Part shown: piece by piece, positions 1 through 64,000 of the stretch | Numbering within the stretch: position 1 is the stretch's first letter | Layout of the letters: each line of letters opens with the position of its first letter | NCBI RefSeq assembly: GCF_006716265.1 | Contig: NZ_VFOS01000001.1 | Coordinates: 744,001 to 808,000 of the forward strand | Direction of reading: 5' to 3' | From: Rarobacter faecitabidus | GTDB lineage: Bacteria; Actinomycetota; Actinomycetes; Actinomycetales; Cellulomonadaceae | DNA: 64,000 nucleotides | Notes under the pieces: model-generated | Told to the model about the DNA's origin: nothing | Databases searched by the model: none | Seen by the model: only the letters and a program-made list of their open reading frames with translations | Made by a program: the position numbers and the translations under genes

Positions 1-1
1 C

Positions 2-1654
2 GACGCCGTGGAGTACCTCGCCACCCGCTTTGGCGTCCAGGTGGAATACGAGGATGGCGGTTCCGGCCGTTCCGGCATCGACACCGGAACCCGATCGCGG
101 CTCCTGGACGCCAATCGCGTCGCAGGACAGTACTATGCCGAGCAGCTCGGCTCCGCGCAGGCGAGCGCGGGACGAGAATTCCTGCGCGAGCGCAGTTTCG
201 ATCGCGAGGCGGCGCAGACGTACGGGGTGGGGTTCGCCCCGACGGGCTGGGACTCGCTTCTGCGTCATCTCCGGGGACGCGGGTTCACCGAGGCAGAACT
301 CCTTGCGTCCGGACTCGTCACGCAGGGACAGCGTGGCGTCTATGACAGATTCCGCGGTCGGCTGATCTGGCCGATCAGGGACGTGACCGGGGAGGTTATC
401 GGCTTTGGCGCCCGCAAGATCTTCGACGATGACCAGGGGCCGAAGTACCTGAACACCCCTGAGACGGCGCTCTACAAGAAGTCTCAGGTGCTCTACGGCA
501 TCGATCTGGCTCGCCGCGCCATCGCCAAGGATCAGCGAGTCGTCGTCGTGGAGGGCTATACCGACGTGATGGCCGCGCACCTTTCGGGCGTGGGGTCGGC
601 GGTCGCTACCTGCGGCACGGCCTTCGGCAGTGAACACGCGCGCGTCGTGCGGCGCATGCTCGGTGACACGAGTTCGGGCGGCGGGGTTCAGTTGGCGAGC
701 GGGAGATCGCTCGGCGGCGAAGTCATCTTCACCTTCGATGGCGACGCCGCGGGGCAAAAGGCTGCGCTGCGCGCGTTCGGGGAGGACGAGAAATTCCTCG
801 CGCAGACGTTCGTGGCGATCTCCCCGGGGGGTATGGACCCGTGCGAACTGCGGATGGCGCGAGGACCACGGGCGGTGCAGGAACTCGTCGACTCACGCAA
901 ACCCCTGTTCGAGTTCGTGCTCGAGACTGTGGTCAGCAACTTCGACGTGAACACCGCGGAGGGACGAGTAGGGGCCGTCCGCTCCGCCGCCTCCGTCATC
1001 GCGCGCATTCGCGATGCTGCGTTGCGCCCCGAGTACGAGCGGCGGCTGGCCGGACTGACTGGGCTGCCGCTTGCGGAGGTCCGATCGATCATCTCGCGTG
1101 AGGCGAAGGGGCGGCGAAACGCCGATATCGGCGAGGGCAGAGGACGACAGGCCGGTTCGCCGGGTAGCCGGGCCGCCGGGCGCGATCCGTTGGTGCAGCT
1201 CGAATACGACGTGCTGAGCGCTGTGCTCCAGTTCCCGCAGTACGTGCCCGCCGCCAGTTTTGACTCGCTGGGGCCGGACACGTTCTCCGTGCCGACTGCC
1301 AGGGCCGTCCATGACGCGATCCGGGCGGTCGGCGGGGTAGGGGCATGCGACCTTGAACATCCGGCCAGATGGCTGGAGAACCTGCTGGAGTCTGCGCCCG
1401 AGGCGCTCCACTCGACGATGAGTGAGATGGCCGCGAGCCCACTTCCGCAGGATCGCGCCGACGCCATCGAGAACTACGTGCGCGGACTGGTCATCAAGGT
1501 GCTCGACGTGGTCCTCGTGCGCCGTATCGCCGATCAGCGCGCACGGCTGGCCCGGTTGCAGGGACAGGAGAGTTCCGACGAATTCAACCAGGCGATGGCC
1601 GATCTCATGGCGTTGGAAATGCACCGCAGGCAACTGCGTGAAGCGGCGAACTAG
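2..1654 (+). CDS. dnaG: DNA primase DnaG (5'-truncated by window edge)
   Basis: Primase that makes RNA primers for replication. The reading frame is already open at base 2, so the true start and the N-terminal CHC2 zinc-finger domain lie upstream. About 550 residues are visible, against roughly 620-640 for actinobacterial DnaG. Counting from the GTG at base 8, the TOPRIM core shows EGYTDV near residues 182-187, the GTAFG segment just after it, and the metal-binding DGD in FDGDAAG near 243. The C-terminal third (residues about 390-548) is the less conserved helicase-interacting region. The gene is followed by a strong hairpin. A glycine/serine-rich stretch (around 217-230) sits between the two TOPRIM motifs and looks like a small lineage insertion. 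Confidence 0.96.
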   Translation, partial: DAVEYLATRFGVQVEYEDGGSGRSGIDTGTRSRLLDANRVAGQYYAEQLGSAQASAGREFLRERSFDREAAQTYGVGFAPTGWDSLLRHLRGRGFTEAELLASGLVTQGQRGVYDRFRGRLIWPIRDVTGEVIGFGARKIFDDDQGPKYLNTPETALYKKSQVLYGIDLARRAIAKDQRVVVVEGYTDVMAAHLSGVGSAVATCGTAFGSEHARVVRRMLGDTSSGGGVQLASGRSLGGEVIFTFDGDAAGQKAALRAFGEDEKFLAQTFVAISPGGMDPCELRMARGPRAVQELVDSRKPLFEFVLETVVSNFDVNTAEGRVGAVRSAASVIARIRDAALRPEYERRLAGLTGLPLAEVRSIISREAKGRRNADIGEGRGRQAGSPGSRAAGRDPLVQLEYDVLSAVLQFPQYVPAASFDSLGPDTFSVPTARAVHDAIRAVGGVGACDLEHPARWLENLLESAPEALHSTMSEMAASPLPQDRADAIENYVRGLVIKVLDVVLVRRIADQRARLARLQGQESSDEFNQAMADLMALEMHRRQLREAAN

Positions 1655-1710
1655 GGGCAACTCAATTTACGATCGTCAGTTGCGGCGGGACGCGCTGGTG
1701 CAAGCGGCTC

Positions 1711-1748
1711 GAGTGGGGGTCGGAAGGAGAAACTTCCGGCCCCCACTC
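1711..1748 (+). terminator. Strong hairpin terminator downstream of dnaG
   Basis: Two 16-base arms (1711-1726 and 1733-1748) pair with a single G:U and enclose a GAGAAA loop. There is no T-tract, so this is an I-shaped, factor-assisted type. It begins 57 bases after the dnaG stop and directly precedes the FMN-reductase remnant. Confidence 0.8.
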
Positions 1749-1756
1749 GCGCTCAC

Positions 1757-2068
1757 GGTTCGCCGGTCTACAAGGGTTCTTATACCGGACTGTTCAAGCA
1801 CCTCATCGACCTGCTCGACCAGGACGCTCTGACCGATTCGCGCGTCCTGCTGGCGGCAGCCGGGGGCTCGCGGCGGCACTCGCTGGTCATCGAACACCAA
1901 CTACGGCCGCTGTTCGGGTTCTTCCAGGCGGACGTTTTCCCTGCGGGAATTTATGCAAGCAGCGATGACTTCGAGGGCGGGAAAGTGGGAGCAGAACTTG
2001 CAGGCCGGATCGAGCGCATCGCCGTTCGTGCCGTTTCCCGGTTGCGCGCCCATGGCATCATCGCCTAG
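1757..2068 (+). pseudogene. Remnant of an NADPH-dependent FMN reductase (CE1759-type), 5' end lost
   Basis: The frame ending at the TAG at 2066-2068 reads [20 protein letters not shown], then motifs such as [13 protein letters not shown] and HQLRPLF. This is the distal half of flavodoxin-fold FMN reductases of the CE1759/MsuE type, whose active-site SPxYxxSYxGLFK segment normally sits near residue 75-85. No ATG, GTG or TTG start lies upstream in frame back to the dnaG stop, and the dnaG terminator hairpin occupies the place of the missing N-terminus. About 100 codons survive without internal stops. I infer a recent deletion that fused the downstream half to the dnaG 3' flank; the gene is unlikely to be translated. 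The family assignment is from sequence pattern only. Confidence 0.72.
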
Positions 2069-2112
2069 CCGGGGCGCGCCGCGCGCGTGGGAAGGTTGTA
2101 TAGCGCCGCTTG

Positions 2113-2722
2113 CTAGTGGGCCGCCGATTTCGGCAGGTGCTTCTTCTTGAATTTCCTCGCCAGTTTGTCGCCATTTTTCGCGGCGTTGCGCACCAACCTC
2201 GCACCCTGTGCAGGGTCGAGCGCATGCTGGATCAGGATGACCCCAAGGTTGAATAGCGCGTGAGGCTCGCCGTGTGATCGTGCCTGTTCCAGCAGGTCTC
2301 GCGCCGACTCGACCTCCCCCTCTTCCTCCTTCAGAAGGCGAGTGTTATCAGGACGTGCCGGTTGTCGCGCCTGAGGTGCTCCTCCAGTAGGTCAATGCGG
2401 TCTTCGCAGGAGACCTCGTCGGGATTGTCGAGTCCCAAGTTGTGGCGCATTCCCAGCTCGAGTGCACGCTCTGTCGTAACTGCTGCAACGCATCGCCCGA
2501 CCGGCCCAGCGCTTGCAGCACGCGAAATTTCCTGAATTGCGCCTCCGGCAGCGCATCCGCCCGCGTGTAGTACTCCAGTGCATGACCGAGTTCTTCTTCT
2601 GCCTCGTGCGCTTGAGCTGCCATGAACCAGCCGCGCGGATCGCCACGGCGGCCCACTTCGAGAAATACGTGGCTCGCTGCCGAGAACTCGCCCATCTCCT
2701 CATTGAGGAGGTCCCGCTGGCC
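2113..2722 (-). pseudogene. Frameshifted TPR/Sel1-like repeat protein
   Basis: Three consecutive frames on the minus strand join into one repeat protein. The first frame (about 2722-2485) reads segments such as FSAASHVFLEVG and ALEYYTRADALPEAQFRK, typical of tetratricopeptide helices. The second (about 2485-2343) begins RALELGMRHNLGLDNPDE and runs into TGA. The third reads LLEQARSHGEPHALFNLGV and ends KKKHLPKSAAH at the TAG at 2113-2115. Frame changes near 2480 and 2343 break it, and a TGA at 2723-2725 closes it upstream, 20 bases from the tRNA 3' side at 2803, so the N-terminus is also missing. The original function is unknown; Sel1/TPR proteins mediate protein contacts. Two independent frameshifts argue for decay rather than one sequencing error, though errors cannot be excluded. 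Confidence 0.68.
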
Positions 2723-2729
2723 TCATAAG

Positions 2730-2803
2730 TAGGGCGACTGGGACTTGAACCCAGGACCGACGGATTATGAGTCCGCTGCTCTAACCGACTGAGCTATCGC
2801 CCC
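2730..2803 (-). tRNA. tRNA with CAT anticodon (tRNA-Ile2 or elongator tRNA-Met)
   Basis: The minus strand folds as a full cloverleaf. The acceptor arms are GGGGCGA and TCGCCCT (with a G1:U72 wobble), followed by discriminator A. There is a D-arm GCTC, an anticodon stem CGGA/TCCG around the loop CTCATAA, and a T-arm CTGGG/CCCAG. CCA is not encoded. The anticodon CAT fits either tRNA-Ile2 (C34 converted to lysidine) or elongator Met; telling them apart needs a trained covariance model. It is not an initiator type, because the GGG/CCC anticodon-stem pairs are absent. Confidence 0.93.
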
Positions 2804-2960
2804 CCAACCCTGCCGCACAAGGCGAGGAAGGGTCGCAGGAAATCCTACCCGACACTGACAGATGGACGTGCTGCCCGGGTTCCGTCGGGACTCGGTTCAT
2901 AGTTGTAGGGGGCGGCACTTGAGGGGCGAACTGTGCGCCCGGTGGGGGTTCAAGCAAAGA

Positions 2961-2995
2961 GGGACGGGATCCGCGCTCTGCGCGAATCCCGTCCC
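2961..2995 (-). terminator. Terminator of the csbD-glsB transcript
   Basis: Perfect 10-base arms (2961-2970 and 2986-2995) with further GC pairing inside. On the minus strand a T-rich stretch (CTCTTTGCTTG) follows. It lies 24 bases past the glsB stop. Confidence 0.8.
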
Positions 2996-3018
2996 AAGAA
3001 ATTGCTACCGGGCGAGAA

Positions 3019-3285
3019 CTACGCGCGGGCGCGCTTCCCGGTAAGGCTCGTGTAGATGAGCAGTACCACGATCGAGCCAGCCAGCGATAGCAGCCAGGTT
3101 CGAATGTCGCCCAGGTCGCCGAGTCCTATGTCGAAGAGAAGGACGCCCAACCAGCCGCCCACCACAGCTCCGATCATTCCAATGACCAGGCTCGCTACCC
3201 ATCCACCGACGGCGCGATCCTTCAGAATTGCCTTCGCCAGGGATCCACAGATGATCCCGACCAACGCGTATGCAAGTAGACCCAT
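3019..3285 (-). CDS. GlsB/YeaQ/YmgE-family stress membrane protein
   Basis: An 88-residue, very hydrophobic protein of the GlsB/YeaQ/YmgE (transglycosylase-associated) family, at the usual family length. Three membrane helices are visible at about 3-18, 27-50 and 62-82. The glycine pattern LVGIICGSLAKAIL and the second-helix GMIGAVVGGWLG are typical. Members are general-stress proteins of the cytoplasmic membrane with no assigned reaction. It lies 6 bases downstream of csbD on the same strand, so the two are probably cotranscribed as a stress pair, and a terminator follows. Confidence 0.9.
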   Translation of the reverse strand: MGLLAYALVGIICGSLAKAILKDRAVGGWVASLVIGMIGAVVGGWLGVLLFDIGLGDLGDIRTWLLSLAGSIVVLLIYTSLTGKRARA

Positions 3286-3291
3286 GATCGA

Positions 3292-3501
3292 TCAGCGCTC
3301 CTCGCCCTTGTCGGCGGCGCGATTGAACGCCTCGGCCGCCTTGTCCTTAAGGTCCTCAACCGTGTCCTTGGTGTTCGCCTTGAACTGGTCGATCTTTCCC
3401 TCCGCTTCCAGCTGCTCGTCGCCGCTTGCGTCGCCGGCAGTCTCCTTCGCCTTGCCTTTGAATTCCTCAGCCGAATTGCTCAACTTATCGCCGAGACCCA
3501 T
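3292..3501 (-). CDS. CsbD-family small stress protein
   Basis: A 69-residue hydrophilic protein starting MGLGDKLSNSAEEFKGKAKE. This is the CsbD signature (charged amphipathic helices, alternating K/E, repeated GKAKE/GKIDQ turns). I chose the ATG at 3499-3501 because GGAGG sits 8 bases before it; a longer in-frame opening to 3573 lacks a site and reads unlike the family. CsbD proteins are induced by general stress and have no known enzymatic role. It is followed immediately by the GlsB-like gene. Confidence 0.88.
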   Translation of the reverse strand: MGLGDKLSNSAEEFKGKAKETAGDASGDEQLEAEGKIDQFKANTKDTVEDLKDKAAEAFNRAADKGEER

Positions 3502-3595
3502 CAGAACCACCTCCGGTTCGCATCGGATTATTGCGGACCTCTCCACCGTAGAAGTGTCTGGTGGAAAGCGCATCTTATGGGTACTTCCACCGGAT

Positions 3596-3623
3596 TTGGA
3601 CCTGGCAAGAATCCTGCTACAGT
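3596..3623 (+). promoter_or_regulatory. Promoter of tRNA-Asn
   Basis: TTGGAC (3596-3601), a 16-base spacer and TACAGT (3618-3623). Transcription would start about 5-6 bases before the tRNA. Confidence 0.6.
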
Positions 3624-3634
3624 TATCTACGCGA

Positions 3635-3707
<73 letters not shown>

Positions 3708-3712
3708 CCCAG

Positions 3713-3747
3713 AACCCCCACCCGGACCATCCGGAGTGGGGGTTTTT
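3713..3747 (+). terminator. Rho-independent terminator of tRNA-Asn
   Basis: Nine-base arms (3713-3721 and 3736-3744), an inner CCGGA/TCCGG pairing, and a T-run at the end. From here to about 3975 I see no gene and no clear signal. Confidence 0.88.
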
Positions 3748-3975
3748 CCTGTCTCCAGCCACTCCAACGGCACGCCAGTGCGCAATGCCGGCTGGTTGGA
3801 TTCCCCATGGTTCCCGATAGCAACTGTGCCTTGGGATCAATGCCGCCCTGCCTGCCCTACCTCCTGGCACGCGTCTCACGCACGGTTCGATATCGGAGGC
3901 TTGGCGACATCTTCTTCGCGCCCGCCGATCAAGGCAGCAAAGCGCTCCCTCGGTAGGTTCCCACGGCACGCGGAT

Positions 3976-4007
3976 GCGGGCCGGCACCAATGACGGCACC
4001 GGCCCGC
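3976..4007 (-). terminator. Terminator of the GH65 glycosidase gene
   Basis: Nine-base perfect arms GCGGGCCGG (3976-3984) and CCGGCCCGC (3999-4007), placed 18 bases beyond the glycosidase stop on the minus strand. No T-run. Confidence 0.6.
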
Positions 4008-4025
4008 GTCCTACCTATCGACGTG

Positions 4026-7000
4026 TCAGCGCGTCGCGCGCACCTTCACGACCTTGGATGCCTTGCCCTCAACGCTTGCCTTGGGCGTCGGCACATAGGT
4101 CGCCTTGACCTTGATGGTCGCGCGGTAGCGCTTGGGCAGCCGAACGGTAACGCTGCCCTTGTTCTTGGCGACAACCTTGACCGTGCGGACGGTCTTCTTG
4201 CCGACCTTGATCCGCACGCGTCCGGTTGCCTGGCGTCCGTTGGTCAGTGTCGCGATCTTTACCCGAAGCGTCGGACGAGTTCCCTTCTTGAACTTCTTCG
4301 TGACGATCTTCACCGACGATGTCTTCGCCTTGACCACGCGCAGAGTCTGCTTGCTCGCGGCCGAACTGGCCTTCCGTCCATCGGGTGCGGTGAAGTGCGC
4401 AGTCAGGTTCGCATACGTTCCGCGGGGGAGCGTCGCAGGTAGCACCAGCGTGGCAACGTATGAGTTGCCCGCCTTACGCACCGGAGCCTGACCCAGACTG
4501 CGCGAACCGGAGTTGAATGCCACCACGCCACCGGTCGCGCCCGTCACCCGCGCCGTGAGTGTGGCACGGCGGTTCGCCACTGAGTTGTAGGCCTGCGTCA
4601 ACTTCGACAGCGTCGGCGCGGAGACCGTGACCGCTACGGGGGTGCCTGGATCCACCGGGCAGGTGCCCGTCTCCTCACACGGCACCACCGGGCAGGTGCC
4701 CGTCTCCTCGCAAGGAACGGAGGGCTCGTCCACGGTGAGGCCCACGAACGGCAGGATCGCACCGCCGCCGCGGGGCGCCAAGACATCCGACTGGCTCACG
4801 CCGGCGGGCACGAACGTCTTGATCACGTTCGGATCGGTGATGTCCGAGTCGAACGGCAGCGCGTCGAGCGTGTGCCCCAGGCCCCCGCAGAATCGCCAGT
4901 CGGGAACCCAGCTGGCGTTCGCCGGGTCGGTGCAGTCATAGGCCTGCCTGACGTTGGAGATGGCGGGGTTCTCGTCGGCGCCCATCATCGCGACGGCGAA
5001 CGATGCCTTGGACAGATCGACCCCGGTCAGGGCGGTGGCGGGAAGCTGCAGGACGATGTCCCTGTGCCGCTTCACCGTCAGCGTGGCCTGCCCGACGAGG
5101 TTCCCGGCGGCATCGTATAGCCCCGTCCCGCCGATGCTGCCGCCCTGCTGTCGCGGATTGGCGATGGCGACGTACTGCCATGGCGATTCAGTATTGACGT
5201 TAGTGCCGGTAAGTGCCGGAGTGACACCCGTTGTGGTGGCGTCGGCGGTGCGAATGTAGGCATGCACGAGTTGCAGGCTCATCGCCTCCAGCGCCCACGG
5301 GTTGAGGATCTCCCCGTTCACGCGCGTCACCAGATTCACCTTGTCGCCGTCGCGGTAGACCTTGAAATCGGTCATATCGAACGAGCCTTCGGTGAAGACG
5401 TCATTGCCCGGGTACACATACGTTCCGGGGCCGTTGTCGTTGCCCGGCTCAGCGCTGAGCGTGCCGATGAGCGTGCCGTATCCGTCGTCGTTCCCGCTGT
5501 CGACGGACTTCCTGGTGTCGATCGACAGCGGCGACCCGACGGATGCGGTTCCGGCGCCCTCGATGGTGAGCGGTCCGCCGCCGGTCACCGTTACGGTCGT
5601 GCTCGCCGGGCCGATCTCGATATCGAAGGTGCTTCCCTGATACTTCATTCCGGTGAGTTTGATCTCATCGAGCGCGCTGGGCAGGACGGGGTTCAGTGCA
5701 ATCCCGTCGTCTCGCCAGCGCAACCCCGTGTATCCGTAGTAGAACTCCTGCAGGAAGCCGCCGGCCCCGGTGATGAAGGTGAAGGCGTGCCCGCCGCTTC
5801 GCTCCTCGGTGAACTGGTTGAACTCCCCGCGCAGGAAGCCGCCAGCGCTGCGCTGGGTGTACCAGTAGGCCTCCTCTGCCCGGCCCAGTTCGGCCGCGAC
5901 GATCGAGTGCATGGCGTCCGTCATGGACGGGCTGGCGTGCTCATCGACCTTGGTCGAGTAGTAGTCGAGGTTGCGTCCGGTGAGTTCAGTGCTCTGGGCG
6001 TGCTCCCAAGGGTAGGTAAGCATGACGACGTCGGCCTGCTTGATCGTCCGGCCGTCGTAATCGGCATACTCGAGTGCCACGCCGCGGGAATCGTCCATCG
6101 GGATGTAGTAGTGCCCGGCCCGGGCAGACCACGCGGGCTTCGCCGCGTGCCCGAGAATCTGCGCCGCCTGCAGCGCGATCTCGATGTTCTTCGACGCCGC
6201 GACGTTGGTGTAGGGGTTGTCGTCCCGACCGCGGTTGCCATTGGAGGCCCACTCGTCGGGCGGCGTCACGTTGAGCACGTGGTACTTGCCGTCACTGCCG
6301 AGCGTGGAGCGGGATACCCAGAAGTCTGCTGTGCCGCTGATGATCGGCCAGCCCTTGTCGGCGAGCCACTGCTCGTCCCCGGTTGCCAGATAGTACTGCC
6401 AGAAGGCCAGTGCCACGTCCGCCGTGATGTGGATCTCGTGGCCGCCGAAGAAGTAGGACTCGGTGCTCTCGCGGCCGGTGTACCCGCCCTCCCAGGGGAA
6501 CCGGATTCCGTCATACGCCACGCGCTCGAAGTTGTTCATCGCCGCATTGTCGTTGCCCTGCTGGGACGCTTTGCGTTCGAGTGTGTTGGCGGCGTTCCAT
6601 GCTGCATCGTCGATGCGATCGGAGCGATACTGCAAGACTCCCGCCGCGATGTCGGGATTCTGTGCCAGGAGTGAGGGCCACATCCACGTCTCGGTGTCCC
6701 AGAACGCGTGCCCGCCGTAGTTGTTGGACGAGAGCCCCGTGGGAGAGGGCGACCAGGCGCGTTCCCCGACGCTTGCGATGAGGTAGAAGCGCGAAGCGCG
6801 AATCTGGCTCTGCAACTCGTCGTTGCCCTTGACCTGGATATCGCCCTGCCAGATCTGATCCCATGCCGCGTCGTTGGCGGCTCGGACAGACGCGTAGCCG
6901 GAGCTCTTGGCACCCGCCGCGATCACGGCAGCGGCGGAGTAGCTGTTCTCATCGTCGTCCGAGGTGGTGAGCCCGACGAACTTGACGAACTCGTACGTTT

Positions 7001-8285
7001 CCCCTGCAGTGACCGGCGCGGTGAGCGTCTGGCCGATGGAGTCGTCAGAGATGGCTTCCTGCGCGGTCGCGCTCAGCACCCCGGGTCCGGCAAGCGTGGA
7101 GGCGTACGTCGCGGACAGGTCCGTGTGGTTCAGCTCAGTGGTCAGCCCGATGGTGCTGGTCGCTGCGTCGCGGTGCGGGGTGAACTCCTTCACCTGTTCG
7201 GTCGGACGGGCGTCCAGCACATCGGTGACGGTGAGCTGGCCGCTCCACTGCGGGGTGACCTCGACCCGGACGACTCCGCGCTGGTCGTGGGACCGATCCG
7301 TCAGGACCGTGTACTTGACGTCGGTGACCCGTCCGCTCGGGGAGGTCCAGGTCGCCGCCGTGGTGATCGCGCCCGTCTTCAGATCCAGGGCTTGGGCATA
7401 GCCCGCGAGGCCGCGGTCGGCCATCGTGGGCGTGGACGAGTTCTCCGGCGTGGCCGCGCCGACCGGCACGATGGCCAGCTGATCGACATTGACACGGCAG
7501 TCTTGTCCCGACTTGCAGCTCAGAGCCACGGGTGCCCGCGTCGCGTCGAATGCGACCGTCTGGCGTACCTCTGCCCATTGATCCCATTCGGGCGTGCTGG
7601 GGAGTTCGATGGTGGATTCAACGCCGCCCACGCTCAGCGTCAGTGCGCGGTTTCCCACGACGTCGCTCCCGGGCCATCCGGCCGCATAGCGGACCACGAC
7701 GTCGTATTGAGTACCGGCGGTCATACCGGTGGCGGAAAGTCGCGCCGTGGCGCCGACGTTGCCCCAGTTGTCCACGAATCCGCTGCCCTTGTAGCCGCGG
7801 TGGTTCGTCGCCTTCCCCAGCCCGCCCGAGAGCGCAGCATCCTCGAGTTGGCAAGCGTTCCCGACGATGCACGGGGTGTCGAATGCCTCATCGAAGCTAC
7901 CCGAATCGTCCGCTACGGTCAGGCCTGTCCACCCGGGGCCAGACACGCGCCACTGCTTGCTTACGTTGCCCGCGTTGTCATCCGCTATGTCGGCGACGTC
8001 CCGGCCGGTGAATAGCCCGTTGATCTCGAACGATGTCGGCACGGCGTGCGTGCTGAATCCTTGGCCCGTCGCGGGAATGCGGGCGGCGAAGTAGCCGTTG
8101 CCGGTGAAAGTCGGGTGGTAGCTGTCCGTGAACGGATTGGACGAGGTGAGCACCCAGTCGCCCGCGTCCTGCGATGCGGGCGCGGTCGTCTGCGCGTTAG
8201 CCGCCGTCGCCGCGAGGCTCCCTCCGGAAAGCGCGATCGCGACGGTGAGTGCGACGGCGCTGGACATTCTGCTGAAGAGTTTCAC
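4026..8285 (-). CDS. Secreted multidomain GH65-type alpha-glycosidase with an inserted CBM
   Basis: About 1419 residues. I prefer the GTG at 8285 because GAAAGG lies 6 bases upstream and it gives a clean Sec signal peptide (MKLFSRM..., cleavage after AANA near residue 31); an ATG at 8390 adds 35 residues without signal character. Order of parts: GH65 N-terminal beta-sandwich, interrupted at about 139-275 by a CBM6/35-like module (GYKGSGFVDNWGN); the (alpha/alpha)6 catalytic barrel at about 475-855 with WDTE (530-533), FPWEGG, and PPDEW, whose Glu (about 678) is the likely general acid; a glucodextranase C-terminal-type domain at about 945-1185 (GPGTYVYPGND); a repeated VPCEETGTCPV linker; and a Lys/Arg-rich Ig-like tail. 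Likely substrates are alpha-glucosides (kojibiose, nigerose or trehalose type). Hydrolase is likelier than phosphorylase because the protein is exported. No transporter genes are adjacent. Confidence 0.85.
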   Translation of the reverse strand: MKLFSRMSSAVALTVAIALSGGSLAATAANAQTTAPASQDAGDWVLTSSNPFTDSYHPTFTGNGYFAARIPATGQGFSTHAVPTSFEINGLFTGRDVADIADDNAGNVSKQWRVSGPGWTGLTVADDSGSFDEAFDTPCIVGNACQLEDAALSGGLGKATNHRGYKGSGFVDNWGNVGATARLSATGMTAGTQYDVVVRYAAGWPGSDVVGNRALTLSVGGVESTIELPSTPEWDQWAEVRQTVAFDATRAPVALSCKSGQDCRVNVDQLAIVPVGAATPENSSTPTMADRGLAGYAQALDLKTGAITTAATWTSPSGRVTDVKYTVLTDRSHDQRGVVRVEVTPQWSGQLTVTDVLDARPTEQVKEFTPHRDAATSTIGLTTELNHTDLSATYASTLAGPGVLSATAQEAISDDSIGQTLTAPVTAGETYEFVKFVGLTTSDDDENSYSAAAVIAAGAKSSGYASVRAANDAAWDQIWQGDIQVKGNDELQSQIRASRFYLIASVGERAWSPSPTGLSSNNYGGHAFWDTETWMWPSLLAQNPDIAAGVLQYRSDRIDDAAWNAANTLERKASQQGNDNAAMNNFERVAYDGIRFPWEGGYTGRESTESYFFGGHEIHITADVALAFWQYYLATGDEQWLADKGWPIISGTADFWVSRSTLGSDGKYHVLNVTPPDEWASNGNRGRDDNPYTNVAASKNIEIALQAAQILGHAAKPAWSARAGHYYIPMDDSRGVALEYADYDGRTIKQADVVMLTYPWEHAQSTELTGRNLDYYSTKVDEHASPSMTDAMHSIVAAELGRAEEAYWYTQRSAGGFLRGEFNQFTEERSGGHAFTFITGAGGFLQEFYYGYTGLRWRDDGIALNPVLPSALDEIKLTGMKYQGSTFDIEIGPASTTVTVTGGGPLTIEGAGTASVGSPLSIDTRKSVDSGNDDGYGTLIGTLSAEPGNDNGPGTYVYPGNDVFTEGSFDMTDFKVYRDGDKVNLVTRVNGEILNPWALEAMSLQLVHAYIRTADATTTGVTPALTGTNVNTESPWQYVAIANPRQQGGSIGGTGLYDAAGNLVGQATLTVKRHRDIVLQLPATALTGVDLSKASFAVAMMGADENPAISNVRQAYDCTDPANASWVPDWRFCGGLGHTLDALPFDSDITDPNVIKTFVPAGVSQSDVLAPRGGGAILPFVGLTVDEPSVPCEETGTCPVVPCEETGTCPVDPGTPVAVTVSAPTLSKLTQAYNSVANRRATLTARVTGATGGVVAFNSGSRSLGQAPVRKAGNSYVATLVLPATLPRGTYANLTAHFTAPDGRKASSAASKQTLRVVKAKTSSVKIVTKKFKKGTRPTLRVKIATLTNGRQATGRVRIKVGKKTVRTVKVVAKNKGSVTVRLPKRYRATIKVKATYVPTPKASVEGKASKVVKVRATR
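4654..4709. repeat. 33-base tandem repeat in the glycosidase linker
   Basis: Two copies of a 23-base identical core (4654-4676 and 4687-4709) at a 33-base period, encoding the duplicated linker VPCEETGTCPV. Each copy carries two Cys. Confidence 0.85.
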
Positions 8286-8577
8286 GGCTACCTTTCGAGG
8301 CGATCGACGGTGAGACGCTCGTGCTGATTCAGGCGAGATGGCCGGATGCTCCGATGCGGCCGGCAACTCACCATTGAGTTTGTGAATCATATACCACCAT
8401 AATCCACACGCAAAAGCCGAGTTATATGTCCAAAAGGAATCTAAATATCGCTGGCGGACGCAGGTCGCGGCGACCTGACCGTAGTCGGCGGCAGAATTCC
8501 GCGAGGGTGGTGGCTAGGTGGGCGCGACGGCGCCCGAATGCTACTGGCATCGGCAAACATCTGGGAGAATACTCGCT

Positions 8578-9075
8578 ATGGCAGTCCGTGAAATCCGTGT
8601 AATCCCTGACCCCGTGCTGCGCACTCCCTGCGCCGAGATCACCGAAATTGACGATACGGTTCGGTCGCTCGTGCAGGACCTGCTCGATACGGTCGACGAC
8701 GATGGCCGCGCGGGACTCGCGGCCAACCAGATCGGCGTGTCACTTCGTGCCTTCTCGTGGAACATCGAGGACGAGATCGGCTATGTGCTCAATCCGCGCA
8801 TCGTCGACCTATCCGAGGACGAGTACCAAGAAGGTGACGAGGGATGCCTGTCCGTCCCTGGTCTGTGGTTCCCGACCCGTCGCGCCTGGTACGCCAAGGT
8901 CGAGGGTGTCGATCTAGACGGCAATAAGGTCGTCATCGAGGGCACCGAACTCATGGCCCGCTGCCTGCAGCACGAATGCGACCACTTGGATGGCATGCTC
9001 TACCTGGACCGCCTCGAACGCGCGACGCGCAAGAAGGCGATGCGCACCATTCGCGAGCAGCTCTACCAGGATTGA
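8578..9075 (+). CDS. def: Peptide deformylase
   Basis: A 165-residue metalloenzyme that removes the N-formyl group from nascent proteins. All three family motifs are present: GLAANQIG (46-53, with Asn where many members have Pro), EGCLSVP (88-94, metal-ligand Cys90) and HECDH (132-136, two metal-ligand His and the catalytic Glu). The ATG at 8578 matches the conserved [14 protein letters not shown] start; an upstream in-frame GTG at 8518 adds only unrelated residues. GAGAAT at 8565-8570 lies 7 bases before the ATG and could be a -10 of a leaderless transcript, or part of a weak ribosome site. No fmt neighbour is seen. Confidence 0.96.
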
Positions 9076-9263
9076 TGCATCGTCAGCTTGGCTGATCTTG
9101 GCGCGACACTCAGACCGGCGAAGCCGATTTCAGCCGGACAGCGGAGTGCTGGGTTATGCTGGTCTGGCTAGCCGCGTAGATTCGTGCTGAGCACCGGATT
9201 CGTTTCCGGCCCTTGATTGAGGACGTTGGGGAAGACGCACCTCAAACGACAAGGGAGGCTCTC

Positions 9264-9761
9264 ATGACAGGTGTCTTGACCCGCGGTGTTATTTTCGTGC
9301 ACTCTGCACCCCGCGCGCTCTGCCCACACCTGGAGTGGGCCGCCAGCAATGTGCTGGGCTACGGCGTGAAACTCGAGTGGACCGATCAACCGGCCGAACC
9401 TGGCTCGATGCGCGCCGAACTCTCGTGGCACGGCACCCAGGGCAGCGGCGCGAAGCTCGCGTCGGCAATGCGCGGCTGGGCGCACCTGCGCTACGAGATC
9501 ACCGAGGAAGCCTCGCTGGGATGCGACGGCGGGCGTTGGAGCCACACCCCCGAACTCGGCATCTTTCACACGCCGACCGACGCGGCGGGGAACGCCATGA
9601 TCCCGGAGGACCGGATCAGGGCCGCTCTCGCAAATGCCGATCCGCGCCGACTGCGCGCCGAACTCGATCTCGCGATCGGGCAGGCGTGGGACGACGAACT
9701 AGAGCCGTTCCGCCACGCGAGCGCTGGCGCGCCGGTGCGATGGCTGCACCGCGTCGGCTAG
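9264..9761 (+). CDS. DUF3145 family protein
   Basis: A 165-residue soluble protein of the actinobacterial DUF3145 family, recognised by TRGVIFVHSAPRALCPHLEW at the start and by LRYEITEEAS. The function of the family is unknown. The start is the ATG at 9264, preceded by GGGAGG at 8 bases; an in-frame ATG at 9213 lacks homology. The gene stands alone between def and the nucleoside locus on the same strand. No membrane segment or metal motif is apparent. The 259 bases that follow hold no gene and presumably the promoter of the nucleoside operon. Confidence 0.88.
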   Translation: MTGVLTRGVIFVHSAPRALCPHLEWAASNVLGYGVKLEWTDQPAEPGSMRAELSWHGTQGSGAKLASAMRGWAHLRYEITEEASLGCDGGRWSHTPELGIFHTPTDAAGNAMIPEDRIRAALANADPRRLRAELDLAIGQAWDDELEPFRHASAGAPVRWLHRVG

Positions 9762-10020
9762 ATGTTGCACAACGCGGCCCTCACCTGCACGGCGATGCCA
9801 ACCGCACCGGCAGCGTCGACGCAGGTCCTCGGCTCGCGGGCCGTGTTCCGCTTGTGTAAACCCCGTCGAAACTCGCGGCGTCATCTTGATAACGGAGCCC
9901 GACTTCGGATGTGAGCGCCGCTTTGAGCGTCTACCGTGGGGAGTAATTCGTGCGTGCTCGGCGAATCCCCGTGTCGTGCGGCGGACGCGGTATGGCGCGC
10001 ACCAAACGACAGGAGTTGAC

Positions 10021-11127
10021 GTGAAGAAATCACTTTCCATGCTGGCCACGGCTGCGGCGGCCACGCTGCTGCTAGCAGCTTGCGGTCAGGCACCCGAGAC
10101 CTCCACCACTTCGGCATCGCCTGGCGCGAGCGAGACCACCGATGCCCCCGATACCGCCACCGTCGACGGCTTCCTCCCCTGCATCGTCTCGGACGCCGGT
10201 GGGTTCGACGACAAGTCCTTCAACCAGTCCAGTTTCGAAGGGCTGCAGGAAGCCGCGGCCACGCTCGGCGTCGACTTCAAGCAGGCCCAGTCCGATACTG
10301 AAGATCAGTACGCAGGTAACATCTCCAGCCTGATCGATCAGGGTTGTTCGCTGGTTACCACGGTCGGTTTCGCGCTGGCGGATGCCACGAAGGCAGCTGC
10401 CGAAGCCAACACCGATGTTGACTTCGTCATGCTCGATGACTCGAGCATCGAGCTGCCGAACGTCAAGCCCATCATCTACGACACGGCGCAGGCAGCATTC
10501 CTCGCCGGCTACGCGGCGGCCTCGTACTCCCAGACCGGGGTGGTCGGCACCTTCGGCGGAATGCAGTTCCCGACGGTCACGATCTTCATGGATGGATTCG
10601 CCGACGGCGTCGCGTACTACAACGAGAAGAAGAGCGCGGACGTCAAGGTCGTCGGCTGGGACGTCGACAAGCAGACGGGATCCTTCACCGGAGGTTTTGA
10701 GGCCAACGACACGGCAAAGCAGCTCGCCAACACCCTCATCACGCAGAACGCCGACGTGCTGCTGCCGGTCGGCGGCCCGATCTTCATCTCGGCAATCGAG
10801 GCGATCAAGGACTCCGGTAAGGACATCGCGATGATCGGCGTCGATGCAGACCTGTTCGAGACGGCTGATTCGGGAACCGAGTTGTTCCTCACCTCGATTC
10901 TCAAGCAGATGAAGTCCGGTGTGAACGACGTCGTCACACAGGCGGGACAGGGTCAGTTCGACGCCACTCCCTACGTCGGCACGCTGGAGAACGATGGGGT
11001 CGGCATCGCGCCGTTCCACGACTTCGAGGACAAGGTCGATCCCGGCCTTCAGTCCGAGTTGGAGGCGATCAAAGCGGGTATCATCGACGGATCGATCGAG
11101 GTGGTTTCGCCTTCCTCGCCGAAGTAA
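10021..11127 (+). CDS. BMP-family nucleoside-binding lipoprotein of an ABC importer
   Basis: A 368-residue lipoprotein with signal MKKSLSMLATAAAATLLLAAC (lipidated Cys21), then a Ser/Thr-rich tether and a BmpA/PnrA/Med fold. The conserved DDKSFNQSSFEG segment lies at about 62-73 and the ligand-pocket segment VGTFGGMQFPTV follows mid-protein. It should capture extracellular nucleosides and hand them to the two permeases encoded downstream. The start is the GTG at 10021 with CAGGAG 7 bases upstream. It heads the locus and is separated from the ATPase gene by a hairpin that would leave it in excess, as is common for binding proteins. Confidence 0.93.
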   Translation: MKKSLSMLATAAAATLLLAACGQAPETSTTSASPGASETTDAPDTATVDGFLPCIVSDAGGFDDKSFNQSSFEGLQEAAATLGVDFKQAQSDTEDQYAGNISSLIDQGCSLVTTVGFALADATKAAAEANTDVDFVMLDDSSIELPNVKPIIYDTAQAAFLAGYAAASYSQTGVVGTFGGMQFPTVTIFMDGFADGVAYYNEKKSADVKVVGWDVDKQTGSFTGGFEANDTAKQLANTLITQNADVLLPVGGPIFISAIEAIKDSGKDIAMIGVDADLFETADSGTELFLTSILKQMKSGVNDVVTQAGQGQFDATPYVGTLENDGVGIAPFHDFEDKVDPGLQSELEAIKAGIIDGSIEVVSPSSPK

Positions 11128-11141
11128 CAACTCCATAGCGT

Positions 11142-11169
11142 CTGGGGGCGGCAACGGCGCCGCCCCCAG
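11142..11169 (+). terminator. Intra-operon attenuator hairpin after the binding-lipoprotein gene
   Basis: Arms CTGGGGGCGG (11142-11151) and CCGCCCCCAG (11160-11169), with one more C:G pair inside. There is no T-run, so partial termination or 3'-end protection is likelier than a full stop, since the downstream genes need readthrough. Confidence 0.65.
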
Positions 11170-11202
11170 GCGAACGTGCCCCTGATCTGGAGGATTGTCA
11201 CG

Positions 11203-12717
11203 ATGAAGCTGGAGCTACGTGGTATCACCAAGAGGTTCGGCTCACTCGTAGCGAACGATCACATCGACCTCGTGGTGGAACCCGGCGAGATCCGTTGCCT
11301 GCTCGGCGAAAACGGCGCCGGTAAGTCAACGTTGATGAATGTGCTCTATGGGCTCTACCAGGCGGACGAGGGCGAGATCCTGCTCGACGGGCGGGTTCAG
11401 CATTTCGCCGGTCCCGGGGATGCGATGCGCGCGGGAATCGGAATGGTGCATCAGCACTTCATGCTCATCCCCGTCTTTACCGTGGCCGAGAATCTCATGC
11501 TCGGGCACGAGCCGACGAAGGTGGGTGGCGTACTCGACCTGGAGGCAGCCCGAGCCCGCGTCAAGGAGATCTCCGCAAGGTTCGGGTTCGATCTCGATCC
11601 GGATGCGATCGTCGGCGAGTTGCCCGTGGGCGTCCAGCAGCGAGTGGAAATCATCAAGGCGCTGGCGCACGACGCCTCGGTTCTCGTGTTCGACGAGCCC
11701 ACCGCGGTCCTCACGCCCCAGGAGACGGATGAACTCATGGCGATCATGAGCCAGTTGCGGGATTCCGGCACGTCGATCATCTTCATTACCCATAAGCTGC
11801 GAGAAGTGCGGGAGATCGCCGATACGATTTCGGTGATCCGACTAGGCAAGGTAGTGGGTGAAGCGGAACCGAGCGCCACGAACGCCGAACTCGCCGCGCT
11901 CATGGTCGGCCGTTCCGTCTCCCTGAGAGTCGACAAGCAGCCTGCGCAACCGAGCGACGCGGCCTTGGTTGTGACGGGGCTGACGGTGGTTTCGGACAAC
12001 GGCCTCAAGGTGGTCTCCGACGTCGATCTAACCGTGCAGCGCGGGGAGATCCTCGCGATCGCCGGAGTCCAGGGCAATGGCCAGACTGAGCTCGCAGAGG
12101 CACTCATCGGCTTGCAGGCGCACGTCACCGGTTCCGCGTTGCTCGACGGTGAGGAACTGATAGGCAGGAACGTCCGCGAAGTCCTGGCACTTGGCGTGGG
12201 ATACATCCCGGAGGACCGTAGCAAGGACGGACTCGTCGGCGACTTCAGTATTGCGGAGAACCTGATGCTCGATCGGGCCGTCGGACCGCCCTTCATCCGA
12301 GGTGGCAGCATCCAGCGGGGATTCCTGGCGAAGTTCGCCAGGGACAAGCGGGAGGAGTTCGACATCCGCAGCCAATCCGTGGATGCACCCGCGCGCAGCC
12401 TCTCGGGCGGTAATCAGCAGAAGGTCGTCGTCGCGCGGGAACTTAGCCGAGAGCTCCGCATGTTGCTGGCGGCCCAGCCGACGCGAGGCATCGACGTGGG
12501 CTCGATCGAGTTCGTGCATAAACGGATCGTGGCGACCAGGGATGCCGGAATACCCGTGATCGTGGTCTCGACGGAACTCGATGAGGTGGTGGCGCTCGCC
12601 GACCGTATCGCGGTGATGTATCGCGGCGAGATCGTGGGCGTCGTTCCGGCCGATACCCCTCGCGATGTACTCGGCCTGATGATGGCAGGCGATCCAGCGC
12701 ATAGGGGTGCGGCATGA
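11203..12717 (+). CDS. Nucleoside ABC importer, tandem-ATPase subunit
   Basis: A 504-residue double ATPase like RbsA and the YufO/NupO-type nucleoside importers. The first half has Walker A GENGAGKST (about 34-42), signature LPVGVQQRVEI and Walker B VLVFDEPT. The second half has the usual degenerate P-loop GVQGNGQTEL, signature LSGGNQQKVVV and LAAQPTRGIDVGS in place of a normal Walker B, all as in the family. The start is the ATG at 11203 with GGAGG 9 bases upstream. It overlaps the first permease by 4 bases, so the two are translationally coupled. Confidence 0.95.
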   Translation: MKLELRGITKRFGSLVANDHIDLVVEPGEIRCLLGENGAGKSTLMNVLYGLYQADEGEILLDGRVQHFAGPGDAMRAGIGMVHQHFMLIPVFTVAENLMLGHEPTKVGGVLDLEAARARVKEISARFGFDLDPDAIVGELPVGVQQRVEIIKALAHDASVLVFDEPTAVLTPQETDELMAIMSQLRDSGTSIIFITHKLREVREIADTISVIRLGKVVGEAEPSATNAELAALMVGRSVSLRVDKQPAQPSDAALVVTGLTVVSDNGLKVVSDVDLTVQRGEILAIAGVQGNGQTELAEALIGLQAHVTGSALLDGEELIGRNVREVLALGVGYIPEDRSKDGLVGDFSIAENLMLDRAVGPPFIRGGSIQRGFLAKFARDKREEFDIRSQSVDAPARSLSGGNQQKVVVARELSRELRMLLAAQPTRGIDVGSIEFVHKRIVATRDAGIPVIVVSTELDEVVALADRIAVMYRGEIVGVVPADTPRDVLGLMMAGDPAHRGAA

Positions 12718-13979
12718 GCGAGGAAAAGGGCAAGGACGAGGCGATCCCGGTCGCCCCGGAAGCTGACAAGCCGGAATCACGGTTCAAGGTCGCCTGGCAG
12801 GACATCGTCCGCGGCTCGGCACTGGTCTCCGTGCTGGCTGTTGTCGCGGCGCTCCTGATCGGCGCGATTCTGATCGCCGCGATCAACCCGGAAGTCCAGC
12901 GAACGGCCGGCTATCTGTTCGCCCGCCCGCAGGACTTCCTCAAGGCGGTGTGGGACGCCGTGGTCAACGGCTACCTTGCGTTGTTCCAATCCGCCTTCTA
13001 CAACTCCAAGCGTGACACGTTCAGCGCCGCGATCCGCCCGTTCACCGACACGCTCACCTATGCAACTCCGCTGATCGCGGCCGGCCTCGGCGTCGGGCTG
13101 GCGTTCCGCGCCGGCCTGTTCAACATCGGCGGTCGCGGACAGATGATCGTCGGAGCCGCCTGCGCGGCGTGGGTTGGCTTCACCTTCGATCTGCCCGTCG
13201 GAATCCACCTGATCATTGCCATCGCGGCAGGCATCGCCGGTGGCGCGTTGTGGGGCGGTGTCGCTGGCTTCCTGAAGGCTCGCACGGGCGCGCACGAGGT
13301 CATCCTGACTATCATGCTCAACTACATCGCCTACTACCTCGTGTCGTGGATGTTGCGCACGCCTGGTCTGCTCCAGGCGCCGGGTAGCGTGAACCCCAAG
13401 TCGCCTCCGATGAAGGAGACCGCGGTACTCCCGCCGTTACTCGGCTCCCAGTTCTCGCTGCACTGGGGATTCGTGCTGGTGATCGGAGCCACGGTCCTCA
13501 TCTGGTGGCTGATCAACCGTTCTGCGCTCGGATTCGAGTTCCGTGCAGTCGGGTTCAACCCCGACGCCGCGCGAACGGCCGGAATCAACGTCCGCAGAAT
13601 GTACGTCGTGACGATGCTGATCGCCGGCGCACTGGTCGGCCTGGCCGGGGCCAACCAGGTTCTCAGTACTCAATCGGGAGGTTTGACCTCCGGCGTGGAT
13701 GCCGGGATCGGTTTCGACGCGATCACCGTCGCACTACTCGGCCGCAGTTCGCCTTGGGGCATCTTCGCGGCAGGAATCCTCTTCGGCGCGTTCAAGGCGG
13801 GCGGCTTCGGTATGCAGGCTGCGGAGGGCATCCCGGCGGAGATCGTCACCATCGTTCAGTCCGTCATCGTTCTCTTCATCGCGGCCCCGCCACTGGTGCG
13901 AGCGATGTTCTTCCTTCCCGGGCGCCAGCGCGCCAAGCGGAAAGAGAAGCTCAGCGTGACGCAAGGAGCCGCATCGTGA
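12714..13979 (+). CDS. Nucleoside ABC importer permease (first)
   Basis: A 421-residue membrane protein of the BPD_transp_2 family, partner of the ATPase before it and the permease after it. A charged N-terminus (about 1-35) precedes roughly nine to ten membrane helices. The segment LAFRAGLFNIGGRGQMIVGA is the family hallmark near residue 123-142, and EFRAVGFNPDAARTAGINVRRM near 270 is the cytoplasmic coupling loop. The ATG overlaps the ATPase stop (ATGA), and its stop overlaps the GTG of the next permease. Confidence 0.94.
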   Translation: MSEEKGKDEAIPVAPEADKPESRFKVAWQDIVRGSALVSVLAVVAALLIGAILIAAINPEVQRTAGYLFARPQDFLKAVWDAVVNGYLALFQSAFYNSKRDTFSAAIRPFTDTLTYATPLIAAGLGVGLAFRAGLFNIGGRGQMIVGAACAAWVGFTFDLPVGIHLIIAIAAGIAGGALWGGVAGFLKARTGAHEVILTIMLNYIAYYLVSWMLRTPGLLQAPGSVNPKSPPMKETAVLPPLLGSQFSLHWGFVLVIGATVLIWWLINRSALGFEFRAVGFNPDAARTAGINVRRMYVVTMLIAGALVGLAGANQVLSTQSGGLTSGVDAGIGFDAITVALLGRSSPWGIFAAGILFGAFKAGGFGMQAAEGIPAEIVTIVQSVIVLFIAAPPLVRAMFFLPGRQRAKRKEKLSVTQGAAS

Positions 13980-15250
13980 CAATCGAAGCAGTAACGCTCT
14001 CCGAATCACTCGAGAAGGCGCCGATCAGGTCACTCAAGACGCCTATCGCCTTTGCCATCTTCACGGCGCTGTCCGTCATGCTCTTCGTTGGCTTCGCACG
14101 GGACGAGCGTGTCGTCTTCCAACTCTCCCCGGAGAATGCGGCCATCAAGATTCCCCTGATCACGGTCACGCCCGTCATTGTGGGAAGTCTCGTCTCGATA
14201 CTGCTCGCGGGTGCCACGATCTACGCGGCGTTGCTGGCACGGGAGGCAAGGAAGACGCCCGTCTGGGTCACTTCGCTGGTTGCGTTCCTATTCACGCTGT
14301 CCTTCCTCGCGTGGGCGGGGGCGGGCAACACGCTGAACATCACCCAGTTGCTCGTTTCCTCCGTCGCCCTGAGCACGCCGCTGATCTTCGGGTCGCTGGG
14401 CGGGATCCTGTCCGAGCGGGCGGGCGTCGTCAACGTGGCCATCGAGGGGCAGCTGCTCGCTGGGGCGTTCCTCGCGGCAGTCGTCTCATCGGTCACCGGC
14501 AGCCCGTGGGCGGGTCTCTTCGCCGCAGGAGTCGGCGGCATGCTCGTCGGATTCGTTCTCGCTACGTTCTCAATCAAGTACTGGGTGGAGCAGGTCATCG
14601 TCGGGGTCGTGATCAACGTGCTCGTCTCCGGGCTCACGAGCTTCCTCTACACGGCGGTGCTCGTCAAGAACACCGAGACGCTCAACACGGCGACCCGGTT
14701 CGGCCGCTGGAAGATACCCGTGCTCGCCGATATCCCCGTCATCGGGCCCGTGCTGTTCAACCAGACGGTGATCGTCTACGTCATGTACCTCGCCGTCTTC
14801 GGAGTGTGGTTCGGACTGTTCCACACGAGGTGGGGGCTTCGGCTGCGCGCGGTGGGGGAGCACCCGCAGGCGGCGGACACCGTAGGAATCAACGTCAATC
14901 GCACTCGATTCTGGAACGTCGCGCTCGCGGGCGTGGTGGCCGGTGCGGGTGGCGCCTACTTCACCCTCGATTCCGTTTCCCATTTCGGCAAGGACATGAC
15001 TGCGGGGCTGGGCTTCATCGCGCTGGCGGCAGTGATCTTCGGCCGGTGGAATCCCATCCGAGCGACACTGGCATCGCTGCTTTTCGGCTTCGCCATGAGC
15101 CTCCAGTTCGTCCTCGGGGCGATCAGTTCGGGAGTCCCGAGCGAATTCCTGCTCATGCTGCCCTACGTCGTCACAGTGTTCGCCGTCGCGGGATTCGTCG
15201 GACACGTAAGCGGTCCGGCCGCATCCGGCAAACCGTACGTCAAAGGGTGA
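13976..15250 (+). CDS. Nucleoside ABC importer permease (second)
   Basis: A 424-residue BPD_transp_2 permease that should form the heterodimeric channel with the preceding gene product. The GTG at 13976 overlaps the previous stop (GTGA). The frame is open far upstream, but that part is antisense-like sequence inside the first permease. Hallmarks are GGILSERAGVVNVAIEGQLL at about 141-160 and the coupling loop LRLRAVGEHPQAADTVGINV at about 288-307. Multiple helices fill the rest. It ends 3 bases before cdd. Confidence 0.94.
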   Translation: MTIEAVTLSESLEKAPIRSLKTPIAFAIFTALSVMLFVGFARDERVVFQLSPENAAIKIPLITVTPVIVGSLVSILLAGATIYAALLAREARKTPVWVTSLVAFLFTLSFLAWAGAGNTLNITQLLVSSVALSTPLIFGSLGGILSERAGVVNVAIEGQLLAGAFLAAVVSSVTGSPWAGLFAAGVGGMLVGFVLATFSIKYWVEQVIVGVVINVLVSGLTSFLYTAVLVKNTETLNTATRFGRWKIPVLADIPVIGPVLFNQTVIVYVMYLAVFGVWFGLFHTRWGLRLRAVGEHPQAADTVGINVNRTRFWNVALAGVVAGAGGAYFTLDSVSHFGKDMTAGLGFIALAAVIFGRWNPIRATLASLLFGFAMSLQFVLGAISSGVPSEFLLMLPYVVTVFAVAGFVGHVSGPAASGKPYVKG

Positions 15251-15253
15251 TCG

Positions 15254-15697
15254 ATGAGTCCTAGCGCTCACGTACCGACCTTCGATACCGACCCAGCATC
15301 CTGGTCAGACGCGCACTGGGCCGAGTTGCGCGAGATTGCGCGAGCGGCGATGCGCCGGGCCTACGTCCCGTACTCGCGGTTCCCCGTCGGTGCGGCGGCC
15401 GTGGTCGAGGATGGTCGAGTGGTATCGGGCTGCAATATCGAGAACGCCTCGTACGGGGTGACGCTCTGTGCCGAATGCTCGCTGGTGTCGGATCTCGTCA
15501 TGACGGGGGGCGGCCGCCTGGTCGCGTTCACCTGCGTCGACCGGAACGGTAGCGTGCTCATGCCCTGCGGGCGCTGCCGGCAACTGCTATGGGAGCACGG
15601 CGGGGCCGGGCTCGTCCTCGAAACCGTGAGCGGCGTCCGCCCCATGACCGATGTCCTGCCCGACGCGTTCGGCCCCGATGATTTGAAGGAGAGATGA
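15254..15697 (+). CDS. cdd: Cytidine deaminase
   Basis: A 147-residue homotetrameric-type cytidine/deoxycytidine deaminase. It has substrate-site NIENASYG (61-68), CAE (Cys72 zinc ligand, Glu74 proton shuttle) and PCGRC (104-108, zinc ligands Cys105 and Cys108). It converts imported (deoxy)cytidine to (deoxy)uridine, a substrate for the pyrimidine phosphorylase encoded next. The ATG at 15254 follows the permease by 3 bases, and its TGA overlaps the deoA start. Confidence 0.95.
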   Translation: MSPSAHVPTFDTDPASWSDAHWAELREIARAAMRRAYVPYSRFPVGAAAVVEDGRVVSGCNIENASYGVTLCAECSLVSDLVMTGGGRLVAFTCVDRNGSVLMPCGRCRQLLWEHGGAGLVLETVSGVRPMTDVLPDAFGPDDLKER

Positions 15698-17031
15698 TGG
15701 CGGAGTCGCATGACGCTGTGGACATCATTCGCGTCAAACGAGATGGAGGCCGACTCGATGACGGCCAGATCGACTGGGTGATCGACGCTTACACGCGGGG
15801 TGCCGTGGCCGAGGAGCAGATGTCCGCGCTCGCCATGGCCATCCTCCTGCGCGGCATGGACCGCCGTGAGATCGCACGGTGGACGGCGGCCATGATCGCG
15901 ACGGGGGAGCGCTTGGACTTCTCCCGGCTCGACCGGCCCACGACCGACAAGCATTCGACGGGCGGCGTCGGCGACAAGATCACCCTCCCCCTCGCCCCGC
16001 TCGTGGCCTCGTTCGGGGTGGCGGTCCCGCAGTTGTCGGGACGAGGCCTGGGACACACCGGCGGCACGCTCGACAAACTCGAATCGATTCCTGGTTGGCG
16101 CGCCACCCTCACGAACGACGAGATGCTGGCCCAACTTGCCGCTGCGGGAGCCGTCATCTGCCAGGCCGGATCCGGTCTCGCGCCAGCAGATCGCAAGCTG
16201 TACGCCCTGCGCGACGTCACCGCGACGGTCGAATCCATCCCGCTCATCGCGAGTTCCATCATGAGTAAGAAGATCGCCGAAGGTACCGGAGCGCTCGTCC
16301 TCGATGTCAAAGTCGGATCGGGCGCATTCATGAAGAACCTCCACGACGCCCGGGAACTGGCCCGGACGATGGTGGACCTCGGCACGGACGCGGGCGTCCG
16401 TACCGTGGCTCTGCTCACGGACATGTCCACGCCCCTGGGGCTGACGGTCGGCAACGCGCTGGAGGTGCGCGAGTCAGTCGAGGTGTTGCGCGGTGGCGGG
16501 CCGCGGGATGTCGTGGACCTGACAGTCGCGTTGGCCCAGGAGATGCTCGCGGGGGCAGGGCTGGACGTCGGCACCGAAGAACTGCACACTGCGCTCAGCG
16601 ACGGACGAGCAATGGACGCGTGGAAGGCCATGATCCGGGCGCAAGGGGGCGACCCCGATGCGCCGCTTCCCACGGCGCGCGAACATGAGGTGATCCGCGC
16701 CGAATGCGCGGGGACGGTCACCAGACTGGACGCGTTGGGTGTGGGCGTCGCCGCCTGGCGCCTCGGAGCGGGCCGCGCCCGCAAGGAGGACGACGTGCAG
16801 GCCGCCGCCGGAATCGAGATCCACGCACCGATCGGAACCACGGTGCGGAAGGGAGACCCGCTCCTCACGCTGCACACCGACACCCCGGAACGATTCGCGC
16901 GTGCGCTCGACGTCGCGCGCGAAGCCATCGTGATCGGCGCCGACGAAGACGCGCGCCGTCTCTCGGGTGCCCCGGCGACTCACGCAGGAATCGCGCCGCG
17001 CGAGATCGTCCTCGAAACCGTGCGCGCGTAG
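15694..17031 (+). CDS. deoA: Thymidine / pyrimidine-nucleoside phosphorylase
   Basis: A 445-residue enzyme that cleaves thymidine (and probably deoxyuridine or uridine) with phosphate to base and (deoxy)ribose-1-phosphate. The phosphate loop KHSTGGVGDK (86-95) is intact. The helical domain, the central alpha/beta domain with SGRGLGHTGGTLDKLES (about 116-132) and the C-terminal domain with a biotinyl-like fold are all present, at normal length. The start is ambiguous between ATG 15694 and ATG 15697. It overlaps cdd, and add follows after 29 bases. Confidence 0.95.
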   Translation: MMAESHDAVDIIRVKRDGGRLDDGQIDWVIDAYTRGAVAEEQMSALAMAILLRGMDRREIARWTAAMIATGERLDFSRLDRPTTDKHSTGGVGDKITLPLAPLVASFGVAVPQLSGRGLGHTGGTLDKLESIPGWRATLTNDEMLAQLAAAGAVICQAGSGLAPADRKLYALRDVTATVESIPLIASSIMSKKIAEGTGALVLDVKVGSGAFMKNLHDARELARTMVDLGTDAGVRTVALLTDMSTPLGLTVGNALEVRESVEVLRGGGPRDVVDLTVALAQEMLAGAGLDVGTEELHTALSDGRAMDAWKAMIRAQGGDPDAPLPTAREHEVIRAECAGTVTRLDALGVGVAAWRLGAGRARKEDDVQAAAGIEIHAPIGTTVRKGDPLLTLHTDTPERFARALDVAREAIVIGADEDARRLSGAPATHAGIAPREIVLETVRA

Positions 17032-17060
17032 CCGCGCGGCAACGCGACTACCCTGGAGAG

Positions 17061-18149
17061 ATGCCCGTGCTAGACATCGGATCGCTTCCGAAGGTGCTCC
17101 TCCACGATCACCTCGACGGCGGGCTGCGACCGTCCACCATCATCGAACTGGCCCATGAGATCGGACATGAGCTTCCAGCCGGCGAGCCCGCCGGCCTCGC
17201 CGCGTGGTTCGAGGAGGCCGCGAACTCGGGTTCCCTCGTTCGCTACCTCGAGACGTTCGAGCACACCATAGCCGTCATGCAGGCTCCCGCGGCGCTGTCT
17301 CGGGTGGCCCGAGAGGCGGTCGAGGACTTATCCGCCGACGGTGTCATCTACGCCGAACTCCGGTGGGCACCCGAGCAACACCAGCGGCGGGGCCTCAGCC
17401 TCGACGCCACGGTTGCCGCAGTTCAGGAGGGCATCGAGCACGGCGTCGCTGCTGCGGCACGACGCGGGCATACCATCCTCGTCAACCAGATCATCACCGC
17501 AATGCGCCACGCCGACAGGTGGCAGGAGATTGCTGAACTCGCCGTCGCGAACCGCGACGCCGGCGTCGCCGGGTTCGACATCGCAGGCGCCGAAGCTGGG
17601 TATCCGGCCGACCGTTTCCCCGAGGTCTGGCAGTATCTCGCGGACGAGTCGCTCCCTGTCACCATCCACGCCGGCGAGGCTGACGGCGTCACCTCCGTCG
17701 CCTCGGCGATACACCGCGGTCATGCGTTGCGGATCGGCCACGGGGTGCGAATCCGAGACGACATCTCAGTCGGCGACGGTGTGTCCACCTACGGCAGGAC
17801 CGCCGCGTGGATCCGCGATTGGCGAATCCCGCTCGAAGTGTGCCCGTCATCCAACGTGCAGACGGGAGCCGCGCCGTCGATCTCGGCGCACCCCATCTCG
17901 TTGCTCCGGGATCACGACTTCGCCGTGACCATCAACACCGACAACCGGCTTATGTCAGCCACGTCCATGACGCGCGAGATGGAACTGCTCGTCCGCGAGG
18001 CGGGGTGGACCCCGGACGACCTGCTTGGCGCCACCCTTACGGCCGCGCGAAACGCGTTCATCCCGCACGACGCACGACGGCAACTCACCGAGACCATCCT
18101 CGCCGCATTCCGCCCACACATCGCCGACAACCGGAGGCACACCTCATGA
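17061..18149 (+). CDS. add: Adenosine deaminase
   Basis: A 362-residue zinc enzyme converting (deoxy)adenosine to (deoxy)inosine. Metal and catalytic residues are visible: His15 and His17 in HDHLDG, His203 and Glu206 in HAGE, His227 in GHG, and Asp294 in NTDN. The ATG at 17061 with GGAGAG just before it is preferred; an open frame to 16704 is shadow sequence in deoA. The product inosine is a substrate for PunA, encoded convergently nearby. It overlaps deoC by 4 bases. Confidence 0.95.
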
Positions 18150-18853
18150 CGCTGACCCCGAGCCAACTCGCCCGCTATATCGATCACACGCTGCTCAAGC
18201 CCGAATCCACCCCTCGGGACGTCGCCGCGCTCGTCGCTGAAGCTGTCGAATTGGGGACGTACTCGGTGTGTATTTCGCCGTCGCAACTTCCGATCGAGGT
18301 TCCACCGCGGCTCAAGGTGGCTACCGTCTGCGGGTTTCCGTCCGGCGCTGTGCGCGCCGAGATCAAGGGCGCGGAGGCTGCGCTTGCGGTTCGCCAGGGT
18401 GCGGACGAGGTGGACATGGTGATCAACCTCGGTGCCGCCAAATCGGGGGATTGGGTACTCGTGGCGGGCGAGATCGGACGAGTTCGCCGTGACATCGACG
18501 AGGCTGCCGCTCAGCGCGGGGCCGTGGTCATCCTGAAGGTCATCATCGAATCCGCTGCGCTGTCGGACGATGAGATCGTCAAAGCCTGCGAAGCGACGCG
18601 GGATTCCGGTGCGAACTTCGTGAAGACTTCGACGGGATTCCACCCGGCGGGCGGGGCGAGCCTTCACGCCGTGGAACTCATGGCGAAGACGGTAGGAGAT
18701 CAACTCGGCATCAAAGCATCCGGGGGAATCCGGACCTGGCATGACGCCGTAGCGATGATCGATGCCGGCGCCACCCGACTGGGCGTCTCCGCGACCCGGG
18801 CGATCCTCGCAGGGGGAACCCCGGGCGGTGAGGGCGGCGACGGCGGGTATTGA
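18146..18853 (+). CDS. deoC: Deoxyribose-phosphate aldolase
   Basis: A 235-residue class I aldolase that splits deoxyribose-5-phosphate into acetaldehyde and glyceraldehyde-3-phosphate, the last step of deoxynucleoside breakdown. The Schiff-base Lys160 lies in VKTSTGF and the helper Lys190 in IKASGGIR. The ATG at 18146 overlaps the add stop. It ends the plus-strand run, 28 bases from the convergent mutase gene. Confidence 0.95.
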
Positions 18854-18881
18854 TAGTCGGCCGAGGCGGTGTCAGTCGATG

Positions 18882-20627
18882 TCAGGCCGGCAGAACAACC
18901 GCGCCCAGGTCGCGCAGGCGCTCGGCGGCTCGCCGCCGGGCCTCGGCGATCTCCTCGGAAGTGGCGCCGCGGTCCAACGGCTCGATCACTTCCAGATACG
19001 CCTTCACCTTCGGTTCGGTGCCGCTCGGTCGAATCACCACGCGGGTACCGTCCGCCGCGAGCAGGCGCACACCCGGGGTGGGCGGCAGCCCGTCCACGCC
19101 CGCTCCGAGATCATCGACGAGCACGACGGGCGAACCGCCGAGTTCAGCCGGCGGAGCCGCCAGCACGCGACTAGTAGCCGCTACGAGGCTCGCCACATCG
19201 GCGTAGCGCCGGTTTACCTGACTGGTCAGATGCAACCCATGACGCCTGGCTAGATCATCCAGGGTGTCCATGACGCCTCGTCCCTCGCGCCTCAGCCGCG
19301 AGACGATGGTTGCGGCCCGCACGGCGGCGCTTATCCCGTCCTTGTCCCGGACGTGCCCGGGATCGACGCAGTAGCCGATGGCCTCCTCGTAGCCGAACAC
19401 CAGGTCGTCCACGCGCGAGATCCACTTGAATCCTGTGAGTGTCGCCCGATATTCGAGTCCGTGATGCTCTGCGATCCGGCCGAGTAGCCGCGAGGACACG
19501 ATCGAATTCGCGAGGAACTGCGTGCCCGGCGCGATACGCAGTCGGGCGGCGTGCTCGGCGGCGTCCTCGCCGAGCAGCGCACCGAGTTCGTCGCCGTGCA
19601 GCGCCCGCCAGCTACCTCCCCGATACGGGTCCCTGATTCCCACGGCGCACCGATCGGCATCGGGATCGACCGCGATGACGAGATCCGCCCGGGTGTGCGC
19701 GGCGAGTTCGAACGCGAGGTCCAGGGCGCCGGGCTCTTCCGGATTGGGGAACGCGACGGTCGGGAAATCGGGATCGGGCGCTGCCTGCTCCGGCACCAAC
19801 GTCACGTCGTCGAAACCCGCTATGCGCAGGGCGTCGATGAGTAGCGGCCCGCCGACCCCGTGCATCGGCGTCGCGACGATTCGCAGGGCTCCGGCTGCGG
19901 TCCCGCGCGGGATGGCGTGCTCGTAGCGTGCGACGACTTCGTCGCCTAAGTAGTCCCAGCCATCCAGAGCGCGGGGCACCGCCCTCGCCGGCGGTGCCTG
20001 CGCGATCCGAGCGGCGATCGCCGTGTCGTAGGGCGGGACGATCTGCGCCCCTTGTCCCGCGTCGGTCACGATTCGCCCGCCGAGGTAGACCTTGTAGCCA
20101 TTGTCGGCAGCCGGATTGTGGCTTGCCGTGACCATCACGCCAGCATCGGCATCCAGCGCGCGGACGGCGAACGCCAGCGTGGGCGTGGGTCGCGGGCCGT
20201 CGTACAGGGCGACGCGAATCCCGGCGGCCGTCAGGACTGCCGCCGTGTCGTGCGCAAAGGCCGACGACCGGTGCCTGGCGTCGAATCCCACGACGACGAA
20301 GGGGCGCGTCGCGGCCGGGTGCTCTTCCGAGGCTTGCAGAGCATCGTTGAGATATGCCGCGAGTCCCGCAGCCGCCCGGATGACGACCGCCCGATTCATG
20401 CGCGCGGGTCCGGCGGCCATCGCGCCACGCAGCCCGGCGGTGCCGAACTCCAGTGGCCCGGCGAATCTGTCGGCGAGTTCGTCAATCGCCGCCTGGGCAT
20501 CCAACGTGCCGCCTCGCGCGTCGGTGAGGAGTTGGACGAGTTCTGCTACGTCCTGCGGGTCGACGTCCTGCTCGATCCAATCTTCCACTGCTGCGAACAG
20601 GGGCAGCTCGTCCGTTGTGCCCGCCAT
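18882..20627 (-). CDS. Phospho-sugar mutase, probable phosphopentomutase (PGM2/PgcA type)
   Basis: A 581-residue alpha-D-phosphohexomutase-superfamily enzyme. The phosphoserine loop TASHNP gives Ser169, the metal loop is DPDADR, and the sugar-recognition loop is GYEEAIGY; a C-terminal phosphate-binding RPSGTEPK is also present. Length and the FGTAGLRG opening match PGM2-like enzymes, several of which act on pentose-1-phosphates. It is 3 bases downstream of punA and faces deoC, and no deoB is present. I therefore infer that it converts (deoxy)ribose-1-phosphate to the 5-phosphate here. A phosphoglucomutase or phosphomannomutase role cannot be excluded. Confidence 0.9.
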   Translation of the reverse strand: MAGTTDELPLFAAVEDWIEQDVDPQDVAELVQLLTDARGGTLDAQAAIDELADRFAGPLEFGTAGLRGAMAAGPARMNRAVVIRAAAGLAAYLNDALQASEEHPAATRPFVVVGFDARHRSSAFAHDTAAVLTAAGIRVALYDGPRPTPTLAFAVRALDADAGVMVTASHNPAADNGYKVYLGGRIVTDAGQGAQIVPPYDTAIAARIAQAPPARAVPRALDGWDYLGDEVVARYEHAIPRGTAAGALRIVATPMHGVGGPLLIDALRIAGFDDVTLVPEQAAPDPDFPTVAFPNPEEPGALDLAFELAAHTRADLVIAVDPDADRCAVGIRDPYRGGSWRALHGDELGALLGEDAAEHAARLRIAPGTQFLANSIVSSRLLGRIAEHHGLEYRATLTGFKWISRVDDLVFGYEEAIGYCVDPGHVRDKDGISAAVRAATIVSRLRREGRGVMDTLDDLARRHGLHLTSQVNRRYADVASLVAATSRVLAAPPAELGGSPVVLVDDLGAGVDGLPPTPGVRLLAADGTRVVIRPSGTEPKVKAYLEVIEPLDRGATSEEIAEARRRAAERLRDLGAVVLPA

Positions 20628-20630
20628 CGA

Positions 20631-21452
20631 TCAACTCGCGATCCGGTGAACGATGCGCGTCAACAGTTCGCTGATTCGTGGCCCGGCCTCGCGCCCGGCG
20701 GCCATCACCTCATCGTGAGACAGGGGGGTGGCGCTGATTCCTGCCGCCAGGTTCGTGACGAGCGAGATGCCGAGCACTTCGATTCCGGCCTGCCGAGCAG
20801 CGATCGCCTCCAGCGCGGTTGACATCCCGACGAGGTCGGCGCCAAGTGTTCCCGCCATTCGCACCTCCGCCGGGGTCTCGTACTGCGGGCCGTGGAACTG
20901 GGCGTAGACGCCTTCGGGGAGACTCGGATCGACCGCGCGGGCCAGATTCCGCAGGCGCTTGCTGTAGACCTCGGTGAGGTCCACGAAGTTGGGTCCGCGC
21001 AGCGGCGTCGCTCCGGTGAGATTGAGATGGTCGCTGATGAGCACCGGCGTGCCGGGCGCCCAGTCCGGGTTCAGCCCGCCGCAGCCATTCGTCAGCACGA
21101 GCGCGCGAGCCCCGGCCGCCGCTGCGGTACGCACCCCGTGGGCGACGGCATCCGTTCCGCGTCCCTCGTACAGGTGGGTTCGCGCTCCCAGGACGAGCGC
21201 GTGCGCGGCCGATCCAGCAAGCCGGATCGAGCGGAGCGTACCGCTGTGTCCTGGAACGCCCGAAGCAGCGAACCCGGGAATCTCGGACGCATCGACGGTC
21301 GCGACGGTTTCGCCCAGCAACTCCGCGGCGCCGCCCCAGCCGGAGCCGAGTACCACGGCGATCTCGTGGCCGTCGACGCCCGTGGCCACGGCCAACCGCT
21401 CTGCGGCGACACGCGCCAGTACAAACGGATCGGTCGGCAGCACGTCAGTCAT
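20631..21452 (-). CDS. punA: Purine-nucleoside phosphorylase
   Basis: A 273-residue PNP of the trimeric, low-molecular-mass type. It has GSGWGG near 37-42 for phosphate, VPGHSGTL with the conserved His, the purine-site HGPQYETPAEVR and the VGMSTALEAIAARQAG segment. It converts inosine and guanosine (and deoxy forms) to base plus pentose-1-phosphate for the mutase that follows 3 bases later. TAGGCT lies 6 bases before the ATG, which suggests a leaderless transcript. Confidence 0.95.
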   Translation of the reverse strand: MTDVLPTDPFVLARVAAERLAVATGVDGHEIAVVLGSGWGGAAELLGETVATVDASEIPGFAASGVPGHSGTLRSIRLAGSAAHALVLGARTHLYEGRGTDAVAHGVRTAAAAGARALVLTNGCGGLNPDWAPGTPVLISDHLNLTGATPLRGPNFVDLTEVYSKRLRNLARAVDPSLPEGVYAQFHGPQYETPAEVRMAGTLGADLVGMSTALEAIAARQAGIEVLGISLVTNLAAGISATPLSHDEVMAAGREAGPRISELLTRIVHRIAS

Positions 21453-21458
21453 AGGACG

Positions 21459-21464
21459 AGCCTA
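21459..21464 (-). promoter_or_regulatory. Predicted -10 of a leaderless punA promoter
   Basis: Minus strand TAGGCT ends 6 bases before the punA ATG, so the transcript would begin at or next to the start codon. No ribosome site lies between. The -35 is not clear. Confidence 0.45.
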
Positions 21465-21516
21465 CTAGTGAAGCTGTCCCGTGGATCGGTGAAGCGAAGC
21501 GCGGTTCCCTACCCGA

Positions 21517-22758
21517 TCACACCGTCGTGGCGACGAGGGCGACGTTGTGGCCGCCGAATCCGAACGAGTTGTTGATCGCGGCGAGATCGCCCGCAGGCAA
21601 CTCGCGGGGAGTGTCGCGCACCAGGTCGAGCGTCAGCTCGGGGTCGGGATTCGCGACGTTGATTGTCGGGGGTGCCAGGCGGTTTTCGAGTGCGAGGACC
21701 GTGAAGATCGTCTCGATGGCGCCGGCTCCGCCCAGCAGGTGTCCGGTCATCGACTTAGTGGCAGAGAGCGTCACCTGATCCGCGACGTCGCCCAGCAGCG
21801 TGCGAATAGAGCGGGCCTCGATCAGGTCACCGACCTTCGTCGACGTGGCGTGGGCGTTGACGTGATGTACGTCGGATGCCGCAACGCCGGCGTCCTTGAG
21901 GGCCGACTCCATGGCCGTAATCTGGCCCCGCCCGTTCGGCTCTGGCGACGTGATGTGGTAGCCGTCGGAGGACAGACCGACGCCGGAGAGGCGGGCGTAG
22001 ATGCGCGCGCCGCGAGCGCGAGCGTGCTCCTCCGATTCGAGGATCACGATTCCCGCCCCCTCGCCGATAACGAAGCCGTCGCGGTCGATGTCGTAGGGGC
22101 GCGATGCGCCGGCGGGGTCATCGTTGCGTAGTGACAGGGTGCGCGAGGCCGCGAACGCCGCAATGGGCAGCGGGTGGATAGTGGCCTCGGTCCCGCCGGC
22201 GATGACGATGTCGGCCCGGCCGGTGCGGATCATGTCGATGCCGTAGCCGATGGCCTCGGCGCCAGACGCGCAGGCGGAAACCAGCGCGTGCGCGCCAGCT
22301 TGCGCCTTGAACTCGAGTTCCACGTAGGCCGTGGCGGAGTTGGGCATGAGCATCGGGACGGTCATGGGCAGGACCCGGCGCGCCCCCCGTTCACGCAGTG
22401 TGTCCCAGCCGTTCAGCGTGGTCCAGATGCCACCGATGCCGCTCGAAACGACGGTGCCGATGCGCGTGGGGTCGAGTTCGGGAGAGCCCGCGTCGGCCCA
22501 CGCCTCGCGCGCCGCGATCATCGCGTACTGAGCAGAAGGGTCCATGCGCTTGATCTCCGGCACCGGTAGTACCTCGGAGGGCTGGACCTTGATGGTGGCT
22601 GCGAAGTCGACGGGAATTCCGTACTTCTCGGCCCAGTCGTTGTCCATGGTCCGCGCACCGGCAGTTCCTGCGAGCGCCGCCTCCCAGGTCGATGGAACGT
22701 CGCCTCCGAGAGGGGTCGTCGCACCAAGACCGGTGACTACTACGTTCGGACGGGTCAT
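21517..22758 (-). CDS. fabF: Beta-ketoacyl-ACP synthase II
   Basis: A 413-residue elongating condensing enzyme of type II fatty-acid synthesis. The Cys-His-His triad is Cys163 in SACASGAEAIG, His303 in NAHATST and His340 in SMTGHLLGG, with the family glycine-rich end NNSFGFGGHN. It is the last gene of the fabD-fabH-acpP-fabF run on the minus strand. A 155-base gap with a long hairpin separates it from acpP, probably lowering its expression relative to ACP. Confidence 0.96.
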   Translation of the reverse strand: MTRPNVVVTGLGATTPLGGDVPSTWEAALAGTAGARTMDNDWAEKYGIPVDFAATIKVQPSEVLPVPEIKRMDPSAQYAMIAAREAWADAGSPELDPTRIGTVVSSGIGGIWTTLNGWDTLRERGARRVLPMTVPMLMPNSATAYVELEFKAQAGAHALVSACASGAEAIGYGIDMIRTGRADIVIAGGTEATIHPLPIAAFAASRTLSLRNDDPAGASRPYDIDRDGFVIGEGAGIVILESEEHARARGARIYARLSGVGLSSDGYHITSPEPNGRGQITAMESALKDAGVAASDVHHVNAHATSTKVGDLIEARSIRTLLGDVADQVTLSATKSMTGHLLGGAGAIETIFTVLALENRLAPPTINVANPDPELTLDLVRDTPRELPAGDLAAINNSFGFGGHNVALVATTV

Positions 22759-22863
22759 TGCTGTCTCCTGATGGCTACCTGGTGCTCGCGCTGTGTGCCG
22801 GTGGTCCCATTGCCGCCGACGGCGAGGGGAGTCGCGCTAGGCGCGCGCGGTGTCGATCGTGAT

Positions 22864-22903
22864 CGGGTGCGGGGCGGACGAGGTCCCGTTCGCCCCGCAC
22901 CCG
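22864..22903 (-). terminator. Hairpin between acpP and fabF (attenuator)
   Basis: Perfect 13-base arms (22864-22876 and 22891-22903) around a 14-base loop, 11 bases past the acpP stop. There is no T-run, which suits partial termination or mRNA 3'-end stabilisation of acpP. Confidence 0.75.
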
Positions 22904-22913
22904 GAAGGATGCG

Positions 22914-23162
22914 TCAGTCCTGCGCGTTCGTGATGAACGAAACGGCATCGCCAACCGTGGTGAGGTTCTTGACCTCGTCGTCGGGGATGGTGACGCTGAA
23001 CTTGTCCTCGGCCTGAGCAACGATCGTCATCATCGACAGTGAGTCGATGTCGAGGTCGTCCGTGAAGGACTTCTCCGAAGCGACATCGGCAGCGTCGATG
23101 CCGGTCTCTTCAACGATGATCTCGGTCAGGCCGGCCAGAACTTCAGACTCGGAAAGTGCCAT
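22914..23162 (-). CDS. acpP: Acyl carrier protein
   Basis: An 82-residue acidic four-helix carrier. The phosphopantetheine site is Ser41 in DIDSLSM. TAAGGAG sits just upstream of the ATG, a good ribosome site. It carries acyl chains between FabH, FabF and FabD. It lies 48 bases downstream of fabH. The hairpin that follows it fits the high ACP level cells need. Confidence 0.96.
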   Translation of the reverse strand: MALSESEVLAGLTEIIVEETGIDAADVASEKSFTDDLDIDSLSMMTIVAQAEDKFSVTIPDDEVKNLTTVGDAVSFITNAQD

Positions 23163-23210
23163 GGTGACTCCTTAGGGCAGGTGTTGTTGGGTTGGATGAT
23201 GCGATGGCAA

Positions 23211-24206
23211 TTACGGAAGAACGATTACTTGCGCGCCATACGCGAGGCCGGCCCCGAACCCGATCTGCAGGGCGAGGTCGCCGGAGCGAACCTGACCCTC
23301 CCGGTAGAGGCGTTCGGTGGCCAATGGGATCGACGCGGCCGAGGTGTTACCCGTGTCCGCGATATCCCGTCCGATGGCGATGCCATCCGGAAGATTGAGT
23401 TGCTTCGCCATCTGGTCGATGATCCGCATGTTCGCCTGGTGGGGGATGAACGCCTGCAGATCCGCCGACTGGATCCCTGCGGCGTCGATCGCCTCCTGGG
23501 CCACCTTGGACATCTGGAAACTGGCCCACTTGAACACGGCCGGGCCCTCCTGGCGGAGCGTCGGCCAACTTCCCGACTCGATGGCGCGGTGCCAGTCCTC
23601 GGTTTGGTAGATGAGGTCCGCTCGTCCACCGTCGGCGCCCCAGACGGTGGGGCCGATACCAGGGAAGTCGGACGGACCCACCACGGCCGCGCCCGCGCCG
23701 TCGCCGAGCAGGAAGGAGATCGAACGATCCGTCGGGTCGATGAAGTCGGACATCTTTTCGGCGCCGATCACCAGCACGTACTTGGCGGCGCCAGAGCGGA
23801 TGAGCGCATCCGCCTGGGCGATGCCATAGGTGTAGCCCGCGCACGCCGCGGAGATGTCGTAAGCCGCTGCGGGCGTTGCTCCGATTCGGTCCGCGATCTG
23901 CGTCGCGGCGGCGGGCGTCTGCCGGAAGTACGTGACCGTCGACACGATCACGGTGTCGAGTTGGCCCGCATCGATTCCTGCGTGTTCGAGGGCGAGGCGC
24001 GCGGCCTGCTCGGAGAGATCGATGACGCTCACGGAGGAGTCCGCGCGGCGGCGGGTGATGATGCCCGTGCGCTGCTGAATCCACTCGTCCGACGAATCGA
24101 TCGGTTCGATGATGTCCGCGTTCGGAACCACGTTCTCGCCGCGGACTCCGCCGATCCCGAGTACTCGCGAGTGCGCGGTCGTCGCGGCCTGCTTGATGGT
24201 GGTCAC
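23211..24206 (-). CDS. fabH: Beta-ketoacyl-ACP synthase III
   Basis: A 331-residue initiating condensing enzyme that joins an acyl-CoA primer with malonyl-ACP. The catalytic triad is Cys122 in SAACAGYTYG, His256 in PHQANMR and Asn287 in GNTSAAS. In actinobacteria FabH primer choice sets the proportion of branched chains, but specificity cannot be read from this sequence. It sits 16 bases after fabD and 48 bases before acpP. Confidence 0.96.
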   Translation of the reverse strand: MTTIKQAATTAHSRVLGIGGVRGENVVPNADIIEPIDSSDEWIQQRTGIITRRRADSSVSVIDLSEQAARLALEHAGIDAGQLDTVIVSTVTYFRQTPAAATQIADRIGATPAAAYDISAACAGYTYGIAQADALIRSGAAKYVLVIGAEKMSDFIDPTDRSISFLLGDGAGAAVVGPSDFPGIGPTVWGADGGRADLIYQTEDWHRAIESGSWPTLRQEGPAVFKWASFQMSKVAQEAIDAAGIQSADLQAFIPHQANMRIIDQMAKQLNLPDGIAIGRDIADTGNTSAASIPLATERLYREGQVRSGDLALQIGFGAGLAYGAQVIVLP

Positions 24207-24222
24207 TTGAGTCAGATCTCCG

Positions 24223-25155
24223 TCATTCGTTGGTTGCGTGATCGCTGATGAGCGCGCGGGCTGCGGTCAGATCCTCCGGCGACTTCAGCGCCACGGCAGG
24301 AACGCCCTTGAGCGAGCGCCGGGCAAGACCCGTCAGCACTCCGCCGGGTAAGAGTTCCACGAGTGCCGTGACGCCGCGCTGCTGGATTGTTTCCTGGCAC
24401 AGGTCCCAGCGTACTGGGGAGGCGACCTGATTGACGAGACGGGCAAGCACTTCACTGCCCGATGTGGCCGCATCGAGCACGGCCCCGTCTGCGTTCGAGA
24501 GGAGGGGAATGGTCGGGGACTGCGCGGTCCAGGTCGCGCTCGCGGCGCGGAATTCGTCCCGGGCACCTGCCATGAAGCGCGAGTGGAACGCCCCGGCGAC
24601 CGCAAGGGGAATCACGCGGCTGCGTGCGGGTGCTCGCTCGGCCAGAGCAGCGAGTTCCGGCAGCCCGCCGGCCGCCACGATCTGGCCACCGCCATTCATG
24701 TTTGCGGGCGTCAAGCCGAGGTCGTTGATCACGGCAAGAACCTCGTCCTCATCGCCGCCCACGACGGCGCTCATGCCCGATGGTTCGGCCGCGGCGGCGC
24801 GAGCCATCGCCTGGGATCGCAGGGCCACGAGGGAAACAGCGGATGGCCCCGAGAAGACCCCCGCCACTGCTGCCGCGGCGAATTCTCCGACCGAATGGCC
24901 GCCGGTCACGCCTATGGATTTCGTGTCGACATCGAGTGCGGCCAGCGCGATCAGCGACGACGCGACGATAAGCGGCTGGGCGACCGCCGTATCGCGAATC
25001 GTGTCGGCATCCGATTCGGTGCCGTGCAGCCGCAGATCGATTTTCGATGCGTCGCTCAGTTCCGCGACGAGTTGCTCGATTCCGGGAATCTCGAGCCACG
25101 GCGAGAGCATGCCTGGGGTCTGGGAGCCCTGTCCAGGGCATAGGAGAGCTAGCAC
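24223..25155 (-). CDS. fabD: Malonyl-CoA:ACP transacylase
   Basis: A 310-residue transacylase that loads malonate onto ACP. It opens with LLCPGQGSQTPGM. The nucleophile is Ser88 in GHSVGE, followed by the SQAMARAA arginine region and a central GAFHSRFM with the catalytic His. It is the first enzyme gene of the cluster, 55 bases downstream of the fasR stop. The short gap means it may share a transcript with fasR or start from a promoter inside the fasR 3' end. Confidence 0.95.
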   Translation of the reverse strand: MLALLCPGQGSQTPGMLSPWLEIPGIEQLVAELSDASKIDLRLHGTESDADTIRDTAVAQPLIVASSLIALAALDVDTKSIGVTGGHSVGEFAAAAVAGVFSGPSAVSLVALRSQAMARAAAAEPSGMSAVVGGDEDEVLAVINDLGLTPANMNGGGQIVAAGGLPELAALAERAPARSRVIPLAVAGAFHSRFMAGARDEFRAASATWTAQSPTIPLLSNADGAVLDAATSGSEVLARLVNQVASPVRWDLCQETIQQRGVTALVELLPGGVLTGLARRSLKGVPAVALKSPEDLTAARALISDHATNE

Positions 25156-25210
25156 TTATCTACCTTGCATGATCGGTGGGGGTTTTCCCCGGTTACGACG
25201 CGCACAACAG

Positions 25211-26425
25211 TCATCGCCCAGTTTGTCGCTTTCCTACAATCGCCTGGCGAGCGGCAGCCAGCGATCCCACTGCGAGTGCGATCTGCAGCACAAATGACTC
25301 GCGCGCCTCCAGCGGATCCCAGCCCGACACCTCCGAGACCTTCTTGAGGCGGTACCGGACGGTGTTCGGGTGGACGTACAGGTCCCGCGCCGCAGCCTCC
25401 AGCGATCTGCCCGTCCCCAGGTAGGCGCGAAGCGTTTCGAGCACGGTCCCGCCCGCCGATTGGAGGGGTCGGTACACGTTCTCGATGAGGGTGGATGTGG
25501 CCGTGTCGTCGCCGATGAGCACGCGTTCGGGAAGGAGGTCGTCCGCGAAGACGGGTCGTGGTGCGTGCGACCACGCGGCCACCGCCTCCATGCCCCGGAT
25601 CGCGGCGACTGCGGATCGGGACGAGTCCGCGAGGCCGCTCGCGGTCGGGCCGATGACGACGGGACCGGGAGCGAGCCTGGCGAGGAGGGCGTGCACGGCT
25701 CCCGCCAAGTCGCCCTCTCCGCCCAGCACGATGACCGCACGGGATCCCTGAATCGAGACGAGTGCGTCGCGTGCGCTGCGCCGGGCGATCCGTCGCAGGT
25801 CGGCCGTGCGATGCTCGTCGAGGCTGTCGTCGATGGACGCGACGACTACGATCACCTCGCCTTGACCGCTCCAACCCAGCGCCGCGGCTCGCGACTGAAC
25901 CGACTCGTTCGTGTCGCCGCGAACGATCGCGTCGACGATAAGCGCCTCGAGTCGCGCGTCCCAGGCACCGCGGGCCTCCGCGGTGCGGGCGTAGACCTCT
26001 GCGGCGGAGAAGGCAACCTCGCGTGAGAAGCGGAGCACGGCCTCGCGCAGATCCCGCTCGGTTCCGGGCTCGGCGATCTGTTCCGCCTGGGCCTCGACGA
26101 CCTCGACGATCGAGCGGACGATGTGCACCGTGTGCTGCAGTGAGATGGACCGGGTGAGTTCCGGCGGCGCCGAGGCGAACATTTCGCCGACGCCGCTGGG
26201 AGGTCGAGTGGGGTCCTCGTACCAGGTGATGAATGCGCTGATGCCAGATTGGGCTACGACCCCCACGAAGGACCGATCCTCGGTCGACAGCGTCCGGTAC
26301 CACGGAACGTCCGATTCCAGTTTCCGCAGAGTACTGCTGGTAAGAACGCCGATGGCGTCCCGCACTCGCTGGAGGTTCGCGGGAGTGCCGGCGGCAGTCG
26401 CCACCTGCTCGCGTTCGCTTCGCAT
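25211..26425 (-). CDS. fasR: PucR-type regulator of fatty-acid synthesis, FasR homologue
   Basis: About 404 residues from the ATG at 26425; the frame is open further upstream but that part lacks family sequence. A large N-terminal sensor/GGDEF-like region ends in a PucR helix-turn-helix at about 325-375 (GRSLEAAARDLYVHPNTVRY). In Streptomyces coelicolor the PucR-type FasR gene sits directly upstream of fabD-fabH-acpP-fabF and activates it; the arrangement here is the same, so orthology is well supported by context. An acyl-CoA ligand, as in other fatty-acid regulators, is an inference. A 10-base palindrome lies upstream of its start. Confidence 0.88.
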   Translation of the reverse strand: MRSEREQVATAAGTPANLQRVRDAIGVLTSSTLRKLESDVPWYRTLSTEDRSFVGVVAQSGISAFITWYEDPTRPPSGVGEMFASAPPELTRSISLQHTVHIVRSIVEVVEAQAEQIAEPGTERDLREAVLRFSREVAFSAAEVYARTAEARGAWDARLEALIVDAIVRGDTNESVQSRAAALGWSGQGEVIVVVASIDDSLDEHRTADLRRIARRSARDALVSIQGSRAVIVLGGEGDLAGAVHALLARLAPGPVVIGPTASGLADSSRSAVAAIRGMEAVAAWSHAPRPVFADDLLPERVLIGDDTATSTLIENVYRPLQSAGGTVLETLRAYLGTGRSLEAAARDLYVHPNTVRYRLKKVSEVSGWDPLEARESFVLQIALAVGSLAAARQAIVGKRQTGR

Positions 26426-26453
26426 ACGTGGAGCATACGGTGCGTTTGTGGAT

Positions 26454-26463
26454 TTTGTACAAA
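26454..26463. promoter_or_regulatory. Palindrome upstream of fasR, candidate operator
   Basis: TTTGTACAAA is a perfect 10-base palindrome, 29 bases before the fasR ATG, in an AT-rich patch within GC-rich DNA. Autoregulation is possible. No second copy is seen at fabD. Confidence 0.4.
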
Positions 26464-26570
26464 TCTTCGGTGTGGTGACCGCCGTGTAGTAAGCGGCTTC
26501 CCCGCGTATCCGGTGAAGGATAGCCGGTCGCACCAACGCTTGTTTGTGCAGATGATGCAAGCGGACCAGT

Positions 26571-26608
26571 GGCATGGGGGCGTGGCCGTCCGGCCACGCC
26601 CCCATGCC
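26571..26608 (-). terminator. Very stable terminator of aceE
   Basis: Perfect 17-base arms (26571-26587 and 26592-26608) with a 4-base loop, 32 bases beyond the aceE stop. There is no T-run. It insulates aceE from the fasR promoter region. Confidence 0.82.
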
Positions 26609-26639
26609 AATCCTGAGTGGATTACGCCTGCGTCCCCGC

Positions 26640-29384
26640 CTACGCGTCGCCGCCGGAGTTACCTGAGTTGCCGGCGAGTACGTTGTGCAGTTCGTACCTC
26701 TCGATTGCCTGGCGTTGCGCGTCCGGGCTGATCTCGCCTCGGCGGGCGAGTTCCTGGAGAACCTTGACGACCACGGAGGGGCCGTCGATCTTGAAGTGCC
26801 TGCGCGCCGCCGGACGGGTGTCGGAGAAGCCGAAGCCATCGGCACCGAGCACGGAGTAGTCACCGGGAATCCAGCTACGAATCTGGTCCGGGACCAGGTG
26901 ATCGAAGTCGGAGGTAGCCACGAACGGTCCCTGCGCATCACGCAGTTTCGCCGTCAGGTACGCTTCGCGCTGCGGGCCATCCGGGTTCTCGAATGCCGCC
27001 GCGTCGGCCGCGAGGCCATCGCGGCGTAGCTCGTTCCAGCTCGTCACCGACCATACGTCTGCCTGCACGCCCCAGTCGTTGCGTAGCAGTTCGGCCGCCT
27101 CCAGTGCCCACGGCACTCCGACACCGGACGAGAGAAGTTGGGCGCGCGGTCCCTCGCCCTGCGCCGAGTGGACCTTATGGATCCCCTTGAGGATGCCCTC
27201 GACATCGACGTTCTCCGGCTCGACTGGCTGGATCATCGGCTCGTTGTAGACGGTGAGGTAGTACACGACGTTCGGGTCGCGCGGATCGTTCTCGCCGTAC
27301 ATGCGCTGAATACCATCGCGGACGATGTGTCGGATCTCGTACGAATACGCCGGATCGTACTGTACGACGGCGCTGTTCGTTCCTGCGATCAGCGGCGAGT
27401 GTCCGTCGGCGTGCTGCAGGCCCTCGCCCGTCAGCGTCGTACGGCCGGCGGTAGCGCCGATCAGGAAGCCGCGCGCCATTTGATCGCCGGCGGCCCAGAA
27501 CTGGTCCGCCGTGCGCTGGAATCCGAACATCGAGTAGAAGATGTAGAACGGGATGAGCGGTTCGCCATGCGTGGCGTAGGAGGTCGCCACGGCCTGGAAG
27601 ACGGCGGCGGAACCGGCCTCGTTGATGCCGGTGTGCATGATCTGCCCGGATTCGGACTCCTTGTAGCTCAGCATGAGCTCGCGGTCGACCGGCATGTAGT
27701 TCTGGCCCAGCGTGTTGAAGATCTTGGCGCTGGGGAAGATCGAATCGAGCCCGAACGTGCGCGCCTCGTCCGGAATGATCGGCACGATACGGTTGCCGAT
27801 CTCCTTGTCCTTGATCAGATCCTTGAACAGCCGCACCAGCCCCATGGTTGTCGCGACTTCCTGCTGGCCCGATCCCTTCGCGAGGATCTCGTAGCGCTTC
27901 TCGTCCGGCAGGCTGATCTGGGTGTAGCGACTCCGGCGCTCGGGCACGAACCCGCCGAGCTCGCGCCGTCGATCGAGCATGTACTCGATCTCCGGCGTCC
28001 CCGGGCCCGGGTTGAAGTAGGGGGCGTTGTAGGGATCATCGCCGATCTGCTCATCCGTCAGCGGAATGTGCAGCGAATCGCGCAGTAGCTTCAGATCGTC
28101 GGTCTTCAGCTTCTTCATCTGGTGGGTCGCGTTACGGCCCGCGAAGCTGGGGCCGAGCGAATATCCCTTGATGGTCTTCGCGAGGATGACCGTCGGCTGT
28201 CCCGTGTGCTCGCTCGCGGCCTTGTAGGCGGCGTAGATCTTCCGATAGTCGTGGCCACCGCGCTTCAGCGCCCAGATCTCGTCATCGGTCATATTCGCGA
28301 CGAGCTGCTTGGTGCGCGGGTCCCGTCCGAAGAAGTGCTCTCGGATGAAGGCGCCGTTCTCGGCTCGGTAGGTCTGGTAGTCGCCGTCCGGCGTGACGTT
28401 CATGAGGTTCACGAGCGCGCGGTCCTTGTCGGCGTTGAGCAGGACATCCCACTCCCGGCCCCACACGACCTTGATGACGTTCCAGCCCGCGCCGCGGAAC
28501 TGAGCCTCGAGTTCCTGGATGATCTTTCCGTTGCCGCGGACCGGGCCGTCGAGGCGCTGCAGGTTGCAGTTCACGACGAAGGTCAGGTTATCGAGGCCCT
28601 GCTGCGCGGCGTGCTGGAGCGCGCCGCGCGATTCGGGTTCGTCCATCTCGCCGTCGCCGAGGAAGGCCCAGACCCGGCTCTGCGAGGTGTCCTTGATGCC
28701 GCGGTTGTGCAGGTACTTGTTCGTCCAGGCCTGGTAGATGGCCGAGGCCGGGCCGAGGCCCATCGACACGGTGGGGAACTCCCAGAAGTCCGGCATCAGG
28801 CGCGGGTGCGGGTAGCTCGGCAGGCCGCCGCCGGGGTGAGACAGCTCCTGGCGGAAGCCGTCGAGCTGATGCTCGCTGAGACGGCCTTCGAGCAGACCTC
28901 GGGCGTACTGGCCGGGCGCCGAATGGCCCTGGAAGTACACCTGGTCGCCGCCGCCCGCGTGGTCCTTGCCGCGGAAGAAGTGGTTGAGTCCCACCTCGTA
29001 GAGCGTCGCAACCGACGCGTAGGACGAGATGTGACCGCCCACGCCCACCCCTGGACGCTGGGCGCGGGTCACCATGACGGCGGCATTCCAGCGGATCCAG
29101 CCGCGGTAGCGGCGCTCCACCGCCTCGTCGCCGGGGAAGTAAGGCTCGTCGTGGACGCCGATCGTGTTGACGTACGGCGTGTTCACCGAGGTCGGAATGG
29201 CGACGTTGCGCTCACGCGCCCGGCGGAGCAGGCTCAGCAGGATGTAGCGGGCGCGAGGACCGCCCTTGTCAGCGATCAGCCCGTCGAGCGACTCGAGCCA
29301 CTCGCCGGTCTCGGAAGGGTCGAAATCAGGTACCTGGCTCAGCAGTCCATTGATGAGCGGTCCAGTCTCCTCGTACGAAACCAC
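26640..29384 (-). CDS. aceE: Pyruvate dehydrogenase E1 component, homodimeric type
   Basis: A 914-residue thiamine-diphosphate enzyme that decarboxylates pyruvate for the pyruvate dehydrogenase complex. The ThDP/Mg motif runs from [10 protein letters not shown] to [16 protein letters not shown] near 250-285. [20 protein letters not shown] and the C-terminal transketolase-like domain are in place, and the length is normal. The start is the GTG at 29384 with GAGG upstream; an ATG is not available. The lpd and sucB/aceF partners are not in the window. Its position beside fasR-fab links acetyl-CoA supply to fatty-acid synthesis, an arrangement also known from other actinobacteria. Confidence 0.96.
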
Positions 29385-29687
29385 GTGTCAACCTCGATGT
29401 TTCTCTCGGTCCGCGCGGGCGCGGACAACGTGCGGTAGTGCGGCCAGGGCCAGCGGTACTCAAAACGGCGTCTCGCGCACGACGCGTAACAGCGTCTTCG
29501 TCGACTGATCCTCGGGCGACAGGCCGATGGCCACCCTCGGGTGGCGTACGGTGAGCGAGACGGCTCATGGACCATTGTCACGCGATCTTGCCCCAAAAGT
29601 CACATGCGGGGGCGCCGTGGCGACGTGAAATGGGCGACATTGGCCTCGGCGCGCCGCGCGCATCGCGGCGGTCCAACAAGCGGATAC

Positions 29688-29716
29688 TTGTCACACAGCC
29701 GTTCGAAAGCGATAAC
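29688..29716 (+). promoter_or_regulatory. Promoter of the DUF3052 gene
   Basis: TTGTCA (29688-29693), a 17-base spacer and GATAAC (29711-29716). The leader contains a small hairpin, CGGGC-TTA-GCCCG (29767-29779). The rest of the 422-base divergent region 29385-29806 holds no gene I can support; a clear aceE promoter is not visible. Confidence 0.6.
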
Positions 29717-29806
29717 ATGCCAGTGGCGCAGTGCGTATTAGCGTTGTAGGAGACATTGGTCACAACCGGGCTTAGCCCGATTCACATCGGAAGGAACGAC
29801 GCAGTC

Positions 29807-30220
29807 GTGGCACCGAGTACCGACTCGATAGACATTGCACCCCTGGGACTTGAGCCCGGTCAGATTGTTCAGGAGTTCGGCTGGGACGAGGACGTCGATG
29901 ACGACCTTCGCCTCGCCATCGAAGCGCTCATCGGATCCGAACTCGTCGACGAGGATTACGGAGCCGTCACCGATGCCGTCATCGCCTGGTTCCGCGATGA
30001 GGACGAGGATCTCACCGACCTGCTGGTCGACGTCCAGACCGTGCTGAAGAGCGGCGGGCTGGTGTGGTTGCTGACCCCCAAGACGGGCCGCGCCGGGCAC
30101 GTAGCGCAGGGCGACATCGTGGAGGCGGCCACGACGGCCGGGCTACATGCCACCAAGACGCTCGCCATCGCCCCCGAATGGAGCGCGGCGAAGCTCGTTT
30201 CCCGCGGCGCCACTCACTAG
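29807..30220 (+). CDS. DUF3052 family protein
   Basis: A 137-residue acidic soluble protein of the actinobacterial DUF3052 family, function unknown. It shows the family features LEPGQIVQEFGWDEDVDDD near the N-terminus and LVWLLTPKTGRAGHV in the middle, ending with TLAIAPEWSAAKLV. The start is the GTG at 29807; AAGGA lies 12 bases upstream, a long spacing. It is divergent from aceE, which in other actinobacteria is also its neighbour, so a link to pyruvate dehydrogenase or its regulation is possible but unproven. Confidence 0.85.
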   Translation: MAPSTDSIDIAPLGLEPGQIVQEFGWDEDVDDDLRLAIEALIGSELVDEDYGAVTDAVIAWFRDEDEDLTDLLVDVQTVLKSGGLVWLLTPKTGRAGHVAQGDIVEAATTAGLHATKTLAIAPEWSAAKLVSRGATH

Positions 30221-30290
30221 CCGAGGCTACGTCTCGCACGCCGCCGGGGGCACAGCTCCGCTTTTGGCGGCCGCGCGTAGACCTCCTGGG

Positions 30291-30347
30291 AAGTCGGCAT
30301 CTTCCGCGTAGACCGCGAAAGACCCCGGGGCAAGTCGGCATCTTCCG
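30291..30347. repeat. 16-base direct repeat between DUF3052 and rlmC
   Basis: AAGTCGGCATCTTCCG occurs at 30291-30306 and 30332-30347, and GCGTAGACC also recurs just upstream of each copy. The 163-base gap between the two convergent genes holds nothing else recognisable. Confidence 0.7.
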
Positions 30348-30383
30348 GCGCGGGCGTCGTTGCCCATTGACGACTCCGGCGAC

Positions 30384-31520
30384 CTAGCGGCGTCGTAGCA
30401 GCGTCAGTACCTCGGCGTGCTCGGTGTGCGGGAACATATCGAACAGCTCGGCGGATTCGACGCGGAAGCCCGGCATGGCCGCCAGGTCATGTGCCAGCGA
30501 AGTCGGATTGCAACTGGAGTACAGCACGGCCGGTATGGACGAGGCCTCGAGCGTCCGGCTCAGGTCGCCGCCGAGCCCGCGGCGCGGAGGATTCACCACG
30601 GCGAGATCCGGCCAGCGGCCGGCGCCGCCGTTCTCGATCGCGAACGCGGTGGCATCACCGCTCAGGAAGGTCAATCCCGTGCCCGCGACGTCTCCCAGTT
30701 CGGCGGCCGAGAGCCTCGCGCACTCGATCGCCTCTGGACTGAGTTCGACTCCGGTCACGTCCCGGTCCTCGCCAGCCAGGTGGAGGGCGAAGCCGCCCAC
30801 TCCGCAGTACAGGTCCCACACAGAGCGAGGTGCGATCTCGGCAACGATGCCCCTCGCCCGCTCGTACAGGTCCTCGCACACGCCGGTATTGGTCTGGAAG
30901 AAGCTCCTGGGCTGAAGATAGAGGGTTGCGCCGCGCAGTCGCATGGGTAGTTTCGACTCCGAGGTGAGCACGACTTCGCGCTCACCCTCCAATGCCGCGC
31001 GGTGATCCGGCAGCACGTTGAGCGTGGCTACGCGCACGTTGGGCAGTTCCGTGAGAAGCGTTGGCAGGTGCTTGACGATCCGCGTGTGTGCCTCGGTCGA
31101 GCGCATCACGAACCGGACCATGAGCTCATCGTCGGGGGAGACCGTCACCAGGATGTGCTTCAACTCGCCTCGCCGCTCGGCGACATCGTACGGCGCCAGC
31201 CGCGCCAGCGACACGAATCTGGACAGTGTACGCAGGGCGACGTGTATCGCCTCGGGGTAGAGCGGGCAGCGCGTGAGGTCGGTCCCATGCCAGGATTCGT
31301 CCAGAATACCCAAGGTCGGCGAGTCCATCGTGCCGCCCGCCACCATCTTCGCCTTGTTGCGGAACCGCGCATCTGGACCTGTCGTGACAGCGACGGAGGC
31401 CTCGTCCACTCCGAGCGCAGCGGCAACGCGGCGCCGCTTGCGCGCGATCTGGTCGGGATACGCGACATCGATCAGGGTGCACGAGGCACATTCGCCCCGG
31501 CGGTGATAGTCGCATTCCAC
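30384..31520 (-). CDS. rlmC: 23S rRNA (uracil-C5) methyltransferase, RlmC type
   Basis: A 378-residue SAM-dependent m5U RNA methyltransferase. Four Fe-S cluster cysteines are present: Cys3, Cys11 and Cys14 in the compact CDYHRRGECASC opening, and Cys85 in TRCPLYP. The absence of a TRAM domain matches RlmC (m5U747) rather than RlmD. The SAM site is DLYCGVGGFALHLA, the nucleophile Cys is in YSSCNPTSLAHD, and the base Glu is in PHTEHAEVL. It is a single gene, convergent with DUF3052 and divergent from pdxT. Confidence 0.88.
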   Translation of the reverse strand: MECDYHRRGECASCTLIDVAYPDQIARKRRRVAAALGVDEASVAVTTGPDARFRNKAKMVAGGTMDSPTLGILDESWHGTDLTRCPLYPEAIHVALRTLSRFVSLARLAPYDVAERRGELKHILVTVSPDDELMVRFVMRSTEAHTRIVKHLPTLLTELPNVRVATLNVLPDHRAALEGEREVVLTSESKLPMRLRGATLYLQPRSFFQTNTGVCEDLYERARGIVAEIAPRSVWDLYCGVGGFALHLAGEDRDVTGVELSPEAIECARLSAAELGDVAGTGLTFLSGDATAFAIENGGAGRWPDLAVVNPPRRGLGGDLSRTLEASSIPAVLYSSCNPTSLAHDLAAMPGFRVESAELFDMFPHTEHAEVLTLLRRR

Positions 31521-31545
31521 ACCGCTCAGTGTACGAATCTCCCCG

Positions 31546-31551
31546 TAGAAT
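31546..31551 (+). promoter_or_regulatory. Predicted -10 of a leaderless pdxT promoter
   Basis: TAGAAT lies 7 bases before the GTG at 31559, where a transcript would begin. There is no ribosome site between them. Confidence 0.5.
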
Positions 31552-31558
31552 AGTGCGG

Positions 31559-32161
31559 GTGGCTCTCACTATCGGCGTCTTGGCACTGCAGGGCGACTTC
31601 CGCGAACACCTGGCGACTCTCGACGCGTGCGGGGTGAGGACAAGGGCCGTCAAATCCGCCGCCCAGCTGTCACAGTGTGACGCGCTCGTGCTGCCGGGCG
31701 GCGAATCGACCACGATCGACAAACTCGCCCGAGCATTCGACCTTCGTGATCCCATCGTCAGCGCGATCGCGGGCGGCATGCCCGTCTACGGGTCGTGCGC
31801 CGGCATGATCCTGCTCGCGGACGAGGTTGCCGACGGCACGGCCGACCAGCAGACCTTCGGCGGGATCGACATGACCGTGCGGCGCAACGCGTTCGGCCGC
31901 CAGGTCGATTCGTTCGAGGAGGACCTGACCATCGCGGGCGTTGCCGGACCACCGCTGCGGGCGGTGTTCATCCGCGCTCCAGCCGTTGAGCGGGTGGGAT
32001 CCGGCGTGGAGGTGCTCGCCACGACGAGCGCGGAACAATCGCCCGATAGAATCGTGGCGGTGCGTAGCGGTAATCTCCTGGCGACGTCCTTTCACCCGGA
32101 GGTCACTGGGGACCACCGCATCCACGAACTTTTCATCCGTATCGCCACCAAGGAGCAATAA
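31559..32161 (+). CDS. pdxT: Pyridoxal 5'-phosphate synthase glutaminase subunit
   Basis: A 200-residue class I glutaminase that supplies ammonia to PdxS for PLP synthesis. It has PGGESTT (46-52), nucleophile Cys80 in YGSCAGM, and His179 and Glu181 in FHPEV. The start is the GTG at 31559, chosen from a -10 TAGAAT 7 bases upstream and the conserved [19 protein letters not shown] at 31553 is the alternative. It heads a pdxT-yebC-ruvCAB run, while its partner pdxS lies about 24 kb away at 56483. Confidence 0.95.
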
Positions 32162-32165
32162 GCGC

Positions 32166-32924
32166 ATGTCCGGTCACTCCAAATGGGCAACGACCAAGCA
32201 CAAGAAGGCGGCAATCGACGCCAAGCGCGGCAAACTCTTCGCCAAGCTGATCAAGAACATTGAAGTCGCGGCGCGCACCGGTGGCGGGGACCCGGCGGGA
32301 AATCCGACGCTGTTCGATGCCATTCAGAAGGCCAAGAAGAGCTCGGTCCCGAACGACAACATCGATCGTGCGGTCAAGCGCGGCTCCGGCGAGGGTGCCG
32401 ACGCCGTGGACTACCAGACGATCATGTACGAGGGCTACGGCAACAACGGCATCGCCGTCCTCGTTGAGTGCCTCACCGACAACAAGAACCGCGCCGCCGC
32501 GGAGGTCCGAACCGCGTTCTCCCGCAACGGCGGCTCCCTCGCCGATCCGGGCTCCGTTTCCTACCTTTTCGGGCGCAAGGGCAGCGTCGTGGTCCCGAAG
32601 ACGGGCGGCGTCACGGAGGACGACGTGATGCTCGCGGCGCTCGACGCCGGCGCGGAGGAGGTCACGGACGAGGGTGACGTCATCGAGGTCCTCTGCGAGG
32701 CGAGCGACCTGATCGCCGTGCGCACGGCGATCCAGGAAGCCGGTATCGAATACGACTCGGCGGACTCGATCTGGCATCCATCCATGGAGGTGGAGGTCGA
32801 CGTCGAGGGTGCGCGCAAGATCCTTCGCCTCATCGACGCACTGGAGGACAGCGATGACGTGCAGAACGTCTTCGCGAACTTCGACGCCTCCGATGAGGTC
32901 CTCGCGGAGCTCGACGCGGAATAG
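32166..32924 (+). CDS. YebC/PmpR-family protein
   Basis: A 252-residue YebC family protein with the invariant start [18 protein letters not shown]. The family was annotated as transcriptional regulators; work on YebC-type proteins also points to a role in translation of difficult sequences. The ATG at 32166 is 4 bases after pdxT. It is placed before ruvC, the conserved bacterial arrangement. Confidence 0.95.
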
Positions 32925-32985
32925 GGGACTGCGGCCGCCACTCGTATCTCGATGGCGGCCCACCCTCCTACTTCCGGCGCGGACT

Positions 32986-33546
32986 ATGCGAGTACTAGGG
33001 GTGGATCCCGGCCTCACACGCTGCGGGATCGCCGTGGTCGAGGACAGGCCGGGCCGCCGAGCCGAACTGATTGCGGCGGGCGTGGTGCGCACCCATCCGG
33101 ATCAGGCGCTCGACGAGCGCCTGGCGGCTATCGCCGATGGCTTGGACGAGTGGTTCGACGCGCACATACCCGACGTGCTCGCCGTCGAGCGGGTGTTCGC
33201 ACAGCACAACGTCTCGACAGTCATCCCGACCGCCCAGGTGGCAGGGCTCGCCATGGTCGCGGCCCGGCGCCGGAAGGTGCCCGTCGCGCAGCACACGCCA
33301 TCGGAGGTGAAGGCCGCGGTGACCGGTTCCGGACGAGCCGGCAAGGAGCAGGTACAGTTCATGGTCGCCCGCATCCTGGGGCTTGCGGAGGCGCCGAAGC
33401 CGGCCGACGCGGCCGATGCCGCCGCGCTGGCGGTGTGTCACCTCTGGCGTCCCGCCGGACTACTGGAGGGCGCCGATCGACTGCCGCACACCGCGGCGCA
33501 GCGGGCGTGGGCGGCGGCTGAGCAGGCGGCGCGGCGGAAACGGTAG
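32986..33546 (+). CDS. ruvC: Holliday-junction endonuclease RuvC
   Basis: A 186-residue resolvase with an RNase H fold. Acidic catalytic residues are Asp7 in GVDPGL, Glu68 in AVERVF and Asp141/Asp144 near [12 protein letters not shown]. It resolves junctions branch-migrated by RuvAB, which are encoded next. The start is the ATG at 32986; the frame upstream to 32809 is inside yebC. A 67-base gap with a TATTCT-like -10 separates it from ruvA. Confidence 0.95.
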
Positions 33547-33613
33547 GCCGATCGGCCTTTGCTATTCTGGCTCCAATCGCACAAGTGTTCGTACGGGTCG
33601 AGGGGAAGTTCCA

Positions 33614-34225
33614 GTGTTTGCATCGTTGACGGGCCGGGTGGCGGCGCTTCGCCTCGACAGCGCGGTCATCGACGTGGGCGGCGTCGGCTACCTCGTCTAT
33701 GCGACCCCCGCGACCATCTCGGCCTGGCGAGTCGGGGAGACCGCCACCGCCGCCACCAGTGTGGTGGTGCGCGAGGATTCGATCACGATCTACGGCTTCG
33801 CCGACGACGACGAGCGCGAGGTGTTCGAGGGCGTGCAGACGGTATCGGGGGTCGGCCCGCGCCTGGCACTCGCAATGCTCGCCGTCCACACTCCCGATGG
33901 CATCCGCGAAGCGATCGAGACGGAGAACCTGGCGGCCCTGCAACGGGTGCCTGGGATCGGCCGGAAGGGCGCCCAGCGCCTCGTGCTGGAACTTGCCGGC
34001 AAACTTGGGGCTACGGGGTCGGCGGGTTCGACCACCGCGCGGCAGGCCGGGGCGGCGCTACCCACCGCCGTCTCCGACGCCGTTGAGGACGCGCTCGTGG
34101 GGCTCGGCTGGAATGCAAAGCAGGCGACCACCGCAGTTGCGGCCGTTGTCAGTGAGGGTGACCAGCGCGACGTGTCAACCATCCTGCGCGACGCACTGCA
34201 ATACTTGGGCGGATCGCGTGGCTGA
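33614..34225 (+). CDS. ruvA: Holliday-junction branch-migration protein RuvA
   Basis: A 203-residue junction-binding subunit. It has an N-terminal OB fold ([12 protein letters not shown] to about 65), two helix-hairpin-helix motifs ([12 protein letters not shown] and [16 protein letters not shown]) and a C-terminal RuvB-contacting domain joined by a flexible Gly/Ala/Thr linker. The start is the GTG at 33614 with GAGGGGAAG just upstream. Its stop overlaps the ruvB GTG. Confidence 0.95.
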
Positions 34226-35291
34226 CCGCGAGGGCGAGGAACAGGCCGCGGACGATCTGGTCGGCTTCGACCGCGTCGTATCGTCCTCGGCCGACGAACT
34301 GGAACGCGCCGCAGAGGCCGCCTTGCGGCCCCGCCGGCTCCACGAGTTCGTCGGACAGCCGGTGGTGCGGGACCAACTCTCGCTCGTGCTGCGTGCCGCG
34401 ATGAGCAGGGGGAGCGCGCCCGACCACGTGCTGCTCTCGGGCCCGCCCGGCCTCGGCAAGACGACGCTGGCGATGATCATCGCGGCAGAACTGGGCACGT
34501 CGCTACGCGTCACGTCGGGGCCCGCCATCCAGCACGCCGGCGACCTCGCGGCAGTCCTGTCCTCCCTGACGGAGGGGGAGGTCCTCTTCATCGACGAGAT
34601 CCACCGGCTGGCCCGACCCGCGGAGGAACTGCTCTACGTCGCCATGGAGGACTTTCGCGTCGACATCATCGTCGGCAAGGGCGCGGGGGCGAGTGCCATA
34701 CCACTCAGCCTGCCGCGCTTCACCGCGGTGGGCGCTACCACGCGGGCCGGGCTACTGCCCGCGCCGCTGCGCGACCGCTTCGGTTTCACCGGTCACCTGG
34801 AGTTCTACGACGACGCCGACCTTGAGAAAGTGCTGGTGCGTTCGGCGAAGCTGTTGGGCATCGAACTCGAGGGCGCCGCCGCGGGCGAGATCGCGTCGCG
34901 CTCCCGTGGGACCCCGCGCATCGCCAACCGGCTATTGCGTCGCGTGCGAGACTGGGCCGAGGTGCTGGGCACGGGCCACCTCGATCTCGCAGCGGCCCGT
35001 AGCGCCCTGGGGGTCTACGAGGTGGACGAGCGGGGCCTCGACCGACTGGATCGGGCAGTGCTCACCGCGCTCTGCACTCGTTTCGGGGGAGGTCCCGTGG
35101 GCCTGAGCACCCTCGCCGTTTCCGTGGGGGAGGAACCCGAGACCGTGGAGACAGTGGCCGAGCCCTTCCTCGTCCGGGAAGGACTCATGGCTCGCTCACC
35201 GCGAGGCCGCGTGGCGACGTCGCAAACGTGGGCGCACCTCGGGCTGACGCCGCCCGCCGCGGGCGGTACGCTTTTCGACGTCGACAGTTAG
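34218..35291 (+). CDS. ruvB: Holliday-junction ATPase RuvB
   Basis: A 357-residue AAA+ motor. Walker [10 protein letters not shown] is at 75-83, Walker B DEIH at 126-129, sensor 1 GATTRAG follows, and the C-terminal winged helix includes [17 protein letters not shown]. The start is the GTG at 34218, overlapping ruvA by 8 bases. Confidence 0.96.
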
Positions 35292-35374
35292 CGAGACGCC
35301 GGTTTCGCTGGACGCTCGATAGCGTCTAGACTGCTCAATTGTTCTGTGCAACTACCTGGGAGCCGTTCACACCT

Positions 35375-35779
35375 ATGTTCAAGGATCCGATATTCGTCGT
35401 CCTGGTCATCGTCTTCATTGGCATGATCTGGATGACCACTCGTCAGCGCAAGACGCAACGCGAGGCACAGAGCTTTATTGAAACGCTGACGCCCGGTACT
35501 CGCGTCATGACCATGGCCGGTTACGTCGGGTACGTCGTCGAGACGGACGAGCAGTACGTGACGCTCGAGTCCGTCCCGGGCAGCGGCGCCCACACCCTCT
35601 GGATGAAGGCTGCGATACGCAAGCCCATCGTCCCGGTCGGCGGCGAGGAGGCGGCCGGACTCGACAGCGATGTGGAGATCCCGGACGACGTCGCCAAGCT
35701 GATCGGCGAGGACTCGTCGGACATCGACAAACTCACGCGACCGGACACCGAGCCGGACGACAACGGCGAAAAGAAGTAA
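35375..35779 (+). CDS. yajC: Preprotein translocase subunit YajC
   Basis: A 134-residue protein with a single N-terminal membrane helix (about 3-20), a small cytoplasmic core with GTRVMTMAGYVGYVV, and an acidic tail. It is the accessory partner of SecDF. The start is the ATG at 35375, which gives MFKDPIFVVLVIVF. It stands directly before secD and secF. Confidence 0.92.
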   Translation: MFKDPIFVVLVIVFIGMIWMTTRQRKTQREAQSFIETLTPGTRVMTMAGYVGYVVETDEQYVTLESVPGSGAHTLWMKAAIRKPIVPVGGEEAAGLDSDVEIPDDVAKLIGEDSSDIDKLTRPDTEPDDNGEKK

Positions 35780-35867
35780 TCGAGCACTAGCTCGGATGCG
35801 GCAGGACGTTGGAGTTCAGTGGTACTGAGTCCTGCTAACAGACAATTCATAGAGAAGAGAAACTCCG

Positions 35868-38099
35868 TTGGCAACCACCAACCACGCCAAGCACTACCCA
35901 GTGCGGAAACTGGTGACCCTACTCGTACTGGCAGTGGCAATCGGCGCCACGCTGATCACGGGGCACCTCGTCAAGGACCAGAACCTCAGTCCCGGCCTGG
36001 CTATTGACCTCGCGGGCGGACGGCAGTTCATCCTGACGCCGAAGTCCACCACGGGGCAGGCAGTCACGGAGTCTGATCTCGATCAGGCGATCGCGATCAT
36101 CCGTCAGCGTATCGACGCGTCGGGCGTCGCCGAGGCCGAAATCACCAAGCAGGGTGGCACGAACATCGTCGTCGCACTCCCCGGAGATCCGGGCGAGGAC
36201 ACGAAGGAACTCGTGACCAAGTCGGCGCTCATGCGATTCCGTCCCGTGCTACTCATCGGCGACCCGAGCCCCGTTGACCCGAGCACCGCCCAGGAAGAGG
36301 CGGGGACCGATGGCGCCACTGGCGATGCAACCGTCGGCGGTGATGCCGCGACCGATGGTGGAGCAGCGACCGATGGAGGAGCCGCTACCGAAGGCGATGG
36401 CGCAACTACTGAAGACGATGGTGCCGGGACGAGTGACGAAGGTGCCACCGCCCCGGATGAGGGCACCGCGGACGGCGCACTCTCGAAGGATTCCTCGGCA
36501 ACGTTCCAGCCCGCCGCCTACCCGCTCGCGGCTGGCGACGATGCCGCGACCCAGGGGGAGGCCGATGGGACCGCTACGGACGATGGCGTGGTGACCACCG
36601 ATGCCCCCGCCACGGACGACGCCCCCGCGACGGACGATGCCCCCGCCGCGGAGGATGCCCCCGCCGCGGACGATGGCGTTGTGCCCACGGATGGCACCAC
36701 GACGGACGACGGCACGTCTGGCGACGCCGCGACCGATGACGGTGCGAGCACGGTGCCCGCTGACGACGACCCCATCTGGCAGACCTTCGCCGCACTCGAC
36801 TGCACGCAGGCGTCGTCGCGGCAGGGGACCAACGAGGACGACGCGACGGCCGTGTTCGCGACGTGTGACCCCGACGGCACCGCCAAGTACCTTCTCGGCC
36901 CAGTGGAGATCGAGGGAACGGACATCGCCAACGCGTCGTCCAGCCTCGAGGTGACCCAGAGCGGCCAGACGCTGAACACGTGGCAGGTGAACATGGAGTT
37001 CACCAAGGCGGGCGGCGAGAAGTTCGCTGCGGTCACCAAGCGGATCTCGGCACTGGATGCTCCTCGCAATCAGTTCGCGATGGTGCTCGACGGCCTCGTG
37101 ATCTCGGCTCCATCGGTGGGTCCGGAGTTCTCCGGTGCGGGCATCACGGGCGGCGCGGCCACGATTACGGGTTCCTCGACGGACCCGTTCACGCGCGAAT
37201 CCGCGACCACTCTTGCGAATCAGCTCAAGTTCGGTGCGCTGCCGCTGACGTTCGACATCCAGTCGGACGAGCAGATCTCCGCGACGCTCGGTTCGGAGCA
37301 GCTCGAGAAGGGTCTCATCGCCGGTCTGATCGGTATGATCTTGGTCCTCGTCTACGCGTTGTTCCAATACCGCGTGCTCGGTCTGGTGGTCGTAGCCTCC
37401 CTCGGTGTGGCTGGCATCCTCGCCTACCTGTTCGTCACGCTCCTGTCCTGGCCAGCCGTGCTCGGCCTGCGACTATCACTGCCGGCGATCGCCGGCCTCA
37501 TCGTCGCCATAGGTATCACTGCTGACTCGTTCGTGGTGTACTTCGAGCGCATCAAGGACGAATTGCGTGATGGCCGTCCGCTGGGCGCTGCGCTCGACAC
37601 CGGGTGGTCGCGTGCGAAGCGCACCATCCTGGCGTCCGACGCAGTCAACCTGGCCGCCGCCATCGTGCTCTACCAGCTCGCGGTCGGCGGGGTTAAGGGC
37701 TTCGCGTTCATGCTCGGTCTGACCACCGTCATCGACGTGATCCTCATCTTCTGGTTCACGCACCCCCTGATGGTGATCATGTCCAAGTGGAAGTTCTTCG
37801 CCGAAGGCCACCCCTGGTCGGGCCTCGACCCGCGGAAGTTCGGTGCCGGCGCCATCCAGTATCGGGGCCGAGGTAAGTTCGCCAGGACTGGATCTGCCAC
37901 CGAGGAAGACGAAGCGGCGGAAGCCTCGTCGTCCACCACCCCCGGCGCGCGCGGCACCATTTCGGGCACGGGCGCAACCATGACGATCGCCGAGCGGCGC
38001 GCCCTGGCCGCCAAGAAGAAGTCCGCCGCTGGCGGGAACAGTAGTGACGACTCCGACGCCGACGGCGAGAGCGAGTCCGAGGACGGAGCGCAACTATGA
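35868..38099 (+). CDS. secD: Protein translocase subunit SecD with a large acidic insert
   Basis: A 743-residue membrane protein using proton motive force to drive late steps of Sec export. One N-terminal helix is at about 15-33, with five more at about 490-640; the GLAIDLAGGRQF segment and the C-terminal cluster around TADSFVVYFERIKDELR (conserved in SecD) are present. It is unusually long because residues about 134-302 are almost only Ala, Asp, Thr, Gly and Glu, inserted in the outer P1 region. The start is a TTG at 35868 after a weak AGAGAAG site. It overlaps secF by 4 bases. Confidence 0.94.
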   Translation: MATTNHAKHYPVRKLVTLLVLAVAIGATLITGHLVKDQNLSPGLAIDLAGGRQFILTPKSTTGQAVTESDLDQAIAIIRQRIDASGVAEAEITKQGGTNIVVALPGDPGEDTKELVTKSALMRFRPVLLIGDPSPVDPSTAQEEAGTDGATGDATVGGDAATDGGAATDGGAATEGDGATTEDDGAGTSDEGATAPDEGTADGALSKDSSATFQPAAYPLAAGDDAATQGEADGTATDDGVVTTDAPATDDAPATDDAPAAEDAPAADDGVVPTDGTTTDDGTSGDAATDDGASTVPADDDPIWQTFAALDCTQASSRQGTNEDDATAVFATCDPDGTAKYLLGPVEIEGTDIANASSSLEVTQSGQTLNTWQVNMEFTKAGGEKFAAVTKRISALDAPRNQFAMVLDGLVISAPSVGPEFSGAGITGGAATITGSSTDPFTRESATTLANQLKFGALPLTFDIQSDEQISATLGSEQLEKGLIAGLIGMILVLVYALFQYRVLGLVVVASLGVAGILAYLFVTLLSWPAVLGLRLSLPAIAGLIVAIGITADSFVVYFERIKDELRDGRPLGAALDTGWSRAKRTILASDAVNLAAAIVLYQLAVGGVKGFAFMLGLTTVIDVILIFWFTHPLMVIMSKWKFFAEGHPWSGLDPRKFGAGAIQYRGRGKFARTGSATEEDEAAEASSSTTPGARGTISGTGATMTIAERRALAAKKKSAAGGNSSDDSDADGESESEDGAQL
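36600..36671. repeat. 18-base tandem repeat inside secD
   Basis: Four units encode DAPATD, DAPATD, DAPAAE and DAPAAD in the acidic insert. A second short repeat (GGAATD-type) occurs near 36355-36390. Confidence 0.85.
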
Positions 38100-39202
38100 G
38101 CAAGCTGCGGAACTTTTCCACCTGGTCCAACGACCTGTATACGGGCGCCCGTTCGTACGACATCATTGGCAAGCGCCGCCGCTACTACGTGGCATCGATC
38201 GCTGCCGTGCTGCTGTGCGTGCTGGTCGTCATCCTGCGAGGCGGGTTCAACCTCGGTATCGACTTCAAGGGTGGCGTCGAATTTACCGTGTCCGGCGCGT
38301 CCAGCACGTCGCAGGAAATCGGGATTGATGCGGTCCAGAGCATTATTCCCGAGGAAGTTCCCCGCGTCGCCAACGTCGGGTCATCCGCGGTGCGCATCCA
38401 GACGAGTTCCATCGACGAGGACACCCAGGACAAGGTTCAGCAGGCGCTGGCCGATGCCTACGGCGTCAACCTCTCGGAGGTATCCAAGTCCTCGATCGGC
38501 CCGAGCTGGGGAAGCGACGTCTCCGGCAAGGCACTGCAGGGAATGATCGGCTTTATCATCCTGGTGTCGCTGGTCATGGTTATCTACTTCCGGAGCTGGC
38601 AGCTCGCCACCTCGGCGGTGATCTCCTTGCTGCACGACCTCGCAATTACGGCGGGCGTCTACGCGGCTGTCGGTTGGGAGATCACCCCGGCCACCGTGAT
38701 CGGCTTCCTGACGATTGCCGCCTACTCGGTTTACGACAAGGTCGTGGTGTTCGACAAGATCCGCGAGAACACCTCGGAGATCCTGGAGCAATCGCGAACC
38801 ACCTACGCCGAACAGTCGAACCTTGCGGTCAATCAGACCCTCGTGCGGTCGATCAACACGTCGATCCTCGGCCTGCTGCCCGTGAGTTCGATCCTGTTCA
38901 TCGGTGCGTTCATCCTCGGTGCGGGCACGCTGCGCGACCTCGCGCTGGCTCTGTTCGTCGGTATGGCGGTCGGGGCGTACTCCTCGATCTTCCTAGCACC
39001 TCCGCTCGACGCCACGCTGCGTGGCCTGTCCGCGAAGTACAAGGCGCACGAACGGTCAGTGTTCGCATTGCGCGAGCGTGTTGCCACCTCGGATGCGGTC
39101 ACCGTTGATGACCTGCTGCTGGCCGGCGGCGCTGACGTGCACCTCGTGCCGGGGCGCCACCTCGGTACCGGCTCCCAGCCGCGTAAGCGCCGTAAGAAGT
39201 AA
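38096..39202 (+). CDS. secF: Protein translocase subunit SecF
   Basis: A 368-residue partner of SecD with six predicted helices. It has the family segment GIDFKGGVEFTV after the first helix (about 60-71) and the conserved YDKVVVFDKIREN near 215-227. ATGA overlap with secD implies coupled translation. The C-terminus has a short basic tail (PRKRRKK) in the cytoplasm. Confidence 0.95.
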   Translation: MSKLRNFSTWSNDLYTGARSYDIIGKRRRYYVASIAAVLLCVLVVILRGGFNLGIDFKGGVEFTVSGASSTSQEIGIDAVQSIIPEEVPRVANVGSSAVRIQTSSIDEDTQDKVQQALADAYGVNLSEVSKSSIGPSWGSDVSGKALQGMIGFIILVSLVMVIYFRSWQLATSAVISLLHDLAITAGVYAAVGWEITPATVIGFLTIAAYSVYDKVVVFDKIRENTSEILEQSRTTYAEQSNLAVNQTLVRSINTSILGLLPVSSILFIGAFILGAGTLRDLALALFVGMAVGAYSSIFLAPPLDATLRGLSAKYKAHERSVFALRERVATSDAVTVDDLLLAGGADVHLVPGRHLGTGSQPRKRRKK

Positions 39203-39208
39203 TTCCTG

Positions 39209-39760
39209 ATGACACCTGACGCGGTGGATCGGATCAGGGCCCTGGTTCGGGATGTCCCGAATTTTCCCGAGCCAGGGGTCATGTTCCGGGATCTCACGGG
39301 AGTATTCGCCAGCGCCCAAGGCTTGCGGGACACCGCGGATGCGATCATCGCGACCGCTCCCGAGGGGATCGAACTCATCGCCGGCCTGGACGCGCGGGGC
39401 TTCATCGTGGGCGCGACCGTCGCCGCGCGACTGGGCATCGGTTTCGTACCCGTGCGCAAGGCGGGCAAGCTTCCGCCGCCTACGACCGCCATCTCGTTCG
39501 ACCTGGAGTACGGCAGGGCCACCTTCGAGCTACGCGATACGACGGTGAATGCCGGTCAGCGGGTGCTGGTGGTGGACGACCTGCTGGCAACGGGCGGTAG
39601 CGCCCGGGCAGCGGGCGCGTTGCTGCGCAGGTCCGGCGCTCACCTGCTGGGATACAGCTTCCTCGTAGAGTTGATCGGGCTGGCTGGGCGCGAGTCGCTC
39701 GAGGCGGATCCGGAGGCTGGCGGGGTTCCGGTGCACAGCGTCCTCACCCTCCCAGCGTAA
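39209..39760 (+). CDS. apt: Adenine phosphoribosyltransferase
   Basis: A 183-residue purine-salvage enzyme making AMP from adenine and PRPP. It has the PRPP loop [13 protein letters not shown] (about 114-126), the early segment [17 protein letters not shown] and [11 protein letters not shown]. The gene starts 6 bases after secF. It can reuse adenine, and functionally complements the nucleoside locus upstream. The secDF-apt-relA order is conserved in actinobacteria. Confidence 0.95.
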
Positions 39761-39818
39761 ACTTGCCTCCACACCCCTGAGCGGGTGTACGGCCGTCGAT
39801 GGTGTGTGGGGAGGGATC

Positions 39819-42143
39819 ATGAGCCAGGACGATAAGCTGCCTCGCGAGGATGAGGTGAGTGACGCCGAGTCTGGAAGCCAGACGAGCGGAATTCGCCAGC
39901 GGCTCGTGCGATTCGGTGCGCGTACGGGATCTGCTCCGGAGATTGAACCACTCTTGCGGGCGCTGCACGAGCAGCACCCCAAGGAAGACACCACGCTCGT
40001 GGAGCGGGCCTACGTCACAGCGGAAAAGGCCCACCGCGGGCAGGTCCGCCGCAGCGGCGATCCGTACATCACCCACCCCGTGGCCGTTGCCACCATCCTC
40101 GCTGAACTCGGGATGACGGCCACCACACTGGCGGCGGCCCTGCTGCACGATACGGTCGAGGACACCGACTACACGCTCAAGAAGCTGCGAGCGGAGTATG
40201 GCGAAGAGATCGCCATGATGGTCGATGGCGTAACAAAACTCGACAAGGTCACTTATGGTGCGGCGGCGCAAGCGGAGACGGTCCGCAAGATGGTCGTCGC
40301 GATGGCGCGCGACATTCGCGTCCTGGTCATCAAACTCGCCGACCGGTTGCATAACGCACGCACGTGGAAGTTCGTGCCCGCCGCCTCCGCGGAGGCGAAG
40401 GCGCAGGAGACCCTGCAGATCTACGCACCACTTGCCCACCGCCTCGGCATGAATACCGTGAAGTGGGAACTCGAGGATCTCTCGTTCGCCACCCTGTATC
40501 CGAAGATCTATGCCGAGATCGTGCACCTGATCGCCGAGCGCGCGCCGGCGCGCGAGGAGTATCTGACGGTGATTCGTCAGCAGATCCTCGATGCATTGAA
40601 GGGCGCCAAGATCCGGGCCACGGTGACTGGCCGGCCGAAGCACTATTACTCGGTCTATCAGAAGATGATCGTGCGCGGTCACGAGTTCAGCGAGATCTAC
40701 GATCTGGTGGGCACCCGGGTGCTAGTCGACAGCGTGCGTGACTGCTTCGCAGTCTTGGGCATCCTGCACGAGCGGTGGAAGCCGGTCCCCGGCAGGTTCA
40801 AGGACTACATCGCCATGCCCAAGTTCAACATGTATCAGTCGCTGCATACGACCGTGATCGGGCCCGGCGGCAAACCCGTGGAGATCCAGATCCGCACTCA
40901 CGAGATGCACCGCCGAGCCGAGTACGGCGTGGCGGCGCACTGGAAGTACAAGGCGAGCGGCCGCGGCGAGAACGCCGGTGGCGGTGGCGGCGACATGACG
41001 TGGCTGCGACAACTCGTCGATTGGCAGAAGGAAACCGCCGACCCAACCGAGTTCCTGGAGTCGCTCCGGTTCGAGATCTCGGGGTCCGAGGTGTACGTGT
41101 TCACTCCTCGCGGCGAGGTGATGGCGCTACCGCAGGGTGCTACGCCGGTCGACTTCGCGTACGCGGTGCACACGGAGGTGGGGCATCGGACGATGGGTGC
41201 GCGGGTCAACGGCAAGCTCGTGCCGCTCGACTCGACGCTGGAGAACGGCGATACCGTCGACATCCTGACATCCAAGGCGCAGAATGCCGGGCCGAGCCGC
41301 GACTGGCTGGCATTCGTCAACAGCCCGCGCGCGCGCAACAAGATCCGCCAGTGGTTCTCTAAGGAACGCCGAGAAGAGGCGATCGAACAGGGCAAGGACG
41401 CGATCGCCAAGGCCATGCGGAAGCAGAACCTGCCGATGCAGCGCCTGCTGACGCAGGAATCTCTCATCGCCCTCGCGGACGAACTGCGCTACGGGGATGT
41501 CTCCTCGCTCTACGCGGCAGTGGGCGATGGCCTGATCTCCGCCGCCAACGTCGTGCACCGGCTCGTTCAATCCATCGGCGGTGAGACGAGCGCGGAGGAG
41601 GACGTCGCGGAGGTCACTCGCCCTGGAAACAAGGCGCGCCGAGGGCGCACGGGTGACCCCGGCGTCATAGTCAAGGGCGTTGACGACGTATGGGTGAAAC
41701 TGGCGCGATGTTGCACGCCAGTTCCCGGCGACGAAATCGTCGGCTTCATTACGCGGGGGCAGGGGGTGTCCGTTCACCGAAGCGACTGCGCCAACGTGGC
41801 TGGCCTGCGCAATCAGCCAGAGCGCATGGTCGAGGTGTCCTGGTCGGACGCTGGCGGTTCGGTGTTCCTCGTGCAGATCCAGGTTGAGGCTCTCGATCGG
41901 CCGCGCTTGCTCTCGGACGTCACGAGGGTGCTGTCCGATCACCACGTGGACATCCTGTCCGCCACTGTCACCACAACGTCCGATCGGGTGGCGATCTCCC
42001 GGTTCGTGTTCGAGATGGCCGAGCCGGGCCACCTTAAGACTGTGCTCGCCGCGGTACGCAAGATCGAGGGCGTCTTCGACGTCTATCGCATCACCGGATC
42101 GCGGGCGGCCGACCACGCCCCGCACATGCTGGCGCAGCCCTGA
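39819..42143 (+). CDS. relA: Bifunctional (p)ppGpp synthetase/hydrolase
   Basis: A 774-residue Rel enzyme that makes and degrades the stringent-response alarmones. HD hydrolase domain: His86, His110-Asp111 and Glu114-Asp115 in LLHDTVEDT. Synthetase: [13 protein letters not shown] and the substrate loop [50 protein letters not shown] zinc-finger-like region [18 protein letters not shown] and a C-terminal ACT domain follow. Both catalytic halves look intact, so it is a true bifunctional Rel. The start is the ATG at 39819 with GGAGGG upstream. It converges on the AbiEi-like gene. Confidence 0.96.
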
Positions 42144-42156
42144 CCGGGACCATTTA

Positions 42157-42960
42157 TCAGCCGTTCCAATACCTGAATGCCTCCAGGGTCGCGATCCCCT
42201 GGAGCCGCCCCCGCCATCGCTGCATGGACTCCAGGCGCTGAGCGACTGCATTGAGGTCCACCCCGTCGTTCTGGAATGCCGACAGCGCGGCGAAGATGGC
42301 GCTACCGCGAACCACGCACAGCAGGTCGAGCACGGTCCGCTCCGGCGAGGTCACGAGGAGAGGCTTGCCGAGTGACGATTTGACCTGCTGCAGGTCTCCC
42401 GCGCGAAAGCGCGTCTGACGCAGCGAACAGTCCATGGTAGAGCGGACGATTGGCCGCGTTCTGGCCGCCGGGTACAGGCAGGTGACCGGTCCTCGATGAA
42501 TTTCGCGCCAGTGCTTGATGCTTGCATCTTTGGGAATGAGCCCCGCGAGCTTCGATCCGATGTCCGCATACCTGATCCACGCGGCACTCGTATCTCCGAT
42601 GACGGCTCCCGGCGGGCAATGCTCCGAGAGGGCGTGCGCGCGCAGTCCCGGCGTCGCGGCGGAATCGGCAACGCGAGCGACCACGTTGGTCAAGGGCACG
42701 AGATGGCGACGCCGGATCAGGTCGTCCCAGGCGTGGCGGTCCAGGAGCCGAGAGCGATGAACGAGCGCCGCTCGCGGATCGACGTCGCGCTCGTGGTGAA
42801 CGCGCCGGAGGTGCCGAGACCGCGGAGAGCTCTGATCGAGAGGCACGGGGAGAGGCCCGGAGTGCGGCGCGGAGAGAGGCTCTAGGAGAGGTGCGGAGTG
42901 AGGTCCGGAGTGCGGCGCGGGGGAAGTGGTGTTCCGGAGATTGGCTGAGGCAGCTGGCAT
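42157..42960 (-). CDS. AbiEi-like (type IV antitoxin family) protein, no toxin partner
   Basis: About 267 residues from the ATG at 42960; the start is uncertain. Its frame is open to 43083, but that part crosses the DUF349 terminator. The N-terminus (about 10-50) is a Pro/Ser/His repeat (APHSGPHSAPLLEPLSAPHS). A central region then carries the pattern of AbiEi-like actinobacterial proteins: a winged-helix-like DDLIRRRHLVPL, GAVIGDTSAAWIRY, and VTSPERTVLDLL near the end. True AbiEi represses its operon and neutralises the AbiEii nucleotidyltransferase, but no such toxin gene is adjacent; relA converges 13 bases away. It may be a solo regulator. The family call is from pattern only. Confidence 0.6.
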   Translation of the reverse strand: MPAASANLRNTTSPAPHSGPHSAPLLEPLSAPHSGPLPVPLDQSSPRSRHLRRVHHERDVDPRAALVHRSRLLDRHAWDDLIRRRHLVPLTNVVARVADSAATPGLRAHALSEHCPPGAVIGDTSAAWIRYADIGSKLAGLIPKDASIKHWREIHRGPVTCLYPAARTRPIVRSTMDCSLRQTRFRAGDLQQVKSSLGKPLLVTSPERTVLDLLCVVRGSAIFAALSAFQNDGVDLNAVAQRLESMQRWRGRLQGIATLEAFRYWNG

Positions 42961-42984
42961 TGCTCTAGCGTGTCCGAAGACATC

Positions 42985-43014
42985 ACAGCCCGCGAGCGAA
43001 CGCTCGCGGGCTGT
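42985..43014 (-). terminator. Perfect hairpin terminator of the DUF349 gene
   Basis: A 30-base perfect palindrome (14-base arms, AA centre), about 160 bases past the DUF349 stop. Its position argues that the AbiEi-like gene starts downstream of it at 42960. Confidence 0.78.
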
Positions 43015-43171
43015 GGATAACTCGATTGGGGCCTGTCCCCTCGAAGTCGTCGCTCCGGGGATCACGTTCGGATCCGCTCGCACGAGATGCTCCCGGCGAT
43101 CAGTTCGTGCGACCTACTCGCCGTGCGGTCGGTCGCGTGGCGCGCAGGGGAGGATACTTAGCGCCCGGTCT

Positions 43172-45013
43172 CTACGAGTCGCCGGCGGCCTTCTCGATCT
43201 GGGACAGCCACGATCGGCGTGCGGCCAGGCCATCCTCGATCTCCCGTATCGCCTTGGCATCGCCCGCGCTGGTCGCGGCGGCCAGGTCGGCCTCAAGCCG
43301 CTCAATCGCCTCGGTGAGCTGCGCCGACATTCCCGTCGCGCGCGCCTTGACCTCGGGATTCGAGCGCTTCCACTGATCGTCCTCGAAATCGCGAACGGCG
43401 GTTTCCACGGCACGCAGCCGGGCCTCGACGCTGTGCATCGATTCGCGCGGAACCTTGCCGGCTGCTTCCCAGCGGTCCTGGACGTCGCGCAGGCGCGTCT
43501 TGGCGAACTGGATGTCCGTGATCGGGAGAAGAGCCTCCGCCTCGACGAGTAGAGCCTCCTTGACCTTCAGGTTCTCGGCGAACTCGGCATCAAGCTGCGA
43601 GGAGGCCGCGTTGCGAGCCGTGAAGAACTTGTCCTGGGCGGCGCGGAATCGGCTCCACAGGGCATCGTCGTCGCGGCGCCCGGCGTGGCCCGCCTGCTTC
43701 CATTGAGCCATCAGATCGCGGTAAGCGGCGGCGGTGTCGCCCCAGGCGATCGAGGTCGAGAGTTTCTCGGCTTCTGCGATGAGCTTCTCCTTGGCAGCCT
43801 TGGCCTTGGTGTGCTGCTCCTCGAGCGATGCGAAGAAGTGGCGGCGCTCACGGTCGAACGCCGTGCGGGCGTGCGAGAAACGCTTCCATAGCGCGTCCTC
43901 CGTCGGCCTATCGATGCGTGGCCCGGTCTTCTGAGCGTGCTTCCACCGGTCGAGCAGACCGTGCATCTTCTCCGAGGCGGTCTTCCACTGGACGCGCGAG
44001 GGGTCCGCTGCGGCGAGTGCCTCGGCGGCGTCCACGATCGCGGTGCGCTCGACAACGGCCTGTTCACGGGCGGCCTTGCGCTCCGCCTCGGCCACCTCGG
44101 CCTGCTGGGCCGCGGTCTTCTCGAGTTCGACGAGTTTGCTACGCAACGACGGAAGATCTCCCACGGCGTGTGGCTCTTGCAGTTCCTCCGTCAGGGACTT
44201 CAGGGTCGCCGTCGCGTCATTGGGAGTGACGGAACCGGCACTCAAGCGAGTTTCGAAGAGCGTCACCTTGGTCCGCAGGTCGAGGTAGCGCCTTACGTAC
44301 AGGTCGAGAGCCTCGTCGGCGGCGGTAGCGCCGGGGACCTGGCCTACTACCCGAACGGTCTCGCCGTCGCGCACCGAGACGGTGCCGTCCTCCGCGACCG
44401 TGCCGAACTTCTTGGCCTCCGCGATCAGCTCGGCGTCATCGGCTGGCGGCGCGGTGGGCGCGGACGCGGCCGGGGCGACCGCCGATGGAGCGGGTCCGGG
44501 ACGAGTGGCCCGAAGCGCGGTCGGCTTCGGCACCGGTCGCGGCTTGGGAGTAGGGGCTGGAGTCGATGTCGCAGGCTTGCTGTCGGTGTCTGGGGTCTGA
44601 GCCTCGGCCGCGACGGACGCGACGTTTGATTCCCCGGCAATGGGTGTGGCGGGCGCCGCTGTCTCGGCGGGCGCCGCTTCTTCGGCGGATGCGTCATCGG
44701 TAGGAGCAGAAGTCGCGGCGCTGCCCGTCTCTTCGGCGGGTGCAGCGGGCTCAGCTGCCTCGGCGACAGCGGCGGGCTCAGCTGCCTCGGCGGGTTCGGA
44801 GGCATCCCCAGTACCCGCGTCCGCGACCTCGGCCTGCGCAGCGGCATCGCTTGCCGCGGTCTGTGAGCCGTCGGCGGTTGCCTCGCCAGCGGCCGGAGCA
44901 GAATCCACTTCGGCTGCCTGAGTGCCCTGATCAACCGTTTCCTGCGCGGGGGCCTCGTCGGTTGCCTCGGCTGCGGGAACGTTCTGGACTTCGGTGTCTG
45001 GGCTCTCGCTCAT
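43172..45013 (-). CDS. DUF349 repeat protein with acidic N-terminal tail
   Basis: A 613-residue protein. Residues 1 to about 200 are Ala/Glu/Pro/Thr-rich low-complexity sequence with few aromatic residues. The rest (about 205-600) is coiled-coil DUF349 repeats, each with a W-x-x-L-x-x-x-W-K pattern, such as YRDLMAQWKQAGHAGRRDDD and LWSRFRAAQDKFFTAR. The function of DUF349 is unsettled. The position between relA and hisS is conserved in actinobacteria, which helps place the gene, but gives no role. It is divergent from the metallo-hydrolase gene. Confidence 0.88.
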   Translation of the reverse strand: MSESPDTEVQNVPAAEATDEAPAQETVDQGTQAAEVDSAPAAGEATADGSQTAASDAAAQAEVADAGTGDASEPAEAAEPAAVAEAAEPAAPAEETGSAATSAPTDDASAEEAAPAETAAPATPIAGESNVASVAAEAQTPDTDSKPATSTPAPTPKPRPVPKPTALRATRPGPAPSAVAPAASAPTAPPADDAELIAEAKKFGTVAEDGTVSVRDGETVRVVGQVPGATAADEALDLYVRRYLDLRTKVTLFETRLSAGSVTPNDATATLKSLTEELQEPHAVGDLPSLRSKLVELEKTAAQQAEVAEAERKAAREQAVVERTAIVDAAEALAAADPSRVQWKTASEKMHGLLDRWKHAQKTGPRIDRPTEDALWKRFSHARTAFDRERRHFFASLEEQHTKAKAAKEKLIAEAEKLSTSIAWGDTAAAYRDLMAQWKQAGHAGRRDDDALWSRFRAAQDKFFTARNAASSQLDAEFAENLKVKEALLVEAEALLPITDIQFAKTRLRDVQDRWEAAGKVPRESMHSVEARLRAVETAVRDFEDDQWKRSNPEVKARATGMSAQLTEAIERLEADLAAATSAGDAKAIREIEDGLAARRSWLSQIEKAAGDS

Positions 45014-45211
45014 GACGGTTCTGACTCCTCAAGATGAGCACCTCCAGATGGTCTGGAAGGTGCCGAAACGGTCTCGCATACCGCAGCAGCGAGACGGACA
45101 CATGCATGGTGTACCGGTCCATTGTATGAATCTTTCCGCGAGTGTCACACACAAATGGTCACGGCCCGGTATCAAATCGCGTAAAGCCGGCCACCCCGAC
45201 CGTCATGGGAC

Positions 45212-45217
45212 TAGTGT
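45212..45217 (+). promoter_or_regulatory. Predicted -10 of a leaderless metallo-hydrolase promoter
   Basis: TAGTGT lies 8 bases before the ATG at 45226, consistent with a transcript starting at the start codon. Confidence 0.45.
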
Positions 45218-45225
45218 CAGATGCC

Positions 45226-45969
45226 ATGAGCGACGCCCGATACCCCACTCACCTATGTCTCCAAGCGCCCGTATTCGCAACGAATTCGATCATTGTGGAG
45301 ACAGGAGGATCGGCCGTCATCGTCGATGCCGGGGCAGGCGTTGCCGCAGCCGTGCTGCAACAAATCGAAAAAACCGGCTGGACGCCGATCGCGATCCTCA
45401 TCACCCACGGCCACGTCGACCACACCTGGGATGCGGCTCACCTGTCTGTGGCATTGGGAATCCCCGTGCTCGTTAGCGACGCCGACCGGTACCAGTTCGA
45501 CGATCCGTTCGGACTCGATCCGGCGCATCCCGAACGTCGGGACGACCACGGCATGCTCGTGCGGGCGTTCGGCCAGCACGGCCTGCACCCCGGCGACTTC
45601 CAGGTGCCGGAGACCCTGCACACGCTGGGTTCGGACGAGGGCCGCGAAGCGCTCGTCCGCATCGCAGGACTATGGGAGGGCGGTTTCCGCGCCATACCCG
45701 CCCCCGGCCATACCCCCGGCGCCACGCTGTACGAGTTCAGCGGTGCTGCCATGAGCCCGCTGGTGTGCACCGGCGACGTCCTCTTCCGCTCGTCCATTGG
45801 CCGTACCGACCTGCCGGGCGGAGATCACATCGTCATGCAGGCGACTCTGACCCGCCTCGCTGCCGAGATTCCGGGAGACGCCCTCATCATCCCCGGCCAT
45901 GGCCCCGCCACCACGATGGCACGCGAACTCGGCGTCAACCCCTACCTGCGTGGCATCAGCGGCGTCTAG
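45226..45969 (+). CDS. Metallo-beta-lactamase-fold hydrolase (glyoxalase II-like)
   Basis: A 247-residue protein with the MBL core. HxHxDH appears as THGHVDHTWD (about 65-74), then the second ligand in PAPGHTPGA, a bridging Asp in VCTGDVLFRSSIGRTDL, and the distal His in IIPGHGPAT. This motif order is that of glyoxalase II-type thioesterases; the substrate is unknown. ATG 45226 is chosen because a -10 lies 8 bases upstream; ATGs at 45205 and 45142 are alternatives. It precedes hisS, as in many actinobacteria, where the two may be cotranscribed. Confidence 0.88.
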   Translation: MSDARYPTHLCLQAPVFATNSIIVETGGSAVIVDAGAGVAAAVLQQIEKTGWTPIAILITHGHVDHTWDAAHLSVALGIPVLVSDADRYQFDDPFGLDPAHPERRDDHGMLVRAFGQHGLHPGDFQVPETLHTLGSDEGREALVRIAGLWEGGFRAIPAPGHTPGATLYEFSGAAMSPLVCTGDVLFRSSIGRTDLPGGDHIVMQATLTRLAAEIPGDALIIPGHGPATTMARELGVNPYLRGISGV

Positions 45970-46033
45970 CCTCCATCGCCTAGCGTGGCCGCCTGGACCG
46001 CGCGTCGCCCAACATCTGACAAGATAGGGAACC

Positions 46034-47410
46034 ATGGCACGCCCCGCACCCCTATCTGGCTTCCCCGAGTGGCTTCCGGCCGAACGTATCGTCGAGAACC
46101 ACGTGCTCGACACCGTTCGGGAGGTCTTCGAACTTCACGGCTTCGCCGGCATCGAGACACGAGCTGTCGAACCCGTCGAGCAGTTGCTGTCCAAGGGTGA
46201 GACGTCCAAGGAGATCTACCTCCTCTCGCGGCTCCAGGCCTCCGAGGACGCGCGCTCCGACAAGCAACTCGGCCTGCACTTCGACCTGACGGTTCCCTTC
46301 GCGCGCTACGTCGTCGAGAACGCGGGAAAGCTGACGTTCCCTTTCAAGCGCTACCAGATCCAGAAGGTGTGGCGCGGCGAGCGCCCGCAAGACGGCCGTT
46401 TCCGTGAGTTCGTCCAGGCGGATATCGACGTCGTCGGGCAGGGGAGCCTGCCGTACCACTTCGAGGTGGAACTGCCACTGATCATGGCCGAGGCGCTCGG
46501 GCGGCTGAGCGAGATCGGCCTGCCGCCGGTGAAAGTGCTCGTCAACAACCGCAAGGTCGCCGAGGGCTTCTACCGCGGCCTCGGCCTCGATGCCGTCGAG
46601 GAGACGCTGCGGGCCGTCGACAAGCTGGACAAGATCGGACCGAGCGCGGTGGCGACGGCGATCCAGCAGGACGCCGGGGCGACGGACGCGCAGGCCCGAG
46701 CGTGCCTCGACCTCGCTGCCATCTCGGGATCCGATGCGGCAGTCCTCGATGACGTCCTCGCGCTCGCGCAGCGGACCGGCGTCTCGCACCCGCTCCTGGA
46801 CGAGGGCATCGCCGAACTCCGCAGCCTGCTCGTCGCCGCTGCGCGCCGCGCCCCGGGCACGATCGTCGCCGATATGAAGATCGCGCGCGGGCTCGACTAC
46901 TACACCGGATCGGTCTACGAGACGGTCCTCGTGGGGCACGAGGAACTCGGCTCGATCTGCTCGGGCGGCCGCTACGACACTCTCGCGTCCGATGGAAAGC
47001 AGAGCTATCCGGGCGTGGGTCTCTCCATCGGCGTCACACGCGTCGTCTCCCGGCTGCTGAGCGCCAACCTGACGTCGGCCACCCGCTCGGTGCCTACCGC
47101 AGTACTCGTCGCCGTGCTGGACGAGGCGCACCGCGAGAGTTCGGATGTGGTGGCCGAACAACTGCGGGCGCGCGGGATCAGCGCCGAAACCTCGCCCGAT
47201 GCGGCGAAGTTCGGAAAGCAGATCCGCTACGCCGACCGTCGCGGCATCCCCTTCGTGTGGTTCCCCGCGGGAAGCGATGCGGATGGCAACTCGACTCGCC
47301 ACCAGGTCAAGGACATCCGCTCCGGCGAACAGGTCGATGCTGAGCCGGCCGCGTGGTCCCCGCCGCCGGCCGACCTGCGTCCCGGTGTGCTGCCCGCCGT
47401 CCAGGACTGA
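46034..47410 (+). CDS. hisS: Histidyl-tRNA synthetase
   Basis: A 458-residue class II synthetase. Motif 2 is GRFREFVQADIDVVG, the histidine-specific motif is ARGLDYYTGSVYET, and motif 3 is PGVGLSIGVTR. An anticodon-binding domain follows from about 355. The start is the ATG at 46034, giving MARPAPLSGFPEWLP. The gene converges on glgX with an 11-base gap. Confidence 0.96.
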   Translation: MARPAPLSGFPEWLPAERIVENHVLDTVREVFELHGFAGIETRAVEPVEQLLSKGETSKEIYLLSRLQASEDARSDKQLGLHFDLTVPFARYVVENAGKLTFPFKRYQIQKVWRGERPQDGRFREFVQADIDVVGQGSLPYHFEVELPLIMAEALGRLSEIGLPPVKVLVNNRKVAEGFYRGLGLDAVEETLRAVDKLDKIGPSAVATAIQQDAGATDAQARACLDLAAISGSDAAVLDDVLALAQRTGVSHPLLDEGIAELRSLLVAAARRAPGTIVADMKIARGLDYYTGSVYETVLVGHEELGSICSGGRYDTLASDGKQSYPGVGLSIGVTRVVSRLLSANLTSATRSVPTAVLVAVLDEAHRESSDVVAEQLRARGISAETSPDAAKFGKQIRYADRRGIPFVWFPAGSDADGNSTRHQVKDIRSGEQVDAEPAAWSPPPADLRPGVLPAVQD

Positions 47411-47421
47411 CCGGGGCTTGG

Positions 47422-49626
47422 CTACGGGGAGGCCGGCGCCTCCTTCGGCGCTGGTCGCGTCAGCAGCATGACGGAGTGACCGCTGACGAGGAGCTTCTGC
47501 CCCGCCTCCAATACCGTGCGTGGTGCCGGATCGGCGGGGACGTCCCCCGAATCGACCGTCCTGACCTCGGCGGGGCCATGCGAGCGGCTGGGAGCCGAGA
47601 TCGCCGGGGCGGTCGTGGAGATCGCGACGGTCCAGGCGTGCCCGTACTGGCTCCCCGGAAGCGTGAACTCGACCGGTTCGGTGTGCGCATTGAACATCAC
47701 GAGGAAACTGTCGTCCTCGATGCGCTGACCGCGCGTATCGGTCTCCGTGATGGCGCTGCCGTTCAGGAACACGGCCATCGCCCGGGCGTACCCGTCGCGC
47801 CAGGCGGCATCGTGCATGGTCGTGCCGTCCGGGTTGAGCCACGCGATGTCGCCCGGACTGTCGTCCTCAGGCGTCGGATCGCCTGCGAAGAATCTGCGCC
47901 GATGCAGTAGCGGGTGCCGGCGGCGCAACCTGACCAGTTCCTGCACGAAAGACAGGTGGACTCGTCCAGCCTCTCCGATATCCCAGTTCACCCACGACAG
48001 CTCATTGTCCTGGCAGTAGGTGTTGTTGTTTCCCTGCTGGGAACGGCCCAGTTCGTCGCCGTGCGCGATCATCGGCACCCCCTGGGAAAGCAGCAGGGTA
48101 GTTAGGAAGTTGCGCATCTGCCGCCACCGCAGCGACTCGATCTGCGCATCGTCGGTGGCTCCCTCGGCGCCGCAGTTCCACGAGCGGTTGTGAGACTCTC
48201 CGTCGTTGTTTTCCTCGCCGTTGGCCTCGTTGTGCTTGTCGTTGTAGCTCACTAGGTCGCGTAGCGTGAAGCCGTCGTGCGCCGTGACGAAGTTGACCGA
48301 TGCCGCCGGTGTGCGTCCGGTGTGCGAATACAGGTCGGAGGAGCCGGCGATCCGGCTCGCGAATTCGCCGAGCTGCGCGGGCTCGCCGCGCCAGAAGTCG
48401 CGCACCGTGTCGCGGTAGTGTCCGTTCCACTCCGACCACAGGGGTGGGAATCCGCCCACCTGGTAGCCGCCATCGCCGAGGTCCCAGGGCTCCGCGATCA
48501 GTTTCACGCGGCCTACGATCGGATCCTGGTGCACCAGGTCGAAGAACGCTGAGAGCCGGTCGACCTCGTGGAACTGGCGCGCTAGCGTCGAAGCGAGATC
48601 AAAGCGGAAGCCGTCGACGTGCATCTCGGTCACCCAGTAGCGCAGCGAGTCCATGATGAGCTGAAGCACTTGGGGATTGCGCATCAGGAGGGAATTTCCG
48701 GTGCCGGTGGTGTCGAAATAGTATTCCGGGGACGAGTCCACCAGGCGGTAGTACGCCTGGTTGTCGATGCCGCGGAACGACAGTGTGGGGCCGAGGTGAT
48801 TGCCCTCGGCGGTGTGGTTATAGACGACATCAAGGATGACCTCGATGTCCGCCTCATGGAGAGTTTTGACGAGGTTCTTGAACTCCTGAACCTGCGCTCC
48901 GCGCGAGCCGAATGCCGCGTACGCCCCATGCGGGGCGAAGAAGCCAATGGTGTTGTAGCCCCAGTAGTTGTGCAGGCCCTTCTCCTGCAGGTTGGGGTCG
49001 TCGACGAACTGGTGCACGGGCATGAGCTCTATCGCGGTGATGCCAAGTTCCTTGAGGTGGTTGATCACAGCGGGATGGCTCATCCCCGCGTACGTGCCGC
49101 GAAGTTCCTCGGGCACCTCGGGATGCAACTGCGTCAGGCCCTTGACGTGGGCCTCGTAAACGATCGTCTCGTGATACTCGTGCCCCGGCGGGCGGTCCTG
49201 GCCCCAGTCGAAGTACGGGTTGATGACGACCGAAACCATCGTGTGCGGGGCCGAGTCGTCGTCGTTGCGCTTCTCCGGATCGTCGAAGTCGTACGAGAAG
49301 ACTGACGGATCAGTGGTCAACTGACCGTCGATCGCCTTGGCGTACGGGTCGAGCAGCAGCTTGTTCGGGTTGCATCGCAGCCCTCGCGGGGGATCGTACG
49401 GGCCGTGCACCCGGAAGCCGTAGCGCTGCCCGGGCTGAATGCCCGGCAGGTAGCCGTGCCACACGAAGGCATCCACCTCCGGCAGATCCACGCGGGTCTC
49501 TTCGCCATCGTCGTCAAGCAGGCAGAGTTCCACGCGCGTCGCGACCTCGGAGAAGATAGCGAAATTGGTGCCGGCGCCGTCGAAGGTCGCGCCAAGCGGA
49601 TAGGGGTGCCCCGGCCAGATCAGCAT
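47422..49626 (-). CDS. glgX: Glycogen debranching enzyme GlgX
   Basis: About 734 residues. It is a GH13 isoamylase-type enzyme that hydrolyses alpha-1,6 branches in phosphorylase limit dextrin. An N-terminal CBM48-like domain ([19 protein letters not shown]) precedes the barrel. Catalytic residues are the nucleophile Asp in DGFRFDLAS, the acid Glu in [13 protein letters not shown] and the third Asp in [10 protein letters not shown]. The start is the ATG at 49626; the frame is open to 49785 but that part is outside the family. The 3' third carries the C-terminal beta-domain. The gene is alone on its strand between hisS and thrS. Confidence 0.95.
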
Positions 49627-49784
49627 GTACCAACATTGCACTACGACCAGCCCTCTTGTCTCCCCGGCCACGCCCCCTATCCCGACCAAAATGTCGGCAG
49701 AATCGTCTCTAGCTGATCGCGGGACTAAAGTTGGTGGTTGTGCTGACCGAGCACACAGCAGACCGAACGCACAAGGAGACTGCA

Positions 49785-49958
49785 ATGGTGGACTTCGACG
49801 CTTTGAAGAACAAGGCCGAGGGCCTCGTCGGCGCCGCGAAGGAGCACGCGACCGACGAGCGCATAGACCAGGCTGCGGAAGGCCTCAAGAAGGTCGCACC
49901 CGATTCGATCGACGGCGCGATCGACAAGATCGCCGACAAGGCCAAGGGCCTGAACTAG
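49785..49958 (+). CDS. MT0933-like small antitoxin-family protein
   Basis: A 57-residue amphipathic helical protein with repeated D-A-L/I-D-K-A patterns, such as KNKAEGLVGAAKEHA and IDKIADKAKGLN. It best resembles the MT0933-like antitoxin family (PF14013), and secondarily CsbD-like proteins. AAGGAGA lies just before the ATG. No partner toxin is encoded next to it: thrS follows 110 bases on and glgX is divergent. A stress or membrane-associated role is as likely as an antitoxin role. Confidence 0.6.
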   Translation: MVDFDALKNKAEGLVGAAKEHATDERIDQAAEGLKKVAPDSIDGAIDKIADKAKGLN

Positions 49959-50068
49959 ATCAAGGAACCCACCGCGGGCGAACTCGTCCACGGACCTGAA
50001 ACCCAACCGCAACGAGACCGGGCGCAACTCGCGCGTCCTGCCCGGTTCGCAACCAAGGAGCACCGCCC

Positions 50069-52111
50069 GTGTCCAGCCCGCTCGACCCGAACGTCCAGCC
50101 CGCGCCCACCGAACCGGCGATCGACATCACCGTCGCCGGTGCGCGAACCACGGCCCTGGCCGGATCGACGGCAGCCGAACTCTTCGCGTCCGACCGCTCC
50201 ATCGTCGTCGCGCGCATCAACGGGGAACTGCGCGATCTCGCGACCGTCCTGAACGCCGGAGACGACGTCGAGCCTGTCACCATCGATTCACCCGACGGAC
50301 TCGCCGTGCTCCGCCACTCCGCCGCGCACGTGCTGGCCCAGGCCGTCCAGGAGATCAACCCGAAGGCGAAGCTCGGCATCGGCCCGCCGATCACCGACGG
50401 CTTCTACTACGACTTCGACGTCGAGACGCCGTTCACCCCGGAGGATCTCGCCGCGCTCGACAAGGCGATGGCGAAGATCATCAAGCAGGGCCAGACGTTC
50501 CGCCGTCGTGAGGTATCGGACGAGGATGCGCTCGCGGAACTGGCCGACGAGCCGTACAAGATCGAGCTCATCGGGCTGAAGTCCAACGCGTCCGACGCAG
50601 GCGAGGGAGCCGGAGTCGAGGTGGGCGACGGCGGCCTGTCGATCTACGAGAACGTCCTGCGCGACGGCACCGTGGTGTGGCAGGACCTGTGCCGCGGCCC
50701 GCACCTGCCCAGCACTCGCCTGATCGGCAACGGCGTCAAGCTCATGCGTTCGGCCGCCGCCTACTGGCGGGGCAGCGAGAAGAATCCGCAGCTCCAGCGC
50801 GTCTACGGCACCGCTTGGCCCACCAAGGACGAACTGCGCGCCTACCTCGACCGCCTCGCCGAGGCCGAGCGCCGGGACCACCGCCGCCTCGGCACCGAGT
50901 TGGATCTGTTCAGCTTCCCTGACGAGATCGGCTCCGGGCTCGCAGTGTTCCACCCCAAGGGCGGAATCATCCGCATGGAGATGGAGGAGTACTCCCGCCG
51001 CCGTCACGTCGAGGCTGACTACTCGTTCGTGAACTCGCCCCACATCACCAAGGCGAAGCTGTTCGAGACCTCGAAGCACCTGGACTGGTACGCCGACGGC
51101 ATGTACCCGCCCATGAAGCTCGACGAGGAACGCGACTCCGAGGGCAACATCCGCAAGGCGGCGCAGGACTACTACCTCAAGCCCATGAACTGCCCCATGC
51201 ACAACCTGATCTTCTCCTCGCGCGGACGCTCGTATCGCGAACTGCCACTGCGGCTGTTCGAGTTCGGCACCGTCTATCGCTACGAGAAGTCCGGCGTGGT
51301 GCACGGGCTGACGCGCGCTCGCGGCTTCACCCAGGATGACGCGCACATCTACACCACGCGCGAGCAGATGAAGGACGAACTGTCGTCCCTGCTGTCCTTC
51401 GTGCTGGACCTGCTGCGCGACTACGGCCTGGAGGACTTCTACCTCGAGCTCTCCACGCGCGATCCCGAGAAGTCGGTGGGCGACGACGAGACGTGGCACG
51501 AGGCCACGGAGACGCTGCGCGAGGTTGCGACCGAATCGGGCCTGCACCTGGTGGACGATCCGGGCGGCGCGGCCTTCTACGGCCCGAAGATATCCGTGCA
51601 GGCGAAGGACGCTATCGGCCGCACCTGGCAGCTCTCGACGATCCAGCTCGACTTCTTCGAGCCCGAGTTGTTCGAACTCGAGTACGCGGCCGCGGACGGC
51701 ACGCGCCAGCGGCCAGTCATGATCCACCGCGCGCTCTTCGGGTCGATCGAGCGATTCTTCGCGATCCTCGTCGAGCACTATGCTGGCGCGTTCCCCACCT
51801 GGCTCGCCCCGGTGCAGGTCCGAGCGATCCCGGTCGCCGAGGCCTTCGAGGACTACCTGAACGAATTCGTGTCGACGCTGCGTCTCCAGGGCGTGCGGGC
51901 CGAACTCGACACGAGCCATGACCGGTTCCCCAAGAAGATCCGCACCGCGTCGAAGGAGAAGATCCCGTTCGTGGTCATCGCGGGCGGCGAGGACGCCGAT
52001 GCGGGCGCCGTATCATTCCGATTCCGCGACGGCTCTCAGCGCAACGGCATCCCCCTCGCCGAGGCCGCTGAGCTCATCCTCACGTCGATTCGAGATCGGT
52101 CTCAGGTGTGA
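50069..52111 (+). CDS. thrS: Threonyl-tRNA synthetase
   Basis: A 680-residue class II synthetase with a TGS domain (about 18-78), an editing domain with [10 protein letters not shown] (His83, His87), a catalytic core with motif 2 [24 protein letters not shown], and a C-terminal anticodon-binding domain. The start is the GTG at 50069 with AAGGAG upstream. It opens a run of overlapping genes: HIT, pgsA, patA, pimA. Confidence 0.96.
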
Positions 52112-52692
52112 GCGGAGCGGGCGGGGCACGGGTGAACCCCGCGGATGACTTCGCGGGGGACCCCGACGGTTTGCAACGGCTGTGGACCCCCCACCGGATG
52201 GCCTACATCGACGGCGATGCGAAGCCCGCCGATGCGTCCGAGAACGCCTGCCCGTTCTGCGCTGCCGTGTCGGGCGACGACGAGAGCCACCTCGTCGTCG
52301 CGCGTGGCAGCCGCGCCTACGTGATCCTTAATCTGTTCCCGTACAACTCGGGCCACGTGCTGGTGTGCCCCAATCGGCACGTTGCGGACTACACCGACCT
52401 CACAGTGCCGGAGCGCGACGAGGTCGCCGAACTCTCGCAGCAGGCCATGCTCGTGGTGCGAGCCGTCCTGAACCCGCACGGCTTCAATCTCGGGATGAAC
52501 CAGGGGGACGTCGCAGGCGCTGGCATCGCCGCGCACCTGCATCAGCACATCGTCCCGCGCTGGCTCGGCGACGCCAACTTCTTCCCCATCGTGGCGCAGA
52601 CCAAGGCGATGCCGCAGCTGCTGTCGCAGACGCGGGACCGGCTCGCGGCAGCGTGGCCCGAGCAAACCACAAGGACAAGCGAGACATCATGA
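52108..52692 (+). CDS. HIT-domain phosphorylase/hydrolase (AP4A-phosphorylase type)
   Basis: A 194-residue HIT protein with the triad HLHQHIVPR (about 143-151) and the conserved upstream [12 protein letters not shown]. In mycobacteria the orthologous position (Rv2613c) encodes an Ap4A phosphorylase, so diadenosine polyphosphates are a plausible substrate. The GTG start overlaps the thrS stop. The stop overlaps the pgsA ATG. Confidence 0.9.
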
Positions 52693-53318
52693 TCACTGCG
52701 TTACGCGGCGTCATCGGCAAGGCGATGACGCCCCTGGCACGCGCACTGCTGCGCATCGGGGTGAGTCCCGACGCGGTGACGATCATCGGCACCATCGGCA
52801 CGATCGCGGCCGCGCTGTGGCTGCTGCCGACCGGCCACCTGTTCGTGGGGGCGCTGGTCATCGGCGCGTTCGCGCTGTCTGACGCGCTCGACGGCACGAT
52901 GGCTCGCCTCTCTGGTCGCAGCGGCCCGTGGGGCGCCTTCCTCGACTCGACACTCGACCGGCTCGCTGACGGCGCGATCTTCACGGCCATCGGGGTGTAC
53001 TTCCTGGTCCAGCAGGAGGGGAACATCGCCATTGTCGGCGCCAGCCTGGCGGCCGCGTGCGTCGTCTTCGGGTTCACCGTGTCCTACGCCAGGGCGCGTG
53101 CCGAAGGGCTGGGCTTCCAGGCCGCCGTGGGTATCGCCGAACGCTCCGAGCGGCTGGTGATCTCGCTGGTGGTCACGGGGTTCGTCGGGATCGGGCTACC
53201 CGTCAGTGTGCTCGTGGTCGTGCTCGGCATCATCGCCGTGGCCAGCCTGATCACGGTCGGGCAGCGGATGGCGGCCGTCCGCAGTCAGGCCAAGGCAGCG
53301 GACGCGGATACGCCGTGA
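52689..53318 (+). CDS. pgsA: Phosphatidylinositol phosphate synthase (CDP-alcohol transferase)
   Basis: A 209-residue membrane enzyme. The CDP-alcohol phosphatidyltransferase motif is complete: SDALDGTMARLSGRSGPWGA then FLDSTLDRLAD, with Asp65, Asp68, Asp86 and Asp90 as metal ligands. About six helices are predicted. In this operon setting it should make phosphatidylinositol phosphate, the precursor for PI mannosides. The ATG overlaps the HIT stop, and its TGA overlaps the GTG of patA. Confidence 0.93.
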   Translation: MITALRGVIGKAMTPLARALLRIGVSPDAVTIIGTIGTIAAALWLLPTGHLFVGALVIGAFALSDALDGTMARLSGRSGPWGAFLDSTLDRLADGAIFTAIGVYFLVQQEGNIAIVGASLAAACVVFGFTVSYARARAEGLGFQAAVGIAERSERLVISLVVTGFVGIGLPVSVLVVVLGIIAVASLITVGQRMAAVRSQAKAADADTP

Positions 53319-54277
53319 GCGGGTCCCCGGTCGCCCGCGCCTTTCACCTCGCATGGCGGGTCATTCCCCGGCTCCCGCGCGGGCTGGTGGCCAGGACTGC
53401 GGATATTGCCGCCGACGTCACCTGGCTGCTAGGCGGGAAGGGCGTCCGGCAACTCGAGAAGAATCTCGCGCGCGTCACTGGCGGCACGGATCGTCGATCG
53501 CTGCGCCGGCTCTCGCGCCGCGGCATGCGCTCCTACTTCCGCTACTTCAGCGAGGCGTTCCAGGTGACGGGATTCTCGGCCGAGGAAATAGCAGCGCGAG
53601 TGCGCGCCGAGAACCTGGACGTTCCGCGCGCGCTCCTGGCGCAGGGCAAGGCGCTCGTCCTGGCCCTGGGGCACCTCGGGAACTGGGACCTGGCCGGATT
53701 GTGGTCGGTGCATCACTTCGCGAAGGTGACGACCGTCGCTGAACGGCTCGAGCCGCCGGAACTCTTCGAGGAGTTCGTATCGTTTCGCAGCCGCCTCGGC
53801 ATGGAGATCTTCGCCTTCGGTGACGATGGACTGTTTCGCGACCTGCAGCAGGCGGCGCGAGGGGACGCGAAGATCATCCCCTTGCTGGCCGATCGTGACC
53901 TGGGCAAGAGCGGAGTCGAGGTCACTATCGCCGGTCAGGCTGCGCGGGTTGCTGCCGGTCCGGCCGCGCTTGCCGTGAGCACGGGGGCGGAACTCTTCGC
54001 CCTCAGGATCTACTACGAGCGGCTCACCGGCGAGCGCAGGCGGCGAGCGCGTTCGCGCTGGGGTATCGTCCTGTCATTCTCGGATCAGATTATGGTCGAC
54101 GACGTGGCCGGTCCGACGCGCGAGCGGGTCCGTGTGGTCTCGCAGCGGTGGGTCGACGCCCTCTTCGCCGGCGTCGCCGAGCACCCGGAGGATTGGCACA
54201 TGCTGCAGAAGGTGTTCGTCGCCGATCTCGATCCCGAGAAATACCGTCGGATAACGGGGGAGGGGTCCAGGTCTTGA
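53315..54277 (+). CDS. patA: PIM acyltransferase (PatA/LpxL-like)
   Basis: A 320-residue lysophospholipid acyltransferase-family enzyme. The catalytic H-x4-D is LGHLGNWDLAG, followed by the LLADRDLGKSG segment. It is expected to acylate the mannose of PIM1 or PIM2 at the inner membrane face. GTG overlaps the pgsA stop, and TGA overlaps the TTG of pimA. Homology is to the LpxL/HtrB group, but the operon (pgsA and PimA) identifies the role. Confidence 0.88.
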   Translation: MSGSPVARAFHLAWRVIPRLPRGLVARTADIAADVTWLLGGKGVRQLEKNLARVTGGTDRRSLRRLSRRGMRSYFRYFSEAFQVTGFSAEEIAARVRAENLDVPRALLAQGKALVLALGHLGNWDLAGLWSVHHFAKVTTVAERLEPPELFEEFVSFRSRLGMEIFAFGDDGLFRDLQQAARGDAKIIPLLADRDLGKSGVEVTIAGQAARVAAGPAALAVSTGAELFALRIYYERLTGERRRRARSRWGIVLSFSDQIMVDDVAGPTRERVRVVSQRWVDALFAGVAEHPEDWHMLQKVFVADLDPEKYRRITGEGSRS

Positions 54278-55500
54278 TCGAACCGGTCGGCCCGTTACGA
54301 GTGGGCATCGTCTGCCCCTACTCCTTCGACGCCCCCGGCGGCGTCCAATTCCACGTCCGGGATCTCGCCAAGGCGCTGGTCAACGCCGGACACCACGCTT
54401 CCGTCCTGGCACCCGCGGATGAGGACACGGTGCTCCCGCCGCATGTCGTCGGCGCGGGCGGGGCGCTTGCGGTCCGATACAACGGATCGGTCGCGCGGCT
54501 GGCATTCGGCCCGAGGGCGGCCGCGCGCGTCCGCCGATGGCTCAACGAGGGCAACTTCGACATCCTCCACCTGCACGAGCCCGCGACCCCGTCGCTGTCG
54601 ATGCTTGCGCTTTGGATCGCGCAGGGGCCGATCGCCGCGACCTTTCACACATCGCTGGTACGCTCGCGCGCGTTGCAGATAGCCTCGCCGATGGTGCGGC
54701 CCTCCCTGGAGAAGATCGACGCGCGGATCGCCGTTTCCGAGGATGCGCGCAGGACGCTCATCGACCACCTCGGCGGCGACGCCGTGGTGATTCCCAATGG
54801 GGTATTCGTGGACGAGTTCTCCGGCGCTCCGACACGACCTGACTGGTCCGGCAGACCGGGTGCTCCCACAGTGGCGTTCCTGGGCAGGCTGGACGAACCC
54901 CGCAAGGGTCTGCCGGTACTGACCGCAGCCATTCCCAAGGTGCTCGAGCAGATCCCGGGTGCCCGGTTCCTGATCGCCGGTCGCGGGGACGAGGGGGAGG
55001 CCGCTGCGCGAGCCGCCCTCGGGGACGCGATCGGCCAGGTGGAGTTCCTCGGCGGTGTCTCGGACGAGGACAAGGCCTCGCTGCTGGCGTCTGTCGACGC
55101 ATACGTTGCACCGCAGACGGGCGGCGAGAGCTTCGGGATCGTGCTGGTGGAGGCGATGGCGGCGGGTACCGCGGTCGTTGCGAGCGATCTGCCCGCCTTC
55201 GAGCGCGTACTGGAGGGCGGCAACGCGGGTGCGGTGTTCTGCAATGAGGATGCGGATTCGCTGGCGACCCGTCTCGTCGAGATTCTCACAGACGATGAAT
55301 TGCGCCGAGGCTTCAGCGAGCGAGGCGCGGAGCGCGCCCTGACGTTCGACTGGGCGCAGGTGACCGGACAGGTGCTCAACGTGTACCAGACGGTGCTTGC
55401 CGGAGCTGCGGCGCTCGGCGCGGTGGGCGAGGACCCGCATGCGGAGTCGCGCCGGTCGCGTCGAGAGCGGTTGCGCGGCGAAATCAAGCGAGGGGAGTGA
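54274..55500 (+). CDS. pimA: Phosphatidylinositol alpha-mannosyltransferase PimA
   Basis: A 408-residue GT-B glycosyltransferase that puts the first mannose on phosphatidylinositol. It has N-terminal SFDAPGGVQFHVRDLAKAL, then ATFHTSLVRSR, FLGRLDEPRKGL and the donor-site GGESFGIVLVEAMAAGTAVVAS. The basic C-terminal tail (RRSRRERLRGEIKRGE) could bind the membrane. The start is a TTG at 54274 with GGGGGAGG upstream; no ATG is available. The operon continues 4 bases later. Confidence 0.92.
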   Translation: MIEPVGPLRVGIVCPYSFDAPGGVQFHVRDLAKALVNAGHHASVLAPADEDTVLPPHVVGAGGALAVRYNGSVARLAFGPRAAARVRRWLNEGNFDILHLHEPATPSLSMLALWIAQGPIAATFHTSLVRSRALQIASPMVRPSLEKIDARIAVSEDARRTLIDHLGGDAVVIPNGVFVDEFSGAPTRPDWSGRPGAPTVAFLGRLDEPRKGLPVLTAAIPKVLEQIPGARFLIAGRGDEGEAAARAALGDAIGQVEFLGGVSDEDKASLLASVDAYVAPQTGGESFGIVLVEAMAAGTAVVASDLPAFERVLEGGNAGAVFCNEDADSLATRLVEILTDDELRRGFSERGAERALTFDWAQVTGQVLNVYQTVLAGAAALGAVGEDPHAESRRSRRERLRGEIKRGE

Positions 55501-55504
55501 GCAG

Positions 55505-56194
55505 ATGGCCTGGTCTGAGACTTTCCTCATCGTCCTCGGCGTCGCCCTGCTGGTGGGGCTCTGGGCCGCACGATTCGCTCGGCGTCTGGACAGGCTGCAC
55601 CGCAAGGTGCTGGCCTCGCGCATGGCGCTCGAGGCGCAATTGCTGCGGCGGGCGAACATCGCCAGCCGGATCGCCACGGCGGCTTGCTTCGATCCGGTCA
55701 CATCGGTGCTCGTCCTCGCGGCCGCGGACGAGGCCGCCGCGACGCGCTCCAACGCGGACAGGGCGCTGCTCGATGCGGTGCCCGATCTTGCGGATGCGCT
55801 TGGCGTGCGCGTGACGCGGGACGCGTCGGGGCCGTCGAACGCGGCAGTCGTGCGCGGGCTCGAACAGATGGGCATCGATCAGCAGCGCGTCGACGCCGAG
55901 AACGGCCTCAGCCTGACTTTGCGCGAGGCGCTCGATGACGGGGACGAGGTCGCGTTGCTTTACAGCGACACCGAGTCCGCCGAACTTCTCGAGGATCTTG
56001 CCGCGGCCTGGTATCGCAGTCAGCTCGCGCGGCGATTCCACAACGAGTCCGTCTCCCAGGTTCAACTGGCGCGCAAGAACCTCGGCGTGCGGATCCTGCA
56101 TCTCGCCGGGCACGCGGTGATGCCGCAGCCGGTGGACCTCGATGACACCTGGCCGCGCAACCTCAAAGCTCCGGACGGCGCTGTCACGACGTGA
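55505..56194 (+). CDS. Hypothetical membrane-anchored protein of the PIM operon
   Basis: A 229-residue protein with one N-terminal helix (about 6-22), then a cytoplasmic helical domain (about 30-200) rich in Ala/Arg/Glu, for example SRMALEAQLLRRANIASRIAT and the end part SQVQLARKNLGVRILHLAGHA. It is not assigned to a known family by me. It is the last gene of the thrS-pimA run, with the ATG 4 bases after pimA. A role in PIM synthesis or in the envelope is inferred from context only. Confidence 0.75.
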   Translation: MAWSETFLIVLGVALLVGLWAARFARRLDRLHRKVLASRMALEAQLLRRANIASRIATAACFDPVTSVLVLAAADEAAATRSNADRALLDAVPDLADALGVRVTRDASGPSNAAVVRGLEQMGIDQQRVDAENGLSLTLREALDDGDEVALLYSDTESAELLEDLAAAWYRSQLARRFHNESVSQVQLARKNLGVRILHLAGHAVMPQPVDLDDTWPRNLKAPDGAVTT

Positions 56195-56482
56195 CGGAGG
56201 CCTCGTCCTCAATCACCCGCGCCCGAGCGCAGGTCGGGCGCGCCCCGCCATCGTGGACAAGCCGCGCCATACGTCGTGTGCGCCAACTTTGTTCGCTTGC
56301 GGCAGTCCGCGCAGGGGCAAACGAATGAAATTCGAGCAAGCGATGGGGACTGGTCCGAGGGTGGTCCAGCGCGTTGCCATCATCTGGGCGTGGACGCGAA
56401 AGGGCGGTCGTCCAGCGTAGGATGGACTGCGCTCCTTCCGCTTCAGCGCGGATAGAACCCAAATCTTCGAAATGAGGTAGCT

Positions 56483-57394
56483 GTGGCAAGCGAGACTGGC
56501 GAGAATTCGGCATCGACGGTCGGAACACTCCGCGTAAAGCGCGGAATGGCCGAGATGCTCAAGGGCGGCGTGATCATGGACGTCGTCACGGCGGATCAGG
56601 CGAAGATCGCCGAGGACGCCGGCGCTGTCGCGGTCATGGCACTCGAGCGGGTACCAGCCGACATCCGTGCGCAGGGCGGCGTTTCGCGCATGAGCGACCC
56701 GGACATGATCCAGGGCATCATCGAGGCGGTCTCCATCCCCGTGATGGCCAAGGCGCGCATCGGTCACTTCGTCGAGGCGCAGGTTCTGCAGTCGCTTGGC
56801 GTTGACTACGTGGATGAGTCCGAGGTGCTCACGCCTGCCGACTACGCCAACCACATCGACAAGTGGGCGTTCACCGTGCCGTTCGTCTGCGGTGCCACCA
56901 ACCTGGGCGAGGCGCTGCGACGCATCACCGAAGGTGCGGCGATGATCCGCTCCAAGGGTGAGGCCGGCACCGGAGACGTCTCCAACGCCACGACCCACAT
57001 GCGGCAGATCCGCGATGAGATTCGCCGCCTCACATCGCTTCCCGAGGACGAGCTCTACGTCGCCGCCAAGGAGTTGCAGGCTCCGTACGACCTGGTGCGC
57101 GAGATCGCGACCACGGGCAAGCTGCCCGTCGTGCTCTTCACCGCGGGCGGTATCGCCACGCCGGCCGACGCTGCGATGATGATGCAGCTCGGAGCCGAGG
57201 GCGTGTTCGTCGGCTCGGGCATCTTCAAGTCGGGCAACCCCGCGCAGCGGGCTTCCGCCATCGTCAAGGCGACTACGTCGTACGACGACCCGGACGTGAT
57301 CGCTAACGTCTCGCGCGGGCTGGGCGAGGCGATGGTCGGCATCAACGTGGACGATATTCCCGTTCCGCACCGGCTTGCCGAGCGCGGTTGGTGA
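56483..57394 (+). CDS. pdxS: Pyridoxal 5'-phosphate synthase subunit PdxS
   Basis: A 303-residue (beta/alpha)8 enzyme that builds PLP from ribose-5-phosphate, glyceraldehyde-3-phosphate and ammonia. The substrate Lys90 lies in MAKARIGHF and the second Lys158 in [10 protein letters not shown]. The start is the GTG at 56483 with GAGG close by. The 288-base gap upstream holds no gene. Its ammonia-supplying partner pdxT is far upstream at 31559. Confidence 0.96.
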
Positions 57395-57927
57395 CCCACC
57401 CGCTCGATTCTTGGAGCGTCGCCCCCGACGGTGTGCGCGAACGCGAGGCTGCTCGCGTCGTGCTCATGAACCGTCGGGGGCGCGCTCTTCTTGTTCGCGG
57501 CCACGACACGGATCAACCTGACCGCTCGTGGTGGTTCACAGTCGGCGGCGGGATCGAAGCCGGCGAGGATGCCCGCGCCGCCGCCGTACGTGAGGTCCGC
57601 GAGGAGACGGGCATCGTGCTCGATGCGGATGCCCTGGTCGGGCCGATCGTGACTCGCACGGGCATCTTCGACTTCTTCCGCGAGACGTGCCGGCAGCGCG
57701 AGGTCTTCTTCGCCGTGTGGCTCGACGATGACTCCCTTGCACCCCTCGACGTGGCGGGCTGGACCGAGGCCGAGCGAGACGTGCTCGATGAGTTTTCCTG
57801 GTGGAGCGGAGCGGAATTGCGCACTCAGGGGCTCGAGTATTTCCCGGCTGAGTTGCCGGATCTCATCGACCATCTCGCAGGTGGCTGGGACGGCCGCGTC
57901 AGGGAACTCGGGGTGGCCCGGGACTAG
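57391..57927 (+). CDS. Nudix hydrolase
   Basis: A 178-residue Nudix protein. The box [20 protein letters not shown] continues to ETGIVL, carrying the G-x5-E-x7-R-E-U-x-E-E-x-G-U pattern. The substrate is unknown. The GTG at 57391 overlaps the pdxS stop (GTGA), so translation is coupled; a TTG at 57388 is in frame. The gene ends just before a hairpin. Confidence 0.9.
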
Positions 57928-58264
57928 GTGCGAGCGCTCGCATGCGCTCGCGAGCGCGCCGTGCGGCGGGAGCGGTAAGACCTGCGACGAGGAATCCGAT
58001 TGCGCCACCACCAGCGAGGACCATCAGAAAGCCTGCAACAGCCGAGACGCGCGCCATGGTGAATATCGAATCGACGCGGGATTCCGGCGTCAGCGCCCAT
58101 TGCAGCCCCGGGGGATACGGCTCGGGTGGAATCAGCGTCAGGCCATCTGCGCCCTCGAGGGAGACTTTGCCGAACACGTTCAGGACGTAGTCAGCGTTGC
58201 CGCTGAGGATTGGCCAAACGACCTCGCTGACGTTTGCCTGATGTCCCGACGGATCGACAGGCAT
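57899..58264 (-). CDS. Uncharacterised protein with one C-terminal membrane helix
   Basis: About 121 residues if it starts at the ATG at 58264, or 179 from 58438. A polar N-terminal part is followed by SRVDSIFTMARVSAVAGF and a membrane helix (FLMVLAGGGAIGFLVAGL), then a basic tail. I do not recognise the family. It overlaps the Nudix gene by 29 bases on the other strand and runs through its terminator. No ribosome site is evident. Another frame (58380-58180) reads TIIGIGCLS, so a frameshift near 58270 may have split an N-terminus. It could be a decayed or small membrane gene. Confidence 0.35.
   Translation of the reverse strand: MPVDPSGHQANVSEVVWPILSGNADYVLNVFGKVSLEGADGLTLIPPEPYPPGLQWALTPESRVDSIFTMARVSAVAGFLMVLAGGGAIGFLVAGLTAPAARRARERMRALAPSPGPPRVP
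57930..57951 (+). terminator. Hairpin terminator after the Nudix gene
   Basis: GCGAGCGC (57930-57937) and GCGCTCGC (57944-57951) form an 8-base perfect stem with a TCGCAT loop. It would end the pdxS-Nudix transcript. Confidence 0.68.
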
Positions 58265-58485
58265 CCAATGCCGATGATCGTCAACTGCTTCCCCGGGCGT
58301 TTCGGGGCGGGACTGCCTGCCATCGGCGGATCCATCGCGCGCGAATGCTGCACGTGACGGCTCAGAGGCGGATCGGCCATGGCGACATGCTAATCGCAAG
58401 ATCGCCAGATCGCGTCGGGTGGTAGCGGGCGCGTGCACGCCCTTGACCTGAAGTGTGACAAGCGCGTTCGTAGCTGCCAGTCAGG

Positions 58486-59322
58486 CTATTCGCTGTAGAA
58501 CGGGCGCTGAGGTTCGACGGGCGCCGCTGCGCCCCAGTTCCCGGCCTGTGGGGGTTGCGGCCCGCCCCAGTTCCCGGCCTGTGGCGGTTGCGGCCCGCCC
58601 CAGTTCCCGGCCTGCTGTGCCAGTTTCCGCTTGCGAGACGCCCGCACCGCCCACAGGATGATGCCCCAGATTAGGAACACGCTCGCGAAGAAACCGAGCA
58701 CGATGGTCGCGATGAGGGCGATGAAGGCCGTTCGCGCCTTGGCGGCAATGCCGTCGACGGTGCCCTGCTCCACAAACGTGAGCTCGAACCCGGTCGGCAC
58801 CTGCGCCGAACTCGCGACGGTCACGAAGTACGGGCCGTCGCTCGTCGCCGTGAACCTCCCGACCGGCGACAGCACCTCCTCGATGAACGTGCCCAGGCTT
58901 TCAAAAGTGGTGGGAGCCAGGTCCACTACGGCCCCAGCGCTGTCCTCTAGAACGATGTCGGACGCGCTGATGCGGTAGATCGAACTGGAACTGGAGGACG
59001 AGGAACTCCAGTCGGAGCCGTCATTGCCACGAGTGGACGTCGTCGACGTCATCACCGACGGGAAGATCACGTAGGTTCGCCCGGCCTTCAGGCCTTCGGC
59101 CGTGAACCCATTGGACTCGTCCGCCACCGCTCCGGAGGTGATCTCCTTTGGCATCGCCGCGACGTTCACGACGATGACAGCGATGAGACCGATGCACACC
59201 ACCGTGAGCGCGATGCCGAGGAAGGTGAGGACCTTTCCAAGGCCGGTCGCTGTCTTCGGCGGTGAGGGCTGCCCCGGGTACTGCGGCTGAGCTGGGTACT
59301 GGGGCGTCACGTAGTCGGTCAT
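58486..59322 (-). CDS. Uncharacterised two-helix membrane protein with repeat tail
   Basis: A 278-residue protein. A proline/tyrosine-rich N-terminal tail (PQYPAQPQYPGQP) precedes the first helix (about 29-55), an extracellular Ser-rich domain (about 60-195, with a run of nine Ser) and a second helix (about 200-225). The C-terminus has three copies of AGNWGGPQPPQ. No family recognised; it resembles actinobacterial DUF-type envelope proteins with two membrane spans. ATG 59322 is chosen since TACGAT lies 6 bases upstream, which suggests a leaderless transcript. It is divergent from the guanidine riboswitch unit. Confidence 0.7.
   Translation of the reverse strand: MTDYVTPQYPAQPQYPGQPSPPKTATGLGKVLTFLGIALTVVCIGLIAVIVVNVAAMPKEITSGAVADESNGFTAEGLKAGRTYVIFPSVMTSTTSTRGNDGSDWSSSSSSSSSIYRISASDIVLEDSAGAVVDLAPTTFESLGTFIEEVLSPVGRFTATSDGPYFVTVASSAQVPTGFELTFVEQGTVDGIAAKARTAFIALIATIVLGFFASVFLIWGIILWAVRASRKRKLAQQAGNWGGPQPPQAGNWGGPQPPQAGNWGAAAPVEPQRPFYSE
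58532..58615. repeat. 33-base tandem repeat in the C-terminal tail gene
   Basis: About 2.6 copies, starting at 58532, 58565 and 58598, encode QAGNWGGPQPP. The first two copies differ at one base. Confidence 0.88.
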
Positions 59323-59328
59323 GCGACC

Positions 59329-59334
59329 ATCGTA
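59329..59334 (-). promoter_or_regulatory. Predicted -10 of the divergent membrane-protein gene
   Basis: Minus strand TACGAT ends 6 bases before the ATG at 59322, so the transcript is probably leaderless. Confidence 0.45.
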
Positions 59335-59336
59335 GG

Positions 59337-59365
59337 CTGGCACGAAATTTCGCGCGTGCTAGCCT
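59337..59365 (+). promoter_or_regulatory. Promoter of the guanidine exporter unit
   Basis: CTGGCA (59337-59342), a 17-base spacer and TAGCCT (59360-59365). Transcription would start near 59372, just at the beginning of the leader hairpin. Confidence 0.55.
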
Positions 59366-59371
59366 GAAGGC

Positions 59372-59430
59372 GAGATCGATACGATCTCCCGGACGAGCGG
59401 TGTCGTACCCGGCCAGCGACAAGACGACCC
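59372..59430 (+). promoter_or_regulatory. Guanidine-III riboswitch (ykkC-III) with upstream hairpin
   Basis: A 7-base inverted repeat (GAGATCG-ATA-CGATCTC, 59372-59388) is followed by the conserved core: CCGGACGAG at 59389-59397, CGTACCCGG at 59404-59412, and GACAAGACG at 59418-59426. These three blocks in this order and spacing are the ykkC-III signature, in which the CCGG blocks pair and a pseudoknot forms between the loop and the GACAAGACG region. The region ends 2 bases before the AAGGAG ribosome site of the exporter gene, so ligand binding probably controls translation; I cannot tell the sign of regulation beyond the known activation by guanidinium. Confidence 0.9.
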
Positions 59431-59443
59431 TCAAGGAGTTGTC

Positions 59444-59758
59444 ATGTCCTGGCTCATTCTCATAATCTCGGGTGTGCTCGAATCCGTGTGGGCGTTGGCC
59501 CTCGGTCGTAGCGACGGCCTGAGCAAACTTGGCCCCACCATCACCTTCTTCGTCGCGGTTGTTGCGTCCATGTTCGGACTGGCCATCGCCATGCGCGACC
59601 TGCCGACATCGACGGCATACGCCGTTTGGGTCGGCATCGGCGCGACGCTGACGGCCGCCTACTCGATGATCTCGGGGGCCGAGGCGATCTCGGTCGTCCG
59701 CATCCTGCTCGTCGCAGGCATCGTCGGATGCGTCATCGGACTGAAGCTCGCCCACTAG
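59444..59758 (+). CDS. gdx: SMR-family guanidinium exporter (Gdx/SugE type)
   Basis: A 104-residue, four-helix small multidrug resistance protein. The conserved Glu13 is in SGVLESVWALAL, and DLPTSTAYAVWVGIGA fits the Gdx subgroup rather than promiscuous EmrE. It should exchange guanidinium for protons. AAGGAG 5 bases upstream of the ATG is the ribosome site next to the guanidine-III riboswitch, which strongly supports the role. It is a single gene with no obvious SMR partner. Confidence 0.92.
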   Translation: MSWLILIISGVLESVWALALGRSDGLSKLGPTITFFVAVVASMFGLAIAMRDLPTSTAYAVWVGIGATLTAAYSMISGAEAISVVRILLVAGIVGCVIGLKLAH

Positions 59759-59789
59759 CGCTCTCACACCGCGCTGTCACACCGTGCGG

Positions 59790-59849
59790 ACACCGGTTGG
59801 GGTCGTTCGACACCCGCGATATCGGGTGCTCGGGAGCCCTAACCGGTGT
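59790..59849. terminator. Nested inverted repeat between gdx and the ABC exporter
   Basis: Outer arms ACACCGGTT (59790-59798) and AACCGGTGT (59841-59849) enclose inner arms CACCCG (59811-59816) and CGGGTG (59823-59828). The genes converge here, so a two-way terminator is likely, but no T-run is present on either strand. Confidence 0.5.
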
Positions 59850-59908
59850 TTGCGGGATTCTGTGGAGGTGTCTGGTCGAATCGGCAGTGTGAAACGCGTA
59901 GAAGCGCG

Positions 59909-61882
59909 TTAGCCCACTACCTCGTCCGTGGCGGGCGCCGCGAACTGTGCCTCGTACAGGTCGGCGTAGACCCCGCCCGCCGCGATCAGTTCCGCATGCG
60001 ACCCCTGCTCGACGATGGCCCCGTGGTTCATCACGAGGATGAGGTCGGCGTCCCGAATCGTCGAAAGACGGTGGGCGATCACGAAACTCGTGCGGTCCGC
60101 GCGCAGCGCGTTCATCGCCTTTTGGACGAGCACTTCCGTGCGAGTGTCCACGCTTGAGGTAGCCTCGTCCAGAATCAGGATGCTCGGACGCGCCAGGTAT
60201 GCGCGGGCGATCGTGATGAGCTGTTTCTGGCCGATCGAGATGTTCGTGGCCTCATCGTTCAGCACCGTGTCGTAGCCGTCGGGCAGGGCGCGCACGAAGC
60301 GATCGACGTAGGTCGCTCTCGCGGCGTCGACAATCTCGTCCTCAGTGGCGTCGATACGACCGTAGGCGATGTTGTCGCGGATGGTTCCGGCGAACAGCCA
60401 CGTGTCCTGCAGCACCATGCCTGTACGCGAACGCAGGTCGGCGCGCGTCATCTTGGATATGTCCACGTCGTCGAGCGTGATCCGGCCGCCGCCCAGTTCG
60501 TAGAACCGCATGATGAGGTTCACCAGCGTGGTCTTGCCGGCGCCGGTGGGACCCACGATCGCGATGGTCTGACCCGGCTTGGCCTCGAACGACAAGTCTT
60601 CGATGAGCGGCTCATCCGGGGTGTAGCTGAACTTCACGTGATCGAACACTAAGTGGCCGTGAGTACCCTCGGCGGTGTCGGGATGGGCAGGGTCGGGCCG
60701 CTGCGGTTCGGCGTCGAGGACCTCGAAGACGCGTTCCGCCGAGGCGACCCCCGATTGGAGCAGGTTCATCATCGCGCCGATCTGGCTGAGCGGCTGCGTG
60801 AACTGACGCGAGTACTGGATAAAGGCCTGTACTCGTCCCAGGGTCATGTGGCCGCCCGCTACCTGGATGCCACCGACCACGGCGATCGCCACGTAGACCA
60901 GGTTCCCGACGAACATCATCGCGGGCATGATGATGCCGGAGATGAACTGGGCCTTGAAACTCGCCTCGTACAGCGAGCCGTTGAGGCCCTCGAAATCCTT
61001 GCGTGAGGCTTTCGTATGACCGAACACCTTCACAAGCGAGTGCCCCGTGTAGTTCTCCTCGACGTGCGCGTTCAGTTCACCGGTGTGCTTCCACTGGGCG
61101 ATGAAGTACTTCTGGGAGCGTTTCGCGATCGCCCGTGTCACGACCAGCATGACGGGGATGCTCACGACGGCGATGATCGTCAGTAGCGGTGATGTGACCA
61201 CCATCATCACGATGATTCCCACGACGGTCAGCACGCTCGTCAGCAGTTGCGCGAGCGTTTGCTGAAGAGACTGGGCGACGTTGTCGATGTCGTTCGTCAC
61301 CCGGCTAAGCAGTTCCCCGCGCTGCATCCGGTCGGTGTAGCTGAGCGGCACCGTGTTGAGCTTCGCTTCGACGTCGCGCCGCAATCGGTACATGGTGCGC
61401 TGCACGACGCCGTTCAACAGGTAGCCCTGCAGGTATCCGAAGAGCGATGCGAGGACATAGATCGCCAGGACGCCCAGCAGGACATTGCGCAACTGGCCGA
61501 AGTCAATCCCGGCGCCGGGGACCAGGTCCATGCCCTGAATCATGTCCGCCTTCGTCGTCTCCCCGGCCGCGCGGAGCTGGTCGACGACCTGTTCCTGGGT
61601 CACTCCGGCGGGAATCTGCGAGGAGATGACGCCGGAGAAGATCAGGTCCGTGCCGGCTCCCAGAATGCGCGGGCCGATCACGGACAGCGTCACTGAGAGG
61701 ACGGTGAAGCCGAGCACCGTGATCATGCCGAGCCGTTCTGGGCGAAGCAGTCCGATCAGCCGCTTGACGATCGGCCAGAAGTTCGCCGATCGCTCGACGG
61801 GCATCGCGAGTGCCGCGCCGCCGTGCCCGGGGCCGCCGCCGGGGCGCGGGTGGCGGGGCGCACCGGATTTCTGATCCGCCAT
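59909..61882 (-). CDS. Heterodimeric ABC exporter subunit (second, canonical ATPase)
   Basis: A 657-residue half-transporter with six helices (about 40-345) and an ATPase domain (about 390-640). Walker A is GPTGAGKTT, the signature is ISIGQKQL, and Walker B ILILDEATSS has the catalytic Glu. The signature reads ISIGQ instead of LSGGQ, a common variant on this partner. N-terminal residues are Gly/Pro-rich. The ATG overlaps the stop of the first subunit (ATGA). MdlB/LmrA type; the substrate is unknown, drugs or lipids likely. Confidence 0.9.
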   Translation of the reverse strand: MADQKSGAPRHPRPGGGPGHGGAALAMPVERSANFWPIVKRLIGLLRPERLGMITVLGFTVLSVTLSVIGPRILGAGTDLIFSGVISSQIPAGVTQEQVVDQLRAAGETTKADMIQGMDLVPGAGIDFGQLRNVLLGVLAIYVLASLFGYLQGYLLNGVVQRTMYRLRRDVEAKLNTVPLSYTDRMQRGELLSRVTNDIDNVAQSLQQTLAQLLTSVLTVVGIIVMMVVTSPLLTIIAVVSIPVMLVVTRAIAKRSQKYFIAQWKHTGELNAHVEENYTGHSLVKVFGHTKASRKDFEGLNGSLYEASFKAQFISGIIMPAMMFVGNLVYVAIAVVGGIQVAGGHMTLGRVQAFIQYSRQFTQPLSQIGAMMNLLQSGVASAERVFEVLDAEPQRPDPAHPDTAEGTHGHLVFDHVKFSYTPDEPLIEDLSFEAKPGQTIAIVGPTGAGKTTLVNLIMRFYELGGGRITLDDVDISKMTRADLRSRTGMVLQDTWLFAGTIRDNIAYGRIDATEDEIVDAARATYVDRFVRALPDGYDTVLNDEATNISIGQKQLITIARAYLARPSILILDEATSSVDTRTEVLVQKAMNALRADRTSFVIAHRLSTIRDADLILVMNHGAIVEQGSHAELIAAGGVYADLYEAQFAAPATDEVVG

Positions 61883-63615
61883 CAGTTGGCCTCCGATGCT
61901 TGAAGTTGCGAGGAGACGATCTCGGCGTACGTCTGCGACGTGGCCAGGAGATGCTCGTGGGTTCCGATCGCGAGCACCTTGCCGTCGTCCAGGACGATGA
62001 TCTGGTCTGCGTCAGTGATGGTCGCTACGCGCTGCGCGACGATCAGCTTGGTCACGCCCGGGACTCGCTCGATCAGGGCAGCGCGCAGTGCGGCGTCGGT
62101 TCTGGTGTCGAGCGCCGAGAACGAATCGTCGAACACGTAAAGGTCCGGGTGCTTGACCAGTGCCCGGGCGATTGCGAGGCGCTGACGCTGGCCGCCTGAG
62201 ACGTTTGTGCCGCCCTGATTGATCGGGGCATCCAGCCCGCCGTCCATCTGGGCGACGAAGCCATCGGCCTGGGCGATCTCGAGGGCGGCGGAGATCTCGT
62301 CCTCGCTGGCCGAGGCATTGCCGTACTGCAGATTCGAGCGGACCGTGCCCGAGAACAGTAGGGGCTTTTGCGGGACGAGCCCGATGCGGGCCCACAGCGA
62401 TTCCGGTTCCAAAGCGCGCACGTCCTGGCCATCGACCCGGATGCTGCCCTCCGTGGCGTCCATGAGGCGCGCGATCAGGTTCACGATGGTCGACTTGCCG
62501 GCGCCGGTCGAGCCGATGATTGCCGTGGTGGAGCCCGCCGGAATGGTGAAGGATACGTCCCGCAGCACCGGATCCTCGGCGCCGGGGTAGCGGTAGGTCA
62601 CGTGGTCGAACGCCAGCGTCGCCGGGCCGCGCGACGAGATAGCGGCACCGACGGTGTCGGGGACCGAGGTCGTTGTGTCGAGCACCTCGGTCACGCGCTC
62701 GGCCGATACGGCGGCGCGCGGCACGATCGCGGTGAGCATCGTCGTCATCATCACGGCCATGAGGATCTGGACGATGTAGGACAGGAACGCGAAGAGCGTC
62801 CCCACCTCGAGGCCGTCGCGCACCCGGAAGGCGCCGAACCAGATCACTGCCACGCTGGAAACGTTGAGCGCGAGCAGCACGAACGGGAACATGAGTGCGA
62901 ACAGGCGTCCCGCCCGCGTGGATATGTCCGTGAGCTCGTGGTTCGTCTCGTCGAACCGCTTCTCCTCGTAGGGCTCCCGGACGAACGCGCGCAGCACGCG
63001 CATGCCGGTGAGTTGCTCGCGCAGGATGCGGTTGACGCTGTCCACGAGGCGCTGCTGACGCTGGAAAAGCGGCACCATGCGCGAGATGATCAGTGACACG
63101 CCGACAAGCAGGATCGGGACGGCTATCGCGATGATCCACGACAGTTTCATGTCGAGCCGGAGCGCCATAATCACGCCGCCGACCGCCATGATGGGGGCCG
63201 AGATCAGGAAGGTCGTGCTCATCTGCACGAGCGTCTGCACCTGCTGGATGTCATTGGTCGTGCGCGTGATCAGGCTCGGGGTGCCGAAGTCCGCCACCTC
63301 GCGTGCGGAGAAGTCGCCGACGTGGTTGAAGATCGCGGCGCGGGAATCTCGTCCAAAGCGCATGGCCACGATGGATCCGAAGAACACGGCCGCCACCTGC
63401 GCGGCGATCTGCACGCCCGAGAAGATCAGCATGATGCCGCCCATGCGCATCACATAGCCGGTGTCCCCGACGGCGACGCCGCGGTCGATGATGTCGGCCG
63501 TGAGGGTGGGCAGGTAGAGGGACGCGACCGTCTGTATCGCCTGAAAGACGACGACCGCGGCGAGCAGGTGCCAGTGGGGGCGCAGGTACTTCGCGATGAG
63601 CCGGATGAGCGTCAA
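61882..63615 (-). CDS. Heterodimeric ABC exporter subunit (first, degenerate ATPase)
   Basis: A 577-residue half-transporter with six helices (about 17-310) and an ATPase domain with Walker A GSTGAGKST, signature VSGGQRQRL and Walker B LYVFDDSFSALD. Here Asp replaces the catalytic Glu, as in the inactive site of asymmetric exporters such as TM287/288 or BmrCD. The start is a TTG at 63615 with GGTGG upstream. It is translationally coupled to the second subunit. Confidence 0.9.
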   Translation of the reverse strand: MTLIRLIAKYLRPHWHLLAAVVVFQAIQTVASLYLPTLTADIIDRGVAVGDTGYVMRMGGIMLIFSGVQIAAQVAAVFFGSIVAMRFGRDSRAAIFNHVGDFSAREVADFGTPSLITRTTNDIQQVQTLVQMSTTFLISAPIMAVGGVIMALRLDMKLSWIIAIAVPILLVGVSLIISRMVPLFQRQQRLVDSVNRILREQLTGMRVLRAFVREPYEEKRFDETNHELTDISTRAGRLFALMFPFVLLALNVSSVAVIWFGAFRVRDGLEVGTLFAFLSYIVQILMAVMMTTMLTAIVPRAAVSAERVTEVLDTTTSVPDTVGAAISSRGPATLAFDHVTYRYPGAEDPVLRDVSFTIPAGSTTAIIGSTGAGKSTIVNLIARLMDATEGSIRVDGQDVRALEPESLWARIGLVPQKPLLFSGTVRSNLQYGNASASEDEISAALEIAQADGFVAQMDGGLDAPINQGGTNVSGGQRQRLAIARALVKHPDLYVFDDSFSALDTRTDAALRAALIERVPGVTKLIVAQRVATITDADQIIVLDDGKVLAIGTHEHLLATSQTYAEIVSSQLQASEAN

Positions 63616-63701
63616 GAGTGGACCACCGTAAGCATGACGGTCATTCTACGTCGCGGCGTGGGGGCCGTCCTGGGATTTTTGCTGCGGTGGGGAAATGTTC
63701 G

Positions 63702-64000
63702 CTATCGGCGTTTTGCGCGGAGCACCCCGGCGAGCAGGATGACGACGATTCCTGCGGCGGGGACGGTCAGCAGTCCCGCGCGAAGCCCGGCGTTGTCGGC
63801 GATCAGTCCGACGAGCGGCGGCGAGATGAGGAAGCCGAGCCGCATCAGCCAGGACAGCACGGTCAGGCCGGTTCCGGGGCGCAGTCCGGGGAGTTCGTCG
63901 GCCTCGTGCATGGCGGCGGGGACGAGAGTGGCGACCCCGAATCCGGCCGACGCGAACCCGAGAATCGTGCCGAGCAGGGATGGGAAGGCGAGCGCGCTGC
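63702..64000 (-). CDS. MFS transporter, C-terminal part (truncated by window edge)
   Basis: The frame enters at the right edge and ends at 63702, about 99 residues. It reads FASAGFGVATLVPAAMHEADELPGLRPGTGL, then WLMRLGFLISPPLVGLIAD and a last helix before RAKRR. This is the final two to three helices of a major-facilitator protein. The substrate cannot be told. It is about 86 bases downstream-to-upstream from the ABC gene on the same strand, so probably a separate unit. Confidence 0.82.
   Translation of the reverse strand, partial: SALAFPSLLGTILGFASAGFGVATLVPAAMHEADELPGLRPGTGLTVLSWLMRLGFLISPPLVGLIADNAGLRAGLLTVPAAGIVVILLAGVLRAKRR

Follow-up and report, generated by a model that had tools for sequence, protein, structure and literature searches.

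A guanidine-III (ykkC-III) riboswitch, of a class of RNA that senses toxic guanidine, stands in front of a lone Gdx-type gene in the window, the whole 64,000-nucleotide stretch of Rarobacter faecitabidus DNA under analysis (contig NZ_VFOS01000001.1, positions 744,001 to 808,000). This unit is well supported as one of an already known kind, and its sequence makes it highly probable that the riboswitch activates translation of one Gdx-type guanidinium/H+ exporter. Ligand binding, the ON direction, the switch and transport are what we infer for the unit; the features on which this reading is built are collected in Table 1.

A complete guanidine-III aptamer

Scanning of the whole 64-kb window with cmscan returned a single guanidine-III match (RF01763), which scores 65.2 bits (gathering score 36, E 3.3e-11) and covers model positions 1-67 of 67 without truncation. 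Such a score excludes chance as the source of the match, and the covariance-model scan therefore bears out the guanidine-III riboswitch of the original prediction, while no second match was found in the remainder of the 2.8-Mb genome. The three ykkC-III blocks on which the prediction relied were all located on the plus strand, where and in the order it had placed them, as the conserved core CCGGACGAG ... GUACCCGG ... GACAAGACG, with the CCGG/CCGG and P2 pairs possible.

The guanidine-III riboswitch of Thermobifida fusca (RF01763, 5NWQ) shares all conserved blocks with the window aptamer, for which both pseudoknot helices are possible and which likewise lies just 5' of the ribosome site of a transporter gene. 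When the crystal numbering of PMC5696562 is mapped onto the window, a mapping of our own, the ligand-contact residues C6, G7 and G17 would equal positions 59394, 59395 and 59405. By the same mapping the window differs from T. fusca in having a U-A pair in P2 where the T. fusca numbering has C15-G38, one non-standard pair in P2, and one additional base between the second and third blocks, none of which lowers its match to the family model.

Table 1. Features of the guanidine-III/gdx unit in the window, and sets of CBU_0592-type loci in other genomes
Feature	Position	Strand	Basis
Extended -10 promoter element TGCTAGCCT	59357-59365	+	Conserved distance to first stem
Guanidine-III (ykkC-III) riboswitch aptamer	59369-59433	+	RF01763 cmscan, full model
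5' terminal hairpin GAGATCG/CGATCTC	59372-59388	+	RF01763 first stem, positions 6-20; predicted mRNA start
First conserved block CCGGACGAG	59389-59397	+	Sequence
Second conserved block CGTACCCGG	59404-59412	+	Sequence
Third conserved block GACAAGACG	59418-59426	+	Sequence
Pseudoknot helix P1 of the crystal structure	CCGG 59389-59392 with CCGG 59409-59412	+	PMC5696562 numbering mapped onto the sequence
Helix P2	59402-59406 with 59424-59428	+	Rfam alignment and crystal numbering
Predicted OFF-state hairpin holding ribosome site and start codon	59411-59454	+	Minimum-energy fold
Predicted OFF hairpin pairs	59411-59416 with 59449-59454; 59418-59421 with 59445-59448	+	Predicted fold
Predicted OFF hairpin pairs	59423-59428 with 59438-59443; 59429-59430 with 59435-59436	+	Predicted fold
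Ribosome binding site AAGGAG	59433-59438	+	Sequence
gdx-type SMR transporter gene, 104 aa, ATG at 59444	59444-59758	+	PF00893, Gdx-Clo 6wk5
Family riboswitch-linked CBU_0592-type loci: L004, L033, L042, L051, L078, L088, L090, L092
Wider CBU_0592-type set: L218-L297

The 5' hairpin and the promoter

The inverted repeat GAGATCG-ATA-CGATCTC had been regarded as extra to the known fold and as a possible additional operator or 5' stem. It is a real, perfect 7-bp dyad on the plus strand, but it was found instead to be the first stem of RF01763 itself, so that both an operator and an extra stem were rejected on the structure line of the model and the conservation of the stem in the family. Directly abutting the core, a perfect stem of 5 or more bp (loop 3-7) was present in 64 of 108 family leaders versus 125 of 1713 upstream control positions. 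This strict scan was adopted because a permissive one, which allowed loops to 13 and mismatches, was positive for 106/109 leaders and 305/436 controls and could not separate signal from background. Among relatives the bases of the first stem vary while the pairing is kept. The hairpin may have looked extra because the 41-nt crystallised RNA of PMC5696562 begins at the core, without the first stem, by our own mapping of its numbering.

The promoter element TGCTAGCCT is plausible by comparison, not by simple scan. A sigma-70 scan of 59250-59950 left it unreported and returned one site inside the gene (59439-59466), whereas a TGN[TG]ANNNT motif is placed so that the hexamer falls at -14 to -12 relative to the first stem in 49 of 63 distinct leaders, and elsewhere in 1; the 63 are the distinct upstream sequences among the 64 leaders whose stem has 5 or more bp. 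Since this extended -10 keeps a fixed distance before the stem, the mRNA probably begins there, both in the window and in the majority of the group.

The transporter gene and its neighbourhood

The aptamer ends ten bases before the start of the SMR gene, whose product matches Pfam Multi_Drug_Res (PF00893) with 66.9 bits (cut-off 23.7) and is the only match to that model in the genome. Its best PDB match is Gdx-Clo (6wk5, E 3.3e-16), aligned without gaps over residues 1-102, and E13, W16, S42 and W62 of Gdx-Clo are all kept, in agreement with the predicted SMR gene with Gdx residues. In Gdx-Clo, W16, S42 and W62 surround the binding site, and W16 is described as conserved in Gdx proteins and replaced by glycine or alanine in Qac proteins (PMC7695847). 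Compared with the curated SugE model of NCBIfam (NF008512), the protein scores 90.2 bits, under the equivalog cut-off of 126, and on its sequence it is here called Gdx-type and not filed under that equivalog.

The open reading frame upstream of the gdx gene is divergent and the long downstream ones, of ABC-exporter type by our own reading, run towards it. With its neighbours pointing away or towards, the gdx-type gene stands by layout as a one-gene unit right behind the riboswitch, and direct control of a lone Gdx-type gene, as first proposed, is thereby upheld. The divergent frame (58486-59343, minus strand) encodes a 285-aa protein with a Ser-rich run and QAGNWGGPQPP repeats, for which no Pfam or NCBIfam match was obtained; its listed GTG start falls in the gdx promoter region, and a later Met (MTDYV) seems the likelier start.

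In the genome of the window no arginase-family match was found, and no urea/guanidine carboxylase over the cut-off; nine partial carboxylase matches are, by our own reading, modules of other biotin-dependent carboxylases. Of the routes tested, this leaves export. The wider claim that the unit shows the organism to sense and expel guanidinium is retained in softened form, in that the riboswitch and the Gdx-type gene together argue well for this as the likely function.

A predicted switch at the start codon

Guanidine-III riboswitches are described as ON switches at translation, with RNase E protection reported too (review PMC12186494), and competing structures have been presumed for that of T. 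fusca (PMC5696562). In the proposed mechanism, transcription would start at 59372 or one to two bases away from it, and the 5' hairpin would be made first, followed by the aptamer core. Guanidinium would then bind the pseudoknot (CCGG:CCGG together with 59402-59406:59424-59428) and keep the GACAAGACG strand inside the aptamer, a state in which the start codon would be open and the pump made. Without guanidinium, once codons 2-4 are transcribed, GACAAGACGAC (59418-59428), which contains both the third block, where the ligand binds, and the 3' side of P2, would re-pair with GUUGUC-A-UGUC (59438-59448), and GGCCAG would pair with CUGGCU in codons 2-4, leaving the start buried. The exact OFF hairpin of the minimum-energy fold is proposed with moderate confidence.

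Folding of the growing transcript gave an energy of the free RNA of -26.9 kcal/mol with the end at the AUG and of -39.7 kcal/mol with codons 2-4 included, while the mean openness of the AUG was 0.84 with the end at the AUG, 0.34 after codons 2-4 and 0.76 with P2 held; these computed folds include neither the pseudoknot nor the base triples nor the ligand. The fold of 59372-59480 has a z-score of -3.42, with 1 of 200 shuffles as low. The mean openness of AAGGAG was 0.50 in the free state versus 0.50, 0.35 and 0.48 with P2 held, for transcripts ending at 59455, 59473 and 59500, respectively. An opening of the ribosome site by P2 is therefore absent from the computed folds, in which holding P2 opens the AUG only. 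The computed folds agree with the translational ON switch suggested by others because the ribosome site lies so close, and they would add a concrete pairing partner to it.

Comparative tests of the start context

The sequence GTC at -3 to -1 from the start codon complements the GAC of the third block. Of 100 gdx leaders linked to a riboswitch, 50 carry it, versus 3 of 20 gdx-like genes from genomes without a riboswitch match, and in distinct contexts the counts are 39/77 versus 3/19 (Fisher p 0.009), the control being unmatched since these 20 genes, fetched from riboswitch-free matches, belong mostly to another SMR branch (MAW..LEAGWALSL), one of them with a wrong-looking start. For CBU_0592-type genes, a second group of guanidine-III-linked genes treated below, GTC precedes the start in 24/41 linked leaders versus 0/25 without the riboswitch, or 23/40 versus 0/25 in distinct contexts (p 4.6e-7), after 13 core-like below-threshold loci (5 of them with GTC) had been set aside and the guanidine-I locus excluded. 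Two unrelated protein families have this start context in common when the riboswitch is present, and half of the gdx leaders are without it.

When the complementarity of the block to leader sequence 5' of the ATG was compared with dinucleotide shuffles, none of 89 distinct leaders reached p<=0.05; with the first codons included, 28 of the 89 did. Swapping downstream parts between genera moved the mean fold no further than from -16.9 to -16.3 kcal/mol. A permutation of this exchange with one leader per genus gave P 0.053 over 22 genera. With shuffles and inter-genus exchange weak or negative, lineage-specific covariation of the OFF hairpin was not demonstrated; the complementarity is apparently built into the block and the preferred start context, and not tuned by lineage. 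In four leaders of one genus (L045, L046, L049 and L056), GGUGUGC between blocks two and three complements GCACACC right before the start, which by its sequence would be a different means of burying the start.

Placement of guanidine-III in the family

In the Cellulomonadaceae a guanidine-III match was found in 107 of 221 genomes, at 111 places, all of which were fetched and 109 of which lie over the Rfam cut-off. Behind these 109 stand 100 SMR genes, assigned from their N-termini, 8 CBU_0592-type genes and 1 agmatinase-type gene. At the order level, 65 loci were examined (25 + 40 fetched, of which L210 repeats a family place; the remaining order-level places lie outside this count), comprising 62 SMR genes by pattern, a further one by eye (L330) and two CBU_0592-type genes (L333 and L335).

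The agmatinase-type ureohydrolase (L099) follows a guanidine-III match of 40.4 bits, scores below the agmatinase cut-offs, has a His-rich N-terminus and is perhaps a guanidinase. Two adjacent SMR genes near one riboswitch occur in several genera (G121, G123-G125, G137, G139, G145, G150 and G170-G176), as expected for heterodimeric Gdx pairs, the window having a single gene. Guanidine-III-like leaders below threshold (L219, L221, L223, L227, L240, L244 and L290, with L277 and L286 from Floricoccus) carry GACGAC or ACGACGG, not GACAAGAC, as third block and may be an aptamer variant whose ligand preference has changed.

CBU_0592-type genes behind guanidine riboswitches

When named genomes were scanned with the family's seven distinct riboswitch-linked proteins as query, 102 CBU_0592-type relatives were obtained. 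Running Rfam on all of the best 80 showed guanidine-III directly ahead of 41 and guanidine-I ahead of 1, the 42 riboswitches lying on the same strand just upstream of the gene; because the query was itself riboswitch-linked and six of the 42 loci belong to five of the seven family genomes with such genes, 42/80 should not be taken as the rate for the whole family, nor is it fully independent. Core-like letters were seen by eye in another 13 of the 38 riboswitch-negative loci. CBU_0592-type genes hence sit behind the same riboswitch class as the Gdx loci, and once behind guanidine-I. The linked loci span Actinomycetota, Chloroflexota, Armatimonadota, Bacillota and one Deltaproteobacteria-titled record; several come from MAGs, and the Deltaproteobacteria and Clostridiales rows share one metagenome and near-alike proteins, so that one or the other may be mis-binned. 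On a tree of the 80 proteins, for which only 86 columns were usable, the riboswitch label has to change at least 8 times along well-supported branches. A scan of viral contigs gave 1 relative (L298).

The 8 family genes sit in 7 genomes (G002, G012, G025, G070, G158, G159 and G164), G070 having two, each with its own riboswitch. None of these 7 genomes has a Gdx-like match at 1e-8, whereas 175 of the 214 others have one (Fisher p 1.2e-5, with kinship ignored and the seven falling in five genera). Among them is a Rarobacter genome (G002), 81% complete, the other six being 91-100% complete. In the wider set, which has five genomes in common with these seven, the window's Gdx found no match at 1e-8 in 33 of the 41 genomes behind the 42 loci (completeness not given), weaker SMR matches only (8e-18 to 5e-10) in 7 and a strong Gdx-like pair (2e-30) in 1; against a class background of 139/296 genomes with a Gdx match, which is not lineage-matched, Fisher p was 0.0007. 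The exclusion is not absolute, since one genome of the order (G460) has riboswitches before both Gdx and CBU_0592-type genes. The window's own genome has no match to NF047864, the NCBIfam model of the CBU_0592 family membrane protein.

Sequence and fold of the CBU_0592-type proteins

Three of the family proteins match NF047864 with 42.9, 47.6 and 49.5 bits (cut-off 25), and six others, from loci with a riboswitch or a core-like sequence, with 32.7-53.7 bits. Across the 75 rows aligned out of the 80, G9, L14, N36, G39, A47, W53, G54, F55, L58, E59, G60 and W62 are invariant, W53, G54, F55, L58, E59 and G60 by construction of the scan pattern [QE]WGF[LI][LM]LEG. The two proteins found via the riboswitch without this pattern (L333 and L335) keep Glu and Trp (LECGW, LEGVW). 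Among 30 NF047864 loci of the family, all 7 riboswitch-linked ones have Glu, and all 23 riboswitch-free paralogue loci have Asn (18 as printed, L170, in shifted register, and the remaining 4 by eye).

Structure prediction for a single chain was confident, the five models having mean pLDDT values of 91.5 to 72.8, with 91.5 for the best. Helices are predicted at 2-21, 30-49 and 53-82, with E59 and W62 in the third, in contrast to the four helices of SMR proteins. The first four Foldseek rows were SWEET/SemiSWEET proteins, at weak E values of 0.47-1.1, and in a second fold search 5ctg_B had Z 6.6 and rmsd 2.0 over 80 residues, ranked under several unrelated helical bundles. No SMR chain was among the matches listed in the two fold searches, which excludes nothing. 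By sequence, no PDB relative was obtained, the one row being FtsL at E 0.24. No homology with Gdx was detected by profile comparison, which aligns only 8 residues (LEGVWAIV/LESVWALA) at a probability of 3.3%, and the scores with the MerC and CrcB models lie below the cut-offs.

Discussion

How guanidinium would act on this mRNA can be read in another way, in which it mainly protects the message and the burying of the start is secondary, the ligand-bound aptamer behind the 5' terminal hairpin blocking a 5'-scanning ribonuclease. This reading draws on the predicted mRNA start at the hairpin, on the RNase E protection reported for guanidine-III (PMC12186494) and on the ribosome site, which stays unopened in the computed folds with P2 held; the enrichment of the GTC start context, however, calls for a role of the start region, and we consider protection as the main effect, and the block to a scanning ribonuclease with it, rather unlikely. 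As for the 5' repeat, its perfect 7-bp dyad at the predicted transcription start would suit a DNA operator for a repressor, acting independently of the riboswitch. Given that the repeat is the first stem of RF01763, and that in relatives the stem abuts the core and changes in sequence while the pairing persists, such an operator is extremely improbable.

With regard to the substrate, the SMR protein might mainly export something other than guanidinium, for example quaternary ammonium compounds. Both SMR subtypes are described as promiscuous (PMC7695847), and the score with the NCBIfam SugE model stays under the cut-off (90.2 of 126 bits), but a guanidine riboswitch stands in front of the gene and E13, W16, S42 and W62 agree with Gdx-Clo, the best PDB match, which makes a different main substrate improbable. 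Guanidinium export switched on at translation is the preferred reading of the window unit.

Concerning the CBU_0592-type proteins, the loci and sequences make it very likely indeed that the Glu-bearing branch works in guanidine handling. Its members, of about 75-100 aa and with three predicted helices, would perhaps form SemiSWEET-like dimers, and their intramembrane Glu and Trp (LEGVWA) may parallel E13/W16 of Gdx by analogy. A predicted membrane-buried acid that marks the guanidine-linked branch is what a proton-coupled cation exporter would need. It seems reasonably likely that Gdx and the Glu-bearing CBU_0592 branch (NF047864) are two interchangeable guanidinium exporters under guanidine-III. 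This lead is a computational one and may already be listed in ykkC-III gene tables; those tables excepted, the accessible portions of the open-licence literature, searched for guanidine-III in connection with small membrane proteins, SemiSWEET, CBU_0592 or NF047864, yielded no mention of this protein type. As exporters linked to guanidine riboswitches, the review PMC12186494 gives Gdx (SMR) and, as a likely case, MepA/MATE-like proteins.

Taken together, the window offers a known switch in clean form, with its hairpin explained as part of the aptamer, and the reuse of the ligand-binding strand as anti-start strand is proposed as a concrete expression platform for the guanidine-III class. If the reading of the Glu-bearing CBU_0592 branch is true, these proteins would be a third, smaller type of exporter, without detected sequence relation to SMR proteins, and as such a minimal cation exporter.
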